Source of the DNA: Dasypus novemcinctus
Lineage: Eukaryota > Chordata > Mammalia > Cingulata > Dasypodidae
Assembly (NCBI RefSeq): GCF_030445035.2
Contig: NC_080698.1
Coordinates: 24,769,294-24,833,293, forward strand
Direction: 5' to 3'
DNA length: 64,000 nt
A model generated the notes under the pieces. That model searched no databases, was not told the DNA's origin, and worked only from the letters and a program-made list of their open reading frames with translations. Below are positions 1 to 64,000 of the stretch, one piece after another. How positions within the stretch are numbered: the stretch's first letter is position 1; every line of letters begins with the position of its first letter. A program made the position numbers and the translations under genes.

Positions 1-340
1 AAGGTCTTTACAAGTGTAACTAAGGTAAAGCTCTTGAGATGAGGAGATTATCCTAGATTATCTGAGTGGGACCTAAATCCAAGTATCCCCATAGGAGTGA
101 GGCAGAGGGAGATCCTACACAGACACAGGGGAGAAGGCGATGTGAAGTTAAGGGTGGGAAGGAAGTGATGCAGCCACCAGAAGCTGGGAGGGACAAAGGC
201 TGAATTCTCCCCAACCGTCAAGCCTCCGGAGGAAGAGCAGCTCTGCTGGACTTCAGACGTCTAGCCTTCAGAACTATGAGAGAATAAATTTCTGTTATTT
301 TAAGCCACCAATTTGTGGTAATTTGTTATGACAGCCTCAC
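1..340 (+). mobile_element. Old MaLR-type LTR fragment
   Basis: Ends with the pattern '...aataaatttctgttattttaagccacc...gtaatttgttatgacagcc', typical of mammalian MaLR/MLT-class LTR 3' ends. Left end cut by the window. Confidence 0.6.
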
Positions 341-1746
341 CCGATTCAGACTCTGAAAGGAAAGTTCATAATCTCTTATTTTTTTTCTTAAAAGTTGAAG
401 TGGTAGCAGATGGAGACTCTCACATTTACAACCATCTAATCATAATTGATCCAGCGAGAGTCTCACTGGAGAGGGGAGAGCATTTTCCCAGGCAATCTTT
501 GGTGTGTCCCCTGGTAAAGAATTACCATGCCATCTGGAAGAGGGCATGATAGAAGTTGTGAAGCTCACAGAAGTTGTGAAGCTCATTACCAACCATATTC
601 TAACTTAGATTGGCATGAACCATGGAATGACCACATCATTTTCTGTATTCCCATGACCCAAGCCATTTAGTTCTCTCTCTGCAACAAAATTTTGACCTAA
701 TTAAACTAATTCTATTTTCTACTTCGTGCTTACAGTTTAAAAGGCCCTGACAAATATAGAAACTCAATTGCATTATGTTGTTTCTCACAACAAAGCTATG
801 AGATAGAAATGGAGAGGACATTATTATATACATTTTCTCAAAGAATAAGCTGAATTTCAGAGAGGCTAAGTGACTTGTCCAAGCCCTATACTTCAAATCC
901 AGTGACATCCTCCACATAATACCTATCTGAGCTAGGCATAAATAATGAGCCTGTATATTTTTAGACTGGGAGAAGAGGTATATCTGGGCTGAAAAGGACT
1001 CATTTGTGTGTACACATGCAAAAGAGGACGAATATCAAGGAATTTCTGATCATTCAAGCCCCCAGAATCCTCTGATTCAATTATTAGTTCATTGCTCATG
1101 TTGTGTTTCACTTTGGATGAGATTCATTAAAGCAATATTGTCATCCTTGCTTTGGTGGCCCATATACTCCATTTGGAACAATACAGAGATTACCATGGCC
1201 TCTGCCAAAGATCACATGCAAATTTGTGAAGTGTTCTATATTTTTAATAACAGTATATGGGACTCCTGTATTTTTACAGAAGTTTTTTCTGTAACCCACA
1301 ACTTCTCTAATCAAAACAAAACAATATTATCCCCAAGCTGAACTCTGTTTTGTGCTAAGTATGTATTTAACCTCTTAGCCTCTACCGTGAATCCTGCAGA
1401 TCTCCAGCTGGGGGTCCTCTGATATCCAAAGAGGGAGATAATCAGAAAGGCTATATCTGTTTTAAGACTTGTCTACCATCATAATTCTCAAAAGACTTGA
1501 TTTCAACATTTCTTTGGCAAACCATTAATAAATAAAGTTTTCAGGTCATCATTCTCCACAGTGCTATAAAAAGAAAATTAAAAGCAAGATCAATTGTGCT
1601 TTGTAAAAACACTGAAAAAATCCTGCATTTTTTATGACAACCAGAAACCAAAAATGTTCTTTTCTAAAGATAATTCCCATTTCTGCTCCTTGGGTCATAG
1701 AAGCAATATGAATCAATAGCAAGAGACCCAGATTCAGATATTCCAA
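341..1746. other. Flank downstream of the gene
   Basis: No gene seen. About 740-910 reads like a diverged MIR on the minus strand (mammalian-wide SINE core 'aagtgacttgtccaag'). The rest shows no recognisable structure. Confidence 0.5.
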
Positions 1747-1875
1747 TTCATTTATTCAGCAATTATATATGGAGGGCCCACTATGTGCCAGGCACATGCT
1801 GGGCTGTAGCAGCGAGCAGAACAAAGACTGTGATCTTAAGAGGCACACATTCTACTAGGAAAAGTCCAGACAAGG
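1747..1875 (+). repeat. L2-like repeat
   Basis: Contains the L2 3' hallmark 'cactatgtgccaggcac' after a 'catttattcagca' start. Confidence 0.6.
1751..1756 (-). terminator. Candidate polyadenylation signal AATAAA
   Basis: Minus-strand AATAAA downstream of the cadherin stop codon. It lies at the edge of an L2-like copy (1747-1875), a common source of polyadenylation sites. Weakly supported. Confidence 0.3.
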
Positions 1876-2119
1876 AACAAGTGTCAAATCAGTACTCTTG
1901 TTTGCAGCAAAAGATTGTCAGACTCCAGTTTGACTACTCCAACCTACTGCCTGCTGCCCTCACCTAGACACCCTGAACAAGTAGATGACAAAAAGAAGCT
2001 ATAAACAAGCCAAAGTAACTGGCCTCATGCCTACAACTTAATTTTAGATAGCTAAAATAAAAACTGCCCATGGCAGGCACATACATGAAATAGTAAACCT
2101 TCCGAAGCTCTGGAAAACG
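1751..2119 (-). other. Probable 3' UTR of the CDHR3-like gene
   Basis: Sequence downstream of the TAG stop on the minus strand. The first AATAAA hexamer on this strand that I found is at 1751-1756, within an old L2-like repeat, about 365 bases past the stop. No transcript evidence is available, so the end is a guess. Confidence 0.35.
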
Positions 2120-2277
2120 CTATTTTGGCATAGGAATTTTTAAGGACGTGGACTTTTGAGAGGAGTGGGCTTCTGAGAGGGAGGACATGTTCGTCAAAGC
2201 TTCCTCCTGGCTCCAGGGGGGCTTCTTCCACTTTCTTGCTCCTGTTCTGCTGTTATATTCATAGACATTTCCAGAGA
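2120..2277 (-). CDS. CDHR3-like cadherin last coding exon
   Basis: 158-nt terminal coding part, acceptor ctttcctccccatag, TAG stop at 2120-2122. It encodes SGNVYEYNSRTGARKWKKPP, then a Ser/Lys-rich tail ending SLKIPMPK. CDHR3 carries GETYEFNSKTGARKWKDP here, so the cytoplasmic tail core is conserved between the paralogues while the remainder diverges. The GxxYxxNxxTxxxxWxxP spacing resembles the second half of a WW domain (see findings). Tail length after that motif is about 33 residues, shorter than in CDHR3. Confidence 0.93.
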
Positions 2278-2723
2278 CTATGGGGAGGAAAGCACAAAAC
2301 AGAGAGGAAGTGAACCCCAATGAACTCACAAAGCATTTAGTCACTATTTGCTTTATACACAGCACTGTGACCAATCGCTTGTCTTCTCAAGTCTTGCTCT
2401 TTTACCAAAGGAAAATCTAGAAGCAAAACTTTAAGCAACATGTGATTTCACATGCATTAAAAACTGCTGTGTTAGCAAGAAGGAATTCTTTTTTGGTGAT
2501 GGAATAATTCTGTATCTTAACTATGGTAGTGGTTATACAAATCTATATAGGTGATTAAATATCATAACTATACACACAGAATGGAAATACATACATGTAT
2601 ATATGAGTACAAGCAAACACTGGTGAAAACTGAGTAAAATCTGTAGTCTAGTTAATTGTATTATGCTAATGTCTATTCCCTGCTTTGGGTTATATACTAT
2701 AGGTACTTAAGAATGTTACCATT

Positions 2724-2938
2724 TAGCCATGTTCAGCAGTGAGCTGTTTAAATCCATGTTGGTAAACCTCCATCATTTCAGCTTATAAACTTTTTAAGAC
2801 CTTTCTGGATTATTATGTACATGTGACTTGAGTGGTGGTGTCAATGTTTTGTAAATATTTACTATGTTTTTCTATTTAACTTAATGCTAACAATTTTGTG
2901 CCTTAATAAAATGTTCTAAACATTGAAAAAAATAAAAG
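2724..2938 (+). pseudogene. 5'-truncated retrocopy of an mRNA 3' UTR
   Basis: Insert of about 215 bp flanked by the direct repeat atgttaccatt (2713-2723 and 2939-2949). It ends with AATAAA (2906-2911), about 15 further bases, then an A-rich tail. This is the structure left by L1-driven copying of a cellular mRNA end. It resembles neither SINE nor L1, and I do not recognise the parent gene. Confidence 0.6.
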
Positions 2939-3014
2939 ATGTTACCATTGAGTAATGGGTACATAGATGGCTCTATACTTCTTTTTTGCAATTCCTTGTG
3001 AGTATACAATTATT

Positions 3015-3391
3015 ATTATTTTTTTTTTTAAGATTTATTTTATTTATTTAATTTCCCCCCCTCCCCTGGTTGTCTGTTCTCGGTGTCTATTTGCTGCGTC
3101 TTGTTTCTTTATCCACTTCTGTTGTCGTCAGCAGCACGGGAAGTGTGGGCGGCGCCATTCCTGGGCAGGCTGCACTTTCTTTCACGCTGGGTGGCTCTCC
3201 TTACAGGGCGCACTCCTTGCGTGTGGGGCTCCCCTACGCGGGGGACACCCCTGCGTGGCACAGCACTCCTTGCGCGCATCAGCACTGCGCATGGGCCAGC
3301 TCCACACGGGTCAAGGAGGCCCGGGGTTTGAACCGCGGACCTCCCATATGGTAGACGGACGCCCTAACCACTGGGCCAAAGTCCGTTTCCC
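3015..3391 (-). mobile_element. DAS-type tRNA-derived SINE
   Basis: Head at right, T-rich tail at left; flanked by a tacaattatt target duplication (3005-3014, 3392-3401). The head carries pol III A-box and B-box-like sequence (ggtttgaacc on plus). Overlapping open frames here are repeat translations. Confidence 0.9.
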
Positions 3392-3639
3392 TACAATTAT
3401 TTTTAAATTTTACATAATTAAGTAAAAGATCCTGCCAAATGTTTTTCAAAATATTTTGGCCCCAAAGAGTGTGAAGTTAAATCTGCCCGCCCTTCATGGA
3501 AACAATAATGAAGTAAGAGTAGTATGCAACAGAAAAGAAAAAGGATAAATAGGGGCTGAATTATAGTAGGAGTTCAACCAATTGTTTATTAAGTGACTTA
3601 AATGTAATTAATAAATTGAAAAAATTACAACAGTAATAG

Positions 3640-3865
3640 CTGACTCCTACAGTATTTACTATATACTAGAATCTGTTTTCCTATAACTCATTTAATCCAC
3701 TCAACATCCTTGTGAGGTAGGTACGTATTATTAGCATCCATTTTACAGGTGAGGAAACCAAGGCTCAGAGATGTTAAGTAACTTGCCAAGGTCACATCAT
3801 TTGTAAGTGGTAGACCGAGGTTTGAGCCCAGCGAGTCCAGCCACAGAGCCCCCAGCACTAGGTAG
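3640..3865 (-). repeat. MIR
   Basis: Core on plus 'ttttacaggtgaggaaacc...gttaagtaacttgccaaggtcac' is the reverse complement of the MIR core. Confidence 0.8.
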
Positions 3866-4429
3866 TTGATGGGGACCACATCCTATTTCACTTTGCTTGG
3901 ACCTCCATAATTAAAACCAAGCTTCCACACTACAATCTAGGTTCAACAGAACACTTGATAAACAATGGTGTGTCCTAACACATATAGCTAACCCTAGATT
4001 ATATTTTACAATATTTCTTTTCTTTAGGTGTCATATGAAACTTCAATATGTTGAGTCAGTCCTCAAAAATCCATTAGTTAAAAGGCAAATCTTCTGCCAG
4101 GGGTTGCTGTTGGGGTAGACAGTGTACTTCTCTGACACCCATCTTCCCCCACCAAACAAATCTATACCATCAGTCAATAGAACATGTTAGGCTTGAAAAG
4201 GAATTGCTGAATCATTTATCTCACATCCAGTTTCAAAATAAGACAAGTGCATCAGTGCAAATACACTGTAACTAGGCCCTAGGTATTGAGAAGGCCAAAG
4301 GCTGAATTGACAAAAGTGATTGCCATTGCTGGTTGTCTTTATTAGACCATGTCTACTCCTTTTGTTTTCGAATGGAGACCCAGGTCTGGTCTACTGTGAT
4401 GCACTGGTTTTAGCAGGTCAGTGAGTGGA

Positions 4430-4800
4430 AAGGTCCTGGATAGGGTGAGGGCTTCAGTGTCAGTCTGCCCGGCTTCTAATTCTGGCTTTTTTCTCTCACT
4501 AACCTGTAAAAAGCCAAGTTATCCTGTCTTTTTGTACCTTACTTTTCTCATTTAGAAAGTGGGAGTAAGAATAACAGTGCATAAGTAATAGTGAGAATTA
4601 ACAATCCATGTAAAAGCATTTTGACCATTGAAGTAAGAATTCAATCAGTATCTGCTATGATTACATGTTAGCAATGCCTTTAAAAATCTTGTAATAAGTC
4701 CGCAACTTCATAAAACTTTCATTTTTCTAGAAATAATAATGTTAAATTGGTTAATAAAGTATTTAGAACAAGGCTGGCACATGGCAAGGGCTAATTAAGT
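4430..4800 (+). repeat. MIR, diverged
   Basis: MIR-like order: 'ggcttctaattctggc', 'ttctcatttagaaagtggg' and 'tagaacaaggctggcacatgg'. Confidence 0.6.
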
Positions 4801-5060
4801 GTGTACTAAATACACATTTAACACAAATTTAGGGGGACACAAGAAATGGAGTGCAGTACTTTTTACCATTTCCAATAAGAGCAGTAAAGCAGAAGTAGAA
4901 TTGGGCAACAGGCCTGGAGGTCTGCTGCAGCCCATGATCTTTCACCAAGAGGTCTGGTACAAAACAATTCCCCACTGCAGCATAACAGCATTCGCATTGA
5001 TCTTGTATCCAGAGTACCTACTGCCCCCTATAAAGTCTACTCAAAGGAGCGTGATTGCAT

Positions 5061-5076
5061 TATATATATATATATA
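5061..5076 (+). repeat. (TA)n microsatellite
   Basis: Eight TA units preceding a SINE fragment. Confidence 0.85.
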
Positions 5077-5089
5077 CACATTTTTTTAA

Positions 5090-5172
5090 AGAGGTACCAG
5101 GAATTGAACCCAGGACCTTGTACATAGGAAGCAGCAGGTGCTCAACCACTACGTTATATCCATTCGCTGCAT
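5090..5172 (-). mobile_element. tRNA-SINE 5' fragment
   Basis: Short stretch with 'gaattgaacccaggacc' (B box) and 'caaccactacgttatatcc' (A box), as in the head of a tRNA-derived SINE distinct from the intact DAS copies here. Confidence 0.6.
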
Positions 5173-5359
5173 GAAATATTTTTAAGAGGAGAGGCTCTCT
5201 TTAGAGGAAGCTTGGAGTCAATAATAAAACATCACTAATTTCGTGCAAGTCATCCAGAGCAAACAGGGTTTAATTTGCAGTCGAGGGTCACAAGCCATCA
5301 TAATGCCAATGAGTCTTTTGTGATCAAGACCTGATATTTACATGCATTACGTTCATGTT

Positions 5360-5520
5360 TGAGACTCTTAGTCACCCCATAGAACAGCCACAGCACCCAA
5401 GTCGTGTCCATTTCTCAGCTAGGGAGAGGGAGATTCAGGGAGGTGAAGTGCTTTGACCCTATTCACATAGAGAGTTAGTGGCCGTTTCAAGACGCAAACC
5501 CAAATCTTAGCTCCAACTCT
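5360..5520 (-). repeat. MIR, diverged
   Basis: Plus-strand 'tttctcagctagggagagggagattcagggaggtgaagtg' fits an inverted MIR core, weakly. Confidence 0.45.
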
Positions 5521-5689
5521 TCTGGCAACTTCCTTTCTCTTGCCCCTTCTTCTTGAGAAGAAATGCACAGATAGAAGAAAGGTTTCTGAAATGTTTTATA
5601 AAATGGAGACATGGTCCCTTATGCAATTCCAGTGTCCATAACAGAGAAACCAAACTAGGAATTGCAAATCCAAGACCCACTGGACCTAA

Positions 5690-6650
5690 AGATGTTCTTG
5701 CAGATTAAAGATGGCCGCAAACTGTTTAATTTTCTTCCCTTGAGAGGTGGGGCATATGCTTTGACCATAGAATAGGGACAGAAGTGACTCTATGCCTGTT
5801 TCCAGGCACAGGTCTAAGAAACTGGCAATCTCTACTTCCTATCTTAGATTCCTGGAGCTACTATAACAAAGTACCAGAACATGGGTGGCTTCAAAAACAG
5901 AGATGTATCATCTCACAGTCTGGAAAACTAGAAGTAGGAAACCAAAGTGTCAGCAGAGCTGTGCTTCCTTTGAAGTCTGTAGGGGAGACTCCTTCCCCGC
6001 CTCTTCCTAACTTCTGATGTTTGCCGGCAATCCTTGGTGCTCCTTAGCTGGAAGAACATATCACTCTGCCTCCCCCATCTTCCATGACCTTCTCTCCTGT
6101 GTCTCCTCTCCCCTTCTTATAAGGATGCCAGTCATATTGGATTAAGGGCCCATTCCACCTAGTATGACCTCGTTTTAAGTTAACTAATTACATCTGCCAC
6201 CACCGTATTTCCAAGGGTCACATTTTGAGGTACTGGGGTTAGGACTTCGACATTCAGGGAGGGACACAATTCAACCCATAACACTATGTGCCGGAGCTTT
6301 CTCTGGGAGGCCTAAACTGCCCTGTAAGAGGTCCAACTACCCTGCTGTGAAGAGGCCCTGAGACTGCATGGAGACAAAGAAGGACCCAGCTGAGCCCAGC
6401 CCTGAAGCTGTCCCCGCCAAGATGTCAGGCACATGCGTGAAACCACCTTGGACTCGCTAGCCCAGCCCAGCTGCCAACTGAAAACCATGGAGTGACCATT
6501 TTTGATACCACATAAAGCACAAGAATTGTCCAGGTGAGACCTACACAAATTCTTGACCCATGAAATTGTGAGATATACTAAAATGGCTTTTGTTCTAAGC
6601 CAGTAAATTTGGAGGTAGTTCATTATACCACACTCTGTAACCAAGGGAGG
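5690..6650 (+). mobile_element. MLT1-like LTR with another old repeat inserted
   Basis: The left part (5690-5840, 'ttcttcccttgagaggtgg') and right part (6290-6650, 'aaattgtgagatatactaaaatggc...ttaagccagtaaatttgg') are two halves of a MaLR LTR. Between them, 5845-6285 is an old interspersed repeat ('gctactataacaaagtacc', 'ttataaggatgccagtcatattggatt') whose family I cannot name safely. Confidence 0.55.
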
Positions 6651-7061
6651 AAAGTGCTTTATCTGGCCTGCACAGTGGAATTTGATTTAGCTGGATTACT
6701 TGGTTACATTTAAAAACAGGTAGATTGCATGAAACAATTTGGTTCCCCAATATCTTTTAAAGCAACAGAATTCTGTCAGCCCCAGGCCTTATTGCCATGT
6801 TGGCAATAATTTTCCTAGAGCTGAGTAATAGCCATCCCTCTAGAAATATGCACTCTATACAATTTGTCATGGTCTCCCCCACTCCTTATTATTCCCCCAT
6901 TTATTTATTTTATATTCCTATTCATTTATTTTACATGCCTGGCCCTTATTTTAGGCCGGGGTCTCATTATACAAAGCATAGTGCCTAAGTAATCCATTCA
7001 TACAGTTTAGCATTCAAATAGGCAAAATGAGTTCAACTCAAAAGATATTTAAGCACCATAC

Positions 7062-7110
7062 CTGGATCAATGGCTTCTCCATCAAATACAGTCTCATACA
7101 CCATGGTTTC
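7062..7110 (-). CDS. CDHR3-like cadherin cytoplasmic exon (FDGEAIDP)
   Basis: Short 49-nt exon, acceptor tttcataaaag, donor CCAG|GTATGG; phase 0 in, one base out. It encodes ETMVYETVFDGEAIDP, and its last G plus TC of the last exon gives Val. CDHR3 has TIFDGEAIDPV at the same point of its cytoplasmic tail, so this small exon is clearly real despite its size. Confidence 0.9.
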
Positions 7111-7545
7111 CTTTTATGAAAGCATAAAATGTAAGCTTGATGAAATTAGTTTTCACATGTATTGAATACTTTGAGCAGATTACTTTTTATAAATTACCTC
7201 ATTTTTCTAATGTATAGAGGCCTAGTCACCTAGGGTCCCAAAACTTCCAGCTATTCTTATTTCCTCCTGATCCCAACTCCTACATCAGTCTACTTGCCAT
7301 ACCCTTCATTGACTCAGCTCTTTTTCTTAATGCCAAGTTTTCTTAACTCAAATTCTTAGGTTCTAGTTTCATAATCCACAGAAATTCAGCAGAAACAGAT
7401 AAATTGAAATTATTTTCTCTTTCCTTTCTATGATTCTTGAGTAGCTTTCCATAATTTTTATAAGGAAGGACTTTTCATTGAGCAATAATTAAAGAGAAAA
7501 TGTAGTCCTCATTCTTCTGTAGAGGAATCAAAAAAACATACTTAC

Positions 7546-7610
7546 TGTTAATACTTCTAACTTTTCATTTCTGTTTCCTTTAACAATCTTTTCCTTTTGA
7601 TTTTTATCTC
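7546..7610 (-). CDS. Candidate juxtamembrane cytoplasmic exon (phase problem)
   Basis: 65-nt candidate with a good acceptor (ttctttttttgaatag) and a near-consensus donor ACA|GTAAGTATG. The only open frame reads DKNQKEKIVKGNRNEKLE then VLT. It joins the next exon in phase 0 and is about the length CDHR3 has between its KG and VETI residues. However, it enters with two bases while the transmembrane exon leaves with two, so the join is one base too long. Either a microexon is missing, the base count in the sequence is off, or the gene carries a frameshift here. It could also be a chance open segment. Confidence 0.55.
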
Positions 7611-7984
7611 CTATTCAAAAAAAGAAGTCAGGTATCTGATGAATGACAAAAAAAAGTCACACAATTTAAGCATAATCATGTGACAATTATCAATCGGTCT
7701 CTTACCTGCAATATACTTCATTCCTCTGTATGAAAAAAAATGAACAAAATATCAGCTTCATTATGCAACTGCACGGCAAAAAAATTTTTTCATTTTTTTG
7801 CAAGACAGGCTATTAATACATCTCCCACCACAAGAAAAATAATGCTGTATGGGGAATAATAAAGTGGTCTTCATTAACCATTACCCCCTCTCCCTGCACT
7901 ATAAATAAACTCTGTTAGTTAATGAAAATTCATATCCAACTCTGTTTTTGAAGCCAAGATATTCTGTACCCTCAAGAACTATTT

Positions 7985-8745
7985 TTGGGTGGTGATGAAA
8001 GCAAATGCATTTGCTATCTACTTCTTCAGCCTCCCTTCCCAGCCTCATATAGATATAAAACCAGGCAGAGAGTTGCAGTACCTACTCTCCGGTTCATTGG
8101 ACTCACCCAGAACAACCAACAAGAACAAGACGATGGACGATGCCCATCCCAAAGAACAGAGAGTGTCTGCAAAGCAAGATAGCTCCATCCATCTGCCTCA
8201 TGGGATCTAAACCTTCTCTCAATTAGAAGCAGTGTGGGCATCACCATCCCAAAATCCTCAAGATTGGGGAATGAACAATGGACTAAAGTAGACTTATTAT
8301 TATTCCACTATAGACTTACTTAATAATGTTCTAGCAACGGAAGGACTCTTATCGTTGATAAAAAGGCAGCGTGCACCAGGGGTTCTGAGGGATGGGAGAG
8401 GGAAGAATAAGTGTAATATGGGGGCATTTTCGGGACATTGGAATTGTCCTTCATGATATTGCAGTGATGGATACAGGCCATTGTATAGTTTGTCATAATT
8501 TACAAAATTGTACAGGACAAAGTGTAAACTATAATGTAAACTGTAGTCCATGGTTAGTGGCAATGCTTCAATATGGGTTCATCCATTGTAACAAATGTAC
8601 TACACTAATAAAGGATATCGTTAATGTTAGAAAATTTGGGAGAGGAGGGGAGTAGGACATATGGGAATCCCTTATATTTTTCACATAACATTTATGTAAT
8701 CTAAAGTTTCTTTAAAAAGGAAGACAAATTAATTATTTGAAAAAA
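7985..8745 (+). mobile_element. L1 3' UTR fragment (same family as the young L1)
   Basis: Matches the terminal part of the 3' UTRs of the L1s ending near 25012 and 58983: 'gggatctaaacc', 'gacattggaattgtcct', 'ctaatgtaaactgtagtccatgg'-like blocks and an A-rich end. Confidence 0.8.
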
Positions 8746-9163
8746 GAAAAAAGCCAGTCAGATGTACACAAGAGTGCCTGGGTTTATCATCTGTCCTTGG
8801 GCTAGTTCACAGAGGTTGCCAAACATCCATCCATGAAACTGCTTGCATTAAAATAATATGAGCGGTTGTTTGCTGTTTGTTTATAAATGTATTTGTTTAA
8901 AACATCTGCTATAGAGGAACTGTTTCAGATGTTCTGAAGTAGTAAGTAACCCAAATTATGTTGTTTTTTTAAAGAAAGCTCCCCAACTCCTTCTGAGATG
9001 GAGCAGATTTTGGAGCAATGCTGAAAGGGAACATCAAGCTTTAAAAATTCCACCTATTTTCCTCTGTGCTCCTCAAAAGCAAATTTAGAAGCCCTCAGAG
9101 TAAGATCAACAAATCCCAAATGATTTCAGCTCTTTATATCAAAAACTTAGAAAAAGAACATAC
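8746..9163. other. Intron, no recognised repeat
   Basis: Searched by eye for a microexon that would mend the reading frame between the transmembrane exon and the 7546-7610 candidate. None was convincing. Confidence 0.5.
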
Positions 9164-9363
9164 TTGGGTTTGGGCTTGGAGACTTCCTTGGCCATTTGCT
9201 GACCACATTTCTTAATGTTGCCATATCTCCAAAGCAGGAAGCACAGCCAGGCAACCAACCCAGCAAAGAAAACAGCCATTAGAGTGAAGATGAAAGGAAT
9301 GTACCAGTCACTGGATTTGTATGTGTTGACAGCTGTGTAGACGATGGTCAGACCTTTTCTTTG
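9164..9363 (-). CDS. CDHR3-like cadherin transmembrane exon
   Basis: 200-nt exon, acceptor atatttcccag, donor CCCAA|GTATGT; phase 0 in, two bases out. It encodes a short extracellular run (QRKGLTIVYTAVNTYKSSD), then a single hydrophobic helix beginning WYIPFIFTLMAVFFAGLVAW. After it come WRYGNIKKC and a basic stretch (AKEVSKPKPK), the expected positive-inside anchor. CDHR3 shares the YxxSxWYxPFxxTL signature at the same place. The gene's introns flanking it are 17.5 kb upstream, which holds the provirus, and about 1.6 kb downstream. Confidence 0.92.
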
Positions 9364-9499
9364 CTGGGAAATATTATTTCAAAGGAAACAGAGAATTAGC
9401 ATATGTTTTTAGAAAGTGTCTGTTTACATATCAGTATAGAAGAGTAGCCCTATACAGATGGTGAGCGATTGATACAGACGTATGTATTTTTAAACACCC

Positions 9500-9700
9500 A
9501 GGTGATATATAGGAAGATGCTAGTATAGAGAAGAAGGCACTGACTTAGGGACCAGACGACTTGAATTGTGTGCAATGACTTTTCTGTGATCTTGCACAAA
9601 TCATTTCTCTTCTCTGCCCTCAGTTTTCGTATCTGAAAATCAAGGGGTTGAACTTGATGGTAGCTGAGGTCCTCTCAGGCTGGTATGCCTCTATAATCTG
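9500..9700 (+). repeat. MIR, diverged
   Basis: 'gcactgacttagggaccagacgacttg...ctgtgatcttgcacaaatca...' follows the MIR order. A related end piece may lie at 9960-10040. Confidence 0.55.
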
Positions 9701-10164
9701 CTCCACACACAATAAGCCTGATTGTAATACCTGAGAAAACAGTGTGTTCTCAAAATTAAAATATTCTGGTGGAAAGATTTACCATATATATTGTAAAAAA
9801 TGCTCCTATTTCAAAGGATATAATAAAATAAAATACACTAACCATGAAATCTACTGAATAGACTTTATCCCTGGGTGACTGAGAAGCCAATCTGAAATTT
9901 TGCAAAACCTTTGCTTATCTGTTTTTGAAATAAAATATTAAAGGGTCTGCTAACCGTTAAAGGACTGGATTGAAGATTAGATGAAATGATGAATATATGC
10001 CAAGTAGTACAGTGTCTGGCACTTAGTAGGTGTACATCATTATGAAAAGCATGGGTACTAGAGAATATTGCTCAAAATGCCAATTTGTAAAGATTTGTAA
10101 TTGATAGATTTAAGTAAAATAAAATGGCTCTCTGCACTGGGCATTACCAGGAAAGAAATTTACA

Positions 10165-10436
10165 AAGATGAGGGGGAGCAAGACAGCGTCAGAGTAAGAG
10201 CACCCAAATCATCGCTCCTGAGTGGGGACAAAATCGTGCCTGAGTGAGCTGTTTGGGGAACCCACAAAGCAGGAGGCTGCTGGATATAGATCCAGAGAGA
10301 GAGCGGCAAAAAGAGTGAGAGCTCACTGTAAAACTGCCGGTGGCGGCTTTCCCCAACCTCGCAGGTCACACAGCAACCAGAGGAGAAAATCTCCCAGAGT
10401 GGGAGGGTACTGGTTAAGGGTGGAGAGGGGTCCTAC
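10165..10436 (+). mobile_element. Older L1, 5' part, split from its body by the provirus
   Basis: G-rich sequence with no provirus similarity that continues across the CTAC duplication into 18128 onward. Its 5' UTR is unlike that of the young L1, so it is another subfamily. Confidence 0.65.
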
Positions 10437-10939
10437 TGTTGTGGAATTTAAGAGAAGTTCAATTATTTGAATATAGAGAGGCTAGGACTCAGGAATGATT
10501 TTGAGAAGGAAAAATGGTTTATTGACGGCTGGCCGGACTCGGGAGCTTTCAGGTTGAATCTCGAGCCCTGAACAAGATTTTTAAACGTCTTTTATACAGA
10601 GAGGAAAGGCTAAATGGTCTTTTTGTTTCAGTTCTCAATAGGCTTTAATTAGCATGTATCTCTTTTACATTTTAGGTAAGCTTTTAGCAAGGACTCTAGA
10701 CATTTTAGATAAGCTTTGGTTTTTGCATTTCTCTTAAATACTTAAAGTTTATAGCTTTTGCTTTGTTAAACAATTTCTGGGACTGGAGCTTGCTGTCACT
10801 ATTTTTAAGGGCAGGACTGCAGCCTCTTACTGTTTTACACTCACAAGTTAAACAACTTAGTTATTTTTGAAGAGACACAAGTCAAACAGCTTAGTTATTT
10901 TTGAAGAGACAAAGAGCCTTCCACCTATAGCCCACATCA
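10437..10939 (-). repeat. 3' LTR (edited copy)
   Basis: Aligns without gaps to the other LTR with 23 differences, of which 20 are T here against C there on plus (G->A in viral sense). Examples: 10803-10805 ttt against 17991-17993 ccc; 10756-10757 tt against 17944-17945 cc. TATA (10589-10596) and AATAAA (10518-10523, minus) survive. Confidence 0.93.
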
Positions 10940-10952
10940 TTTTTTTTTTTTT
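10940..10952 (-). promoter_or_regulatory. Polypurine tract position, now 13 adenines
   Basis: In viral sense a run of 13 A directly abuts the 3' LTR where the polypurine tract should be. G-to-A editing would turn an A/G tract into such a run. That origin is inferred. Confidence 0.55.
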
Positions 10953-12710
10953 GCCAAAGATTAACTTGCTAAGCTTTGGCATAATTATTGTTGGAGCTAT
11001 GAGGTGGATGGCTGTTTGTTGTCTTGACTGATTATTTATCAGTCTTTAGTACAGCATCTAGGACTGTTTTTAGAGGTTTAGAGCTTTTTATTCTGGACAG
11101 CAGAATCTTGGGCAGGGGCCTCTCGCAGTTATTCTGCTGCCACTGGCACTCACGTGGATTTTTAGTTAGGTTTTAGATCTATCTATTACTTTTATTTTAC
11201 TCTTAAAGAGTTTACACTTTTAATTTAAAAGGGGTGCTGAAGGGAGACGATCTCTTTTTTGTAACTGCTTTTTGCTGGCCATGGGCTGTAGTCATTGCTT
11301 AATAAGGTGTAAAACTTTTAATTTATTTTAACTGGAGGAAGATGGATTTGGCATTCTGTACGAAGTTGGATGAAGTTTTTATATGGTTAATAAGATGTTT
11401 ACTTTGAAAGAAACAAACTTAATTAAAATTTTGGAATACTTGTTTTTAAAAGAGGACACATTGGATTACAGAGGTAGACAAGGTTAGGTGCTTATAAAGA
11501 TGGCATTCTTTAAAAGCTGGTGGGAACAGCATATATATTTTTTTTTAAGTTATCTATCTTTAGAGAGACATTGCAACAGACACTTAGCTTTGTCTGAAGA
11601 CACATTTTAAGCTGTTCAATGATTGACACTCATTTGCTCTGTTAGATGCTCTTGGTGAACTGGCACTCTTTGGGCAACTGGCTTCACTCAGGATTAGAAC
11701 ACTAATTTGGAAATACTCTTAGTTTTTACTTGTGGGAGTGATCAGAACTACAGAATAAAGATTTTTACACTTTGGTTTTCATCGTACAATTTTTAGCAAT
11801 TTTGACTTGTTTAATAGGTGACTCACTATCAGCAAGCAAGCTTCACTTTTGCTAACACAGCAGAGTACAGCAGAATATAGAAGTTGACTGAGACTGGCTG
11901 AGACTGCTACTTTATTTTATAGACATGTTATTAACTGTTTAGAAAATGATTTTACTAGGAATTTAACATGTCTAATATACTTCTGCACTTGATTTAAAAT
12001 AGAAAAGATAACATTACAATTATTAGGCATATATTTAGTACAGGATAAAAGTACAGCACTTAATATTAACTAATGTATTACTTAATGCATAAGGATTCAG
12101 AGTTGCCATTATTAGTTTTGAGTTTCAGGTTTGTAATATTTTACATGTTATCTCTCTATGAGAGCAGGCTATAATGCTAATTGTGTTTAAGTTTTACTTA
12201 CAGTCTCCTGGTATCATGGCTCTACTTAGCATGTTTTTCAACGCAGTGAGCAAGTTGCAGCATTTTTCTAGTATTCTAGAGATTTTTTAGTATTTTACTA
12301 GTTTGGTGCATAGTGCTCTCTGGCACCATGGAACAGTGCCAGTCTGGAGGCGATATCTATTGTACACTTGGCTGTACTGAGTCATTATTGGCTGCAGGAG
12401 CTTGAAACTGCAATATAGTTTTTATCGACTTCAGGAGCAGAACTAGAGACTGATATAGCACATATTTTTAATTGAGGGGTCAGTGACCAGCTTAGCTAAT
12501 AACTTACATGGAGAGGCCACCTGTAATGTATACAAGGCCTGGTTCGAATGCACAAGAGTTTGACAATGTTAAAGTTTATTTTTTGTTTTATATATATTTT
12601 AAACAACTTAACGCAATACATATATTAAATGACTATTTACTTACACAATTTTACTATGAAGATAACAGTAGGTACTTTACTTTAGTAATAGAGGAAAAAT
12701 ATTATTTTTC

Positions 12711-13088
12711 TTTTTTTTTTTTTTTTAAAAGATTTATTTATTTATTTAATTTCCCCCCCTCCCCCGGTTGTCTGTTCTTGGTGTCTATTTGCTGCGTCTT
12801 GTTTCTTTGTCCGCTTCTGTTGTCGTCAGCGGCATGGGAAGTGTGGGCGGCACCATTCCTGGGCAGGCTGCTCTTTCTTTTCATGCTGGGCGGCTCTCCT
12901 CACGGGCGCACTCCTTGCTCGTGGGGCTCCCCCACGCGGGGGACACCCCTGCGTGGCACGGCACTCCTTGCACGCATCAGCACTGCGCATGGCCAGCTCC
13001 ACACGGGTCAGGGAGGCCCGGGGTTTGAACCGCGGACCTCCCATGTGGTAGACGGACGCCCTAACCACTGGGCCAAAGTCCGTTTCCC
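12711..13088 (-). mobile_element. DAS-type SINE inside the provirus
   Basis: Head at right; flanks ttatttttc (12702-12710) and ttattttttc (13089-13098) form an imperfect target duplication. Rich in CC and TC, unlike the provirus around it, so it arrived after the editing. Confidence 0.9.
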
Positions 13089-13642
13089 TTATTTTTTCAT
13101 TGTTAGAATGAAAACAGAATATTTTTAATAGAATCAAGACAACTTTTTATTACCATTTACTTAAATGTGTATTTTGCAGTGGCTTTCAGACAGGTTTATT
13201 ATTATGAAGTTATTTCTGCTACTAATACTAATCTAAGTTTTTTTAGTTAACAATGACTTTTACAACTAGAACTATTTAAACATTTTCAGTTTGGAAGATG
13301 TTTTACAAACTCTTTATAATTGACTATAACTACATTGACTAGCCACTTCATGTTTAAATAAACTTACTAAATTACAATTACTAATGAAAGAAATTTACTC
13401 TTTATTTAAGAGAGCATATTTACATTTTTTTTAGCTTAATTTCACTAATGTGAACTTACAATTTTCATTACTGTAAAGATTTTGTACATATGTTAATTTA
13501 GTTTATAAATTAACTATGGGAGATTACACTCAAGTTAAATAAAATTGAAACTATAATAGTTTATGCAAGGAATGTTCTCTTTTTTTTTTACAGGAAGCTA
13601 AAAACTTCTTTTTTTTAAGTTATGAAAATTATTAAATTAAAA

Positions 13643-13732
13643 GCATACTGACTACCAGGTTTTAAAACACATGCACACTGACTACTAGGTTTTAAAACAC
13701 ATGCATACTGACTACTAGGTTTTAAAACACAT
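13643..13732 (+). repeat. 30-bp tandem repeat, three copies
   Basis: Units at 13643, 13673 and 13703 share 'ctgactac[c/t]aggttttaaaacacat'. It sits in the edited provirus interior. The only cc (first unit) is ct in the other two, the same C-to-T direction. Confidence 0.85.
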
Positions 13733-13846
13733 TACACAATTACTTAATTTTTTAAAATTATAACTCAGGAAAGATCTCTCTATAGTTTTTATGGACTTTC
13801 TTTTACTTAGTGAAATTTGTTAATAGAGCTACTAATTACTTTATTT

Positions 13847-14305
13847 TGTTGGAAAGAAATCTTCTGGAAGAAAATAAGGCTCACTAGATTGTGGAGAAGA
13901 AAATAATTTATTTTCAATCTTGCAAGAAGGGGTGCAGAGCTAGATATGGCTGGTGCCTTGAACAAAGAAAAATGACACAATTTATACTTTTAAGCTTAGC
14001 ATGCAAGCTCTTCCTCTGTTTTTCTATAGATTGGATACTTTAGAAGTTACAGCTTATCTGAGATTTAACTTTCTCACGCAAAAGTTTGATTTAACTGCTT
14101 CTTCTATCACATTCTAACTATTTTAGTTTTTACTTGCTCCCCTTTTTTTCAAATAAGGAATAGAATTTAGTGCTGAAATGGCACCGACTTAGTTAGCTCT
14201 TTTTTGGGCATCTTTTTACTGCCCATAGGACTGGCTTAATCTGGTTTCTTCTACTGCGGTCCAACCCGGGAGTGGGAGACTGAGGCAGCAGGCCGCCGGG
14301 TTACA
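13847..14305 (-). mobile_element. Solo-LTR-like insertion inside the provirus
   Basis: About 459 bp, TG...CA in minus sense, with an internal AATAAA and C-rich composition foreign to the edited provirus. No clear target duplication, so borders are approximate. Confidence 0.55.
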
Positions 14306-17300
14306 TTAACATTTTCTTTATGTGAAAATTAACGTAATTTTTGGGTTTTTTTTTTTTTTCAATTTATGGCTGACAAAGGTTTAAACTGGGAAATTACCAG
14401 GCAAACTGATTTTTAATTCCCTAGCTTAGTAGATAGGTTTAATCTGCCACACCTAGTTTTGCTTTAAAAGCTCTTGCAAAGAGGAGGCTTTTTTTTAATT
14501 GTTTCTATAATCAGATTTTTATGACTTTTTCATCTTGCTTAGTTTAATTTGGGCTTTAAGAATATTTATAAATATAACTGCATATTTAATTTTTAACAAC
14601 TTGAATAGACTTTTTTTAAGAATTTTTATTTGTTAATTTGATATTATCTTGATGTATGAAGACATACATTGAGCTTTTTTTTAAAAATGGGCAGACACAA
14701 AGAGTTAGACACAAACACAACTCATTGATATTACTTGTAATTTGCATTATTTTATATACTGTTTAACTTAATTAATTAGGGGTCTAGAAATACATATTAC
14801 TTATATAACTGCATATTTAACTTTAACAATTTGAGCAAATAGGCAGACATGAATAGTTTGACACAACAACATGACTTTAGTTACTTTAAACTTTTCAAAG
14901 ACTTTTGAAACTCTTCTTAATTTGCACTATGACTATGCAGTTTACTACAAGAATTTTTTTTCTTACTTAATGGATTGTAATAACTAAAATGTTTTCAATG
15001 CCTTAGCACCATTTTGTTTTAGAACTTTATATTTTACTTTGAAATTAGCAGAATTTTGGATAAGCTACAAGATTAACTTTATATATATTTACTGAGGCTA
15101 TTTGAAGCCTCAGGGAGACAGACTGCTTTTTCTCATGAATTGCTACTCTTAGGAACACTGACTGTTAAGGCAGGAGACTTTTTCCCTTCTACCCTTCTTT
15201 TTGATTTTGGAGATAATAAAACTCTAGTGGCTATTTAACTTTATTTTATCAGGCAGCAATTTATTTAGTTTACACTTGAATTCATGAGAGAAAGGGTTAC
15301 TAATACTAGAAGAGGAGACAGTGATGTCTCAGCTCTTCTCAATTATGAAATAACTACAGGCAAAGGCAAAGGGCGAGGTTAGGCCTGAAGCAACTATAAA
15401 CAAAGGAAAGGTTAGTGTAGAATTTACACTTAAATAATAGTTTCAGGCTAAATTTACTCAGCTATAATCTCAGTTATTGTCTTTCTACTATTTTACAATA
15501 TAAATGCATTTATAAATGATTTTAACTCTTAGTTACAGTTTTTATTAATTTTTTAAAACTTATTAATTTTATAACACTTTTAAATACTTTTCATTTAACT
15601 TATAACATATTAAATGAACTTAACTATTACTTTAATTTTTTTTTTAAAGTGAAAGAATAAATCTCTTGCAGTTAGTTTGAAATAAAAGGCTACTTTTCAG
15701 GATTTGATTTCTAGAACATAAAATGTTCTTTTAAAAGAGGTAAGACTCTTTTTCAAACATTGAGGATATGATGAGGTTAAAGCACAAGAAGCTATTGATA
15801 AATGATTTTCTTTATATATTGATCTTACTCAATTTAATCATAAAAATTTCTCTTTTACAAACTTTTTACACTTTCAGTATTCATTCAGGTTCTGTCTCAC
15901 ACTCTACTCTTTTTAATAATCAATCATTTTATTTTAGGACAAAATCATCTTTTGTTTTTTTAACAATAAAAACACACTCTATATATCTCACATACTAAGT
16001 TACTAGGCAAACTTCTTACAACATATAATTGCCATTAATACTAAACAAGTTTGTTAAAATAATGAACTTTTCTTCACTTTAAATACTTAGTAGCATGTAA
16101 TACTAGAAACAGTTTTTTTGGAAGTAAGTTGGCAGGGGAGATTGGCTGCCAAATAAGTTTGTTATAAAATTGCTTTTTATTATTATTATTATTAATTCAG
16201 TTTTGTTAAATAATGACTTTCTGCAATTAGCTACTTAAATACTTTAAACAATGCTTTGTAAAACTTTTATATTTATACTTTTAAGACAGATTTTACTTTC
16301 ACAGAACATTTTCTTACTTAAGGTTACTACAATACTTTCTAAGAACTTGAGCAGAATGCAAACGTATTTTGGCTTTGACACCCTAAGGAGGGAAATTTAC
16401 TGCATTTATTTTGACTCTGCTTTTTACTTCTTTTAATTCCCCCCCTTTTCAGGCAGTCGGGTGCACAACAAACAGGAATGCGGCTTATGAATAGAAGGGT
16501 GGACTCACTGGAAAGGGGCAAGCCGCTCCCCGATTTCTAGCTTTTAGCCAAAATGGGCAGACAGAACTTACTCAAATTTGGCAACTCTCTCAGGAACCCA
16601 GCCGCCCCGACTGGGACATTCTTAACAAACTTGGGTGCTTGGCGCGGACACAGATGGCTTCTAAGCCCCGGCAAAGGGCCAGACCAGAGACAAGACAGCA
16701 GAGCATGCACAAACATCTAGACTCTTCAGCTTTTGCCCTAGAATCATTTTACCCCCTTGCCAATGGCAAGGGAGGGCTCCAGCTCAGCTGTGATTTTACT
16801 TTATGTAAGGACACAACTCTAACACTAACATTGAGCTGACACAGACAGAAGCACAAAGGTCACTAATCTGACTTACAAGTTTATATATTTATTTTCACCA
16901 CGGCTGCTCTCACAGCTATCACAAACTTCAGAACACTTAACATTTGGTATAAAGCAAATTCATTTATAAATTAGCACTATAACAAAAGATTTCAGCTAGA
17001 CTTTTTTACTGTTTAAACTTTACACCCAGACTAAGCTCCACTAGAAAAGCCGATTTATTTTTCTGTAACTAAGTTTTGTTTTCTTTAATCTAGACCAATT
17101 TCCAGGACATTAGCACTCGAACTTATAAATACTTTTTTTATTAAAATCGAGACTCCACTCCTTTAGTGGATATAAGACCAGTACCAGATTTTAACATGCA
17201 GTTAGACAAACTCAAAACACCAGGGCTTTTCTCCGGTTTTCCTCTTTTTCTCAAGCCTAGAGAGAACGGCTTCTTCCCAGCCTTCTGGGGCTACTAGGGT

Positions 17301-17602
17301 TCTCTCGGGAGGTGATCAGCCTCCCCTTCTTAGCAATTAAAGCTAGGGCTTTCTAGACTCTGCTCACCCGGGGAGTCTTACCTTCTTCCATGTTCGGAGT
17401 TTTTTTTCGTTCTTAGAATCTTTTTTTTCAGACTTTCTATTGCCCCTCGATTTTGTCGGGAAGATTCTGGTGGAGCCCACATCTTTTCTGGATTAAATTT
17501 AATCCAGGGGCGCCCAGATTTGGGGTTCACCCGAGTCTTCCCGGCTTCCTCGGGGATTTGGAAGGGGCAGCAAAATGCTACTGTCTCTGGCTTTCATTTA
17601 TT

Positions 17603-17620
17603 GTCCCTTCGTGGTCGCCA
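17603..17620 (-). promoter_or_regulatory. Primer binding site, tRNA-Arg type
   Basis: Four bases after the 5' LTR (viral sense) lies an 18-mer starting TGGCGACCACG. On plus it is gtcccttcgtggtcgcca, which as I remember it equals the 3' end of tRNA-Arg(UCG) plus CCA. The TGG start and its distance from the LTR are typical. Primer identity rests on memory. Confidence 0.8.
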
Positions 17621-17705
17621 TTAATGTTGTGGAATTTAAGAGAAGTTCAATTATTTGAGTATAGAGAGGCTAGGACTCAGGAATGATTTTGAGAATGAAA
17701 AATGG

Positions 17706-17711
17706 TTTATT
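17706..17711 (-). terminator. LTR polyadenylation signal
   Basis: AATAAA in viral sense downstream of the TATA box; counterpart at 10518-10523. Confidence 0.8.
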
Positions 17712-17776
17712 GACGGCCGGCCGGACTCGGGAGCTTTCAGGTTGAATCCCGAGCCCTGAACAAGATTTTCAAACGT

Positions 17777-17784
17777 CTTTTATA
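17777..17784 (-). promoter_or_regulatory. LTR TATA box
   Basis: TATAAAAG in viral sense, about 70 bases upstream of the AATAAA in the same LTR, the usual gamma-like U3/R layout. The same box is kept at 10589-10596 in the other LTR. Confidence 0.8.
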
Positions 17785-18031
17785 CAGAGAGGAAAGGCCA
17801 AATGGTCCTTTTGTTTCAGTTCTCAATAGGCTTCAATTAGCATGTATCTCTTCTACATCTTAGGTAAGCTTTTAGCAAGGACTCTAGACATTCTAGGTAA
17901 GCTTTGGTTTTTGCATTTCTCTTAAATACTTAAAGTTTATAGCCCTTGCTTTGTTAAACAATTCCTGGGACTGGAGCTTGCTGTCACTATCCCTAAGGGC
18001 AGGACTGCAGCCTCTTACTGTTCCACACCCA

Positions 18032-18102
18032 CAAGTCAAACAACTTAGTTATTTTTGAAGAGACACAAGTCAAACAGCTTAGTTATTTTTGAAGAGACAA
18101 AG
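18032..18102 (-). repeat. Tandem duplication in U3 (about 35 bp x 2)
   Basis: Two copies of a unit containing 'acttagttatttttgaagag', separated by 'acacaagtcaaac'. The same pair is in the other LTR at about 10844-10914. Position near the U3 start matches enhancer repeats of gammaretroviruses; the function is inferred. Confidence 0.75.
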
Positions 18103-19584
18103 AGCCTTCCACCCATAGCCCACATCACTACGAGTGCAGGTTCAACTGTCTGGACTCCCCTTTTTGAGCTTTGAGGAGCATACCAGCTAGCTTGAGGAGA
18201 AACCAGGAAAAGGGGAGAGGCAAATCTGCTGAGACAGCCCGATTTACCTAACCTCTCTGGGTTACATCTGGGAGAAGGTGCAGCCAGGCAATTAACTAAT
18301 CCTGTGCAGCACACCTAAGGAAGGCAGACAGAAGGAAGTGCTTGGTAGGCTTCCAAGAGCATATTTAGGGTTCCAGCAAGGTCTGGGTGCTCTCTCTCAA
18401 AGAGCCTGAGAGACGTTATTCTCTGTGGTGATTTGGTTCTCCAGGATCCCATTTGAATTTCAGAGGGGAGCTTGCACGTGGGCTTCCTGCTGCCCTGGGA
18501 AAGAGGGAAGGGAGAAAGGGAGAAAGGGGGAAGAGCAGATTCCTAATCAGTTCATTCAATAGTAGAGTCTATCCTGCCCCTGGAAGGGGACTTTTTTTGA
18601 GGAGCAGGTTGACCCTGAAGGAAGGTTTGGCTGGGTTTCAGCCTTGAATGTGCAACTGGTTCAGTTCCTGGCTCCTTTTAGAGCAGTGATCCACTGGGAT
18701 ATTAGCTGATACTCTGAGACAAGGAAAACATAGATAATATCCTTGTATTAGCTTCCCTTGGGTCTTTTATTTTCCCTAACTAAGAGCTTAAGAGGGCAGT
18801 CTGGTTTTTTTATTGTTTGGTTGACTCCTTGCTTGAGGGCTTGTGTTTGTTTTTTTTTCTTCATATCTTGTCTTTCCTTCCTCTTTATCCCCCAGCCCTT
18901 TTTTTTCTTTCTTTCCTTCTTTCTTTCTTTTTTTTCCCCTTTTCTCAGTTAGGTGCTGCCAGCTTGGTTATTGTTTGCTGTGTTTCCTCATCCTCAACCT
19001 CCTCTTTTCTGTGTGTACTGATTTTGGCTACCAAAGCTATCTCTTTTCCTTCCTACATCTTTCTACATTCCGTCTTCTGTTGTTGCTCCCTCTCTTTGTT
19101 TAGCCCCCAATTTTTCTGGCTTTTTGTTTCTCACACTTCTATTCTGTTTTCTATCTTTTATTAACTCTTTATCTTGTTGTCCTTTCTTTTCTCTTTCCCT
19201 CTCTCCTGATCATGCTAGCCTTTTTAAATTCATACTATATTCTTCTCCATATCCAATTTCCCATTTCATTTTAGGTACTCCACTTTCTTATTCCTATAAT
19301 TACACACTGTTTACATTTACTACCACTACTACTACTATTATACTTTGTCTTTTCTTACTTCTTTTGCTTTCCCTGGCCTTAATCTTTTTCATTCAAGGTA
19401 ACTTAGACAACTACAAGGTAATAGAATAAGAAGAAAGTGTCAAAAAGAAAAATTAACACACACACAAAACCAGCACCTAAAAAACCACTGTGACTAGAGG
19501 GAGAAGCTAATCAAGAACAAACCCACAAAGATAAAATGATGACCAGACAGCAACAAAAAAGTAAAATCAAACCAATAATCAGGA

Positions 19585-20350
19585 AGACATGGCCCAGTCC
19601 AATGAACAAATTAAAAACCAGGAAGAGTAGCAGAACATCAAATAACTAATCAAAGCTCTCCAATTAAATAGCATGGACCAACTTAATGAAGTGAAGGAAG
19701 AGATTAAGGATATTAAGAAAACACTTGGACAGCACACTGAGGAAATTTAAACATACACAAAAAGATAATGGATATGATGGTGATGAATGGCACCATTCAA
19801 GAAATAAAAAATACACTCTCAGCAAATAACAGTAGATTTGAAGAAGCAGAGGAAAGAATTACTGATATGGAAGACAGTACATCTGAAATCAAACAGATTG
19901 TAGAATTGGTAGATAAAAAGATGGAAAAAAATCCATCAGGGACTTAGGAACTTGAATGACAAGACAAAACACACAAACATATGCATTATAGGCATCCCAG
20001 AAAGAGAAGAGAAGGGAAAAGGGACAGAAGGGGTATTGGAGGAAATAATTGCTGAAAACTTCCCAAACCTATTGACGGAGATGGATGTACATGTCCAAGA
20101 AGCACAGTGCACCCCAAACAGTATAAATCCCAACAGGCCTACTGCAAGACATATACTTGTCAAATTATCCAATGCTCAAGATAGAGAGAAAATACTGAAG
20201 GCAGCAAAAGAAAAGAGAATTACATATAGGGGAAGCTCAATAAGGTTAAGTGCTGATTTCTCATCTGAAACCATGGAGGCAAGAAGGCAGTGATATGACA
20301 TAGTCAAGGTACTAAAAGAAAAAAATTTCCAACCAAAAATGCTCTATCCA
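19585..20350 (+). pseudogene. L1 ORF1 remnant
   Basis: Broken frame related to ORF1p. Recognisable pieces are [36 protein letters not shown] and [16 protein letters not shown], followed by a stop. The coiled-coil part is fragmented. Confidence 0.85.
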
Positions 20351-20351
20351 G

Positions 20352-22000
20352 CCAGTCAAAATCTCACTATTTGCAGATGACATGATCCTGTACATAGAAA
20401 GCCCTGAGAAATCTACAACAAAACTTCTAGAACTTATAAATGAGTTCAGTAAAGTCTCATATAAAATCAATGCATAAAAATCAGTAGTATTTCTGTACAC
20501 CAATAAGCAACCCAAGGAGGACATTAAGAAAAAAAAATACCATTTACAATAATAAATTAAAAAATCAAATACCTAGGAATAAATTTAACTAAAGATATAA
20601 AACACTAATACACAGAAAACTACACAACACTGTTAAAGGAAATCAAAGAAGACAAATAAAAAGAATATTCCCTGTTCATGGATAGGAAGACTAAATATTA
20701 AGATGTCTATCATACCCAAACTGATCTACACATTTAATGCAATCCCAAAAAAATCAAAACAGCATTTTTTTACTGAACTGGAAAAACTAGCTAGGAAATT
20801 TATTTGGAAAGGAAAGAGGCCCCAAATAGGCAAAGACATGTCAAAACAGAAAAATGAAATCAGAGGAATCACACCACCTGACTTTAAAACATGCTACAAA
20901 GCTATAGTGGTCAAAATAGCATGCTATTGGCACAAGGAGAGACACACTGACCAATGGAACCGAATTGAGAGTTCAGATATAGATCCTTGCATATATAGTC
21001 ATCTGATATTCAACAAGGCCACAAAGCCACTCAACCAGGAGAGAATGGCCTCTTCAACAAATGGTGCTTGGAGACCTGGATATCCATGTGCAAAAGAATG
21101 AGAGAGGATTACCATCTCACACCTTACACAAAAATCAACTCAAGATGGACCAAAGATCTAAATATAAGAGCCAAGACCATAAAGACATTGGAAGACAATG
21201 TAGGAATGCATGTACAGGACCTTGTAATAGGAAATGGCTTCATGAACTTCACACCCAAAGCACAAGCAGCAAAAGAAAAAAATAGATAGATGGGACTGCC
21301 TCAAAATTAAAGCCTTTTGTCCCTCAAAGGAGTTTATCAAGAAAATCAAAAGACAGCCTACCCAATGAGAGAAAATATTTGGTAACCATATATCTGATAG
21401 GAGCTTAATATCCTATCTTTTTTCTATATCTTGAAAATAAAAAGACAAACAGCCATTCAAAAAATGGGCAAGAGATTTGAATGCTTCTCCAAAGAAGAAG
21501 TACAAATGGCTAAAAAGTATATGAAAAGATGCTCAACATCACTAGCTGTCAGGAAAATGAAAATCAAAATTACAATGACATACCATCTTATATCCATTAG
21601 ACTGGTGGCTATGAAAAAAATAGAGGACTACAAGTGTTGGAGAGGATGCAGAGGAATGGGAACACTTATCCACTGCTGGTGGGAATGTAGAAGATCGAGA
21701 TATTCTGGAGGACAATTTGGCGGTTCCTAAAAAAACTAGCTATAGATTTACCATATGACCCAGCAATTCTGCTGCTGGGTATGTACCCTGGAGAACTGAA
21801 AACAAGGACACAGACTGATATATGCACACCAATGTTCATAGCAGCATTATTCACTATTGCCAAAAGTTGGAATCAACCCAAATGTCCATCAACAGATGAA
21901 TGGATAAACAAAATGTGGTATATACACACAAATGGAATACTACTCAGCTGTAAGAAGGAATACAGTACTAACACACAGGATAACATGGATGAATCTTGAG
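20352..22000 (+). pseudogene. L1 ORF2 remnant lacking endonuclease
   Basis: Starts directly in the reverse-transcriptase core ([14 protein letters not shown]-like) and runs to the Cys-rich end ([11 protein letters not shown]), with several frameshifts and stops. Endonuclease and the first part of RT are deleted. Confidence 0.85.
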
Positions 22001-25000
22001 GGCCTTATGTTGAGTGAAGCAAGCCAGGCATTAAAGGACAAATACTACTTGACCTCTCTGACATGAATTCAGCAAATCAAGCTGTCTCAGAAAGCTAGAG
22101 ACTGGATGATAGGCTTACAGGAAATAGTGAGGGGAGAAGAAGGTTGTAAAGCTGATGCCTACTGGGCGAAATCTATGATAAAGTGGAGGTAAATAGTAGG
22201 GCAGTGAAGGGATAAGACAGGGGCATAGCGATACTATTGGGTAGGGCTTTGCAGGCTTGAGGGGGGCTAGGGTTGGGAGGATGGGTCAGATGGTCCATGG
22301 AATAGGGGGGAGGGTTTGGCATGAGCAGATGAACATGGGAGATTGTCAGGTATGTGGTTGAAACTATAATGTTGAGAAAACTCTTTAGAAAATATAATAG
22401 AGAAGGGTTAATTGTTTAAGGTGTTTGACGGGGGTCATCTGGCACAGTGTTCGCCTGGGGCAGGCTTCTAGAGATTGTGTAAGAACTCATCTTGTCATAT
22501 TGTGTTGTATCAGTGGGTGGAGACGCATGCCATGAGCTTGAAAATATTGTACCCCCATCCTGGGGCAGACTGATATTCTCAGAAGAGATTGTGCCTCTCG
22601 AGAACATGGGTGGTTCCCAATGGGGAAGGACAGACTAGAGTGTCAAGCCCTCAGCATTGTTGTAAGTATCTATGACTCTTGTCCTTCAAGCAGTGAAGCT
22701 TGGTTGTCACTGTGGGCTCTGAAGGGAGGGGGAGAGAGGAAGAGAATAGATGGAAGTGGGAGTAACCGAGGGGCAATGGAAGTGTTCCACAAGATTGTGC
22801 AACAATGGATATAAGCCATGTTAAATTTCACCAAAAATTTATAAAAGTGTATAGTCTAAAATATAAACCATAATGTAACCAAAAATTTAGAAAAGTGTAC
22901 AGTCTAAAAGATAAACCATAATGTAAGCCATAATGGAATCATGGTTGGTAGCTATGTTTCAATATCTGTACATGAACTGTAGCAAATATAACATCCACAT
23001 GTAAAAAGAGCACTGCCGGGGAAGTGGGGAAAGGATTTGATGTTGGGTATATGGGAGTCTCCAATTTTGTATATGTGACTTTACTATGATCTAAAACTTT
23101 TAAGAAGACAAAATAAAAAAAAAAAGGATGTAGACACTGAGGAAGGAATGGAGGAGATTGCCTTGCCACTGTACATGCAGGGCAACAACTATTACTGTGA
23201 TGAAAGGAAAAATGTCAAAAACAAAGTTTTATGATATATTTCATTTTTTAATTCCCCAATTTGTTTTTTACTTTATTTTCATTTTTTTAATTATTATGTA
23301 TTCTATTTTCTAATCTTTAAACCTGTCAATACTATTTCATTTTCCCACTAATTGAATTGGGCAATATATTAGGTTGCATTTTTAAAGAAGTTTCGGATCA
23401 CAGAGGGGTTCAACTATGTCAGGGGAGGAGCACTGGTGTGGGGTGTCATTGATGAGGGATGCATGGTTGGGAGGGAGTTCTCCAGGGCATGCATATAGGG
23501 TATATAGATAGGTTCAGATGTTTGTTGGGTATTGTCATAGTGGATAGAGTTACATATGACAACTGAGGGAGTGCTGAATTCCCATCCTGGGAACTCTGTT
23601 GCATTCCCCATTGGAACAGCAACAACCCCCTGAGTGCAAGGACAAAGACCAGTGAAGAAGGATGGTCCAATGATGTGCCCTTCATACTGATGACTATGCT
23701 GATGAGCCTGTGTGCTTGAATTTCAACTAGGCCTAGAGCTGCAGGGTGCCTAAGAGTTACCTCCTGAGAGCCTCCATGTTGCTCAAATGTGGCCACTCCC
23801 TAAGCCAAACTCAGCATGTACATGCATTACCTTCCCCCCAGTGTGGGACATGACTCCCTGGGATAAACCTCCCTGGAACCAAGGGATTACACCATCACCA
23901 GCTGGTGATGCAACTAGAAAAAGAGCTAGAATAAAAGGGGGAAATAGTAAAGACAAAAGAGTTTATATGGCTAAGAGACTTCAAAATGAGTTGGGAGGTC
24001 ATCAGAGGGGTCGGACTTATGCACATCTCAGCAGGATCCCAGAGACAACAAAGTAGATACAACCCCAGGTAGTGGTGTTCCTAAGGGCTACAAAGACACA
24101 CATGACAGATGTCTCTGGAGTTCAGTGCCTTGCCAGTGGGCTCTACTTTGGAATTTGTGCTCCTGAATGTGATGGAGTTGAACTCACATGTGGCCTTTCT
24201 ACATATGCCTCTTCTGTCACTTTTACTGAACCTGTGACTGGTACTAGAGTTTGTGTATGCTCAGGAGACTTGAATCTCTGAATTGTCCAGGGGCCAGCTG
24301 GGCCCTGAGCCTCAGCAGAGTTGTAACACCTACTCCCTGGTTGGTTGGACTTTCTCAGGTCATCTGACAGGGAGGTGAGAATGGTCAACCACCACACCAG
24401 GGAACCGAGAGTGTCCACAACTGCAAGCAGGAGAATCACATCTATCAGCCATGTGGGATCTAAACCCCCTTTCACTTAGAGGTGGAGTGGACATCGCCAT
24501 CCCTGGGTCCACAGGATAGAGGAATATAATATGGATTGGAGTGGACTTGCTGATATTCTACTGTAGAACTGCTGTGACTCTAACAATGGAAGTTATTGTA
24601 TCATTGATGTGGAGGCGGTGACCATAGGAGTTGCTGAGGGCAGGGAGAGGGAGGAAGAGGAATGATATGGGGCATTTGCGGGACTTGGAGTTGTCCTGAG
24701 TGATACTGCAGGTACAGATGCAGGGCATTATATATCTGCCATAGCCCACTGGATGGACTGGGGGCAAGTGTGAACTACAATGTAAACTATGGTCCATGCA
24801 GTGTGGGAGTGCTCCAGGGTGTATTCACCAAATGCAATAAATGCAATGAATGTGCCTTACTGATGAAAGGGGATGTTGATGTGGGAGGAGCGGGGAGGAG
24901 GGGAGTAGGGGAGAGTGAGGTATATGGAAACCTCTTACGTTTTTTAATGTAACATTTTGTGTGATCCACTTATCTTTTTTAAAAAAGGCAATATTAAAAA

Positions 25001-25018
25001 ATACATACATACATACAT
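25001..25018 (+). repeat. (CATA)n at L1 tail
   Basis: Short cata repeat grown from the A-rich L1 end. Confidence 0.7.
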
Positions 25019-26818
25019 AAACAAGAAGATGTCCATTGGGCTAGCCTATGGAAAAGATGGTTCCCCATATAGCCCTGAAGAGAAGAAATCACCTGTCTAT
25101 AAATGACTCTCAGGCTGTGAAATCTAATAGAGTATGTCTTACAGATGTTCAGAACTCTGAGACCTGTGGCACCTGTTTTCCTTCCAATTTTCCCTATGGT
25201 AACGCAGATGTTTATTCTATGCCTATCCCTCTTTTGTGTATTGGAAACAGATAACTTGTTTTTTAAGTCTCACAGGTGTACAGCCAGAGGGACTTTGCCC
25301 CAAGACAAACTGCATGCCTGTAATTGATTTTTATGAGACCTTGTACTTAGCATTACTACTGAAATGATTTAAGGCTTTTGAAATATTAAGATGTAATTAA
25401 TATATTTTGCATATGGAAAGAATATGTCTTTTTGGGATTCAGAGAGTGTAGTGTGACAGAGTGAAGTTCTTTGATGAATCCCAAAAAGAAAAAGTTTTTT
25501 TTTAAAACTATTCCATTCCCATGTGTGTGAGACCCTTTTTTATAGGACTGCATCAGTGAGGCATCACTCAGGTTGAGTCTACCCTTTTGCTGGGTCTGAT
25601 ATAAATGGAGACATAGACAGAAAGGAGGCTGCCATTTTTATCCTGCTATGTGAGAGAGGACTCCAGGATCACTAATAGCCAAAACTTAAGCATAAAGCTC
25701 CCAAGAGGCTGGGTCCCCGGACCAGCCCACAACTGAAGAGATGAGCCCTGCCATACGCTTGATAATCAATCACTGACTTTGGTGAGAAAGCATCTCTGAT
25801 GGTTCTTTGATTTGGACATTTCGTGGCCTGGAACTGTAAGCTTTTACCCCAAATAAATTCCTTTTATAAAATCTAACACATTTCTGATACTTTTCATTAG
25901 CAGACCTGTGGCAAACTAAGACAGAAATTGTTAACTCTGTAGAACTCTGAGTATAAGTAATGGCTAAAACAACTCTAGGAGGAGTAAAAACAATAAGGAG
26001 GAACCAGCATGCACATAGGTTAGAGAGAACCCACATGTGTCTCTCCCAGAAGGAGACAATAAAAATAGAGATGCTTGACAACAACAACAAAAAAAGAAAT
26101 TTACAAAGACAAAAACAATTGTCCCCTGCAGGGACTTTTCAAGAAAATAAAATAATGGAAAGCATCTACAGAACTACAGACAAGCAACACCTGGTGATGA
26201 ACCAGTTTGGGTCCAGTAAAGCTAGCTTCTCAGAACAGACAAGCATACCAGTATATACCTGCTCCCCAATTTGTAAGACCCCCCCCTACATAAAATGGAA
26301 ACTTAACATCAACCATCCAGAATATTTCCTCGCTTGCTTATGTGTTTGACCTTTACAAGCTGCCCTTCTCCACCCCAACAGTGGAGCTCTTTCCCACACA
26401 TGGTTTGGATGCTGCCCAAAGCATGAATCATAAACTTCTCAAATAAACTCCCATAACTAATATCTAATATTTTTTAATATCTAATACTTTTAACAGACTT
26501 CATGGAGTAGTGGATCTTTCTGATGTCTAGGTAGGCAGGACTTTCAGATCATTCAGACATAGCAAGTTACATGGAGGTCCTCTATGATCTGCCTGTCATA
26601 AGCACACATTCGTGTGCTTTCTCATCAACACAGATGTCTATTCAAAGGGGCATACTCTAAAATGAAGCATGGTGGCTGGAAGGGGTCTATGCCAAGTGGA
26701 AAGGCATGTAGGTGGACCTGCTAACCTGAGTAGTCTTTTAGTCTTCCTAGATGAAACTTGAATTTATAGTAGAATATTTCCCTCACACAGACCCAAATTA
26801 AATTCCATAACTGTTTAC
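25013..26818. other. Intron; unclassified repeat at about 25540-25920
   Basis: 25540-25920 carries 'ggaactgtaagcttttaccccaaataaattcc', also seen in altered form near 32845 ('taactataagcttctacccc'), so it is a repeat family shared with 32333-32940. No gene seen in the remainder. Confidence 0.5.
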
Positions 26819-27063
26819 CTCAGAATTGGTGGTTGGAGGAGGTGGCGTGTTGGCCCTTGTCACATAAATATCTATAATAGCAGTGCCTGTCCTAGGCTTG
26901 GTGGCTTTGCCATATTTCAGGTTGTCATCAATTATGTGCACTACAAGATGGTACTGCCGCCGCAGTTCAGCTCCAGTTTCAAAGTTGAAAGGATTTTTCA
27001 CGATTAATTTTGGAATATTTGAACCTCGAGTTGGGTCAAATCCAAAATGGTTGTTCTCATTTC
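26819..27063 (-). CDS. CDHR3-like cadherin exon: membrane-proximal domain
   Basis: 245-nt exon with acceptor tctcttttaaag and donor TGAG|GTAAAC. The previous G plus GA gives Gly, so the protein reads SGNENNHFGFDPTRGSN across the splice; CDHR3 has GNVNNHFTFSPNAGSN here. Further on come NPFNFETGAELRRQYHLVV, HIIDDNLKYGKATK and the stalk-like TPPPPTTNSE. The Thr/Pro-rich end is typical of the short extracellular stalk before a membrane span. It ends in phase 0 and joins the transmembrane exon in frame. Confidence 0.93.
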
Positions 27064-27195
27064 CTTTAAAAGAGATAATTTAAAAATTAGAATCATTTTA
27101 AGATATATTAAAAGGTTTTCTCTAGCTACCTTAAATTGATATTGAAAAATGGTGGGTGTAAATAAACAAAATTTCTATTGTACTCAGAATTCCTA

Positions 27196-27213
27196 CATAT
27201 ATATATATATATG
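27196..27213 (+). repeat. (AT)n microsatellite
   Basis: Nine AT-type units. Confidence 0.85.
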
Positions 27214-27439
27214 TGGCTTATTATAAAATTGAGATGAAGTAAACAATAAATTCCATTGGTTAGGAGTGAAAAAGTAAAGCTAAGATATTGGTCTGATCCC
27301 CTTCTGTGGCCAGCAAACTTAGCACTATTATCAAATTATTCTGCCTACTTGCTTTCCTTTACTCTACCTCCCACTCAGAGCAATCTGAGTCCCATACTCA
27401 CTTGGTCCAGCCTAGATCAATATTGAATGGGTCTGTCAG

Positions 27440-27560
27440 ACCATAAATATCTATTGAGCCCCACTAAGTTTTCAGGTCCTTTCCATGGCCCTGGAAACAC
27501 TGTTGTCAACAAGATGCACATAGTCCCTGCCCTTATGGAGATTAATATTTTAAAGGAGAA
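27440..27560 (+). repeat. L2-like repeat
   Basis: 'tctattgagccccactaag...ccctgcccttatggag' is an L2 3' pattern. Confidence 0.55.
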
Positions 27561-28299
27561 GAAGACATTGAACTAGTCTTTATTATTGTTAATGTGTTTA
27601 CTGATTTGATTTCCATACTCCTATTCTTTCAGATATATGACAGCAAGTCTGAACGCCACACTCTACATGGGTCTCCTTGTTATACTGTCTCATGATACCC
27701 AGAAGTTTTCCTTTGTATAACTTATCACCATTTATAATTTTTGGTGTTACTACTAGCTTAATGGAAAATGAGCTCCTTGAATAGAAGATTCACATCTGTC
27801 TTGTACACCATTGAAGAGCTATCTCCAAACACTCTTCCTAAAACACATTTGGTCTCCAATAATTGTTTTCCCTAGTCACAAGATGAGAAGTAAAGTTGAT
27901 ATGGATTTGTATAAATCCAACAATAATACAGTTCAAAACACCTGCCCCAGTGAATCTGTATTAACATCGTTAGGTGGAAATGTGGCTACTATTTTAGGCT
28001 AGCACCATGGACAGCAGATCACATCCCACTTAACCTTCAGTGTTCCATAAGTAAATGCAAATATCTCTTCATTGTCAAAGCATTCCTGTGAAATCACTGA
28101 TAGCTCTACTACAGGAGGAATTAGACTGGACACATGGAAGTGAAAAGGAACTCTAAGGAAACTTAAAGCTAATGATATGAAATATTGATATGATCTTTAT
28201 AAACATAATCATTTCTTAAGTGATATCACATTTAAGAGAGTATAACAAATGTCAAATTGACACATGCTCATGATTAAAAGAAAATATAAAAGCATCCAC

Positions 28300-28471
28300 C
28301 AGAAACAATCTCAAAGCGCATTTCAAAATCTTGTGAGTCTCTGTCGTGGCAGTTTAGTTTGAAGCCATTGACGTTTGTCCCAGCAACAACATTGTCAAAA
28401 ATGACTGCTTTGTGTAGAGAAGGTATGCAGACAGGTGCCTCATCATTCTCATCTTCGATGTCAACAGTGAC
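28300..28471 (-). CDS. CDHR3-like cadherin exon: linker and start of membrane-proximal repeat
   Basis: 172-nt exon, phase 0 in, one base out (donor TCTG|GTGGAT, a weak +3/+4 context). It encodes VTVDIEDENDEAPVCIP, then VVAGTNVNGFKLNCHDRDSQ and FEMRFEIVSG. DENDEAP is the most canonical DxNDNxP linker seen in this gene. CDHR3 has a very similar EENDEKPIC followed by GTNIQNFKLTC, including both cysteines, which fixes the family. Confidence 0.93.
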
Positions 28472-29330
28472 CTGTCAGTGATGGAGGAGGAAGAAACATC
28501 ATACTCGCATCTTTTGACTATTTATATACAAAATCAGAAATAAGCATCTGGGTAGAGACAGAGCATTTGGAATTATTAAATTAAAAGTCTAGAATTTTGA
28601 GTTTGAAGAAAATGTTCCTGCAGATTTGGGTTCTGGCTGTCAATCAAATAGTCAGTTGGTTTATTATTCTTGGGTCAACTGTGACATTTGGTGTGGTTGT
28701 TAGGGAGCTCTTTGGGCTCATTAAAGAAACCTGTGGAAAGCTTACAAATTAGTAAATGACAAGAAAGAAACAAGAATGATGCTTCTAAAAATTATAATCT
28801 CTTGAATCTTTAAATATTCATACTTAATGGCAAACATATCTTGAATTTTCTTCCTCTTTCTTAACTTAGGGTCTTCATTTTCAACGTTCTCTGAAGCACT
28901 ATAGATTTGTTGGTAACTATATGATTACTTCAAAGTATGCTCTGACCTTAATTAGGGGCTGCTGACAACCTTTTATTAATTAAAATACCATAAACCAGGA
29001 AACTGTGATGATTTACATAGAAAAAGATCAAAATATCAAGGATTTATAAATGTCAATGATTGAATGCCAGTCTTCCTAAAAAGGTCATCTGCCCACCTCT
29101 TAGACGAGTAGTTTGTCTCTCAACAACATTTGCGCAAGAATCCCTAGTGTGCCCATATCTGCAAGTATTATTTAAAAAGTGCTTTCTGTAATATTGTAAC
29201 AACACAGCTAAATTCTTGGGGAATAGTGCATTCTTTAATACTATCTCTGTAGACGGAATATAGTTATGTGTTCTATTTAAAATGTAAGATATTCTTATAA
29301 GTGAATCGATTTTAGGGAGATTGCTATGAT
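28472..29330. other. Intron, nothing recognised
   Basis: AT-rich unique-looking intron; no open frame with a motif, no clear repeat. Confidence 0.5.
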
Positions 29331-29334
29331 ATAA

Positions 29335-29640
29335 TAGAAACAGCACTGACTTGGAATCAGAAATCTTTGTTAAAGCCCTGGGCCTCCCACTTGCTAACTC
29401 CGTGACTTAGCATTGCTCTACTCATCATAAAAAGGAGATAAATTCATCCATTCAGTGAATATTTATTGAGCACGTTCCAAGCATTCTTGTGGAAGAAGAA
29501 GACTTCTAGACAAGGAAGAAATGGCAGTGAACCAAAGAAGGTCCCTATCTTAATGCAGTTTATATTCTAAATATTCTAGACAATGTCGTGTAAGTAATTG
29601 CTACTCTGTAGGTTAAGGAGATAGGAATGGCTAATGGAAC
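29335..29640 (+). repeat. MIR then L2-like repeat
   Basis: 29335-29440 has MIR order ('cactgacttggaatcag...cccacttgctaactccgtgac'); 29445-29640 has 'attcagtgaatatttattgagcacg', an L2 hallmark. Confidence 0.6.
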
Positions 29641-30394
29641 TATTTTGATAGGGATTTCAGAGAAGTCCTTTCTTTTTTGACCCACACTTTTTGTTCCCTT
29701 ATCCCATATTTGATATATGTCTGTAAGAATATATCCTCATGGAATATGTAGTATTTGGTCATATGATTTCAATTTTCATAAATGATATTGATCTTTCCCA
29801 TTTCCTACTTTTCTCACACAGAAACATTTTTTTCTGCTCTTTCCATCTTGCTGTTTGTACACTAGCTTGCTACTTTTAAAATTCAAATTTCCACTGTCAC
29901 GCATAATGGAAAGACTTTTGTTAGTGGTTTCATTTGGACAGAGATGTGATTAAAGTGAGAATGTTAGCCACAGTCTTAGGCACACATTCTGGGGTGCAAA
30001 CATTTTTGATATGTTGGAGAAATAGCAAGAAACTGAAGTAGCTGGATTGGCGTAGAGTTGAAAACAGAGATAGCCAGGACCAGATGACACAGGGCATTGT
30101 GGACCTCAGGAAGGACACTGGATTGTTTTTCGCTAAGTGATGGGAAGTCATTGAGAGCTTTAAGAAAGGAGGCAATTTGTCTTTTTAAAGAATCACTCCA
30201 GGTACTATGTGAAAAGAAGATTGTAAAGGGCACTTAAACAAGGGTGGATCTAGATAGGAGGCTGATGTACTAGATCAGATAAGGCATGACAGTGATACAA
30301 CCAGGGGTTAACAGTGGATGGGTAAAAAGTGGAAGGATTCAGACTATATTTTGAAAGTAGAGATGACAGGATTTGCTGATGGATTGGAAAGATA

Positions 30395-30580
30395 ACTTGA
30401 GGTACATGATAGTGCTTAAGTGCCCAGACTTAATCCTTCTATCTCTTTCTAGCTGGGTAACATTGGATAATTTACTTAACTTGGAATTGAAATTCTTCCA
30501 TCTGAAAAAGAGGTGTTGGTAACTATATCATGGGACAGGATTGAAGACTAAATGAGATTATTAAGGGCAATTGATAGTTC
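30395..30580 (+). repeat. MIR, diverged
   Basis: 'agctgggtaacattggataatttacttaac' and 'ccatctgaaaaagaggtg' match the MIR core order. Confidence 0.5.
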
Positions 30581-31250
30581 TCAACAAAATGTGGTTTCTG
30601 GTGATGATGGATTCCTAAACTTTAGAAGTCCAAAGATTCGTTTCCCTTTTCTGAACTTTTATATCAGGTTTAAATCTATAGCATCAATATGGCATTTGTT
30701 TAACTTCTACTTTGTTAAAAAGCTCCCTGACATCACTATTGATGTCTTGCACTGCTTTGTCACCCAGGATACTTCTCTGAACTCCCTATCAAAATAGTTC
30801 AGCAAAACAAATTATTTTTATAAAAATAGAGTCATTTAAAGCTTATGTCAAAAAATCTACTGCCCCTCTTCTCATTTCTTTTTTTAAAATCAATTTTATT
30901 AATACATATTAATAAAGCATACAATCCATCCAAAGTATAGAATCAGTGGTAACTTGGTATAATCACATAGTTGTGCATTCATCACTTTGATCATTATTAG
31001 AGCATTTTCATTATTCCAATAATAATAAACAAAAAACAAGAAAGCTTTACCCCTTAATAACCACCTCTCAATCTCTCTATGCTTCCCCTGCTGTATATAG
31101 CTGCTACTCTGTTTCTGTCTTTCTAATTTATTTGTATTTATATTTTGTATAGATGGAGTCAAACAATATGTAGTACTTTTTGTCTAATTTCTTTCACTTA
31201 GTATAATTCCTTGTTTTACCCTTAATGAAAGATTATTAATATATTACTAT

Positions 31251-31676
31251 AGGAAGCAGACTTGGCTCAATGGATAGAGCATCTGCCTACCACATAGGAG
31301 GTCCAGGATTCAAACTCAGGGCCTCCTGACCCATGTGATGAGCTGGCCCACGTGCAATGCTGATGCACGCAAGGAGTGCCATGCCATGTAGAGGTGTCCC
31401 CTGTGTAGAAGAGCCCCACATGCAAGGAGTGCGCCCCGTAAGGAGAGCCGCCCAGCGCGAAAGAACGTTCAGCCTGCCGAGGAATGGCACCGCACACACA
31501 GAGAGCTGACACAGCAAGATGATGCAACAAAAAAAGACACAGATTCCTGGTGCCGCTGACAAGAATGCAAGCAGACACAGAAGAACATGCAGCGAATGGA
31601 CACAGAGAACAGACAACTGGGGCAGGGAGGGGGGGAAGGGGAGAGAAATAAATCTAAAATATATATATATATGTAT
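31251..31676 (+). mobile_element. DAS-type SINE
   Basis: Complete with an A-rich/TA end; target duplication atatattactat at 31239-31250 and 31677-31688. The long minus frames here are repeat translations. Confidence 0.9.
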
Positions 31677-32332
31677 ATATATTACTATATACTACTGTCC
31701 ATATTTTGCTTTGATTGTATTTTTGCCTGATATCAACATCTTGCAACATTAATGTACATTTATTCAGTTTCAAAGAAAAAGTCTTAAAAATGCATTAACC
31801 ATATTCATATTTTACACGAGGTTTTGCTGTGCTATACAGTCCCATCTTACATTTTTTAGCTTTTCTTCTTGTAGTATACATGACCTTACACTTTCCCTCT
31901 CAACCACTATCACACCCATATATTAGCATTGCTAGTTACAAACACTATGATGTGCTTTAAGCATTTCTATTCATTTCCAAAGATTTATAAACAATCTTTC
32001 TACCAATTCTGTACAGATTAGCCCTCCGATTTCCATTCTCTAACTTCATTCTATTTTCTGGTAACCTATATTCTAGTTTTTAACTCCATGAGTTCACACT
32101 ATATATTTAGTTCATAATAGTACAGTCCTACAGTATTTGTCCTTCTGTGTCTAACTTGCTTCACTCAACATAATGTCCTCCAGGTTCACCCATATTGTCA
32201 TAGGCTTACTTCACTTCTTACAGCTGCCTATGTATACACCACAATTTGTTTATCCATTCATTGTTTGATGGACACCTGAGCTGTTTCCATCTTGTGGCAA
32301 ATGTAAGTAACACTGCTATGAACATCAATGTA

Positions 32333-32940
32333 GCAGGTTGATATTGTTTATTAATTCCAAAAATAGAGAGTTTGGATTATGTTTGTAAACTGATTTGTTT
32401 CTCTGGGCATATTAGATTATATTGGATTCAGAGGTTTCACTTTTACTTGATTAAATAACAATTAAGGCTTTGATTGGGCCATGTCAGGGGGCTGTTGAGT
32501 CTGTTGGGTGGAGACTTACAGAGAAACCTCACCATAGAGAAGGGAGGTGAGAGTTTTTATCCTGGAGCCCAGGAAGTAAACACACAGAGAAGCAGATACA
32601 TGAGGAAGGATACAAAGCTCCATTAGACACAGAAGAGGCCCCTAGAAGAGAGACAAACTGTTCACCTGATAGTCTACAGCTGGCCCTGTGGAGAGAGCAG
32701 AGCAGCTGTGTCCAGAGAAAAATGAACCCCTGGAAGAGGAGAACCCAGGAAGCCTGACCCTTGCAGATGTCGGCAGCCACCATGTTTCAACACATGGCAA
32801 CAGAGTTTGGTAAGGGAAGTAATTTATGCTTTATGGCCTGGTAACTATAAGCTTCTACCCCAAGTAAATGCTCTTCATAAAAGCCACCAGATTTCTGTAT
32901 TTTGCATCAGCATCCCTTTGCCTGACTAATGCAGTCAGTC
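32333..32940 (+). repeat. Unclassified repeat inserted in L1
   Basis: Interrupts the L1; its end ('ctggtaactataagcttctacccc...taaatgctcttcataaaagc') resembles 25840-25880. Family not assigned. Confidence 0.5.
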
Positions 32941-34728
32941 TGCACATGTCTGTTCGTGTCACTGCTCTCAGTTCTTCTGAGTAATTGTATTGCTGGGTCA
33001 CATGACAAATCTATATTCAACTTCCTTTGAATTCAACTTCCTTTGAATTGCCAAACAGTGGCTGTACCATTCTACATTTCCACCAACAGTGAATAAGCAT
33101 TCCTATCTATCCACAGCCTATCCAACACTTGTAGGTTTCCTTCTTTTTAGTAGAGGCCATTCTATTAGGCATGAAATGATATCTCATTGTACCTTTGATT
33201 TGCATTTCTGAAATTGCTAGTATGAACTTTTTTCATGTGGCTTCTTTGGTTGTTGTTGTTGTTTGTATTTCTTCTTTGGATAATTCTATTTAAGTCTTTT
33301 GTCCATTTTTTAATTGGATAGTTTGTCTTTTTATAGTTGAGTTGCAGCATCTCTTTATACATCATGGATATTAAACCTTTTATTAGATATGTGATTTATA
33401 AATTTTCTCCCATTGAGTTGGCTGCCTTTTTACCATTTTGACAAAGGCTATTGAGGCGCAAAAGTTTAATTCTGAGGAGGTCCCATTTATCTATTTTTTT
33501 CTTTTGTGCCTCATGCTTTGGGTATAAAGTCCAAGAAATCAGCACCTACCACAAGATCTTGAAGATGTTTTCCTACATTGTCTACTAGTAGTTTTTATGG
33601 CCTTGGTTTTTATATTTAGGTATTTTATCCATTTTGAGTTGATTCTTTTACAGGTAGTAAAATAAGGCTCCTCTCTTATTCTTTTGTTTATGGACATCCA
33701 GTTCTCCCTTCACTATTTATTGAAAAAACTGTTTTGCTCCAGTAGTGTGGACTGGGTAGGTTTGTCAAAAAACAGCTGGCTGTAGAGGCCAGGAATGTCA
33801 ATTCCATTTCACTGATCAAAGTGTCTAACTTTATGCCAATACCATGCTCTATTGACCATTGTAGCTTTGTAATATGTTTCAAGGTCAGGCAGTGAGAGTC
33901 TTCTCACAAGACTCTTCTTTTTTAGGATGTTCTGGGATATTTGGGTGCTCTTTCCCTTCAAAATGAATTTGGTGATTGCCTTTTCTATTTTTGAAAAGTA
34001 GACTATTGGAATTTTGTCATATCTTATTTTCGTCTGTCTTTTTACTCTTTAGGTTATCCTTTCTGATAGTCTTCCCTTCTATACTCTCCTCCAAGCCTCT
34101 CTCTCCTGTATTTTCTTTCAGGCCATAAGTCTCCCTTTAATACTTCCTGCAAAGCCAGATTCTTTTTTACAAATTCTCTTAGTTTCTGTTTATTTTTTAA
34201 TATTTTAAAATCACCTTCTTATTTGAAGGACAATTTTTCTGGATAAATAATTCTCAGCTGGCAATTTTTCTCTTTCAGAATCTTAATTAAGTCATACCAC
34301 ATCTCACCTCCATGATCTCTGATGCGGAATCTGCACTAAGTCTTACTGTGCACCCCTTGTACATGATCGTTTGCCTCTCCCTTGCTGCTTTCAGAATTTC
34401 TCTTAATTTTTGGTGTTTGACATACAGAATAGACCATGTCTTAGAGTAGGTCTATTCAGATTTATTCTGATTGGGGCACACTGTACTTCTTGGACATGTA
34501 AATTCATTTCTTTCATGAGAGTTGGGAAATTTTAAACCATCATTTCTTCAAATCCTTTCCTCCCCTCCCTATTCCCTTCTCTTTTCCCTCTGGAACTCCC
34601 ATGACACATATGCTGTTGCACTTCAGGTTATCATTCAACTCCCTGAACCCCTGCTCAATTTTTTCCATTCTTTTCTCTCCGTGTTCTTCTCTCTCTCTTC
34701 AATTTCAGCTGTTCTGTTTTCTGCATCA

Positions 34729-34983
34729 CTAATTCTGTCTTCTCTCATTTTGAATCTGCTTTTGTATTCCTCTAAGCTCTGTTAGTTTTCCATTCAGGTT
34801 TTTAAATTCTTCTTTGTGCTTGCCCAGTGTCCTCTTGATGTCCTTTGTTTCTTTAGCCATATTGTCTTTCAACTCATTTATTTTATTTAGGAGATTTGTA
34901 TCAACCTTCTTGATTAGTTGTCTCAAATCCCGTGTCTCATCTGGGGCTTTGTTATATTCCTTTGCTTGGGCTATATCTTCCAT
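34729..34983 (-). pseudogene. L1 ORF1 coiled-coil remnant
   Basis: Frame with heptad-like LxxxI/L spacing (LRQLIKKVDTNLLNKINELK) as in the ORF1p coiled coil; truncated on both sides. Confidence 0.6.
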
Positions 34984-36539
34984 TTTCTAAGTACAGATTG
35001 TAACTTTTTTCTGATGTCTACACATCTGATTATGGTGGTAAGTTTATTCCTATGCTCAATTATTCTCTCTTGTGTAGGGATTTAGTGGTGGGAGCCTGCG
35101 TGTTACTGCCATTCTTTGATTCTTGGTTCAACCTGTTCTAGTTCTTTAGGATTATTCCTGTTTACTTGCTCAAATCTGGGCCATTGGCCCAGGAAAGGGT
35201 TGCAGACCCACTTCTAAGGACCTTGGGGAGGGTGCTATTAATGCCCTAAAAATTCCTCTCACTTATTTACATTTAATTTCCTACATGCACTTCCTTGGTC
35301 CACCAGCAGATGGTACTCTTCAGCAGACCTCTCAGTTGAAAAACCTGGTTGGATTGTGTTCACTGGACACCAGCTACAACAATGTGACAGAGGATGCTGC
35401 CTCAGGCCTATTCAGAGCTTTGCAAATCAAACTTTTTCAGAGGCTGCTCTCCAACCTTTGCCAGCAACCCCCTCCCTTTTTCTGGGTAGAAAATAATTCC
35501 ACTACCCTCTACATCAACAACCAGGCTCAGTCAGTAGAGAGGGTACTTGTGAGAGTTGGATATCTTTAGCCCCCTGCCAGCTCCCAGGTCACACACGGGT
35601 ATGGCCCCACATGGCCTGGAAGGAATTGTGGAACACAGCAAACCAATTTTGTTGGCCAAAGCTGAATCAGCAGTAAGCTGCATCCCTCTGACTATAGCTC
35701 CTTCTAACTATAGCTTCTTCTGACTATAGCTACTGGCAGAGGTCAGATAATTTAGAGCTGTTTGCTCTGAGTAGGTGCTGGCAGTTGCAGCTGCAGCTTT
35801 TACTCAAAGGGTTTTCCTGTGGAGAAATTTTTTTCCTTTGCCCCTCTCTCTACTGGGTGGTATCCAGCCTTCCCCTTATGCCCTAAATCCCAAAACATTT
35901 TTTCAGGCCATTTCTACCTGTCCTCTAGGTCTTTTTCTGGGAGAGAGATGAGTCCTGTGTCGCTCTAATCCTCCATATTCCTGCAAGTCCCACTTGGTCC
36001 CCTCATCATTTCTAACAGAAGGATGATAATTCCAAGTGGTACCCTTACTATTTTGGGGAGTTCACAAATGTCTACAGGAAAATCTGCCTCAGGTACTTAG
36101 TTGTAAGAGTCATGTTCACAAATATCTTCCTGAGATGTCCAGGCCACCCAATCCTTTCATCATGACTAACTCACTCCCTACGTAAGTCATTCTTCTCCAT
36201 TGATGTGATTAGGCCTGTTATCTTCCTCATAATGATGCACTCTTAGGAAACCTAATAACCACAAGGACAGCAAGCCAGGGTTTTCATCCAGTATGAGGAA
36301 ATTCACCATGACTCATCAAACTGGATGTAATCTTAATATTCTTCATTCCTGCTTCTGCCTTTTCTCCAATGATAAAACATTTTAGTCATTAATTACACAC
36401 ATCACATCATCAACACAGGAGTATTCTCTCCACTGATGTCTTTAAAGAGTTCTTTGACATTGCTAAAATAATGTAAGGGCCCACATCTTCCCCCCACTTC
36501 AGTCCCCCAAAAACATACCTTCATCAACTATCTTTATGG

Positions 36540-36780
36540 TAAGCATCAAATCTTGAGGAGAGGAACTTAGGTTTAAATCCTGTCCCACCCACTTTCTGAG
36601 TGACCTCAGGTAAGTTTCCTAAACTCAGTGCCTTGATTTCCTCATCTGTGAAATGGAAATGACAATAGTATTGCCTATCTCAAAGGTAGAAGGTGAGGGC
36701 TAACTATGTCAATACATATAATGACTCTAGAACAGGGACTGGCACGTGGTAAACACTAGATGTGTATTAGTTGTTATAAT
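36540..36780 (+). repeat. MIR
   Basis: 'ctgagtgacctcaggtaagtttcc', 'tcctcatctgtgaaatggaaatga' and 'agggactggcacgtggtaaacac' match MIR well. Confidence 0.8.
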
Positions 36781-37600
36781 CTTTTAAATAAATCAATTTT
36801 ATTGATACATATTTAAAAAACGTAAATCCATCCAAAGTGTAAAATCAATGGTATTCAGTGTAGTCACATATCTGTGCATGTCAATCATTCTTAGAGTACT
36901 TTTATTATTCCAGTAATAATAAAAAACAGGGAAGCGGTCTTGGCCCAATGGATAGGGCGTCTGCCTACCACACGGGAGGTCTGCGGTTCAAATCCTGGGC
37001 CTCCTTGACCGTGTGGAACTGGCCCATGTGCAGTGCTGATGCGCACAAGGAGTGCCGTGCCACGCAGGAGTCTCCCCCCAATAGGGAAGCCCCATGCGCA
37101 AGGAGTGCGCCCCATAAGGAGAGCCGCCCAGCACGAAAGAAATGCAGTCTGCCCAAGAATGGCACCACATACATGGAGACCTGACACAACAAGATGATGC
37201 AACAAAAAGAAACACAGATTCCCAGTGCTGCTGATAAGGATAGAAGCTGTCACAGAAGAACACACAGTGAATGGACACAGAGAGCAGACAACTAGGGGTG
37301 GGGGTGGGGGGGAGAGAAATAAATAAATAAATCTTAAAAAAATAATAATGAAAAACAAACAAACTCATCACCTCTCAATCTCTCTATGGTTCCCCTGCCT
37401 TACATAGCTGCTATTCTTTTCCTTCTCTCTAGTATTTTTGTATTTATATTTTATAAAAATAGTCTTATATATAAAATATCATACATATTTGCATTTTACA
37501 TGAGATTTTACTATCTCATGCTACAGTTTTTAGTTTTCCTTCTAGTAATATACATGGCCTTTGACTTTTCCTTTCTCATGAGAAAGCGAGGGGTTCACAG
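36781..37600 (-). mobile_element. L1 3' fragment on minus strand
   Basis: Shares 'atcaattttattgatacatat' and following text with 30888-31210, the 3' end of the neighbouring minus L1; split by a SINE. Confidence 0.65.
36929..37340 (+). mobile_element. DAS-type SINE
   Basis: Full head 'ttggcccaatggatagggcg' and B box 'ggttcaaatcc'; flanked by similar aataataa...aaaaaca sequence. Confidence 0.9.
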
Positions 37601-37814
37601 GTTCTTCTTCATTCTCAGTCAAGCCTCAGATACCCAAGATTTTAAACATGCAAAATTTATGGAGCTCCTGGAAAGCAGTAGGAAGTTGTAAGCCTCTCCA
37701 TTCTCCACTGTTATTGTTTGACCATTCCAATTATGATAAATTAGAATGTAATAGAATTATTGTCATAATCACGATCCTCTCAGATAATATAAAAATCTGG
37801 GACTCTGTACTTAC

Positions 37815-38047
37815 CATGGCTAACGCAGTGCGAGCATGAAATCTGTCACAGTCCACGGCTTCCACGGTAAGGTTATATTGTTTCACAGACTCATAGTCTG
37901 GTTGTGTCATGAGTTCAATCATTCCAGAGAGAGGATGAATCCAGAATCTTTGTATAACCTGGATGTCTCCACTGGCTATTTTGTAAGTCACACAGTTTGG
38001 TGGGTAGTCTTCATCAATGGCAGTGACTCTTCCAACTTTGTAAAAAG
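37815..38047 (-). CDS. CDHR3-like cadherin exon: most of one EC repeat
   Basis: 233-nt exon with acceptor tgttattggcag and a strong donor CATG|GTAAGT; incoming 2 bases, outgoing phase 0. Encoded landmarks in order: FYKVGRVTAIDEDYPPN (the xVTAxDxD calcium motif), VTYKIASGD, RFWIHPLSGMIELMTQPDYE (PDYE in place of LDRE), and KQYNLTVEAVDCDRF, ending at ALAM. The layout and the Cys near the end match the CDHR3 repeat that contains VFWINPKTGELQL. Confidence 0.92.
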
Positions 38048-38289
38048 CTGCCAATAACATTTTATAAGGTCATTCTTGTCAAGCAGACACACAACTCTAA
38101 AAAGCTTAATATGTCTTTGCCTTCCAAATAGTTTGATACTTTCTCAAACCATCAAACTGAACCCTTTTGGACAATGAAATGTGTTTGGAGACCCCAACGC
38201 CACATGATGGAAAATGGATTAAAATACACTTTACTTTAAACACATGGCATGAACCCTTTTTTTTTAAAGCAGGCAATATGCTAAGATTA

Positions 38290-38700
38290 GCATCAGATAT
38301 TAGATAATGGTTCACAGCACAGACTGTGAAACCAGATAGCCTAGATTTCAAATCTCAGTTCTGCCACTTATTAGCTGTATTTCCTTGAGGAATTTTATAA
38401 TTTCTCTGGGCCTCATATTCTTTATCCATAAAATAGGAATAATAATTCTATCTACCATATAGAGTTGTGATTATTAAATGAGTTAAAAGATAAAAAGCAC
38501 TTAGAACAGTGCATGTGTATAGCAAATGCTACATGAGAATTAGCTATTATTTATATGCTTTTTCTCATTGAAGTTTCACAACACCCTTATGATACATGTC
38601 CTATTACAGTCCCCATTTTACAGATAAGGAACCTGTGGTTCCTTGGGTAAGTTACTTACCCAAGGTCACAGAGCTTATAATGGTAGAGTTGGGGTTCAAT
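38290..38700. repeat. Two MIR copies in opposite orientation
   Basis: 38300-38560 runs plus ('tagctgtatttccttgagg...taggaataataattc'). 38575-38700 runs minus ('ccattttacagataaggaacc', 'aaggtcacagagc'). Confidence 0.65.
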
Positions 38701-38820
38701 TCTAACCTGAATTGGTTAGAGTTGGGGTGTCTGCTGAATCTAAAGCCCACATTTTTTAATTCTAACCTGAATTGGTTAGAGTTGGGGTGTCTGCTGAATC
38801 TAAAGCCCACATTTTTTAAT
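38701..38820 (+). repeat. Perfect 60-bp tandem duplication
   Basis: 38701-38760 and 38761-38820 are identical base for base. Each unit starts with the small inverted repeat ctaacc-tgaatt-ggttag. Confidence 0.95.
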
Positions 38821-38889
38821 CCCTTTGTACTAAGTCCAACATATAATAACCCCAAATCTTTTAAAAGAAAGATGCATGTGCTAGATTGT

Positions 38890-39355
38890 TTGTATTAATA
38901 ATCCCAATTCTTCACTCCTCCCCACTTTCGTGCTCTTTGCCACATACCCTTTTAGTGCCCTCCCACTCTAATTTTGAGCTCCGCCACAAAGCTTGTTTTA
39001 GTAAATGAGATGTTAGCAAATATGATGTAAGCAGATTCTTGAAAAGCATTTGTGTGATTAAGCTTGCCTTGGCTCACTCTTGTACCTCTCCCTTTGTCCT
39101 GAGAGCATGTTTGGGCTAGCCTGTTGAGGTTGAGGGAGGAGCCAAGTCATTCCTGTTACCCCTGCCAAAGCCAGACTACATCAACTGAAAGCCAGCCATT
39201 TCCCACAATTTTGAGCCCAGCCAAGACCAGAAGGGCAGTCCAGCCAACACTCAGCCTTATGGACTAAATAAATGTGTATTGTACTACGTAAGTTTTTTTC
39301 TTGCTTTTATTACACAGCATACTTGCGGCAATAGATAACTGATACAATGGGTTTA
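38890..39355 (+). mobile_element. MLT1-like LTR
   Basis: Ends 'gactaaataaatgtgtattg...gcaatagataactgatacaat', a MaLR LTR signature. Confidence 0.6.
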
Positions 39356-40418
39356 CCCCCAATCATTTTCTGCCTGGATTTTAAACTCCATGTCAGATGC
39401 CTTACCTCTTCCATGTAGTGAAATATCACCATACAAAGAACAGATACACCAGCATGTATATAGGTCATTGTGGTTGCTAATAATCAAGAGATAAAATTGT
39501 AACAAAGAGATCATTTCATGTTCTGTCCCACCACCTTCAACCTCATAAGGATTTCTTTCTCTGTTTGCATTCTCCTTTTACCAAGGTTCATCGGTCTCTG
39601 GTAATGTACTATTAAGCAGGTAATGAACACAACTCATTATATCAAGAACAAAGAAACCTCATTAATGAACAAGAACATAATGTTCCATTACTGTGAATCC
39701 AGAATACAAAGAAGCCAACCTATTGCCTGCATGAAAGCATCATTATAGAAGAAAGGTATCTCAACAGTTACAAGACCACATAAAATAGATTAAGGAAAAA
39801 TTGCCTTCTCTATCATTCAGTCCTAGACAGAGATGGTGCCATTTTCACATTTAACACCTGGTTAAGTATGATGAGAAGCTTATATTCTCCTAAAGGCATA
39901 AAATTAACATTTCAGTAAAACTAAAAGCTATCCCAAGTATCTTTAGTTGAAGTTTAAAATAAAGAAATTTTAAAACTCTGAAAGTCTGCCAAATTTCCTA
40001 ATCAGAAATTATTGGAAATGAAACCTGTGTTCTCTTGTGACTTGTGGTACAGTGTGACATAATTTTCGTGTACCTTCTTCTAAATCATTTCTGATAAAGG
40101 ATTTTTTTTTTGTCTATACCCATCTTCCTCCAGAAGCTTTTTGTCGTGAGAGATTTAATTACTCAACACATACCATCAGAAAAAAGTTACTTTATACATT
40201 ATAGACTCCCATAATTTTATTAGGGGAAAAAAATCCTCATGCAGACAACAAGACACAACTCATATCCTCTGTACTAATCAAAACTGCCTGAAAAAGACTT
40301 TTACATTAGTGGATTTTTAAAATGTCCTCAAGGTCTATAGGCTGAAAGTTTGATATTCTGAGGGAAGTTTGTTTACCCCGAAGTTTTAATTTTCAATTTC
40401 CTCCTTTTAAGCAAATTG
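39356..40418. other. Intron, nothing recognised
   Basis: No motif-bearing frame and no clear repeat. Confidence 0.5.
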
Positions 40419-40431
40419 TAAGAAAGATTTT

Positions 40432-40827
40432 TTTCCTCTCCCCTTCCCCCTCTTCCCCCGCTCCCTCAGTTGTCTACTCTCTGTGTCCATTTGCTGTGTG
40501 TTCTTGTCTGCTTCTGTTGTCAGCGACACGGGAATCTCTGTTTCTTTTTGTTGCGTCATCTTGCTGTGTCAGCTCTCCTTGTGTGCGGCACCATTCCTGG
40601 ACAGGCTGGACTTCCTTTTGCACTGGGTGGCTTTCCTTACAGGGCGCACTCCTTGCACATGGGACTCCCCTATGCAGGGGACACCCCTGCGTGGCAATGC
40701 ACTCCTTGTGCACATCAGCACTGCACGTGGGCCAGCTCCACACGGGTCAAGGAGGTCCTGGATTTGAACTGCGGCCCTCCCATGTGGTAAGTGGACGCTC
40801 TATCTGTTGAGCCAAGTCCACTTCCCA
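40432..40827 (-). mobile_element. DAS-type SINE
   Basis: Target duplication taagaaagatttt at 40419-40431 and 40828-40840, 13 bp and perfect. Confidence 0.92.
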
Positions 40828-40944
40828 TAAGAAAGATTTTATCTGTTCTGAGGACATCTCCTCAAAACACCTACCCTCCCCTAATTTCATTCAGTTCATT
40901 TATTCGGTAGGGAATAGCTAAGAATGGTTTTAAAAAGCAAGGAA

Positions 40945-41240
40945 AGAGTTCTGGCACACTGTAGTCACTCAATAAATGTTAGTGGTTCTTATTATCACTG
41001 GCAATGGCACCACAACTATTGTTACGTGCCACAGAGTTAACATAAATACTATTATCATATAATCCTCATCTCATCTCTATGGCATAGTTATTGTAATATC
41101 CATTTTACAGATGAGAACTCAAAGGCACATAGAGTTATATGACTTGCATAAGGTCATATAGCAGTGATAGAGACAGAATTTGAAACCAGTTCTGTTTAAC
41201 TATGCTGATATTCAATCTGCTACCTCATGGTGCTACCTCT
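40945..41240 (-). repeat. MIR
   Basis: 'ccattttacagatgagaactc', 'aaggtcatatagcagtgatagag' and 'actcaataaatgtt' in inverted MIR layout. Confidence 0.65.
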
Positions 41241-41399
41241 TAAAGACCTAAAAGTCTTCTCACTGGACAACTGAGTCACTAGTCAACTATTTAGTGAATA
41301 GTTCATGTAACAATGACCTGCCTAGCTCTTTGAACTTCTCAGAACTTATTTTCAGACTTCCGTAACTTCAGTCATCAAAATCCATCCAAGGAAAGCAGG

Positions 41400-41580
41400 C
41401 TGCAATCCTGAACAGAGAACTGTACTGGTAGTTTAGAGGTTTACATTTAGCCATCATCTCTGCCACTTACCAGCTGTGTGACTTTGAGTAAACCCATTTT
41501 TCTCTGACCCCAATCTTCTCATAGTAAAATAAAGAGATTGACTATTTCCAGCCCTACCAAATCGACAGTTCTGTGATTGA
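41400..41580 (+). repeat. MIR, diverged
   Basis: 'ctctgccacttaccagctgtgtgacttt' is the MIR core. Confidence 0.75.
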
Positions 41581-41915
41581 AAATTCTAAACCATTCCTCT
41601 AAGCCATTAAATGATGCTTTTTTTAAAACCAGAGAAGTGTTCAATACATTTAAAGAGTTTACCTTCAAAACATAAAATTACATTTCAGGACAATTTCATT
41701 TATTTGGAAAGGGCACTGACATGAAACATGAAACACCTGATTCTCATAAAATGCCATATTAAAAAATGCCACTCTCTACCTTAATATCTAGACAGGTTGT
41801 TGTTAATTATTGGGGTCAGGGAATCTCTTTGAAAATATGATGAAGTCTATGAGTCTTTTCCCACCTTGAAGCCAATAGTAAGACCCTTCACTGCAGGTTA
41901 ATAATTTATAAACTG

Positions 41916-42342
41916 GGGAAGCAGATGTGGCTCAAGCAGTTGGGCTCCCATCTACCATATAGGAGGTCCAGGATTCAATTCCTGGGGCCTCCTGGTGAAG
42001 GCAAGCTGGCCTGCATGGTGAGCTGGCCAGAGCAGAGAGTTGGCCCATGTGGAGGGCTGGCCCGCAAAGAGTGCTGGCCCAAACGGAGAGCTGGCGCTGC
42101 AAAATGATTCAATGAGAAGAAACAAGAGGAAAGGCAATAAGAGATGCAGCAGACCCAGCACCTGAGGTGGCACAAGAGATTGCGCACCTCTCTTCCACTC
42201 CGGAAGGTCCCAGGATCAGTTTCCAGTGCCACCTAAAGAGAAGACAAGCAGATACAGAAGAACACACAGCGAATGCACACAGAAAGCAGTGCAAAATAAC
42301 AAGTGAGGGAGAGGTAAACAAATAAATCTTTTAAAAAATAAT
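41916..42342 (+). mobile_element. Long-form tRNA-derived SINE, complete
   Basis: Second SINE family: head 'gggaagcagatgtggctcaag', with a middle part of repeated 'gctggccc' phrases. Flanked by the near-identical aataattyataarct (41900-41914, 42343-42357). It is the template for recognising the split copy at 49768 and 58984. Confidence 0.88.
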
Positions 42343-42359
42343 AATAATTCATAAGCTAG

Positions 42360-43870
42360 AAAATGATTAGGCAATTGTGAATTATTAACTTCTATACAAA
42401 GGCTCATCATAATGCTCCTTTAAGTCTGGAACTAATAGAGCTAGAAGCTTACACTATTAGCCATCTCAGAGACCTGAGAGAATATACAAAAATCAATATT
42501 GGGGACTTTTGAAATAATATAAGCCAAAATTATATTATGTGGGTACAAGAGCTTGTTTATAACAGTTTAATTTATATGCAACTTTCCAGGAATTGTTTAG
42601 TCATATAGTGCAAACTCCAACTATGTTATGTTCCAGGACCAAGATTTATATATGTGTGTATTTACTTTACAGAGAGGTTCAGAATGTACCCAAAGTTGCA
42701 AAAGAAGAATGAAATCCAAATATGAGGACTTTCAGTTTCCTTGTCTCTTGTTGACTGTAGATGTCTACCAAGGAAATAAGCTAGTTTCAAGTAGTATGGT
42801 TTCTATTCAGTGGTATAATAGCAACTGTTTAACATCAGTTCTCAAAAATAAAAAATAAAAACCTGTGTATGTCCACATAAATAGATATGTTTATTAGAAA
42901 TTTTACTGATATAAAAGATGTATAGCATGAAATTTACCAATAATAAAAATATACACTACACCCTTTACTGTAAATTCCCACATAACCAATGGATTCTCAC
43001 AGAATATTTTCATTGCTTGTTGCCAAACTCTCCTATCCATAGCAGACTATGATGACAATTGACATTGCAAATAGTGCAAATAGTTTCAACATGAATGTTG
43101 GTGTTTTACATTTTGGTTAAAGAGTACAGCAAAAGAGAAACACTCATAACTTCACTAGTTTGTCAACTTCATTGCTGAATTAAATAATAATTTTGTTTTT
43201 TATTTTTTATTTTTTTATTTTCTTCTTTTTGAATAATAATTTTTGATTACTGGAGGAATATTTCCAGTTTTTGTTCTATTCACAATATAATAGCCTCAGA
43301 CACAACAGACTTTTAAATTTAATTTGCATTATTAATATTTTCTCCATCAGTTTCTTAAGTCCAGGCAATCAAGTACTGATATGTAATGTTTGCCTTTTTC
43401 CATGGTGTAAACACTCCCTCCATTGCCAATTTCAAGCTACCAACGTGACATCCCTGAATGTGGAGTTGTATAGAGGAGCAGAGTAGCATACCATTATGTA
43501 GAATTTCCATGATGCAAATATAATAGATGAAAACCTCAAACCATAGATAATAGTAAAATGTAGTCACATCAATACAAATGTTGTTCTGAGTATTTATTAA
43601 CTGTTTTAAATACATTTATGTAACTGTAAATTTATATAATTTCCTTTTTTAATAATTGTTATTAACAATCAGGTAATAAAATGCCTGAAAATTTAATAAT
43701 TGCACCCATGAGTCAGTATGATCCAGTACTAGCACACCACTGGTTCCATCCCTTGAAGTAGTCAAGCCAAGCCTGGAGGACCACCTGACAGAGATGTTGA
43801 GGAAAGGACGTGTTTCTTTCTTGGATGACAGAAGATATAAGTACTGCCTCTGTTGACCCTTCCAAATGTA
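42360..43870. other. Intron, nothing recognised
   Basis: AT-rich sequence without a clear repeat or gene. Confidence 0.5.
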
Positions 43871-43889
43871 ATGTTCTTTGGTTTATTCC

Positions 43890-44327
43890 TTTTTTTTTAA
43901 AGATTTATTTTATTTATTTCTCTCCCTTTCCTCCCCTCCCCCCTCCCCCCCGCCCCGCCCCAGTTGTCTGTTCTCTGTGTCCATTTGCTGCATGTTCTTC
44001 TTTTTGTCTGCTTCTGTTGTTGTCAGCAACATGGGAATCTGTGTTTCTTTCTGTTGTGTCATCTTGCTGTGTCAGCTCTCCGTGTGTGGCACCATTCTTG
44101 GGCAGGTTGCACTTTCTTTTGCACTGGGCGGCTCTCCTTACGGGGCACACTCCTTGCGCATGGGGCTCCCCTACGTGGGGGACACCCCTGCGTGGCACGG
44201 CACTCCTTGCTTGCATCAGCACTGCATGTGGGCCAGCTCCACACAGGTCAAGGAGGCCTGGGGTTTGAACCGCGGACCTCCCATGTGGTAGACAGACGCC
44301 CTATTCACCAGGCCAAGTCTGCTTCCC
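43890..44327 (-). mobile_element. DAS-type SINE
   Basis: Flanks ttctttggtttattcc (43874-43889) and ttctttggcgtattct (44328-44343) form a target duplication with three mismatches. Open frames on both strands here are SINE text. Confidence 0.9.
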
Positions 44328-44742
44328 TTCTTTGGCGTATTCTAAGAAATATGCCCTAATCCATATCTAATTCATGACTGAGGTAGGACCCTGACCCCAG
44401 ATGTTCACAGGATTTAAATTGCATGGACAATGACCACTTGACCCTACCTTTACATTTGGGCCTAATTCAGAGGCAAAGTAGAAGAGAATCAGAATAAAAT
44501 TAATATCATGTGCATTTGTCCATTACAAGAACCCTTGATATGACAACTTTTAAGTAAGCCTTTGGGGGAGTCATCAGGATGCTGTACTGAGAACATGACC
44601 TGTTCTCTGACAGTCTGGACCCCCACAGTTCTACCTCATTTTCTTGGTTTGAGACCTGGTAGTTGTTTGCTTCTGCGTGCTCTAATAAGGTAGATGTGGG
44701 GGCTCTCATGCTTTACTAAGATAGATGCAAGGGCTCTCTTAC

Positions 44743-44841
44743 CTCCTGACGTTTCTGGAACAGAGAATGAGTAGTGAGGAGGTTTAAATACAGGACTGAA
44801 ATCATTGGCAGGAACAACTTCCACAATGATCATCACAGTTA
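44743..44841 (-). CDS. CDHR3-like cadherin exon: inter-repeat linker
   Basis: 99-nt exon between acceptor cgatttacag and donor GGAG|GTAAGA; phases fit both neighbours (G+TA = Val, G+CT = Ala). It encodes TVMIIVEVVPANDFSPVFKP and then PHYSFSVPETSG. VVPANDFSPVF is the DxNDNxPxF linker between EC repeats with Pro in place of the first Asp. HYSFSVPE begins the next repeat, as YxFDVSE does in CDHR3. Confidence 0.9.
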
Positions 44842-45279
44842 CTGTAAATCGAACAGTGAATATACATTTTATTGTTGTAGTTTCATTCTATAAATAAGCT
44901 AAATGTGCCACCAGGAATAGACTTAGCAGAAGACTTTGAAACTACAACCAGATTCTCTCTGCTCCCAAATGTTTCCTTTTCCCAAGTAGTGTGCTCTCAA
45001 GGAATGCAAATGAATCTGGGTGCTAGCCAAAGTAATTTAGTCAAAGATATATAATATATTCCATGTCATATTTCATATTTTATATGGTGATGTTACATAT
45101 GTATATATCATATATAAAATATAATTTATATTCTACAGAAGAGAGTTTATTGAATTTTTCATGGGTACATTCTCCACCACTACAGAGTTTGCTAGAATGC
45201 CATTCTCATCCCAATTTATGGCCTTCTAAATTCTTCTCTTAATATATATCTTGGAAGATATATATTAGAAGACAGAATT

Positions 45280-45490
45280 GGAAGAGGTTCAAAAAATCCG
45301 TATTCAAGGCTCAGTTTCAATATACACTCTGTGGCCTTGAGCTACCGGAATCTCTCTGAGGCCCAAATTCCTCAACTATAAAAGGGGAATAATATCATTT
45401 CCAATCTCCTACATCACAGTGTAGATCTAAGGACAAAATGAGATCATGCCCAAGAAAGTGTTTTCAAACTATCAAAAGCTAAATAAAAAG
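45280..45490 (+). repeat. MIR, diverged
   Basis: 'tggccttgagctaccggaatctctctgagg...' followed by 'aaaggggaataat' fits MIR. Confidence 0.6.
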
Positions 45491-45699
45491 TAGCCATTAT
45501 GTGGTTTTCATCTCAGAGATTTTTTTGGAAAAGGAATTCTATATTTCAGACCAGCAAGTTCAAACTAGCATATTAGAAAGAGTTACCAAAAAGAAGGAAT
45601 TTTATGCTCAAGCATAAAAACAAGCAACTTGTAAACAGGATAACTTCTTTTTAATAAAAGTAGAATATTAATTAACATTTATTGTGCAAAGAACTGACA

Positions 45700-45860
45700 T
45701 TTTATAAACATTAGCATTGCTCCTCACCATAAGTAAGCATTGTTGTCCCAACTTTACAGACAAGGAAACTGAGGTTCACAGAGTCAAGTTCTGGCCAAAG
45801 GTCATAAAGCTAGTCACTGAGTAGACATTGGACCAACCTGTGTCTGCCCACATCTTCCAA
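45700..45860 (-). repeat. MIR
   Basis: 'tttacagacaaggaaactgagg' and 'ggtcataaagctagtc' are an inverted MIR core. Confidence 0.75.
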
Positions 45861-45929
45861 AATGTCTTCTATGAGATGCTAATGCACCAAATGCAAAATG
45901 ATAAGTTAAACAAAGATAAAAAAGTTCCT

Positions 45930-46395
45930 TTATGGCAAGACTTCTATGATAGGTTCATGTGTCAACTTGGCTAGATAACGGTGCCCCAGTTGTTTGGGCA
46001 AGTAAGCACTGGCCTGATTGTTACTTTGAGGACATTTCACGGAACTATTCATCAGTAAGTTGGTTGTACCTATGGCTGATCACATCTACAATCAGCTAAG
46101 GAGATTGTCTGCAGCAGTGAGAGATGTCTCACCCAATCAGCTAGAGGCTTTAAAAGGAGAAGTGATAATTTTGGAAGCTAGTAGAGAGGATTTTCATCTT
46201 TACTTCAGTCAACCAGCTTCTCCTGGGGAATTCACCAAAAATCTTGATTAGAGTTCCCAGCTGGCAGCCTGCCCTACGGAATTTTGACTCATGCATTCCC
46301 ACAGTCACATTAGACAATTTTGTAAAATCTCATAATATTTACAGATAGCGCTCCTGTTGGTTCTGTTTCCCTAGAAAACCTTGATTAATACAACT
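45930..46395 (+). repeat. Old interspersed repeat, family not assigned
   Basis: 'tgtcaacttggctagataacggtgcc' to 'gtttccctagaaaaccttgattaatac' is a pattern I have seen dispersed in mammals. Class uncertain. Confidence 0.5.
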
Positions 46396-48525
46396 TCTTA
46401 AGGTTTCTAATGCACCAATGTGTATTTTGAATCTACAGATATACATTGTTCTCCAGACTTATTGAACATGGAATCCTTCTTTAGTGGATTATCTTGCAGG
46501 ATTTGTGTCCTGAAGAATGCTGATACATTACCTCTCCCAAAAACATATGACATATGTTGTCAAATAGGAAGACTTAATTTGGATCCAATGAGACTTTCCT
46601 TCCTCTGGTCTGGGGCATGCTTTATATTTTTGGTATATATTATTATGTGCATTTTTCTGGGGCTGGGGTCTACAGCTTTCATCAGAACCTCAAAGGTGTC
46701 CCTGATCCCCAAGAAAGGGTAAGAAGTACTGTTATACAGAGATAGGTGATTTATGTCAACGCCTCCATACTACCATCTATAAATTCCATTTGTGTGCAAT
46801 TAGAACAGGTGCCATTTAGAGCTCTGCCATACTACGATTTTTATTACATCCATAAAAACTCAAAATTGTGCTAATTAGCTGGCCTATAAAAATAGACTGA
46901 AGCATGTGTGGGGTGTTACAAGCATTCTTTATGAGGAGTTGCTGCGAATACGTTGGGATATGAGGACTAGATAGGATGAGGATTTATTACTATGAGAGTA
47001 TCTTTCCCTCCCTTTTGGGGAATGACTCAAGTCTGGTGAAAGGAGCAGATTCTTATTTTAGTTAGTTAAGGCATCAGGATGAGTAGTTGCAAGAAAAAGC
47101 TTCCTTCCTGAAAGATCAGTTGGTCTATGTTAACAGGCTTTGGTGAATGTTATCAAGCTTGGCATCCAGTCCCCTACACATCACCTTGCTACATAGTTGG
47201 GTCACTTTGCATATCATTTATAAATTTAGCACCATTTAGACTCATATCAGTGAGTCAGGAGGAATTCAAAGAGTTCTAGATCCGCTGCTAAAAGCTTAGT
47301 ATTGAATACAGTTTGGGTTGCAAATATATAGATACATGCCATCATTCTACCCTACTATATCCATGGCAGACAAAGCATTCTTTTCAACATCAGAATCCTT
47401 TTAAACCCAATAATCCAACAAAAAACCATCAAAGGACCAGAGTTGGCACAAAAATTTAAATGTTACTCCTGTTCTAGACTCTCTCTTTTCAAGCATACAT
47501 TCTATTGCTAAACCTGTCTTCTCCACAGAAACACCTATAGCTTCCCAGGCATCTTCAATGCCAGTCACCTGCTGAATCAGTTTTTATCATACTTTCCAGG
47601 TACAATAGACACTTGACATTAATGACAGATGAATCTAGAAACCTTTGTGAATCCCCATTTTCACAAATACTTCCATAGCCAATAAATTCACCCTTACACT
47701 GAAGTGTAAACGTTCATATTTGGGAAACAATGTGTGTTTACATGTATACTAGAATCAGCAGAGAGAAGTAGTGTCAGGCAACAGGCTAAGCTCACTTATT
47801 CTGCTCCAGTTCCACAGTGCACAATTCAAATCTGTGCCTCAGAGTGTTTAGCAATGAGTAGAACCATGTCTGTTAAATCCACATCAATATTCTGACCATG
47901 CAAACTAGCTGGACTTAATCTCATTGCACCAAAGGTCCATTCTAGCAGAGACGACCCAAAATGGTGGCATGGTTATGAGGAAACCAAATGTCAGTGATGA
48001 CCATTCTCTGCACCTTCATGGAAGGAATGAGCTCTAAAACTTGCAAGTGTCTCATGGTTTGCATTAATAATGGCTCTATCTGTATCATGTAAAATAATTC
48101 AAATAAAATATCAGGGAAAAAAAGCACCCAATTACCCATACGTATGAATATGTTGCTCTACAATGGGATCTTTCCAAATAAGAGGTGTTTAGCATTACTT
48201 AGCATAAAGTCATCCAAGGATCAAACCTCTACACATCTCCTGCCACTTCTAGCTCCAAGGATCTCTAGCTGGAGCTATACCTAAGAATTGAATATATTGC
48301 TTCAGGTACTACTAAGAGGTGAAAAAGACTAAGGTGATGGTCCTGCCTTCTTCCCAGATCTAATGAAAACTTCCAGCATGAATCTACCTAATTCACCCCT
48401 TCCTCCTTTGCCTAACTTAACAAAACTGTCCCAAATGTTTTTAAAATCTTTACATTTTAAAATCTAAGGTGAAGAGTCCAAAAAAAGAGAGACTTAGTGC
48501 TCCTTGAAAAATGTATTGACCTTAC
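46396..48525. other. Intron, nothing recognised
   Basis: No exon-like segment with phase and splice sites, no clear repeat. Confidence 0.5.
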
Positions 48526-48628
48526 CTGTATGGGAGGGATGTAGGTCATCAAATACTGAAATCATCATTTCATAGATATGTCCAGCTGCAACCATCTCTG
48601 GATTTTCATAATCCAAGTCTTTGGTGAC
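48526..48628 (-). CDS. CDHR3-like cadherin exon with LDYENP motif
   Basis: 103-nt exon, phase 0 in and one base out, donor CACAG|GTAAGG. It encodes VTKDLDYENPEMVAAGHIYE and then MMISVFDDLHPSHT. DLDYENP followed by AAG is nearly identical to the same place in CDHR3 and is the LDRE-type Ca2+ motif of an EC repeat. Introns on both sides are large: 11.5 kb upstream, which holds the young L1, and 3.7 kb downstream. Confidence 0.92.
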
Positions 48629-48799
48629 CTAATATCATGGCATGGTAGAAGAAAAACATGGGTTCATATGCTGCCTTCATTGCATGCTAATTCTGTGACC
48701 TTAGATAAAACATTTGAAAAGAGAAAATATTTTGAAAATACTTTGTAAGTGATGAATCACTATAATATATGCTATTCCTAATATAAGTCACTCATCATT

Positions 48800-49130
48800 T
48801 CAAAACTATTTATTGAATTCTAATTAGGTTCCAGACACAATTGTAGGCAATAGGAATATAGTAGCAATCAAGATGATCCAGAGCATAGACTTGAAGACAA
48901 TTCTACTTTAATAGCATTGCCATAAATCTGAGTTGGTGTTAAATGGAATGGGTCAATATGACACCAAGGATCCAGGTGTTTGGGAACAACTGCATTTTTT
49001 AAAAATTTAGTTTCTGATTCACCACCCCCACTTCATTAAAGTATGTTGAGCATTCACTATGCACCAAGCACAATGCAAGGTTTGGTACACAAAAGCGAAC
49101 CACTCAGAAATGTGTAAGACTTACAGTTTA
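48800..49130 (+). repeat. L2-like repeats
   Basis: 'tatttattgaattctaattagg' and 'gagcattcactatgcaccaagcac' are L2 phrases. Confidence 0.5.
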
Positions 49131-49292
49131 ATGAGAGAGACCAACAGTTACCTAGACAGTGATAAAGGAGTGCCATAAGTGTTTTGACAAGGGAAGTAGA
49201 ATTTATAATGCAAGCTCCTAACAGAGAGAGATAAGCAATTTATGGTGTCATTGAAAGCTCAGAGGAATAAATGGCATTTAAGACCTAAAGGA

Positions 49293-49722
49293 GGGAAGTA
49301 GACTTGGCTCAATGGATAGAGCGTCTATCTACCACATGGGAGGTCTGCAGTTCAAACCAGGTCCTCCTTGACCCGTGTGGAGCTGGCCCACGTGCAGTGC
49401 TGATGTGCACAAGGAGTGCGGTGCCATGCAGGGGTGTCCCCCACGTAGGGGTGCCCCACACACAAGGAGTGCACCCAGTAAGGAGAGCTGCCCAGTGGGA
49501 AAGAAAGTCCAGCCTGCCCAGGAGTGATGCCACACTCACGGAGAGCTGATGCAGCAAGATGACGCAACAACAACAAAAAGAGACACAGATTCCCAGTGCC
49601 ACTGACAAGAGTACAAGTGGACACAGAACACACAGTGAATGGACACGGAGAACAGACAACTGGGGTGGGGGTTGGAGGAAAGAGGAGAGAAATAAGTAAA
49701 AAAATAAATCTTTAAAAAATAT
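49293..49722 (+). mobile_element. DAS-type SINE
   Basis: Full-length head and tail; about 45 bp upstream of the split long-form SINE. Confidence 0.9.
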
Positions 49723-49767
49723 GTAACGGATAATTATGAAGATTATTGATTAAAATTCAATTATAAT

Positions 49768-49976
49768 GGGAAGCAGATGTGGCTCAAGCAATTGGGCTCC
49801 TGTCTACCATATGGGAGGTCCAGGGTTCAATCACCAGGACCTCCTGGTGAAGGCAAGCTGGCACATGCAGCAAGCTGGTCCAAGTGTACAGCTGGCCTAC
49901 GTGGAGTACTGGCCCATGCAGCAAGCTGGCCTGAATGGAGATATGGCACAGCAAGATGATGCATTAAGAAAAGTCA
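49768..49976 (+). mobile_element. Long-form SINE, left half of a copy split by L1
   Basis: Same family as 41916-42342. It stops at aagaaaagtca and resumes at 58984 after the L1. Outer flanks aaaattcaattataat (49752-49767) and aaaattcatttgcaat (59205-59220) look like its own target duplication. Confidence 0.88.
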
Positions 49977-50340
49977 GGACTTCCGGCAAGATGGTGGCTG
50001 AGTGAGCTTGCCTTGCCGTCTCTCCTGGGAAGAGGCAGCTGGGCACCGCTGGAGGTTCTCCGGGACCAGGCTTTTTCAGGATTTTTTCAGGGCAGGAAGT
50101 GTCTGGACATCGATTTGGTGGGAAGGTAACGGAAAGGACTGGTCTATAAGATATAATTTGGGACTTTTCAGGAGGGGGAGGCAAGATGGCGGCTGAGTGA
50201 ACTTCCCGGTTACTAGCTCCTGGGGGGAATCGGCTGGGAGGCGTCGGAGACTCTTTGGGACCGGCTGTTTCAGGATTTTTCCTGGTCTGGAGGTGTCTGG
50301 ACATCGATTTGGAGGGAAGGTAACAGAGAGGATCCATCTG
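49977..50340 (+). repeat. Two tandem L1 5' monomers
   Basis: Units beginning near 49980 and 50170 share 'caagatggyggctgagtga', 'ttcaggatttttyc' and 'gtgtctggacatcgatttgg'. Tandem monomers serve as promoters in some L1 families. Confidence 0.8.
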
Positions 50341-50389
50341 TGAAATATACACGGAGATCCCAGCTACGTGTGGAGGACTCCCTCCTTGG

Positions 50390-50760
50390 GTAGGCGGAGC
50401 CGAGGCAGCTAGCACCGCGGCGGGTGGCGGGCGGGAGAGCCGAGCCGCGCTGTGCCGCGGCAGGCGGCAGGCGAAGGAGACAAGCCCAGCCGAGCCTAGC
50501 CTAGCCGTGCCGCGGCGGGCGGCGGGCGGGAGAGCCGAGCCGTGCTGCGCCGCGGCGGCGGGCGGTGGGCGGGGAAGCCAAGTCCGGCCGAGTCCGGCCG
50601 AGCCCAGCTGAGCCGCAGCGGGCGGGGGGGCCAAGCCCAGCCACGCCGCGCCGGGCGGCGGGCGGGAAAGCCGAGCTCAGCCGAGCCCAGCCGAGCCGCA
50701 GCGGGCGGCGGGCGGGGGACCGGAGCCCAGCTGAGCCCAGCCGAGCCTGGCGGCGGGGTT
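50390..50760 (+). promoter_or_regulatory. CpG-rich tandem repeat in L1 5' UTR
   Basis: Repeated 'gccgcggcgggcggcgggcgg' and 'gagccgagcc' phrases make a local CpG island, the likely L1 promoter region. The 245-codon minus frame here is a by-product of the GC content. Confidence 0.75.
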
Positions 50761-51546
50761 TCTGTTCTTTGTTTTTTTTATTTTTTTTATTTTTTTTTTA
50801 TTTTTTATTTTTTGTTGTGGTTGTTGTTCTTGTTGTTCTTTTTTTTTTTTTTCAATCCTCTCTTTCTTGTCCCCAATATTCTTCTTATACTATTTTACCT
50901 TAACAATACAATAGGTCCTACAGGAAATACCTCACATTTGCTGGGTTTCCTCACCCTCCACTGCCTCATTTCTCTGTGAATAGATTTAGCCTATCTACAC
51001 TATCCCCTTTCCCCTACAACTTGATAGCCTCCACCATCTGCTATCTCTCCTATATTCCATCTCCCTTTCTTTGATCCACAAAGTGTCTAACTCTTAATTT
51101 CTAATACCTTTGTTTAGTTTTCCATCTGGTATTCGTCCCTGAAACTATTACCTTTCTTTTCTCTTTCCCTCTCTCATGAAAACAATAGCCTCTTAGTACG
51201 TACCACATTCCTCCCATATTCAGTCGTCTACCTCATTATAGGTACTTTCCTACTACTATAACTCTACACAATTTACATGATCTAACCTCCATCCTCCCAG
51301 AACTCATATTGTTGCTTTGTAAACATATATCACCAATACTACTTCACACTTTTTCCTTCCTTACACAATTGACTTTCCCCAGCACTAATACTTTCCTTTA
51401 AAGTGAGCTTAACTAGCAATAAGAAATTGGAATAAGAAGAACAAAGTGACAAAGAGAAGATATAACACTTACGCAAAAACAACAGCTAATTAATCTCCAA
51501 GACTAGACAAAGAAGCTAAGGAATTGATTAAACCTGTCAAGAAAAA

Positions 51547-52518
51547 ATGTTGACAAGACAGCAACAAAAATCTACAAACCAAACCAGTAATCAGGAAAAC
51601 ATGGCTGAATCCAATCAACAAACTGAAAATCAGGAAGGGGGGCAGGACTTCGCACAAGCAATGAAAGATCTCAGAACATTTATCACCGACAAATTTGATG
51701 AAGTAATGAAAGAGGTTAACAGCGTGAAGACAACACTTGGAGGGGAAATTGCAGACATGCGCAAAAAAATAACAGATATGATGGAAATGAACACCACAAT
51801 TCAAGAAATCAAAAATACACTTGCAGCAAATATCAGCAGACTAGAAGAGGCAGAGCAGAGAATTAGTGATGTGGAAGACAGTGCATTGGAAATCAAACAG
51901 ATAGTAGAAGTGGTCAATAAAAAGGTAGAAAAAATCCAGATAGGACTTAGGGACCTGAATGATAACGCAAAACGCTCAAACATACGTATTATAGGCATTC
52001 CAGAAGGAGAAGAGAAGGGAAAGGGGTCAGAAGGAGTGTTGCAGGAAATAATGAATGAAAACTTCCCAAATCTACTGAAAGAGACAGATGTACATATCCA
52101 AGAAGCACAGCGCACTCCACTGGTCATAAACCCCAACAGGCCCACCCCAAGACATATACTTGTCAAATTATCCAATGCTCAAGACAAAGAAAAAATTCTA
52201 AAAACAGCAAGAGAAAAGAAAACCATCACATACAAGGGAAACTCCATAAGATTAAGTGCTGATTTCTCATCTGAAACGATGGAGGCAAGAAGGCAGTGGT
52301 ATGATATAGTCAAGGTACTAAAGGAAAAAAATCTCCAACCAAGAATACTCTATCCAGCTAAACTAGCATTCAAAAATGATGGAGAGTTCAAAATATTCAC
52401 AGATAAACAGAAACTGAAAGAGTATATCAACAAGAAACCTCCCCTTCAAGAAATTCTTAAGGGAATTCTGCAGGAAGAAAGGAAAAAACAGGACAGTCAG
52501 AGATGGAGGAGAGTGTAA
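51547..52518 (+). CDS. L1 ORF1p, intact (323 aa)
   Basis: RNA-binding chaperone of L1. Residues 1-50 are polar; about 50-150 form a coiled coil ([20 protein letters not shown]); the RRM starts near [19 protein letters not shown]. The C-terminal domain holds [18 protein letters not shown] and [19 protein letters not shown]. Length is close to the 338 aa of human ORF1p. Uninterrupted from ATG to stop, so it could still make protein. ORF2 starts 80 bases downstream. Confidence 0.95.
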
Positions 52519-52598
52519 AAGCAACAAGAAAGACAAAAATAGAAGGGGAAAATAAAATAATACAAACAAAATATAACAAACACAAATCCAACCAAAAT

Positions 52599-55500
52599 AT
52601 GGCTACCATAAATAACTCTCTAAACGTAATAACACTGAATGTCAACGGATTAAACTCACCTATCAAAAGATTCAGACTGGGACACTGGATAAGGAAATAC
52701 GACCCATCTATATGCTGCCTACAAGAGACACATCTTAGACCCAGAGACTCATGGAGGTTGAAAGTGAATGGCTGGAAAACAATCATACAAGCAAACAACA
52801 ACCAAAAAAAGGCAGGAGTAGCTATATTAATATCAGACAAAATAGACTTTAAATGCGAAACAATTGTGAGAGACAGAGAAGGATACTATATTTTAGTGAA
52901 AGGGACAATTTGTCAAGAAGATCGAACAATCATAAATATTTATGCTCCTAACAAGGGCGCCTCTAAATATGTGAGGCAAACGCTGGAAAAACTAAGTGAA
53001 AGAATAGATGCATCTACAATTATAGTGGGGGATTTTAATACACCACTATCAACTCTGGACAGAACATCTCAAAAGAGAATCACTAAAGAAACAAAACATT
53101 TGAACAGTATATTAGAAGAGCTGGATCTAATAGACATATATAGATCATTACACCCAAACACAGCAGGATATACATTTTTCTCAAGCGCACATGGAACATT
53201 CTCCAAGATTGACCATATGCTAGGCCACAAAGAAAGGCTTAATGAATTCAGAAAGATCGAAATCATACAAAACAATATCTCTGACCACAGTGGAGTCAAG
53301 CTGGAAATTTGCAAGGGACAGAGACCCAGACTTCACACGACAATTTGGAAATTAAACAGCACACTCTTAGAAAAACAGTGGGTCAAAGAGGAAATCTCAA
53401 AAGAAATCAATGACTACCTTGAAACAAATGATAATGATAACACAACATACCAAAATTTATGGGATGCAGCAAAAGCGGTACTGAGAGGGAAATTTATAGC
53501 CATAAATTCATATATCAAAAAAGAAGAAAGAGCAGAAATTGAAGAATTAACTGCACATTTGAAGGAATTAGAAAAACAACAACAAAGTAACCCAACAGGA
53601 AGAAGAAGGAAGGAAATAACAAAGATAAGAGCAGAACTAAATGAAATAGAAAATAAGAAAGCACTTGAAAAAATAAACAAGACCAAGAGCTGGTTTTTTG
53701 AGAAGATCAACAAAATTGACAAACCTTTAGCGAGACTAACAAAGAAAAAAAGAGAAAAGATGCAAATACACAAAATAAGAAATGAGAAAGGTGATATCAC
53801 CACTGACCCCACAGAAATAAAGACTATCATAAGAGGATACTTTGAAAAACTATATTCCAACAAAAATGACAATTTAGAGGAAATGGACAAATTCCTAGAA
53901 ATACATAAGCAGCCCATACTGACGAAAGAAGAAATTGATGATCTTAACAAACCAATCACAAGCAAAGAGATAGAATCAGTCATTAAAAATCTCCCAACTA
54001 AGAAGAGCCCAGGGCCAGACGGCTTCACAGGTGAATTCTACAAAACATTCCGGAAAGAACTAACACCAATCCTGTTGAAACTATTCCAAAAAATCGAAAC
54101 AGAAGGAACACTGCCTAATTCCTTCTATGATGCCAACATTACCCTAGTACCAAAGCCAAACAAAGACACCACAAGAAAGGAAAATTACAGACCAATTTCT
54201 CTAATGAACCTAGACGCAAAAATACTTAACAAAATACTTGCTAATCGTATTCAACAACACATTAAATGAATTATACACCATGACCAAGTGGGATTTATCC
54301 CAGGTATGCAAGGATGGTTCAACATAAGAAAATCAATCAATGTAATACACCATATAAACAGATTGAGAGAAAAAAACCACATGATTATATCTATAGATGC
54401 AGAAAAGGCATTTGACAAAATACAGCACCCCTTCCTGATAAAAACACTCCAAAAGATCGGAATACAAGGAAACTTTTTGAACATGATAAAGAGTATATAT
54501 GAAAAACCTAAAGCCAACATTGTTTACAATGGCGAAGTCCTGAAATCCTTCCCTCTAAAATCAGGAACAAGACAAGGATGCCCATTGTCTCCGCTCCTAT
54601 TTAACATTGTCTTGGAAGTACTGGCTCGAGCACTGAGACAAGAACCAGATATAAAAGGCATTCAAATTGGAAGGGAAGAAGTCAAAATTTCATTATTTGC
54701 AGATGACATGATCCTATATATAGAAAACCCTGAGAGATCTTCAACAAAGCTCCTAGAACTCATAAATGAGTTTAGCAAAGTCGCAGGTTATAAGATCAAT
54801 GCGCAAAAATCAGTAGCATTTCTATACACCAATAATGAGCAAGATCAGGAGGAAATCAAGAAACAAATACCATTCACAATAGTAAATAAAAAAATCAAAT
54901 ACTTAGGAATAAATTTAACTAAAGAGGTAAAAAACTTATACATCGAGAACTATACAAGATTGTTCAAGGAAATCAAAGAAGACCTAAATAAATGGAAGAA
55001 TATTCCCTGTTCATGGATAGGAAGACTGAATATTATTAAGATGTCTATCCTACCAAAACTGATCTACACATTCAATGCAATCCCAATAAAAATCAACACA
55101 GCCTTCTTTAAGGAACTAGAAAAACTAACTATGAAATTTATTTGGAATAAAAAGAGGCCCCGAATAGCCAAAGACATATTGAAAAAGAAAAACGAAATAG
55201 GAGGAATCACACTTCCTGACTTCAAAACATACTACAAAGCTACAGTAGTGAAAACAGCATGGTACTGGCATAAGGAGAGACACACAGACCAATGGAATCG
55301 AATTGAAAGTTCAGATATAGAACCTCATGTATATAGCCATATAATATTCGATAAAGCCACCAAACCCTCTCAACTGGGAGAGAATGGCCTATTCAACAAA
55401 TGGTGCCTGGAGAACTGGATAGCCATATGTAGAAGAATGAAAGAGGATTACCATCTCACACCTTATACAAAGATCAACTCTAGATGGATCAAAGACCTAA

Positions 55501-56417
55501 ATATAAGAGCCAAGACCATAAAGACCTTAGAAAGCAGTGTAGGGAAACATCTACAGGACCTTGTAATAGGAAATGGCTTCATGAATATCACACCAAAAGC
55601 ACGAGCAGCAAAAGAACAAATAGATAAATGGGACTACCTCAAAATTAAAGCCTTCTGCACCTCAAAGGAGTTTGTCAAGAAAGTAAAAAGGGAACCCACA
55701 CAATGGGAGAAAATATTTGGCAACCATATATCTGATAAGAGACTTATAACTTGCATATATAAAGAACTCATATATCTCGAAAACAAAAAGATAAACAACC
55801 CATTTAAAAAATGGGAAAAAGATTTAAACAGACACTTCTCCAAAGAAGAAATACAAATGGCTAAAAAGCACATGAAAAAATGCTCCAAATCCCTAGCTAT
55901 CAGGGAAATGCAAATCAAAACTACAATGAGATACCATCTTACTCCCATAAGATTGGCAGCCATGAAAAAAACAGTAGAATACAAATGCTGGAGAGGATGT
56001 GAAGAAAGGGGAACACTCATCCATTGCTGGTGGGAATGCAGAAGGATCCAACCATTCTGGAGGACAGTTTGGCAGTTTCTCAAAAAATTATCCATAGATT
56101 TGCCATATGACCCAGCAATACCACTGCTGGGTATATACCCATCAGATCTGAAAACAAGGACACAAACCGATATATGTACACCAATGTTCATAGCAGCATT
56201 GTTCACCATCGCCAAAAGTTGGAATCAATCCAAAAGTCCATCAACAGATGAGTGGATCAATAAAATGTGGTATATACACACAATGGAATACTACTCAGCT
56301 GTAAGAACCAATACACTACAATCGCACGTGATAACATGGATGAACCTTGAGAATCTTATGTTAAGTGAAGCAACCCAGGCATTGAAGGACAAATACTATA
56401 TGACCTCAATGATATGA
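52599..56417 (+). pseudogene. L1 ORF2p with a single in-frame stop
   Basis: Endonuclease plus reverse transcriptase. The likely start is ATG at 52599 ([20 protein letters not shown]), which puts catalytic Asn14 and Glu43 (CLQETH) at the same numbers as in human ORF2p. RT carries FADD at 54696-54707. The Cys-rich end reads [18 protein letters not shown], i.e. CX3CX7HX4C. The frame spans 1272 codons against 1275 residues in human. One TGA at 54267-54269, after NRIQQHIK, splits it into 556 and 715 codons; no frameshift was seen. The left product would keep the endonuclease but lack the RT core. Confidence 0.93.
54267..54269 (+). other. Nonsense codon TGA in L1 ORF2
   Basis: The two open parts are in the same frame on either side. 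A CGA-to-TGA CpG transition is one likely origin; that is inferred. Confidence 0.9.
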
Positions 56418-58983
56418 AATAAGTTAACTGCCTCAGAGAGCTAGAGTCTGGAAAAGTGGCTTACTGGAAATCGGGGGGTGGAGGAAGGATGTGAGTTAAT
56501 GTCTGTAGGGGTGGAATCTGTGATGAGCTGGGGGTAAGTATGAGCACAAAGAAGGGACAAAATGGGGGCAAGGGGTTACCTTCGGGTGGGGTTTTCTGGG
56601 TTTGAGGGGGGCTGGGGATGGGAAGAGGGGTAATATGGTCCAAGAAATAGGTGGGAGGGAGGGGCAACATACAAACATGGGAGAGTGCCAGAAGTTTGTT
56701 GAGAACTAAATGTTGAGTAAAACGTATCAAAGTATAAGTAGGAGGGTCACCTGGTTAGGACGCTCAGGGGGTATGGTCTGATGCAGGACGGACTCCGGAG
56801 GGAATAGCTGAAGGCTCATTTTGCCAAGGTGCGTTCTACCATTGGGTGGGGTGGACCCATATCCTGGGGAAGACTAATGCCGTCGAATAGAGAGAACTGT
56901 ATCTCTCGTGAGAAAGGACGGCTCCCAGGGCATTAGATTGGCAGGCGTTGTGGGCCCTAAGGGGAGGGGAAAATGGACGTGCAATGGATAGAACAAAGGT
57001 AAATAAGGGGGCAAAAGAGGAGTTATGTGAGAGTACACGAGGATGAATATAAAACAGCTAATATTACACCAAAAACATATAGGGGACGACAGACTAATAA
57101 TGAAAACCATAAGACAAAACATAGGATAACTAAAAAATTTAGAAAACTGTACAACCTAAAGTATGGACCACATAGTAAGCACAAATGTTACCTTGTTTGA
57201 AAACTATAGTTTCGGAATCTGTACATCAGTTTCAGGAAATATGATATGAATAAGTTAAAAGATTATTGCTGTGGAAGGGAAAAGGTTTTATGGTGGATCT
57301 GGGGAAATACTGTATATTGTATATACGAATTTTGGTGATCTAAGACTCTTCTTAAGCTGACATTATGTTGGGATTCACTTTACGGGAAGTTTTGGATCAC
57401 AGAGTGGTTCAACAATGGCAGCGGAGGAATACTGATATGGGATGTTATTGACAGGATATATATGGTTGACAGGGAGTTATACAGGGCATATGCCCAGGGT
57501 ATATGGTAATGTCTATATATACTCATAGTGGAAACAATTAAAAACAACAGCTGGGGGGGTACTGGGCTCCTGGCCGTGGGGTCACTGTTGTGGGCCCTGG
57601 GAGAGCAGCGGCAATCCTCCAGGTGCAACGGCAAGAACCAGGAAGGAAGGAGGGCCCAACAGTGGGCCCTTGATACTAATGGCTACACTTTTGAGCCTAT
57701 GCACCTGCAATAAGAACAAGGCCTAGAGTAGCATTGTGCCTGGGGGTTTCCTCCTGACAGCCTTCATGTTACTCAAATGTGGCCACTCTCACAGCCAAAC
57801 TCAGCGTGTAGATGTGATGCATTCCCCCCAGTGTGGGACACGACACCCAGGGATGAGCCTCCCTGGCACCGAGGGATCACTACCACATACCAGCTGAAGA
57901 AGCAACTAGAAAATGACCTTGAATTAAAGATTCAATGCGGAACAGCAGAATATACCTGTCTACATATAATAACATGACTTCGGGAAGCGGTTTGACCTAA
58001 TGTAAGGGGGAAATGGAAAGGAGAAATGAGATTATAAGGCTGTGAGTCTCTAAAAAAGAGTCTGGAGGTTGTCAGAAGGAATACCTCTATGTACAACTGA
58101 ACAGAGTCTAAGAGACAGATAAGGTAGATACAACCCCAGGTATTGGTTCTTTTGAGGGATAAAGAGACCCACGGGTTCTATGGTCATGGCAGAAGGGGTT
58201 CACTGCCATGACAGATGGCCCTTCTTTGGAGCTGGTGTTTCTGCGTGATGGAAATGGACTCAGAGGGGATCTCTTTTCACAAGACTTGCATGCTACTTTA
58301 TTGGAATTGTATTTGGTGCTGAGTTTAAGATATATGTAGGGGATTTGAATCTCTGGACTGATAATATGACACCCAGGCCCAGAGCCTCAACAGACTTCAG
58401 CTCCTACACTTTGACTTATTGGACTTACTCCACTCAGCTAACATGGAGTTGAAGAAGGTCAACCACCACAACATGGAGCCTAGAGTGTCTACAACTAGAA
58501 GCGGGAAGAGTGCATCCAGTACCCATGTGGAATCTAAGCCCTCACTTGACATAGGTGTGCAATGGACACAACCAATCCAATGTCCACAGAGGAAATGTGA
58601 AATGGGTGTGGGAACGGTAGCCATGGGGGCTGCTGGGTGTGGGGAACGGGAGGAAGAGATGAGATGTGGAGGCGTTTTCGGGACGTGGAGTTGTCCTGGA
58701 TACTGCTTCACGGACAATTACGGGACACTGTAGATCCCCCCAGGGCCCACTGGATGGAACGTGAGAGAGTCTGGGCTATGATGTGGACCATTGACTATGG
58801 GGTGCAGTGATGCTCAGAGATGAACTTACCAGGTGCAATGGATGTATCACGATGATGGGAGAGAGTGTTGCTGTGGGGGGAGTGGGGGGCGGGGGCGGTG
58901 GGGTTGAATGGGACCTCATATATATTTTTTAATGTAATTAAAAAATAATAATAATAAATAAATATTTAAAAAAAAAAAAAAAA
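56418..58983 (+). other. Unusually long L1 3' UTR
   Basis: About 2.5 kb of non-coding sequence after ORF2. Blocks near 57360-57480, 57770-57870 and 58480-58930 recur in the same order in the older L1 (23380-24960), and the last ones also at 7985-8745. It is therefore part of the element and not a transduced flank. Confidence 0.85.
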
Positions 58984-59204
58984 AAGAAAAGTCACAAAGA
59001 AGAGACAATAAGGGATGCAGCAGACTAGGGAGCTGAGGTGGTGCAAGGGATTGAGTACCCCTCTCCCACTGTGGAATGTCCCAGGATCAGTCCCCAGTGC
59101 TGCCTAAAGAGAAGACAAGCACACACAGAAGAACACATAGCAAATGGACACAGAGAGCAGACAATGGGGGATGGGAGGATAAATATATAAATAAATCTTT
59201 TTTA
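58984..59204 (+). mobile_element. Long-form SINE, right half of a copy split by L1
   Basis: Resumes with the repeated aagaaaagtca and continues as in 42110-42330 of the intact relative ('gatgcagcagac', 'gtcccaggatcag', 'agaacacatagc'). Confidence 0.88.
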
Positions 59205-59220
59205 AAAATTCATTTGCAAT

Positions 59221-60117
59221 GATCGTTAATGTTTACCATTTATGAATTTGTTATTGATTATATAATTAAAATAATTAAGCATATGTGAGGGCCTAAATAT
59301 TAGTTTTTATCATGTTTACAAAACCTCTACCTTTACTCAAGCTCCAATTTTAAAAATAACTATTTGTCATAGCATTTCAAAATAAGAGTCAATCCAGGCC
59401 TTTTACCTCTTGGCTCAGTGTATAAGCTTCCAAAATTAATAATGTATGCAAAAACTCAACTTGTAATTTGTGGAGTTTCTCAACAAACATTGGGGTTAGG
59501 GCCAGAGAAGTAGAGGTCAGCAATGGCTTCCTCAGCCTTATCTTCTGGTTAAGTAGGCATGCCTGGTGATGTCTGGGGTAAGGAACAATGGTGCCAAGCT
59601 AACGGGGATTAGCACTTTGAAACAAAGACCTGCAGAAATTAATAGTTAGAAGGAGGGATTTCTTCCAAGACAAAACCCCATCTGGGAAAGGAAAAATAAA
59701 TTGACTGTGCCCATCCTCTGCTGATGGAAAGTTTAGAATCTAACAGAGGATGAAGAGAGGAGTAGCTGATCAATCACTTCCAATGCCAAGAGAATGTGCC
59801 ATCATCGCACATGTAGTCACACAGACTTATCTCTAAGGAAATTAGCATGCTTTATAGCTTCTGATTCATTTCCCCAGCTAATAGGGATCAAATTATTTTG
59901 TCCTCATTATGAAAAGAGGAAAATGAAGGTTGGCAGCAAGACAGTAATGAAAACTTGCCCAGATGCCTTCCATCAAGTCACCAGAAGAGCCCAGAACTCA
60001 TCTCTGCTGTGGCAGAGCTTCTCTTGCTGAATTTACTAGCAACATCACAACTGTGGCCATGACATGGTTCCAGCTCCTTAAAAAAAATTACCTGGATATA
60101 CAGCAACTGGTTCTCAC
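59221..60117. other. Intron, nothing recognised
   Basis: No clear repeat or gene. Confidence 0.5.
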
Positions 60118-60280
60118 CTGGATGGAATTTTCAGCTCCTGGCACTTGCTCAAAGAGTTGTCCAGGACCAATTGGCCCCAAGCTAGGAACGAAGTAGAGTG
60201 TATCAGGAGGCCTATCGAGGTCATGGCACAAGAGTTTTGCAACAACTGTATCTCTTGCAATCAATTCTTTGCCTGTGTAC
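60118..60280 (-). CDS. CDHR3-like cadherin exon: first half of next EC repeat
   Basis: 163-nt exon with acceptor ttaaaaaaacag and donor CCAG|GTGAGA; it enters needing one base (AG+G = Arg) and leaves in phase 0. It encodes YTGKELIARDTVVAKLLC, then HDLDRPPDTLYFVP and GQLFEQVPGAENSIQ. The pattern 'x-RDTVVAKLLCHDLD' aligns with the CDHR3 segment that opens the repeat before its LDYENP motif. The acceptor pyrimidine tract is purine-rich, but phase and homology leave little doubt. Confidence 0.87.
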
Positions 60281-60984
60281 CTGTTTTTTTAAGAAGAAAA
60301 AGCATTTTAGATGGATATCTTTAAAAATGTGGTGCTTTAGCCCTGCCCCATGCAGATGGCAGAGACACTTCAGGGTTGTGTCTCCCCACAAAGCTTTGAA
60401 CAGCCAACAAGATTGGGTAGAAGCAGGTTTCTCAGCTCCAGAAGACAGTTAAAGACTGCAGTAACAGTGTGAGTGCCAAATCAAGAAAATGACTACTTAA
60501 AAGTAGGATATTGTGTCCTGGCTGGCCACTCCTTCACATCTCACGAGCCTGGCACAGAGCTGGCCCACATTCCCAGTGTGAATCCTTGGTCTCAGTTCTG
60601 GAAAGAGCAGAGTAACCCTGAGGCACATGCTAGGAGCATGTGTGTCTGGCTCAATCTGTCTGGTGGTGGCCTGAGGGACTCACTGTCTCAGAACTAGCCC
60701 TAAATGTAGACGGCAACTCGCAGTTTTCCTACAGAATGCTGTGGAAAAGCAGTAAAGTGGCTGCCTGGAGCAAAGTATTGCTAGCTCTAGGATACGAAGT
60801 ACAGTGCCCAGGACTCTGAGGGAAAGTTTCCTGAGGAAAGAGGGGATATTCATCCATGTAAACGGGGGAATTTCTAGGATCACAAGCACATGCCCAAGAT
60901 AAGACACAAGTATATAATGCACCAAAGAAGCCCCTATGCTTTAGCCTGGAGCTATTTTCTAAACTCATTGTATGGATAAGATCT

Positions 60985-61470
60985 GAAGAAGAACAGTTGC
61001 ACAGATCAATCAGCAAAGACTGGGAAAGGTGTTTTCTTTTTTCCTTCAAGGAAAACTCTGTCATAATGCTAGCTGTATACAAGCATAAAGAACAGATGCC
61101 TCAGAGTCTAAATTCCAACAACAGCACATTAAAACATCAAAAATGTCCAGGTTTCAATAAAAGATTACAATACATACAAAGAAACATGAAGCAATGGCCC
61201 AGGCAAAGGAGAAGATTAAAGCATTAGAAACCATCCATGAGGAGGAGCAGACATGAGAAATTCCTGACAAATACCTTAAAAAATGGCCCTAAATATTCTC
61301 AAAGACCTAAAGGAAAACATGTTCAAAGAACTAAAGAAAATCAGTAAAACAATAGATGAACACAAAGAGAAAATCAATAGAGAGATGGGAGTTGTGAAAA
61401 GGAACCAAACAGAGCTGAAGACTGCAGTGCTCAGAATTTCATCTAAGTTTTCCTCTTATTCTTCTGGCCA
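60985..61470 (+). mobile_element. Ancient L1-like fragment
   Basis: 'ctcaaagacctaaaggaaaacatg...atagatgaacacaaagag' resembles old L1 text upstream of and within ORF1; short Lys/Glu-rich frame only. Confidence 0.45.
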
Positions 61471-61479
61471 CCCTAAAAT

Positions 61480-61620
61480 GTAAGTATTATTGTTCTACCA
61501 GTTCATAAAGAAAGAAACTGAAGCTCGAAGAGCTTAATGAATTACCCTAGGTCACACAGCTAGTAAGTGATAGAACGAGGATTCCTGTCCACATCTGCGA
61601 CTCCAAATCCCAAGCTTTTA
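61480..61620 (-). repeat. MIR
   Basis: 'aaagaaactgaagctcgaag...ggtcacacagctagtaagtg' is an inverted MIR core. Confidence 0.75.
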
Positions 61621-61819
61621 ATCACATAGAATCAGATTCAGAAAACCCAGCTTTCACACATGAACAGTTCAAACAGACCTTTTCTGAGAACCAGGATATG
61701 CAGCTGAATAAAAGTCAGTATGATCATCAGCCACATGTCCAGGTGGGCCGATAAACATGCCAATACCTCTGCTCTTGGCTGCTCAGCATTCTTGCCCTGC
61801 CCACCCCATCTCAGCTCAC

Positions 61820-61997
61820 CTTATCAGATACTGATCACAGAAAGGTGCGTTGTCATTAATGCCACGGATATAGGCAGTCACTGGAATTGTTGCACACAGC
61901 TGGTCATGGTCACAAGCCTTAATGGAGAAGGACTGAACGCTTACAAACCCAGCTCTCTCCACGTCAAGGCGAGCAGCAGTAATCACAGTCCCATGCT
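61820..61997 (-). CDS. CDHR3-like cadherin exon: end of an EC repeat with INDNAP linker
   Basis: 178-nt exon between a pyrimidine-rich acceptor (gttttgtcacag) and an AAG|GTGAGC donor; incoming phase 2 bases, outgoing 2 bases, both matching neighbours. It encodes HGTVITAARLDVERAG, then SFSIKACDHDQ and AYIRGINDNAPFCDQYLI. LDVE corresponds to the cadherin LDRE motif. GINDNAP is the DxNDNxP inter-repeat linker with the first Asp replaced by Gly, so one Ca2+ ligand may be missing. The extra cysteines (ACDHD, LCA, FCD) resemble the CDHR3 style, where a Cys follows the linker. Confidence 0.9.
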
Positions 61998-62384
61998 CTG
62001 TGACAAAACAACATATTTTGCTGCAAATTGGTCATGCTGTCATTTTGAAAATTACTTTATTACATATATAGTGATGGAAAAGATAAAGTTTAAATTAACC
62101 CCCATTCATTAGAGTTAAGAATGCAGGCATGGGTGTATAATTATTTATCACCATAATACACACATTAATCAGATTAGCGTGGAGCAAAAGCAAAATTGGT
62201 TTTGGTTTAGGGGAACAGAGAAGACTTTCTAGAAGAGGTCTTTTTTTTTAGGCCTTGAAGGATATGTAGGATAAGGAAAAGAAGGGAAAGAGATTGGGGA
62301 GAGGAGTTTATTTCCAGTAAATAAAAACCACGTATTGGCATTTGCATAGTGACTTAGTACACCTCCTTTCACCCATCCAAACAA

Positions 62385-62530
62385 GCATTCATTCAACAAA
62401 CATTTATTGAGTGCCAACTTTGTGCCAGGAGCTGTGCTAAGTACCATATGTAGAGCAATGAAGTCCCTGCCTTCATGGAATTTATAATCTGGACCAGAGA
62501 TAAACACTAAACAAGTGTAGAAAAGCAAAT
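62385..62530 (+). repeat. L2-like repeat
   Basis: 'caacaaacatttattgagtgcc' and 'ctgccttcatggaatttataatc' are L2 3' phrases. Confidence 0.65.
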
Positions 62531-63919
62531 AAGATAAATAATGGCAAATAGGCATACAATTAAAAAAATGAAAATTGTGATGTGATTAGAATAAGCTCTA
62601 ATGGTCAGGCCCTGAAAAATGCCAGGGCAGGAAGCCTAGTGGTTTGGCTGCACTGTTATGAACAAGGGGAGCCATGGAACAGGATGAGGTTGGAAAGAAA
62701 GGCAAGGGCCAGAGAAATAGTACAGAGAAAATAGTACTTGTGGGGCAATTAAGCAGTCCGAATTGCATTCCAAGTACAACGCAAAATCCCTGGAGTGTGA
62801 TTCCTTCCACAAGGGAGGAATAGGATCTAATCTGACTTTTTTGAAACCCTTACATTTTAGTTGCTCTAAAGAGACAATTGGAAGGGGAAGAAATAAAGAA
62901 CAAGTCCAGTAAAGAGATCTGTGCATTAATTCACGTAGGAAATATGGTAGCTAAGTTAGGGTTCTCCCTTAGAAGCAGAACCTGAGATGAGGACCTGATT
63001 ACACGTAGTTTATTTAAGAGGTGTATCAGGGCCACTGCATTAGGGACACGACCTAGGGAAGGTAAGGCAGGCAAGGGAAGACTGCCAATAAAAAAGTGCC
63101 TTATCACGCAAGTTTCCACCGTGGGCAACTGGAGCTTAATCCCACTGGAAACTCTGGAAGCCAGTGTAGAACACACACTCAAAATTATCCCATGCCCGGG
63201 GCAAGATGCTAGAGTATTTTTATACATCAACCTCCTTCACATATTGGTTGAGAGCTCCTGGGAGCTCTCTAACACTTGTAGCCTGCTTAGTAGGGGTAGG
63301 GGATTGGAATATATCTCATACGCCAAATAAAGCAGCAAGCAAAGAAATGCAGAAGTGGGCAGCTGGAGGTCAGGCATGGTGCATTGAAATGATAAGGCCA
63401 AAGGAGAAAAGGTTGGATACTGACAGCATCTGCTACAGTGGCTTAAACCTGTAGATATGCTAAAGATGACCATGATTTCCTACTCAACCGTAGAAGAAGA
63501 AATCTTATACACTACCTGATGCTTCCCACCTCCAGCTTCACCCACAGCCAGTTGGATAAAGAATGACTGACTGACTCTAAAAACAACCAATTGGATTCTC
63601 TCTCACAAAAATTTGTACCGGAAGAAAGTCTGAGAAGATGAGCTAGAGGGACATACAGAGTAGAGAACTAAGACTGCATTTCGTAGCAGCCATGAAGAGC
63701 CACATGCTAGTCCATGAAAAAACAGAGTACTGAGTCTTACAGAAAAAGAGTGTGGTTTAAGAGCTATTTACCAAGCATCTAACATGTGCTTCCTGTTCCA
63801 GCTGTGGACATGAAGAAGACCTGATACATACCCTCAGGAAATTCAGTTTTGTGAAGAAGACATAAACATAACCAGATGACCATAAAATAGTATATGATGA
63901 GATAAAATTCTCAACCTAC
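62531..63919. other. Intron; possible old repeat at 62940-63440
   Basis: 'agaagcagaacctgagatgagg...tagtttatttaagaggtg' looks like a dispersed mammalian repeat that I cannot name. Nothing else seen. Confidence 0.4.
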
Positions 63920-64000
63920 CTTTGTCAACCGCAAAGTAAACATTCCCTGGATCTAGTTCAAAGGTTAGCTCTCCCAAGTTATCTTCATCAGTCGCCTGAC
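63920..64000 (-). CDS. CDHR3-like cadherin, exon entering the window (partial)
   Basis: Most upstream exon visible; it continues beyond the window edge. On the minus strand the frame reads QATDEDNLGELTFELDPG and then NVYFAVDK, ending one base into a codon before a GTAGGT donor. This is the end of a cadherin (EC) repeat: ATDEDN resembles the Ca2+-binding DxD region, and NVYFAV matches the strand before the next 'GTI' segment. The leftover G plus AG from the next exon gives Glu. Family knowledge: cadherin-related proteins are single-pass membrane adhesion proteins with tandem EC repeats. Signal peptide, promoter and first EC repeats lie outside the window. Confidence 0.85.

Follow-up and report, generated by a model that had tools for sequence, protein, structure and literature searches.

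Our analysis showed that a retrovirus-like insertion of 7.7 kb, on the minus strand of the window (the whole 64,000-nt stretch of armadillo DNA analysed), has two LTRs set apart mainly by one-way G-to-A changes at GG and GA sites, and that its interior has lost G before purines on the same strand. A host enzyme of the APOBEC3 type very probably deaminated minus-strand DNA at CC and TC in the course of the reverse transcription that founded the provirus. The sequence-only reading had proposed both APOBEC3-type editing of minus-strand cDNA, which context, strand and direction fit, and editing during the founding infection or retrotransposition, which the same features support together with an interior scar that comes with controls.

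Structure of the provirus

The viral 5' LTR lies on the right and the viral 3' LTR on the left. Paired LTRs with TG...CA ends, a target-site duplication and a primer binding site are all present, as in an endogenous retrovirus or LTR retroelement. The parts are as follows.

10433..10436, no strand: target-site duplication CTAC, left, directly outside the LTR
10437..10939, minus strand: viral 3' LTR with 20 G-to-A changes at GG/GA sites
10940..10952, minus strand: purine tract adjoining the 3' LTR, its sequence having 13 A and no G
10940..17250, minus strand: core interior, in which G before purines has been lost strand-specifically (ln OR -1.43, SINE excluded)
12705..13091, minus strand: tRNA-type SINE in the interior, with near-identical short repeats TTATTTTT(T)C on either side
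17251..17624, minus strand: leader downstream of the primer site, with little editing (ln OR -0.24)
17603..17620, minus strand: primer binding site, recognised by sequence, 4 bases inside the 5' LTR
17625..18127, minus strand: viral 5' LTR, the less edited copy, with TG...CA ends and TATA and AATAAA motifs
18128..18131, no strand: target-site duplication CTAC, right, directly outside the LTR

The primer binding site is presumably complementary to the 3' end of tRNA-Arg(CCG), and the purine tract at 10940..10952 is possibly an altered polypurine tract, a role that we infer. Surviving G-runs at 16439-16445 and 14139-14142 also look like polypurine tracts; we make no claim of a central polypurine tract at 16439-16445, the edit profile having no drop just downstream.

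The LTRs differ in one direction and in one context

The two 503-bp LTRs align gap-free and differ at 23 of 503 positions, our realignment returning the figures of the sequence-only reading (BLAST lengthens the pair by three bases to 506 bp, with one extra difference that lies outside the LTR). Twenty of the 23 are a viral-sense G in the 5' LTR and an A in the 3' LTR, with none in the reverse direction, and the one-way count that had been reported therefore stands (sign test p=1.9e-6). The remaining three are two C/T differences and one A/C, so that the pair is strand-specific, with 20 G-to-A against 2 C-to-T changes. That altered cytosines follow C (11) or T (9) and never A or G had likewise been noted; in viral sense, the 5' LTR sites that changed, sorted by next base, are 11/23 for GG, 9/29 for GA, 0/22 for GC and 0/26 for GT. 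A hypermutation test of the pair, which the same reading had proposed, gave changes at 20/52 GR and 0/48 GY sites (Fisher p=2.7e-7) with the 5' LTR as the unedited reference, which may itself carry shared edits. Only one of the 20 G-to-A sites is at a CpG, and with CpG sites excluded the counts are 19/48 GR and 0/46 GY (p=4.4e-7). On the other hand, the suggestion that the mix of GG and GA hints at more than one enzyme is not upheld, as the preference between the two is not significant (p=0.26) and two enzymes are not required.

Some of the edits are consecutive: compared with the 5' LTR, the 3' LTR has AAA for GGG once and AA for GG twice. The 5' LTR is also somewhat depleted (ln OR -0.66, and -1.11 in its U3 half), whether because of early edits common to both LTRs, of inheritance or of base composition.

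The interior carries the same scar

With the SINE left out, the interior has a ln OR of -1.30 on the viral strand (Fisher p about 1e-63) and of +0.16 on the opposite strand. The value of -1.43 for the core interior compares with 0.02±0.14 in similarly sized windows of the flanks (89 windows of 6.3 kb, overlapping and scored on each strand, giving 178 values with mean 0.02, SD 0.14 and minimum -0.20), and on the scale of these 6.3-kb windows the scar stops before the flanking host DNA. Short windows by themselves are weak evidence, since the 250-bp right-flank tile at 18128-18377 reaches -1.01 and, within a GC-rich repeat, 500-bp flank windows go down to -1.41.

Editing rises away from the primer site, as minus-strand exposure predicts. 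The first ~250 bp past that site are without editing; the edited fraction, estimated with a kernel, is about 0 at 17.5-17.65 kb, 0.26 at 17350, then 0.39, and 0.53 at 17.05 kb, and deeper in the interior it lies between 0.39 and 0.88. Apart from unexplained dips at 15.85, 14.2 and 12.25 kb, this gradient follows single-strand exposure from the primer site. The load in the core comes to about 89 edits per kb, a composition estimate rather than a count of mismatches, in which edits passed down from earlier generations may be included.

The SINE at 12705..13091 serves as an internal control. It is 93% identical to a copy at 3016-3392, which overlaps an Rfam tRNA match, and compared with this nearest copy it has changed to A at 1/62 GR and 2/52 GY sites. 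Compared with the majority of six other copies in the window, it has A at 8/63 GR and 2/47 GY sites; because its sister copy, which lies outside the provirus, gives a matching result (8/63 GR and 2/48 GY against the same majority), we read these deviations as probable subfamily differences. The SINE was likely inserted into the provirus later. It is presumably of the armadillo DAS type, which suggests a xenarthran host; DAS-SINEs are described from an armadillo. In an L1 ORF2 protein search, the best 120 of 1340 matches are led by one at 76%, with named mammals at 58-71%, values that fit a poorly sampled placental lineage but do not prove it. The identity of the interior G-before-purine loss with the LTR scar is thus supported, internal and external negative controls included.

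Coding content of the interior

The interior yielded 49 stop-to-stop pieces of at least 30 aa, five of them overlapping the SINE. Among the 44 others, the 40 covered by the Pfam search had no retroviral match for gag, pol or env; the best match, Nairovirus_NSm at E 0.0043, falls short of the cut-off with 17.5 of the required 27.4 bits, and we read it as chance. No relatives of the element came from an IMG/VR pattern scan, and none from a related-locus scan using a cadherin-like piece. Purine 3-periodicity, a measure unaffected by G-to-A change, is at most 1.0 in 8/8 interior windows and at least 2.3 in 6/6 L1 ORF windows, the test being imperfect in that it misses old degraded L1 copies and that 1/19 noncoding flank windows scores 6.7. 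An overlapping scan gave two interior windows at 3.1 and 3.5. The interior is likely noncoding, and the element therefore probably non-autonomous.

Order of events and alternative explanations

In reverse transcription, changes found only in the 3' LTR must postdate the copying of plus-strand strong-stop DNA, and such changes therefore indicate deamination of the minus strand once re-exposed. We propose that an RNA whose interior was likely noncoding would have been packaged in a helper's particles together with the deaminase, and that the minus strand would have been edited while single-stranded, least near the primer site. Plus-strand strong-stop DNA would then have copied U3-R-U5 and been transferred, fixing the state of the 5' LTR, after which the minus-strand 3' LTR would have been re-exposed and would have gained 20 further edits. 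The product would have integrated with the 4-bp duplication CTAC, the SINE jumping in afterwards. Unequal LTRs would likewise result if the strong-stop transfer took place between two molecules, one edited and the other not.

The editor may not have been APOBEC3 but another deaminase, for example an APOBEC1 that prefers YC, although we consider this unlikely. In its favour, no APOBEC3 gene turned up in Xenarthra in a 2012 survey (PMC3495650), and no xenarthran homologue was named among the best 120 of 131 matches of one protein search or among the 44 matches of an APOBEC3H search. These searches are shallow, however, the APOBEC3H search having named no carnivore either, and in other mammals retroviral cDNA is usually edited by APOBEC3. 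AID, whose hotspots are purine-C, is rejected, since 0/48 purine-C sites on the minus strand changed.

Alternatively, the edits could be older and once common to both LTRs, gene conversion from an unedited relative having later cleaned the 5' LTR and leader. The cleanest stretch (U5 and the early leader, about 17.4-17.88 kb) does adjoin the less edited 5' LTR, but the U3 half of that LTR is still depleted, the leader grades into the edited core with no sharp end, and the LTR pattern is equally predicted by a second single-stranded phase, with no extra event, all of which makes gene conversion improbable.

Polymerase errors under dNTP imbalance, an older hypothesis, would likewise give plus-strand G-to-A without deamination. 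We regard this as very improbable: errors in minus-strand synthesis would enter strong-stop DNA and hence both LTRs, whereas these 20 are in one, and for errors made when the plus strand was finally filled in, to which that argument does not apply, 0/48 GC/GT sites changed. Editing at the RNA level is rejected because both U3 copies derive from one RNA U3, so that its changes would be common to both. Finally, although an LTR divergence of 4.6% would normally be taken as age, ordinary post-insertion decay (CpG methylation included) and recombination between different proviruses have next to no chance of being right, given changes that are one-way, in one LTR, GR-only and at CpG in 1/20 cases, an unedited inner SINE and like-sized flank windows without bias, and identical CTAC beside both LTRs.

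Age of the integration and the host deaminase

Deamination during founding reverse transcription would bear on dating as well. From the three non-edit differences, and with a mammalian substitution rate of 2.2e-9 per site per year, we estimate integration at about 1.4 My ago (0.3-4.0 My). All 23 differences, uncorrected, would give 10.4 My, and editing can thus inflate LTR dating about eightfold (23 against 3 differences).

The provirus predicts a functional deaminase in Xenarthra, where the gene survey found no APOBEC3. The wider claim is that, within the last few My, an active antiretroviral CC/TC deaminase in a xenarthran, a member of the superorder in which the survey found no APOBEC3, heavily edited a noncoding retroelement while it was being reverse transcribed, the LTRs recording the states before and after plus-strand strong-stop; taken whole, we hold it to be evenly balanced between true and false.

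Comparison with known edited proviruses

G-to-A changes restricted to the 3' LTR are described for mouse Mtv and MLV proviruses in a 2025 paper, which attributes them to a second single-stranded phase and calls consecutive G-to-A changes an A3 hallmark (PMC12548423). Like the armadillo provirus, Mtv17, Mtv21, Mtv61 and Mtv62 (endogenous MMTV) and Mpmv5 (MLV) have 3'-LTR-unique G-to-A changes, some consecutive, and a hypermutated interior, and Mtv21 shares its clean flanks. The two LTRs of the four Mtv proviruses also have edits in common. They have 13, 16, 2 and 9 LTR differences, respectively, in LTRs of more than 1,300 bp, and Mpmv5 has four, whereas we count 20 in 503 bp. The paper proposes that large LTRs may account for the 3'-LTR-only pattern, an explanation weakened by the same pattern in a 503-bp LTR. 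Moreover, the armadillo element is likely noncoding and its host likely xenarthran, while the Mtv and Mpmv5 cases are from mouse. Table 3 of PMC12548423, which quotes the catalogue of ultra-edited ERVs by Knisbacher and Levanon (2016), has loads comparable to our composition estimate of ~89 edits per kb in the core: a zebra finch ERV stands at 71.5 and Mtv21 at 120.8.

In edited endogenous MLVs of the Pmv and Mpmv groups, G-to-A similarly exceeds C-to-T, and editing climbs from 5' to 3', clearly so in Pmv; there TTC is the best context and scoring was against a subgroup consensus, whereas our provirus was scored without one (PMC2041998). Rhesus and chimpanzee gammaretroviral ERVs share the GG and GA signatures, with 5'-to-3' gradients in some proviruses, but there capsid and envelope regions were compared with a consensus, and the main text never uses the term LTR (PMC2564838).

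The armadillo provirus can be seen as a natural time-stamped experiment, in which one LTR likely shows how far editing had gone when strong-stop DNA was copied, and the other how far it had gone by the end of reverse transcription, so that post-strong-stop editing can be read site by site with no reference genome. A pattern that PMC12548423 shows in mouse MMTV and MLV, and describes as new, is extended by this provirus to a short LTR and to a further placental lineage, likely a basal one. It is a further case of a known phenomenon, the hypermutated provirus, in an interesting host.

Structure of the provirus

The element that a sequence-only reading had described as an APOBEC3-type hypermutated provirus lies as follows:

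10437-18127, minus strand, LTR element of 7,691 bp

Its two LTRs are 503 bp each, with TG...CA ends and TATA and AATAAA motifs; CTAC is found directly outside the element on both sides, and a primer binding site, presumably complementary to tRNA-Arg(CCG), lies in the interior, four bases from the right LTR (the viral 5' LTR). The interior is interrupted by a tRNA-type SINE (12705-13091), which we take to be of the armadillo DAS type. Short repeats that are nearly identical flank it (TTATTTTTC at one end, TTATTTTTTC at the other), and it shares 93% identity with another copy, at 3016-3392. In its available text, PMC3183009 describes DAS-SINEs from Dasypus novemcinctus; on this basis an armadillo is the likely host. 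Within the provirus, a 30-bp unit is also present three times in tandem (13632-13732).

Elsewhere in the window there is a U6 snRNA copy scoring above the Rfam gathering score (1147-1245, plus strand), and a 112-aa open piece at 37731-38069 (minus strand) that is similar to cadherin repeats (CELSR1 is its best solved match, E 1.8e-28) and, by this similarity, may be what remains of a cadherin-gene exon or retrocopy. An L1 at 51532-56417 (plus strand) appears nearly intact: a 328-aa ORF1-like frame is followed by frames 52461-54269 and 54270-56417, which directly adjoin and share a reading frame with one stop between them, the second matching L1 ORF2 proteins. Among the 120 of 1340 matches listed in the L1 ORF2 search, no named relative was close.

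One-way differences between the LTRs

The LTRs differ at 23 of 503 positions, and at 20 of these the 5' LTR has G where the 3' LTR has A (viral sense), all at GG or GA sites, just as the sequence-only reading had observed. By context in the 5' LTR, 11 of 23 GG and 9 of 29 GA sites were changed as opposed to 0/22 GC and 0/26 GT (p=2.7e-7); without CpG sites the counts are 19/48 for G before purine (GR) and 0/46 for G before pyrimidine (GY). The mixture of GG and GA had been taken to hint at more than one enzyme, but the difference between the two rates is not significant (p=0.26), and a single enzyme preferring pyrimidine-C would suffice. GAG was weakly avoided among the edits (0/7, p=0.035, uncorrected). 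The observation holds, and its reading as APOBEC3-type editing, by a deaminase that may or may not be APOBEC3 itself, is supported. At an assumed mammalian substitution rate of 2.2e-9 per site per year, the three non-edit differences give an age of about 1.4 My (0.3-4.0), versus 10.4 My if all 23 are counted.

Composition of the interior

We compared, per A or G site, the frequency of G before purines and before pyrimidines, a composition-based test in which A-to-G exchange leaves the purine/pyrimidine class of the next-base context unaltered. In the core interior (10940-17250) without the SINE, the share of G is 17.3% where a purine follows and 46.6% where a pyrimidine follows, a log odds ratio (ln OR) of -1.43, negative values meaning depletion before purines. 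The whole interior without the SINE gives -1.30 and its opposite strand +0.16, while flanking DNA has a mean of 0.02 (SD 0.14, minimum -0.20; 178 values from 89 overlapping 6.3-kb windows on both strands). On the assumption of equal starting rates, editing affected about 63% of GR sites, or about 89 per kb, an estimate that may partly reflect edits passed down from previous generations.

The leader (17251-17624) shows little editing (ln OR -0.24). The estimated edited fraction is about 0 at 17.5-17.65 kb, rises to 0.26, 0.39 and 0.53 across the next 450 bp, and is 0.39-0.88 deeper in, the maximum adjoining the SINE gap and 0.84 being reached near 14.8 kb. Counting against this profile are unexplained dips near 15.85, 14.2 and 12.25 kb, and depletion both in the 5' LTR's U3 half (-1.11) and in a single 250-bp tile of the right flank (-1.01). 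In 500-bp windows, both strands of a GC-rich repeat at 50300-50999 fall to the level of edited DNA (ln OR down to -1.41), a sign that short windows mislead. In minus sense, runs of seven G (16439-16445) and four G (14139-14142) are kept within edited stretches, one possible reason for which is local protection (an RNA-DNA hybrid, for example); the tract adjoining the 3' LTR (10940-10952) has zero G.

Compared with its nearest copy, the provirus SINE has gained A at 1/62 GR and 2/52 GY sites (reverse direction: 4/66 and 1/50). With the majority state of six other copies as reference, it has A at 8/63 GR and 2/47 GY sites, and its sister copy outside the provirus shows the same pattern (8/63 and 2/48), suggesting that these are subfamily differences. 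Judged from the sequence, the SINE probably arrived after the editing.

Coding capacity

Outside the SINE the interior has 44 stop-to-stop pieces of 30 aa or longer; Pfam searches with 40 of them, each run separately, found nothing retroviral. Heavy editing could hide genes; purine three-base periodicity is unaffected by G-to-A changes. It was absent from the interior, with 8/8 windows at or below 1.0 versus at least 2.3 in 6/6 L1 ORF windows, within the limits that 4/4 windows of older L1 copies score at most 1.4 and that 1 of 19 noncoding flank windows reaches 6.7. An overlapping scan gave 3.5 at 15740-16339 and 3.1 at 15140-15739, possibly a short coding remnant. The provirus is likely a non-autonomous element mobilised by a helper.

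Host and probable timing of deamination

A provirus takes both of its U3 copies from the one U3 present in the RNA. Its 5' LTR stems from plus-strand strong-stop DNA, for which the minus-strand 3' LTR serves as template. Alterations of the RNA, or errors of minus-strand synthesis, would be present in both LTRs. Changes confined to the 3' LTR must have arisen after strong-stop copying, when the displaced minus-strand 3' LTR was single-stranded again. From established reverse transcription we infer that deamination followed strong-stop copying, and that this re-exposure would yield edits in the 3' LTR only. In a variant, strong-stop DNA would be transferred from an edited to an unedited molecule, or the reverse.

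As for the enzyme, the available text of Munk and others (PMC3495650) reports no APOBEC3 found in Xenarthra, leaving loss and poor coverage both possible. Our protein searches, shallow and with some records nameless, named no xenarthran among the best 120 of 131 APOBEC3A matches or among 44 APOBEC3H matches. In literature searches on APOBEC3 with Xenarthra, and with armadillo since 2012, no title among the matches listed named a xenarthran APOBEC3, and a later report may exist.

Re-exposure of the minus strand, as a second single-stranded phase, is the cause that PMC12548423, in its available text, gives for 3'-LTR-only edits in Mtv17, 21, 61 and 62, whose LTRs differ at 13, 16, 2 and 9 sites, with a single exception G-to-A in the 3' LTR. 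The same text calls such differences previously unreported in other retroviruses; LTRs of more than 1,300 bp, it suggests, may favour them. The present provirus belongs to this recently described kind, and its host is what could give it significance. Unlike the mouse Mtvs, with LTRs of more than 1,300 bp, it carries its 20 edits within an LTR of 503 bp.
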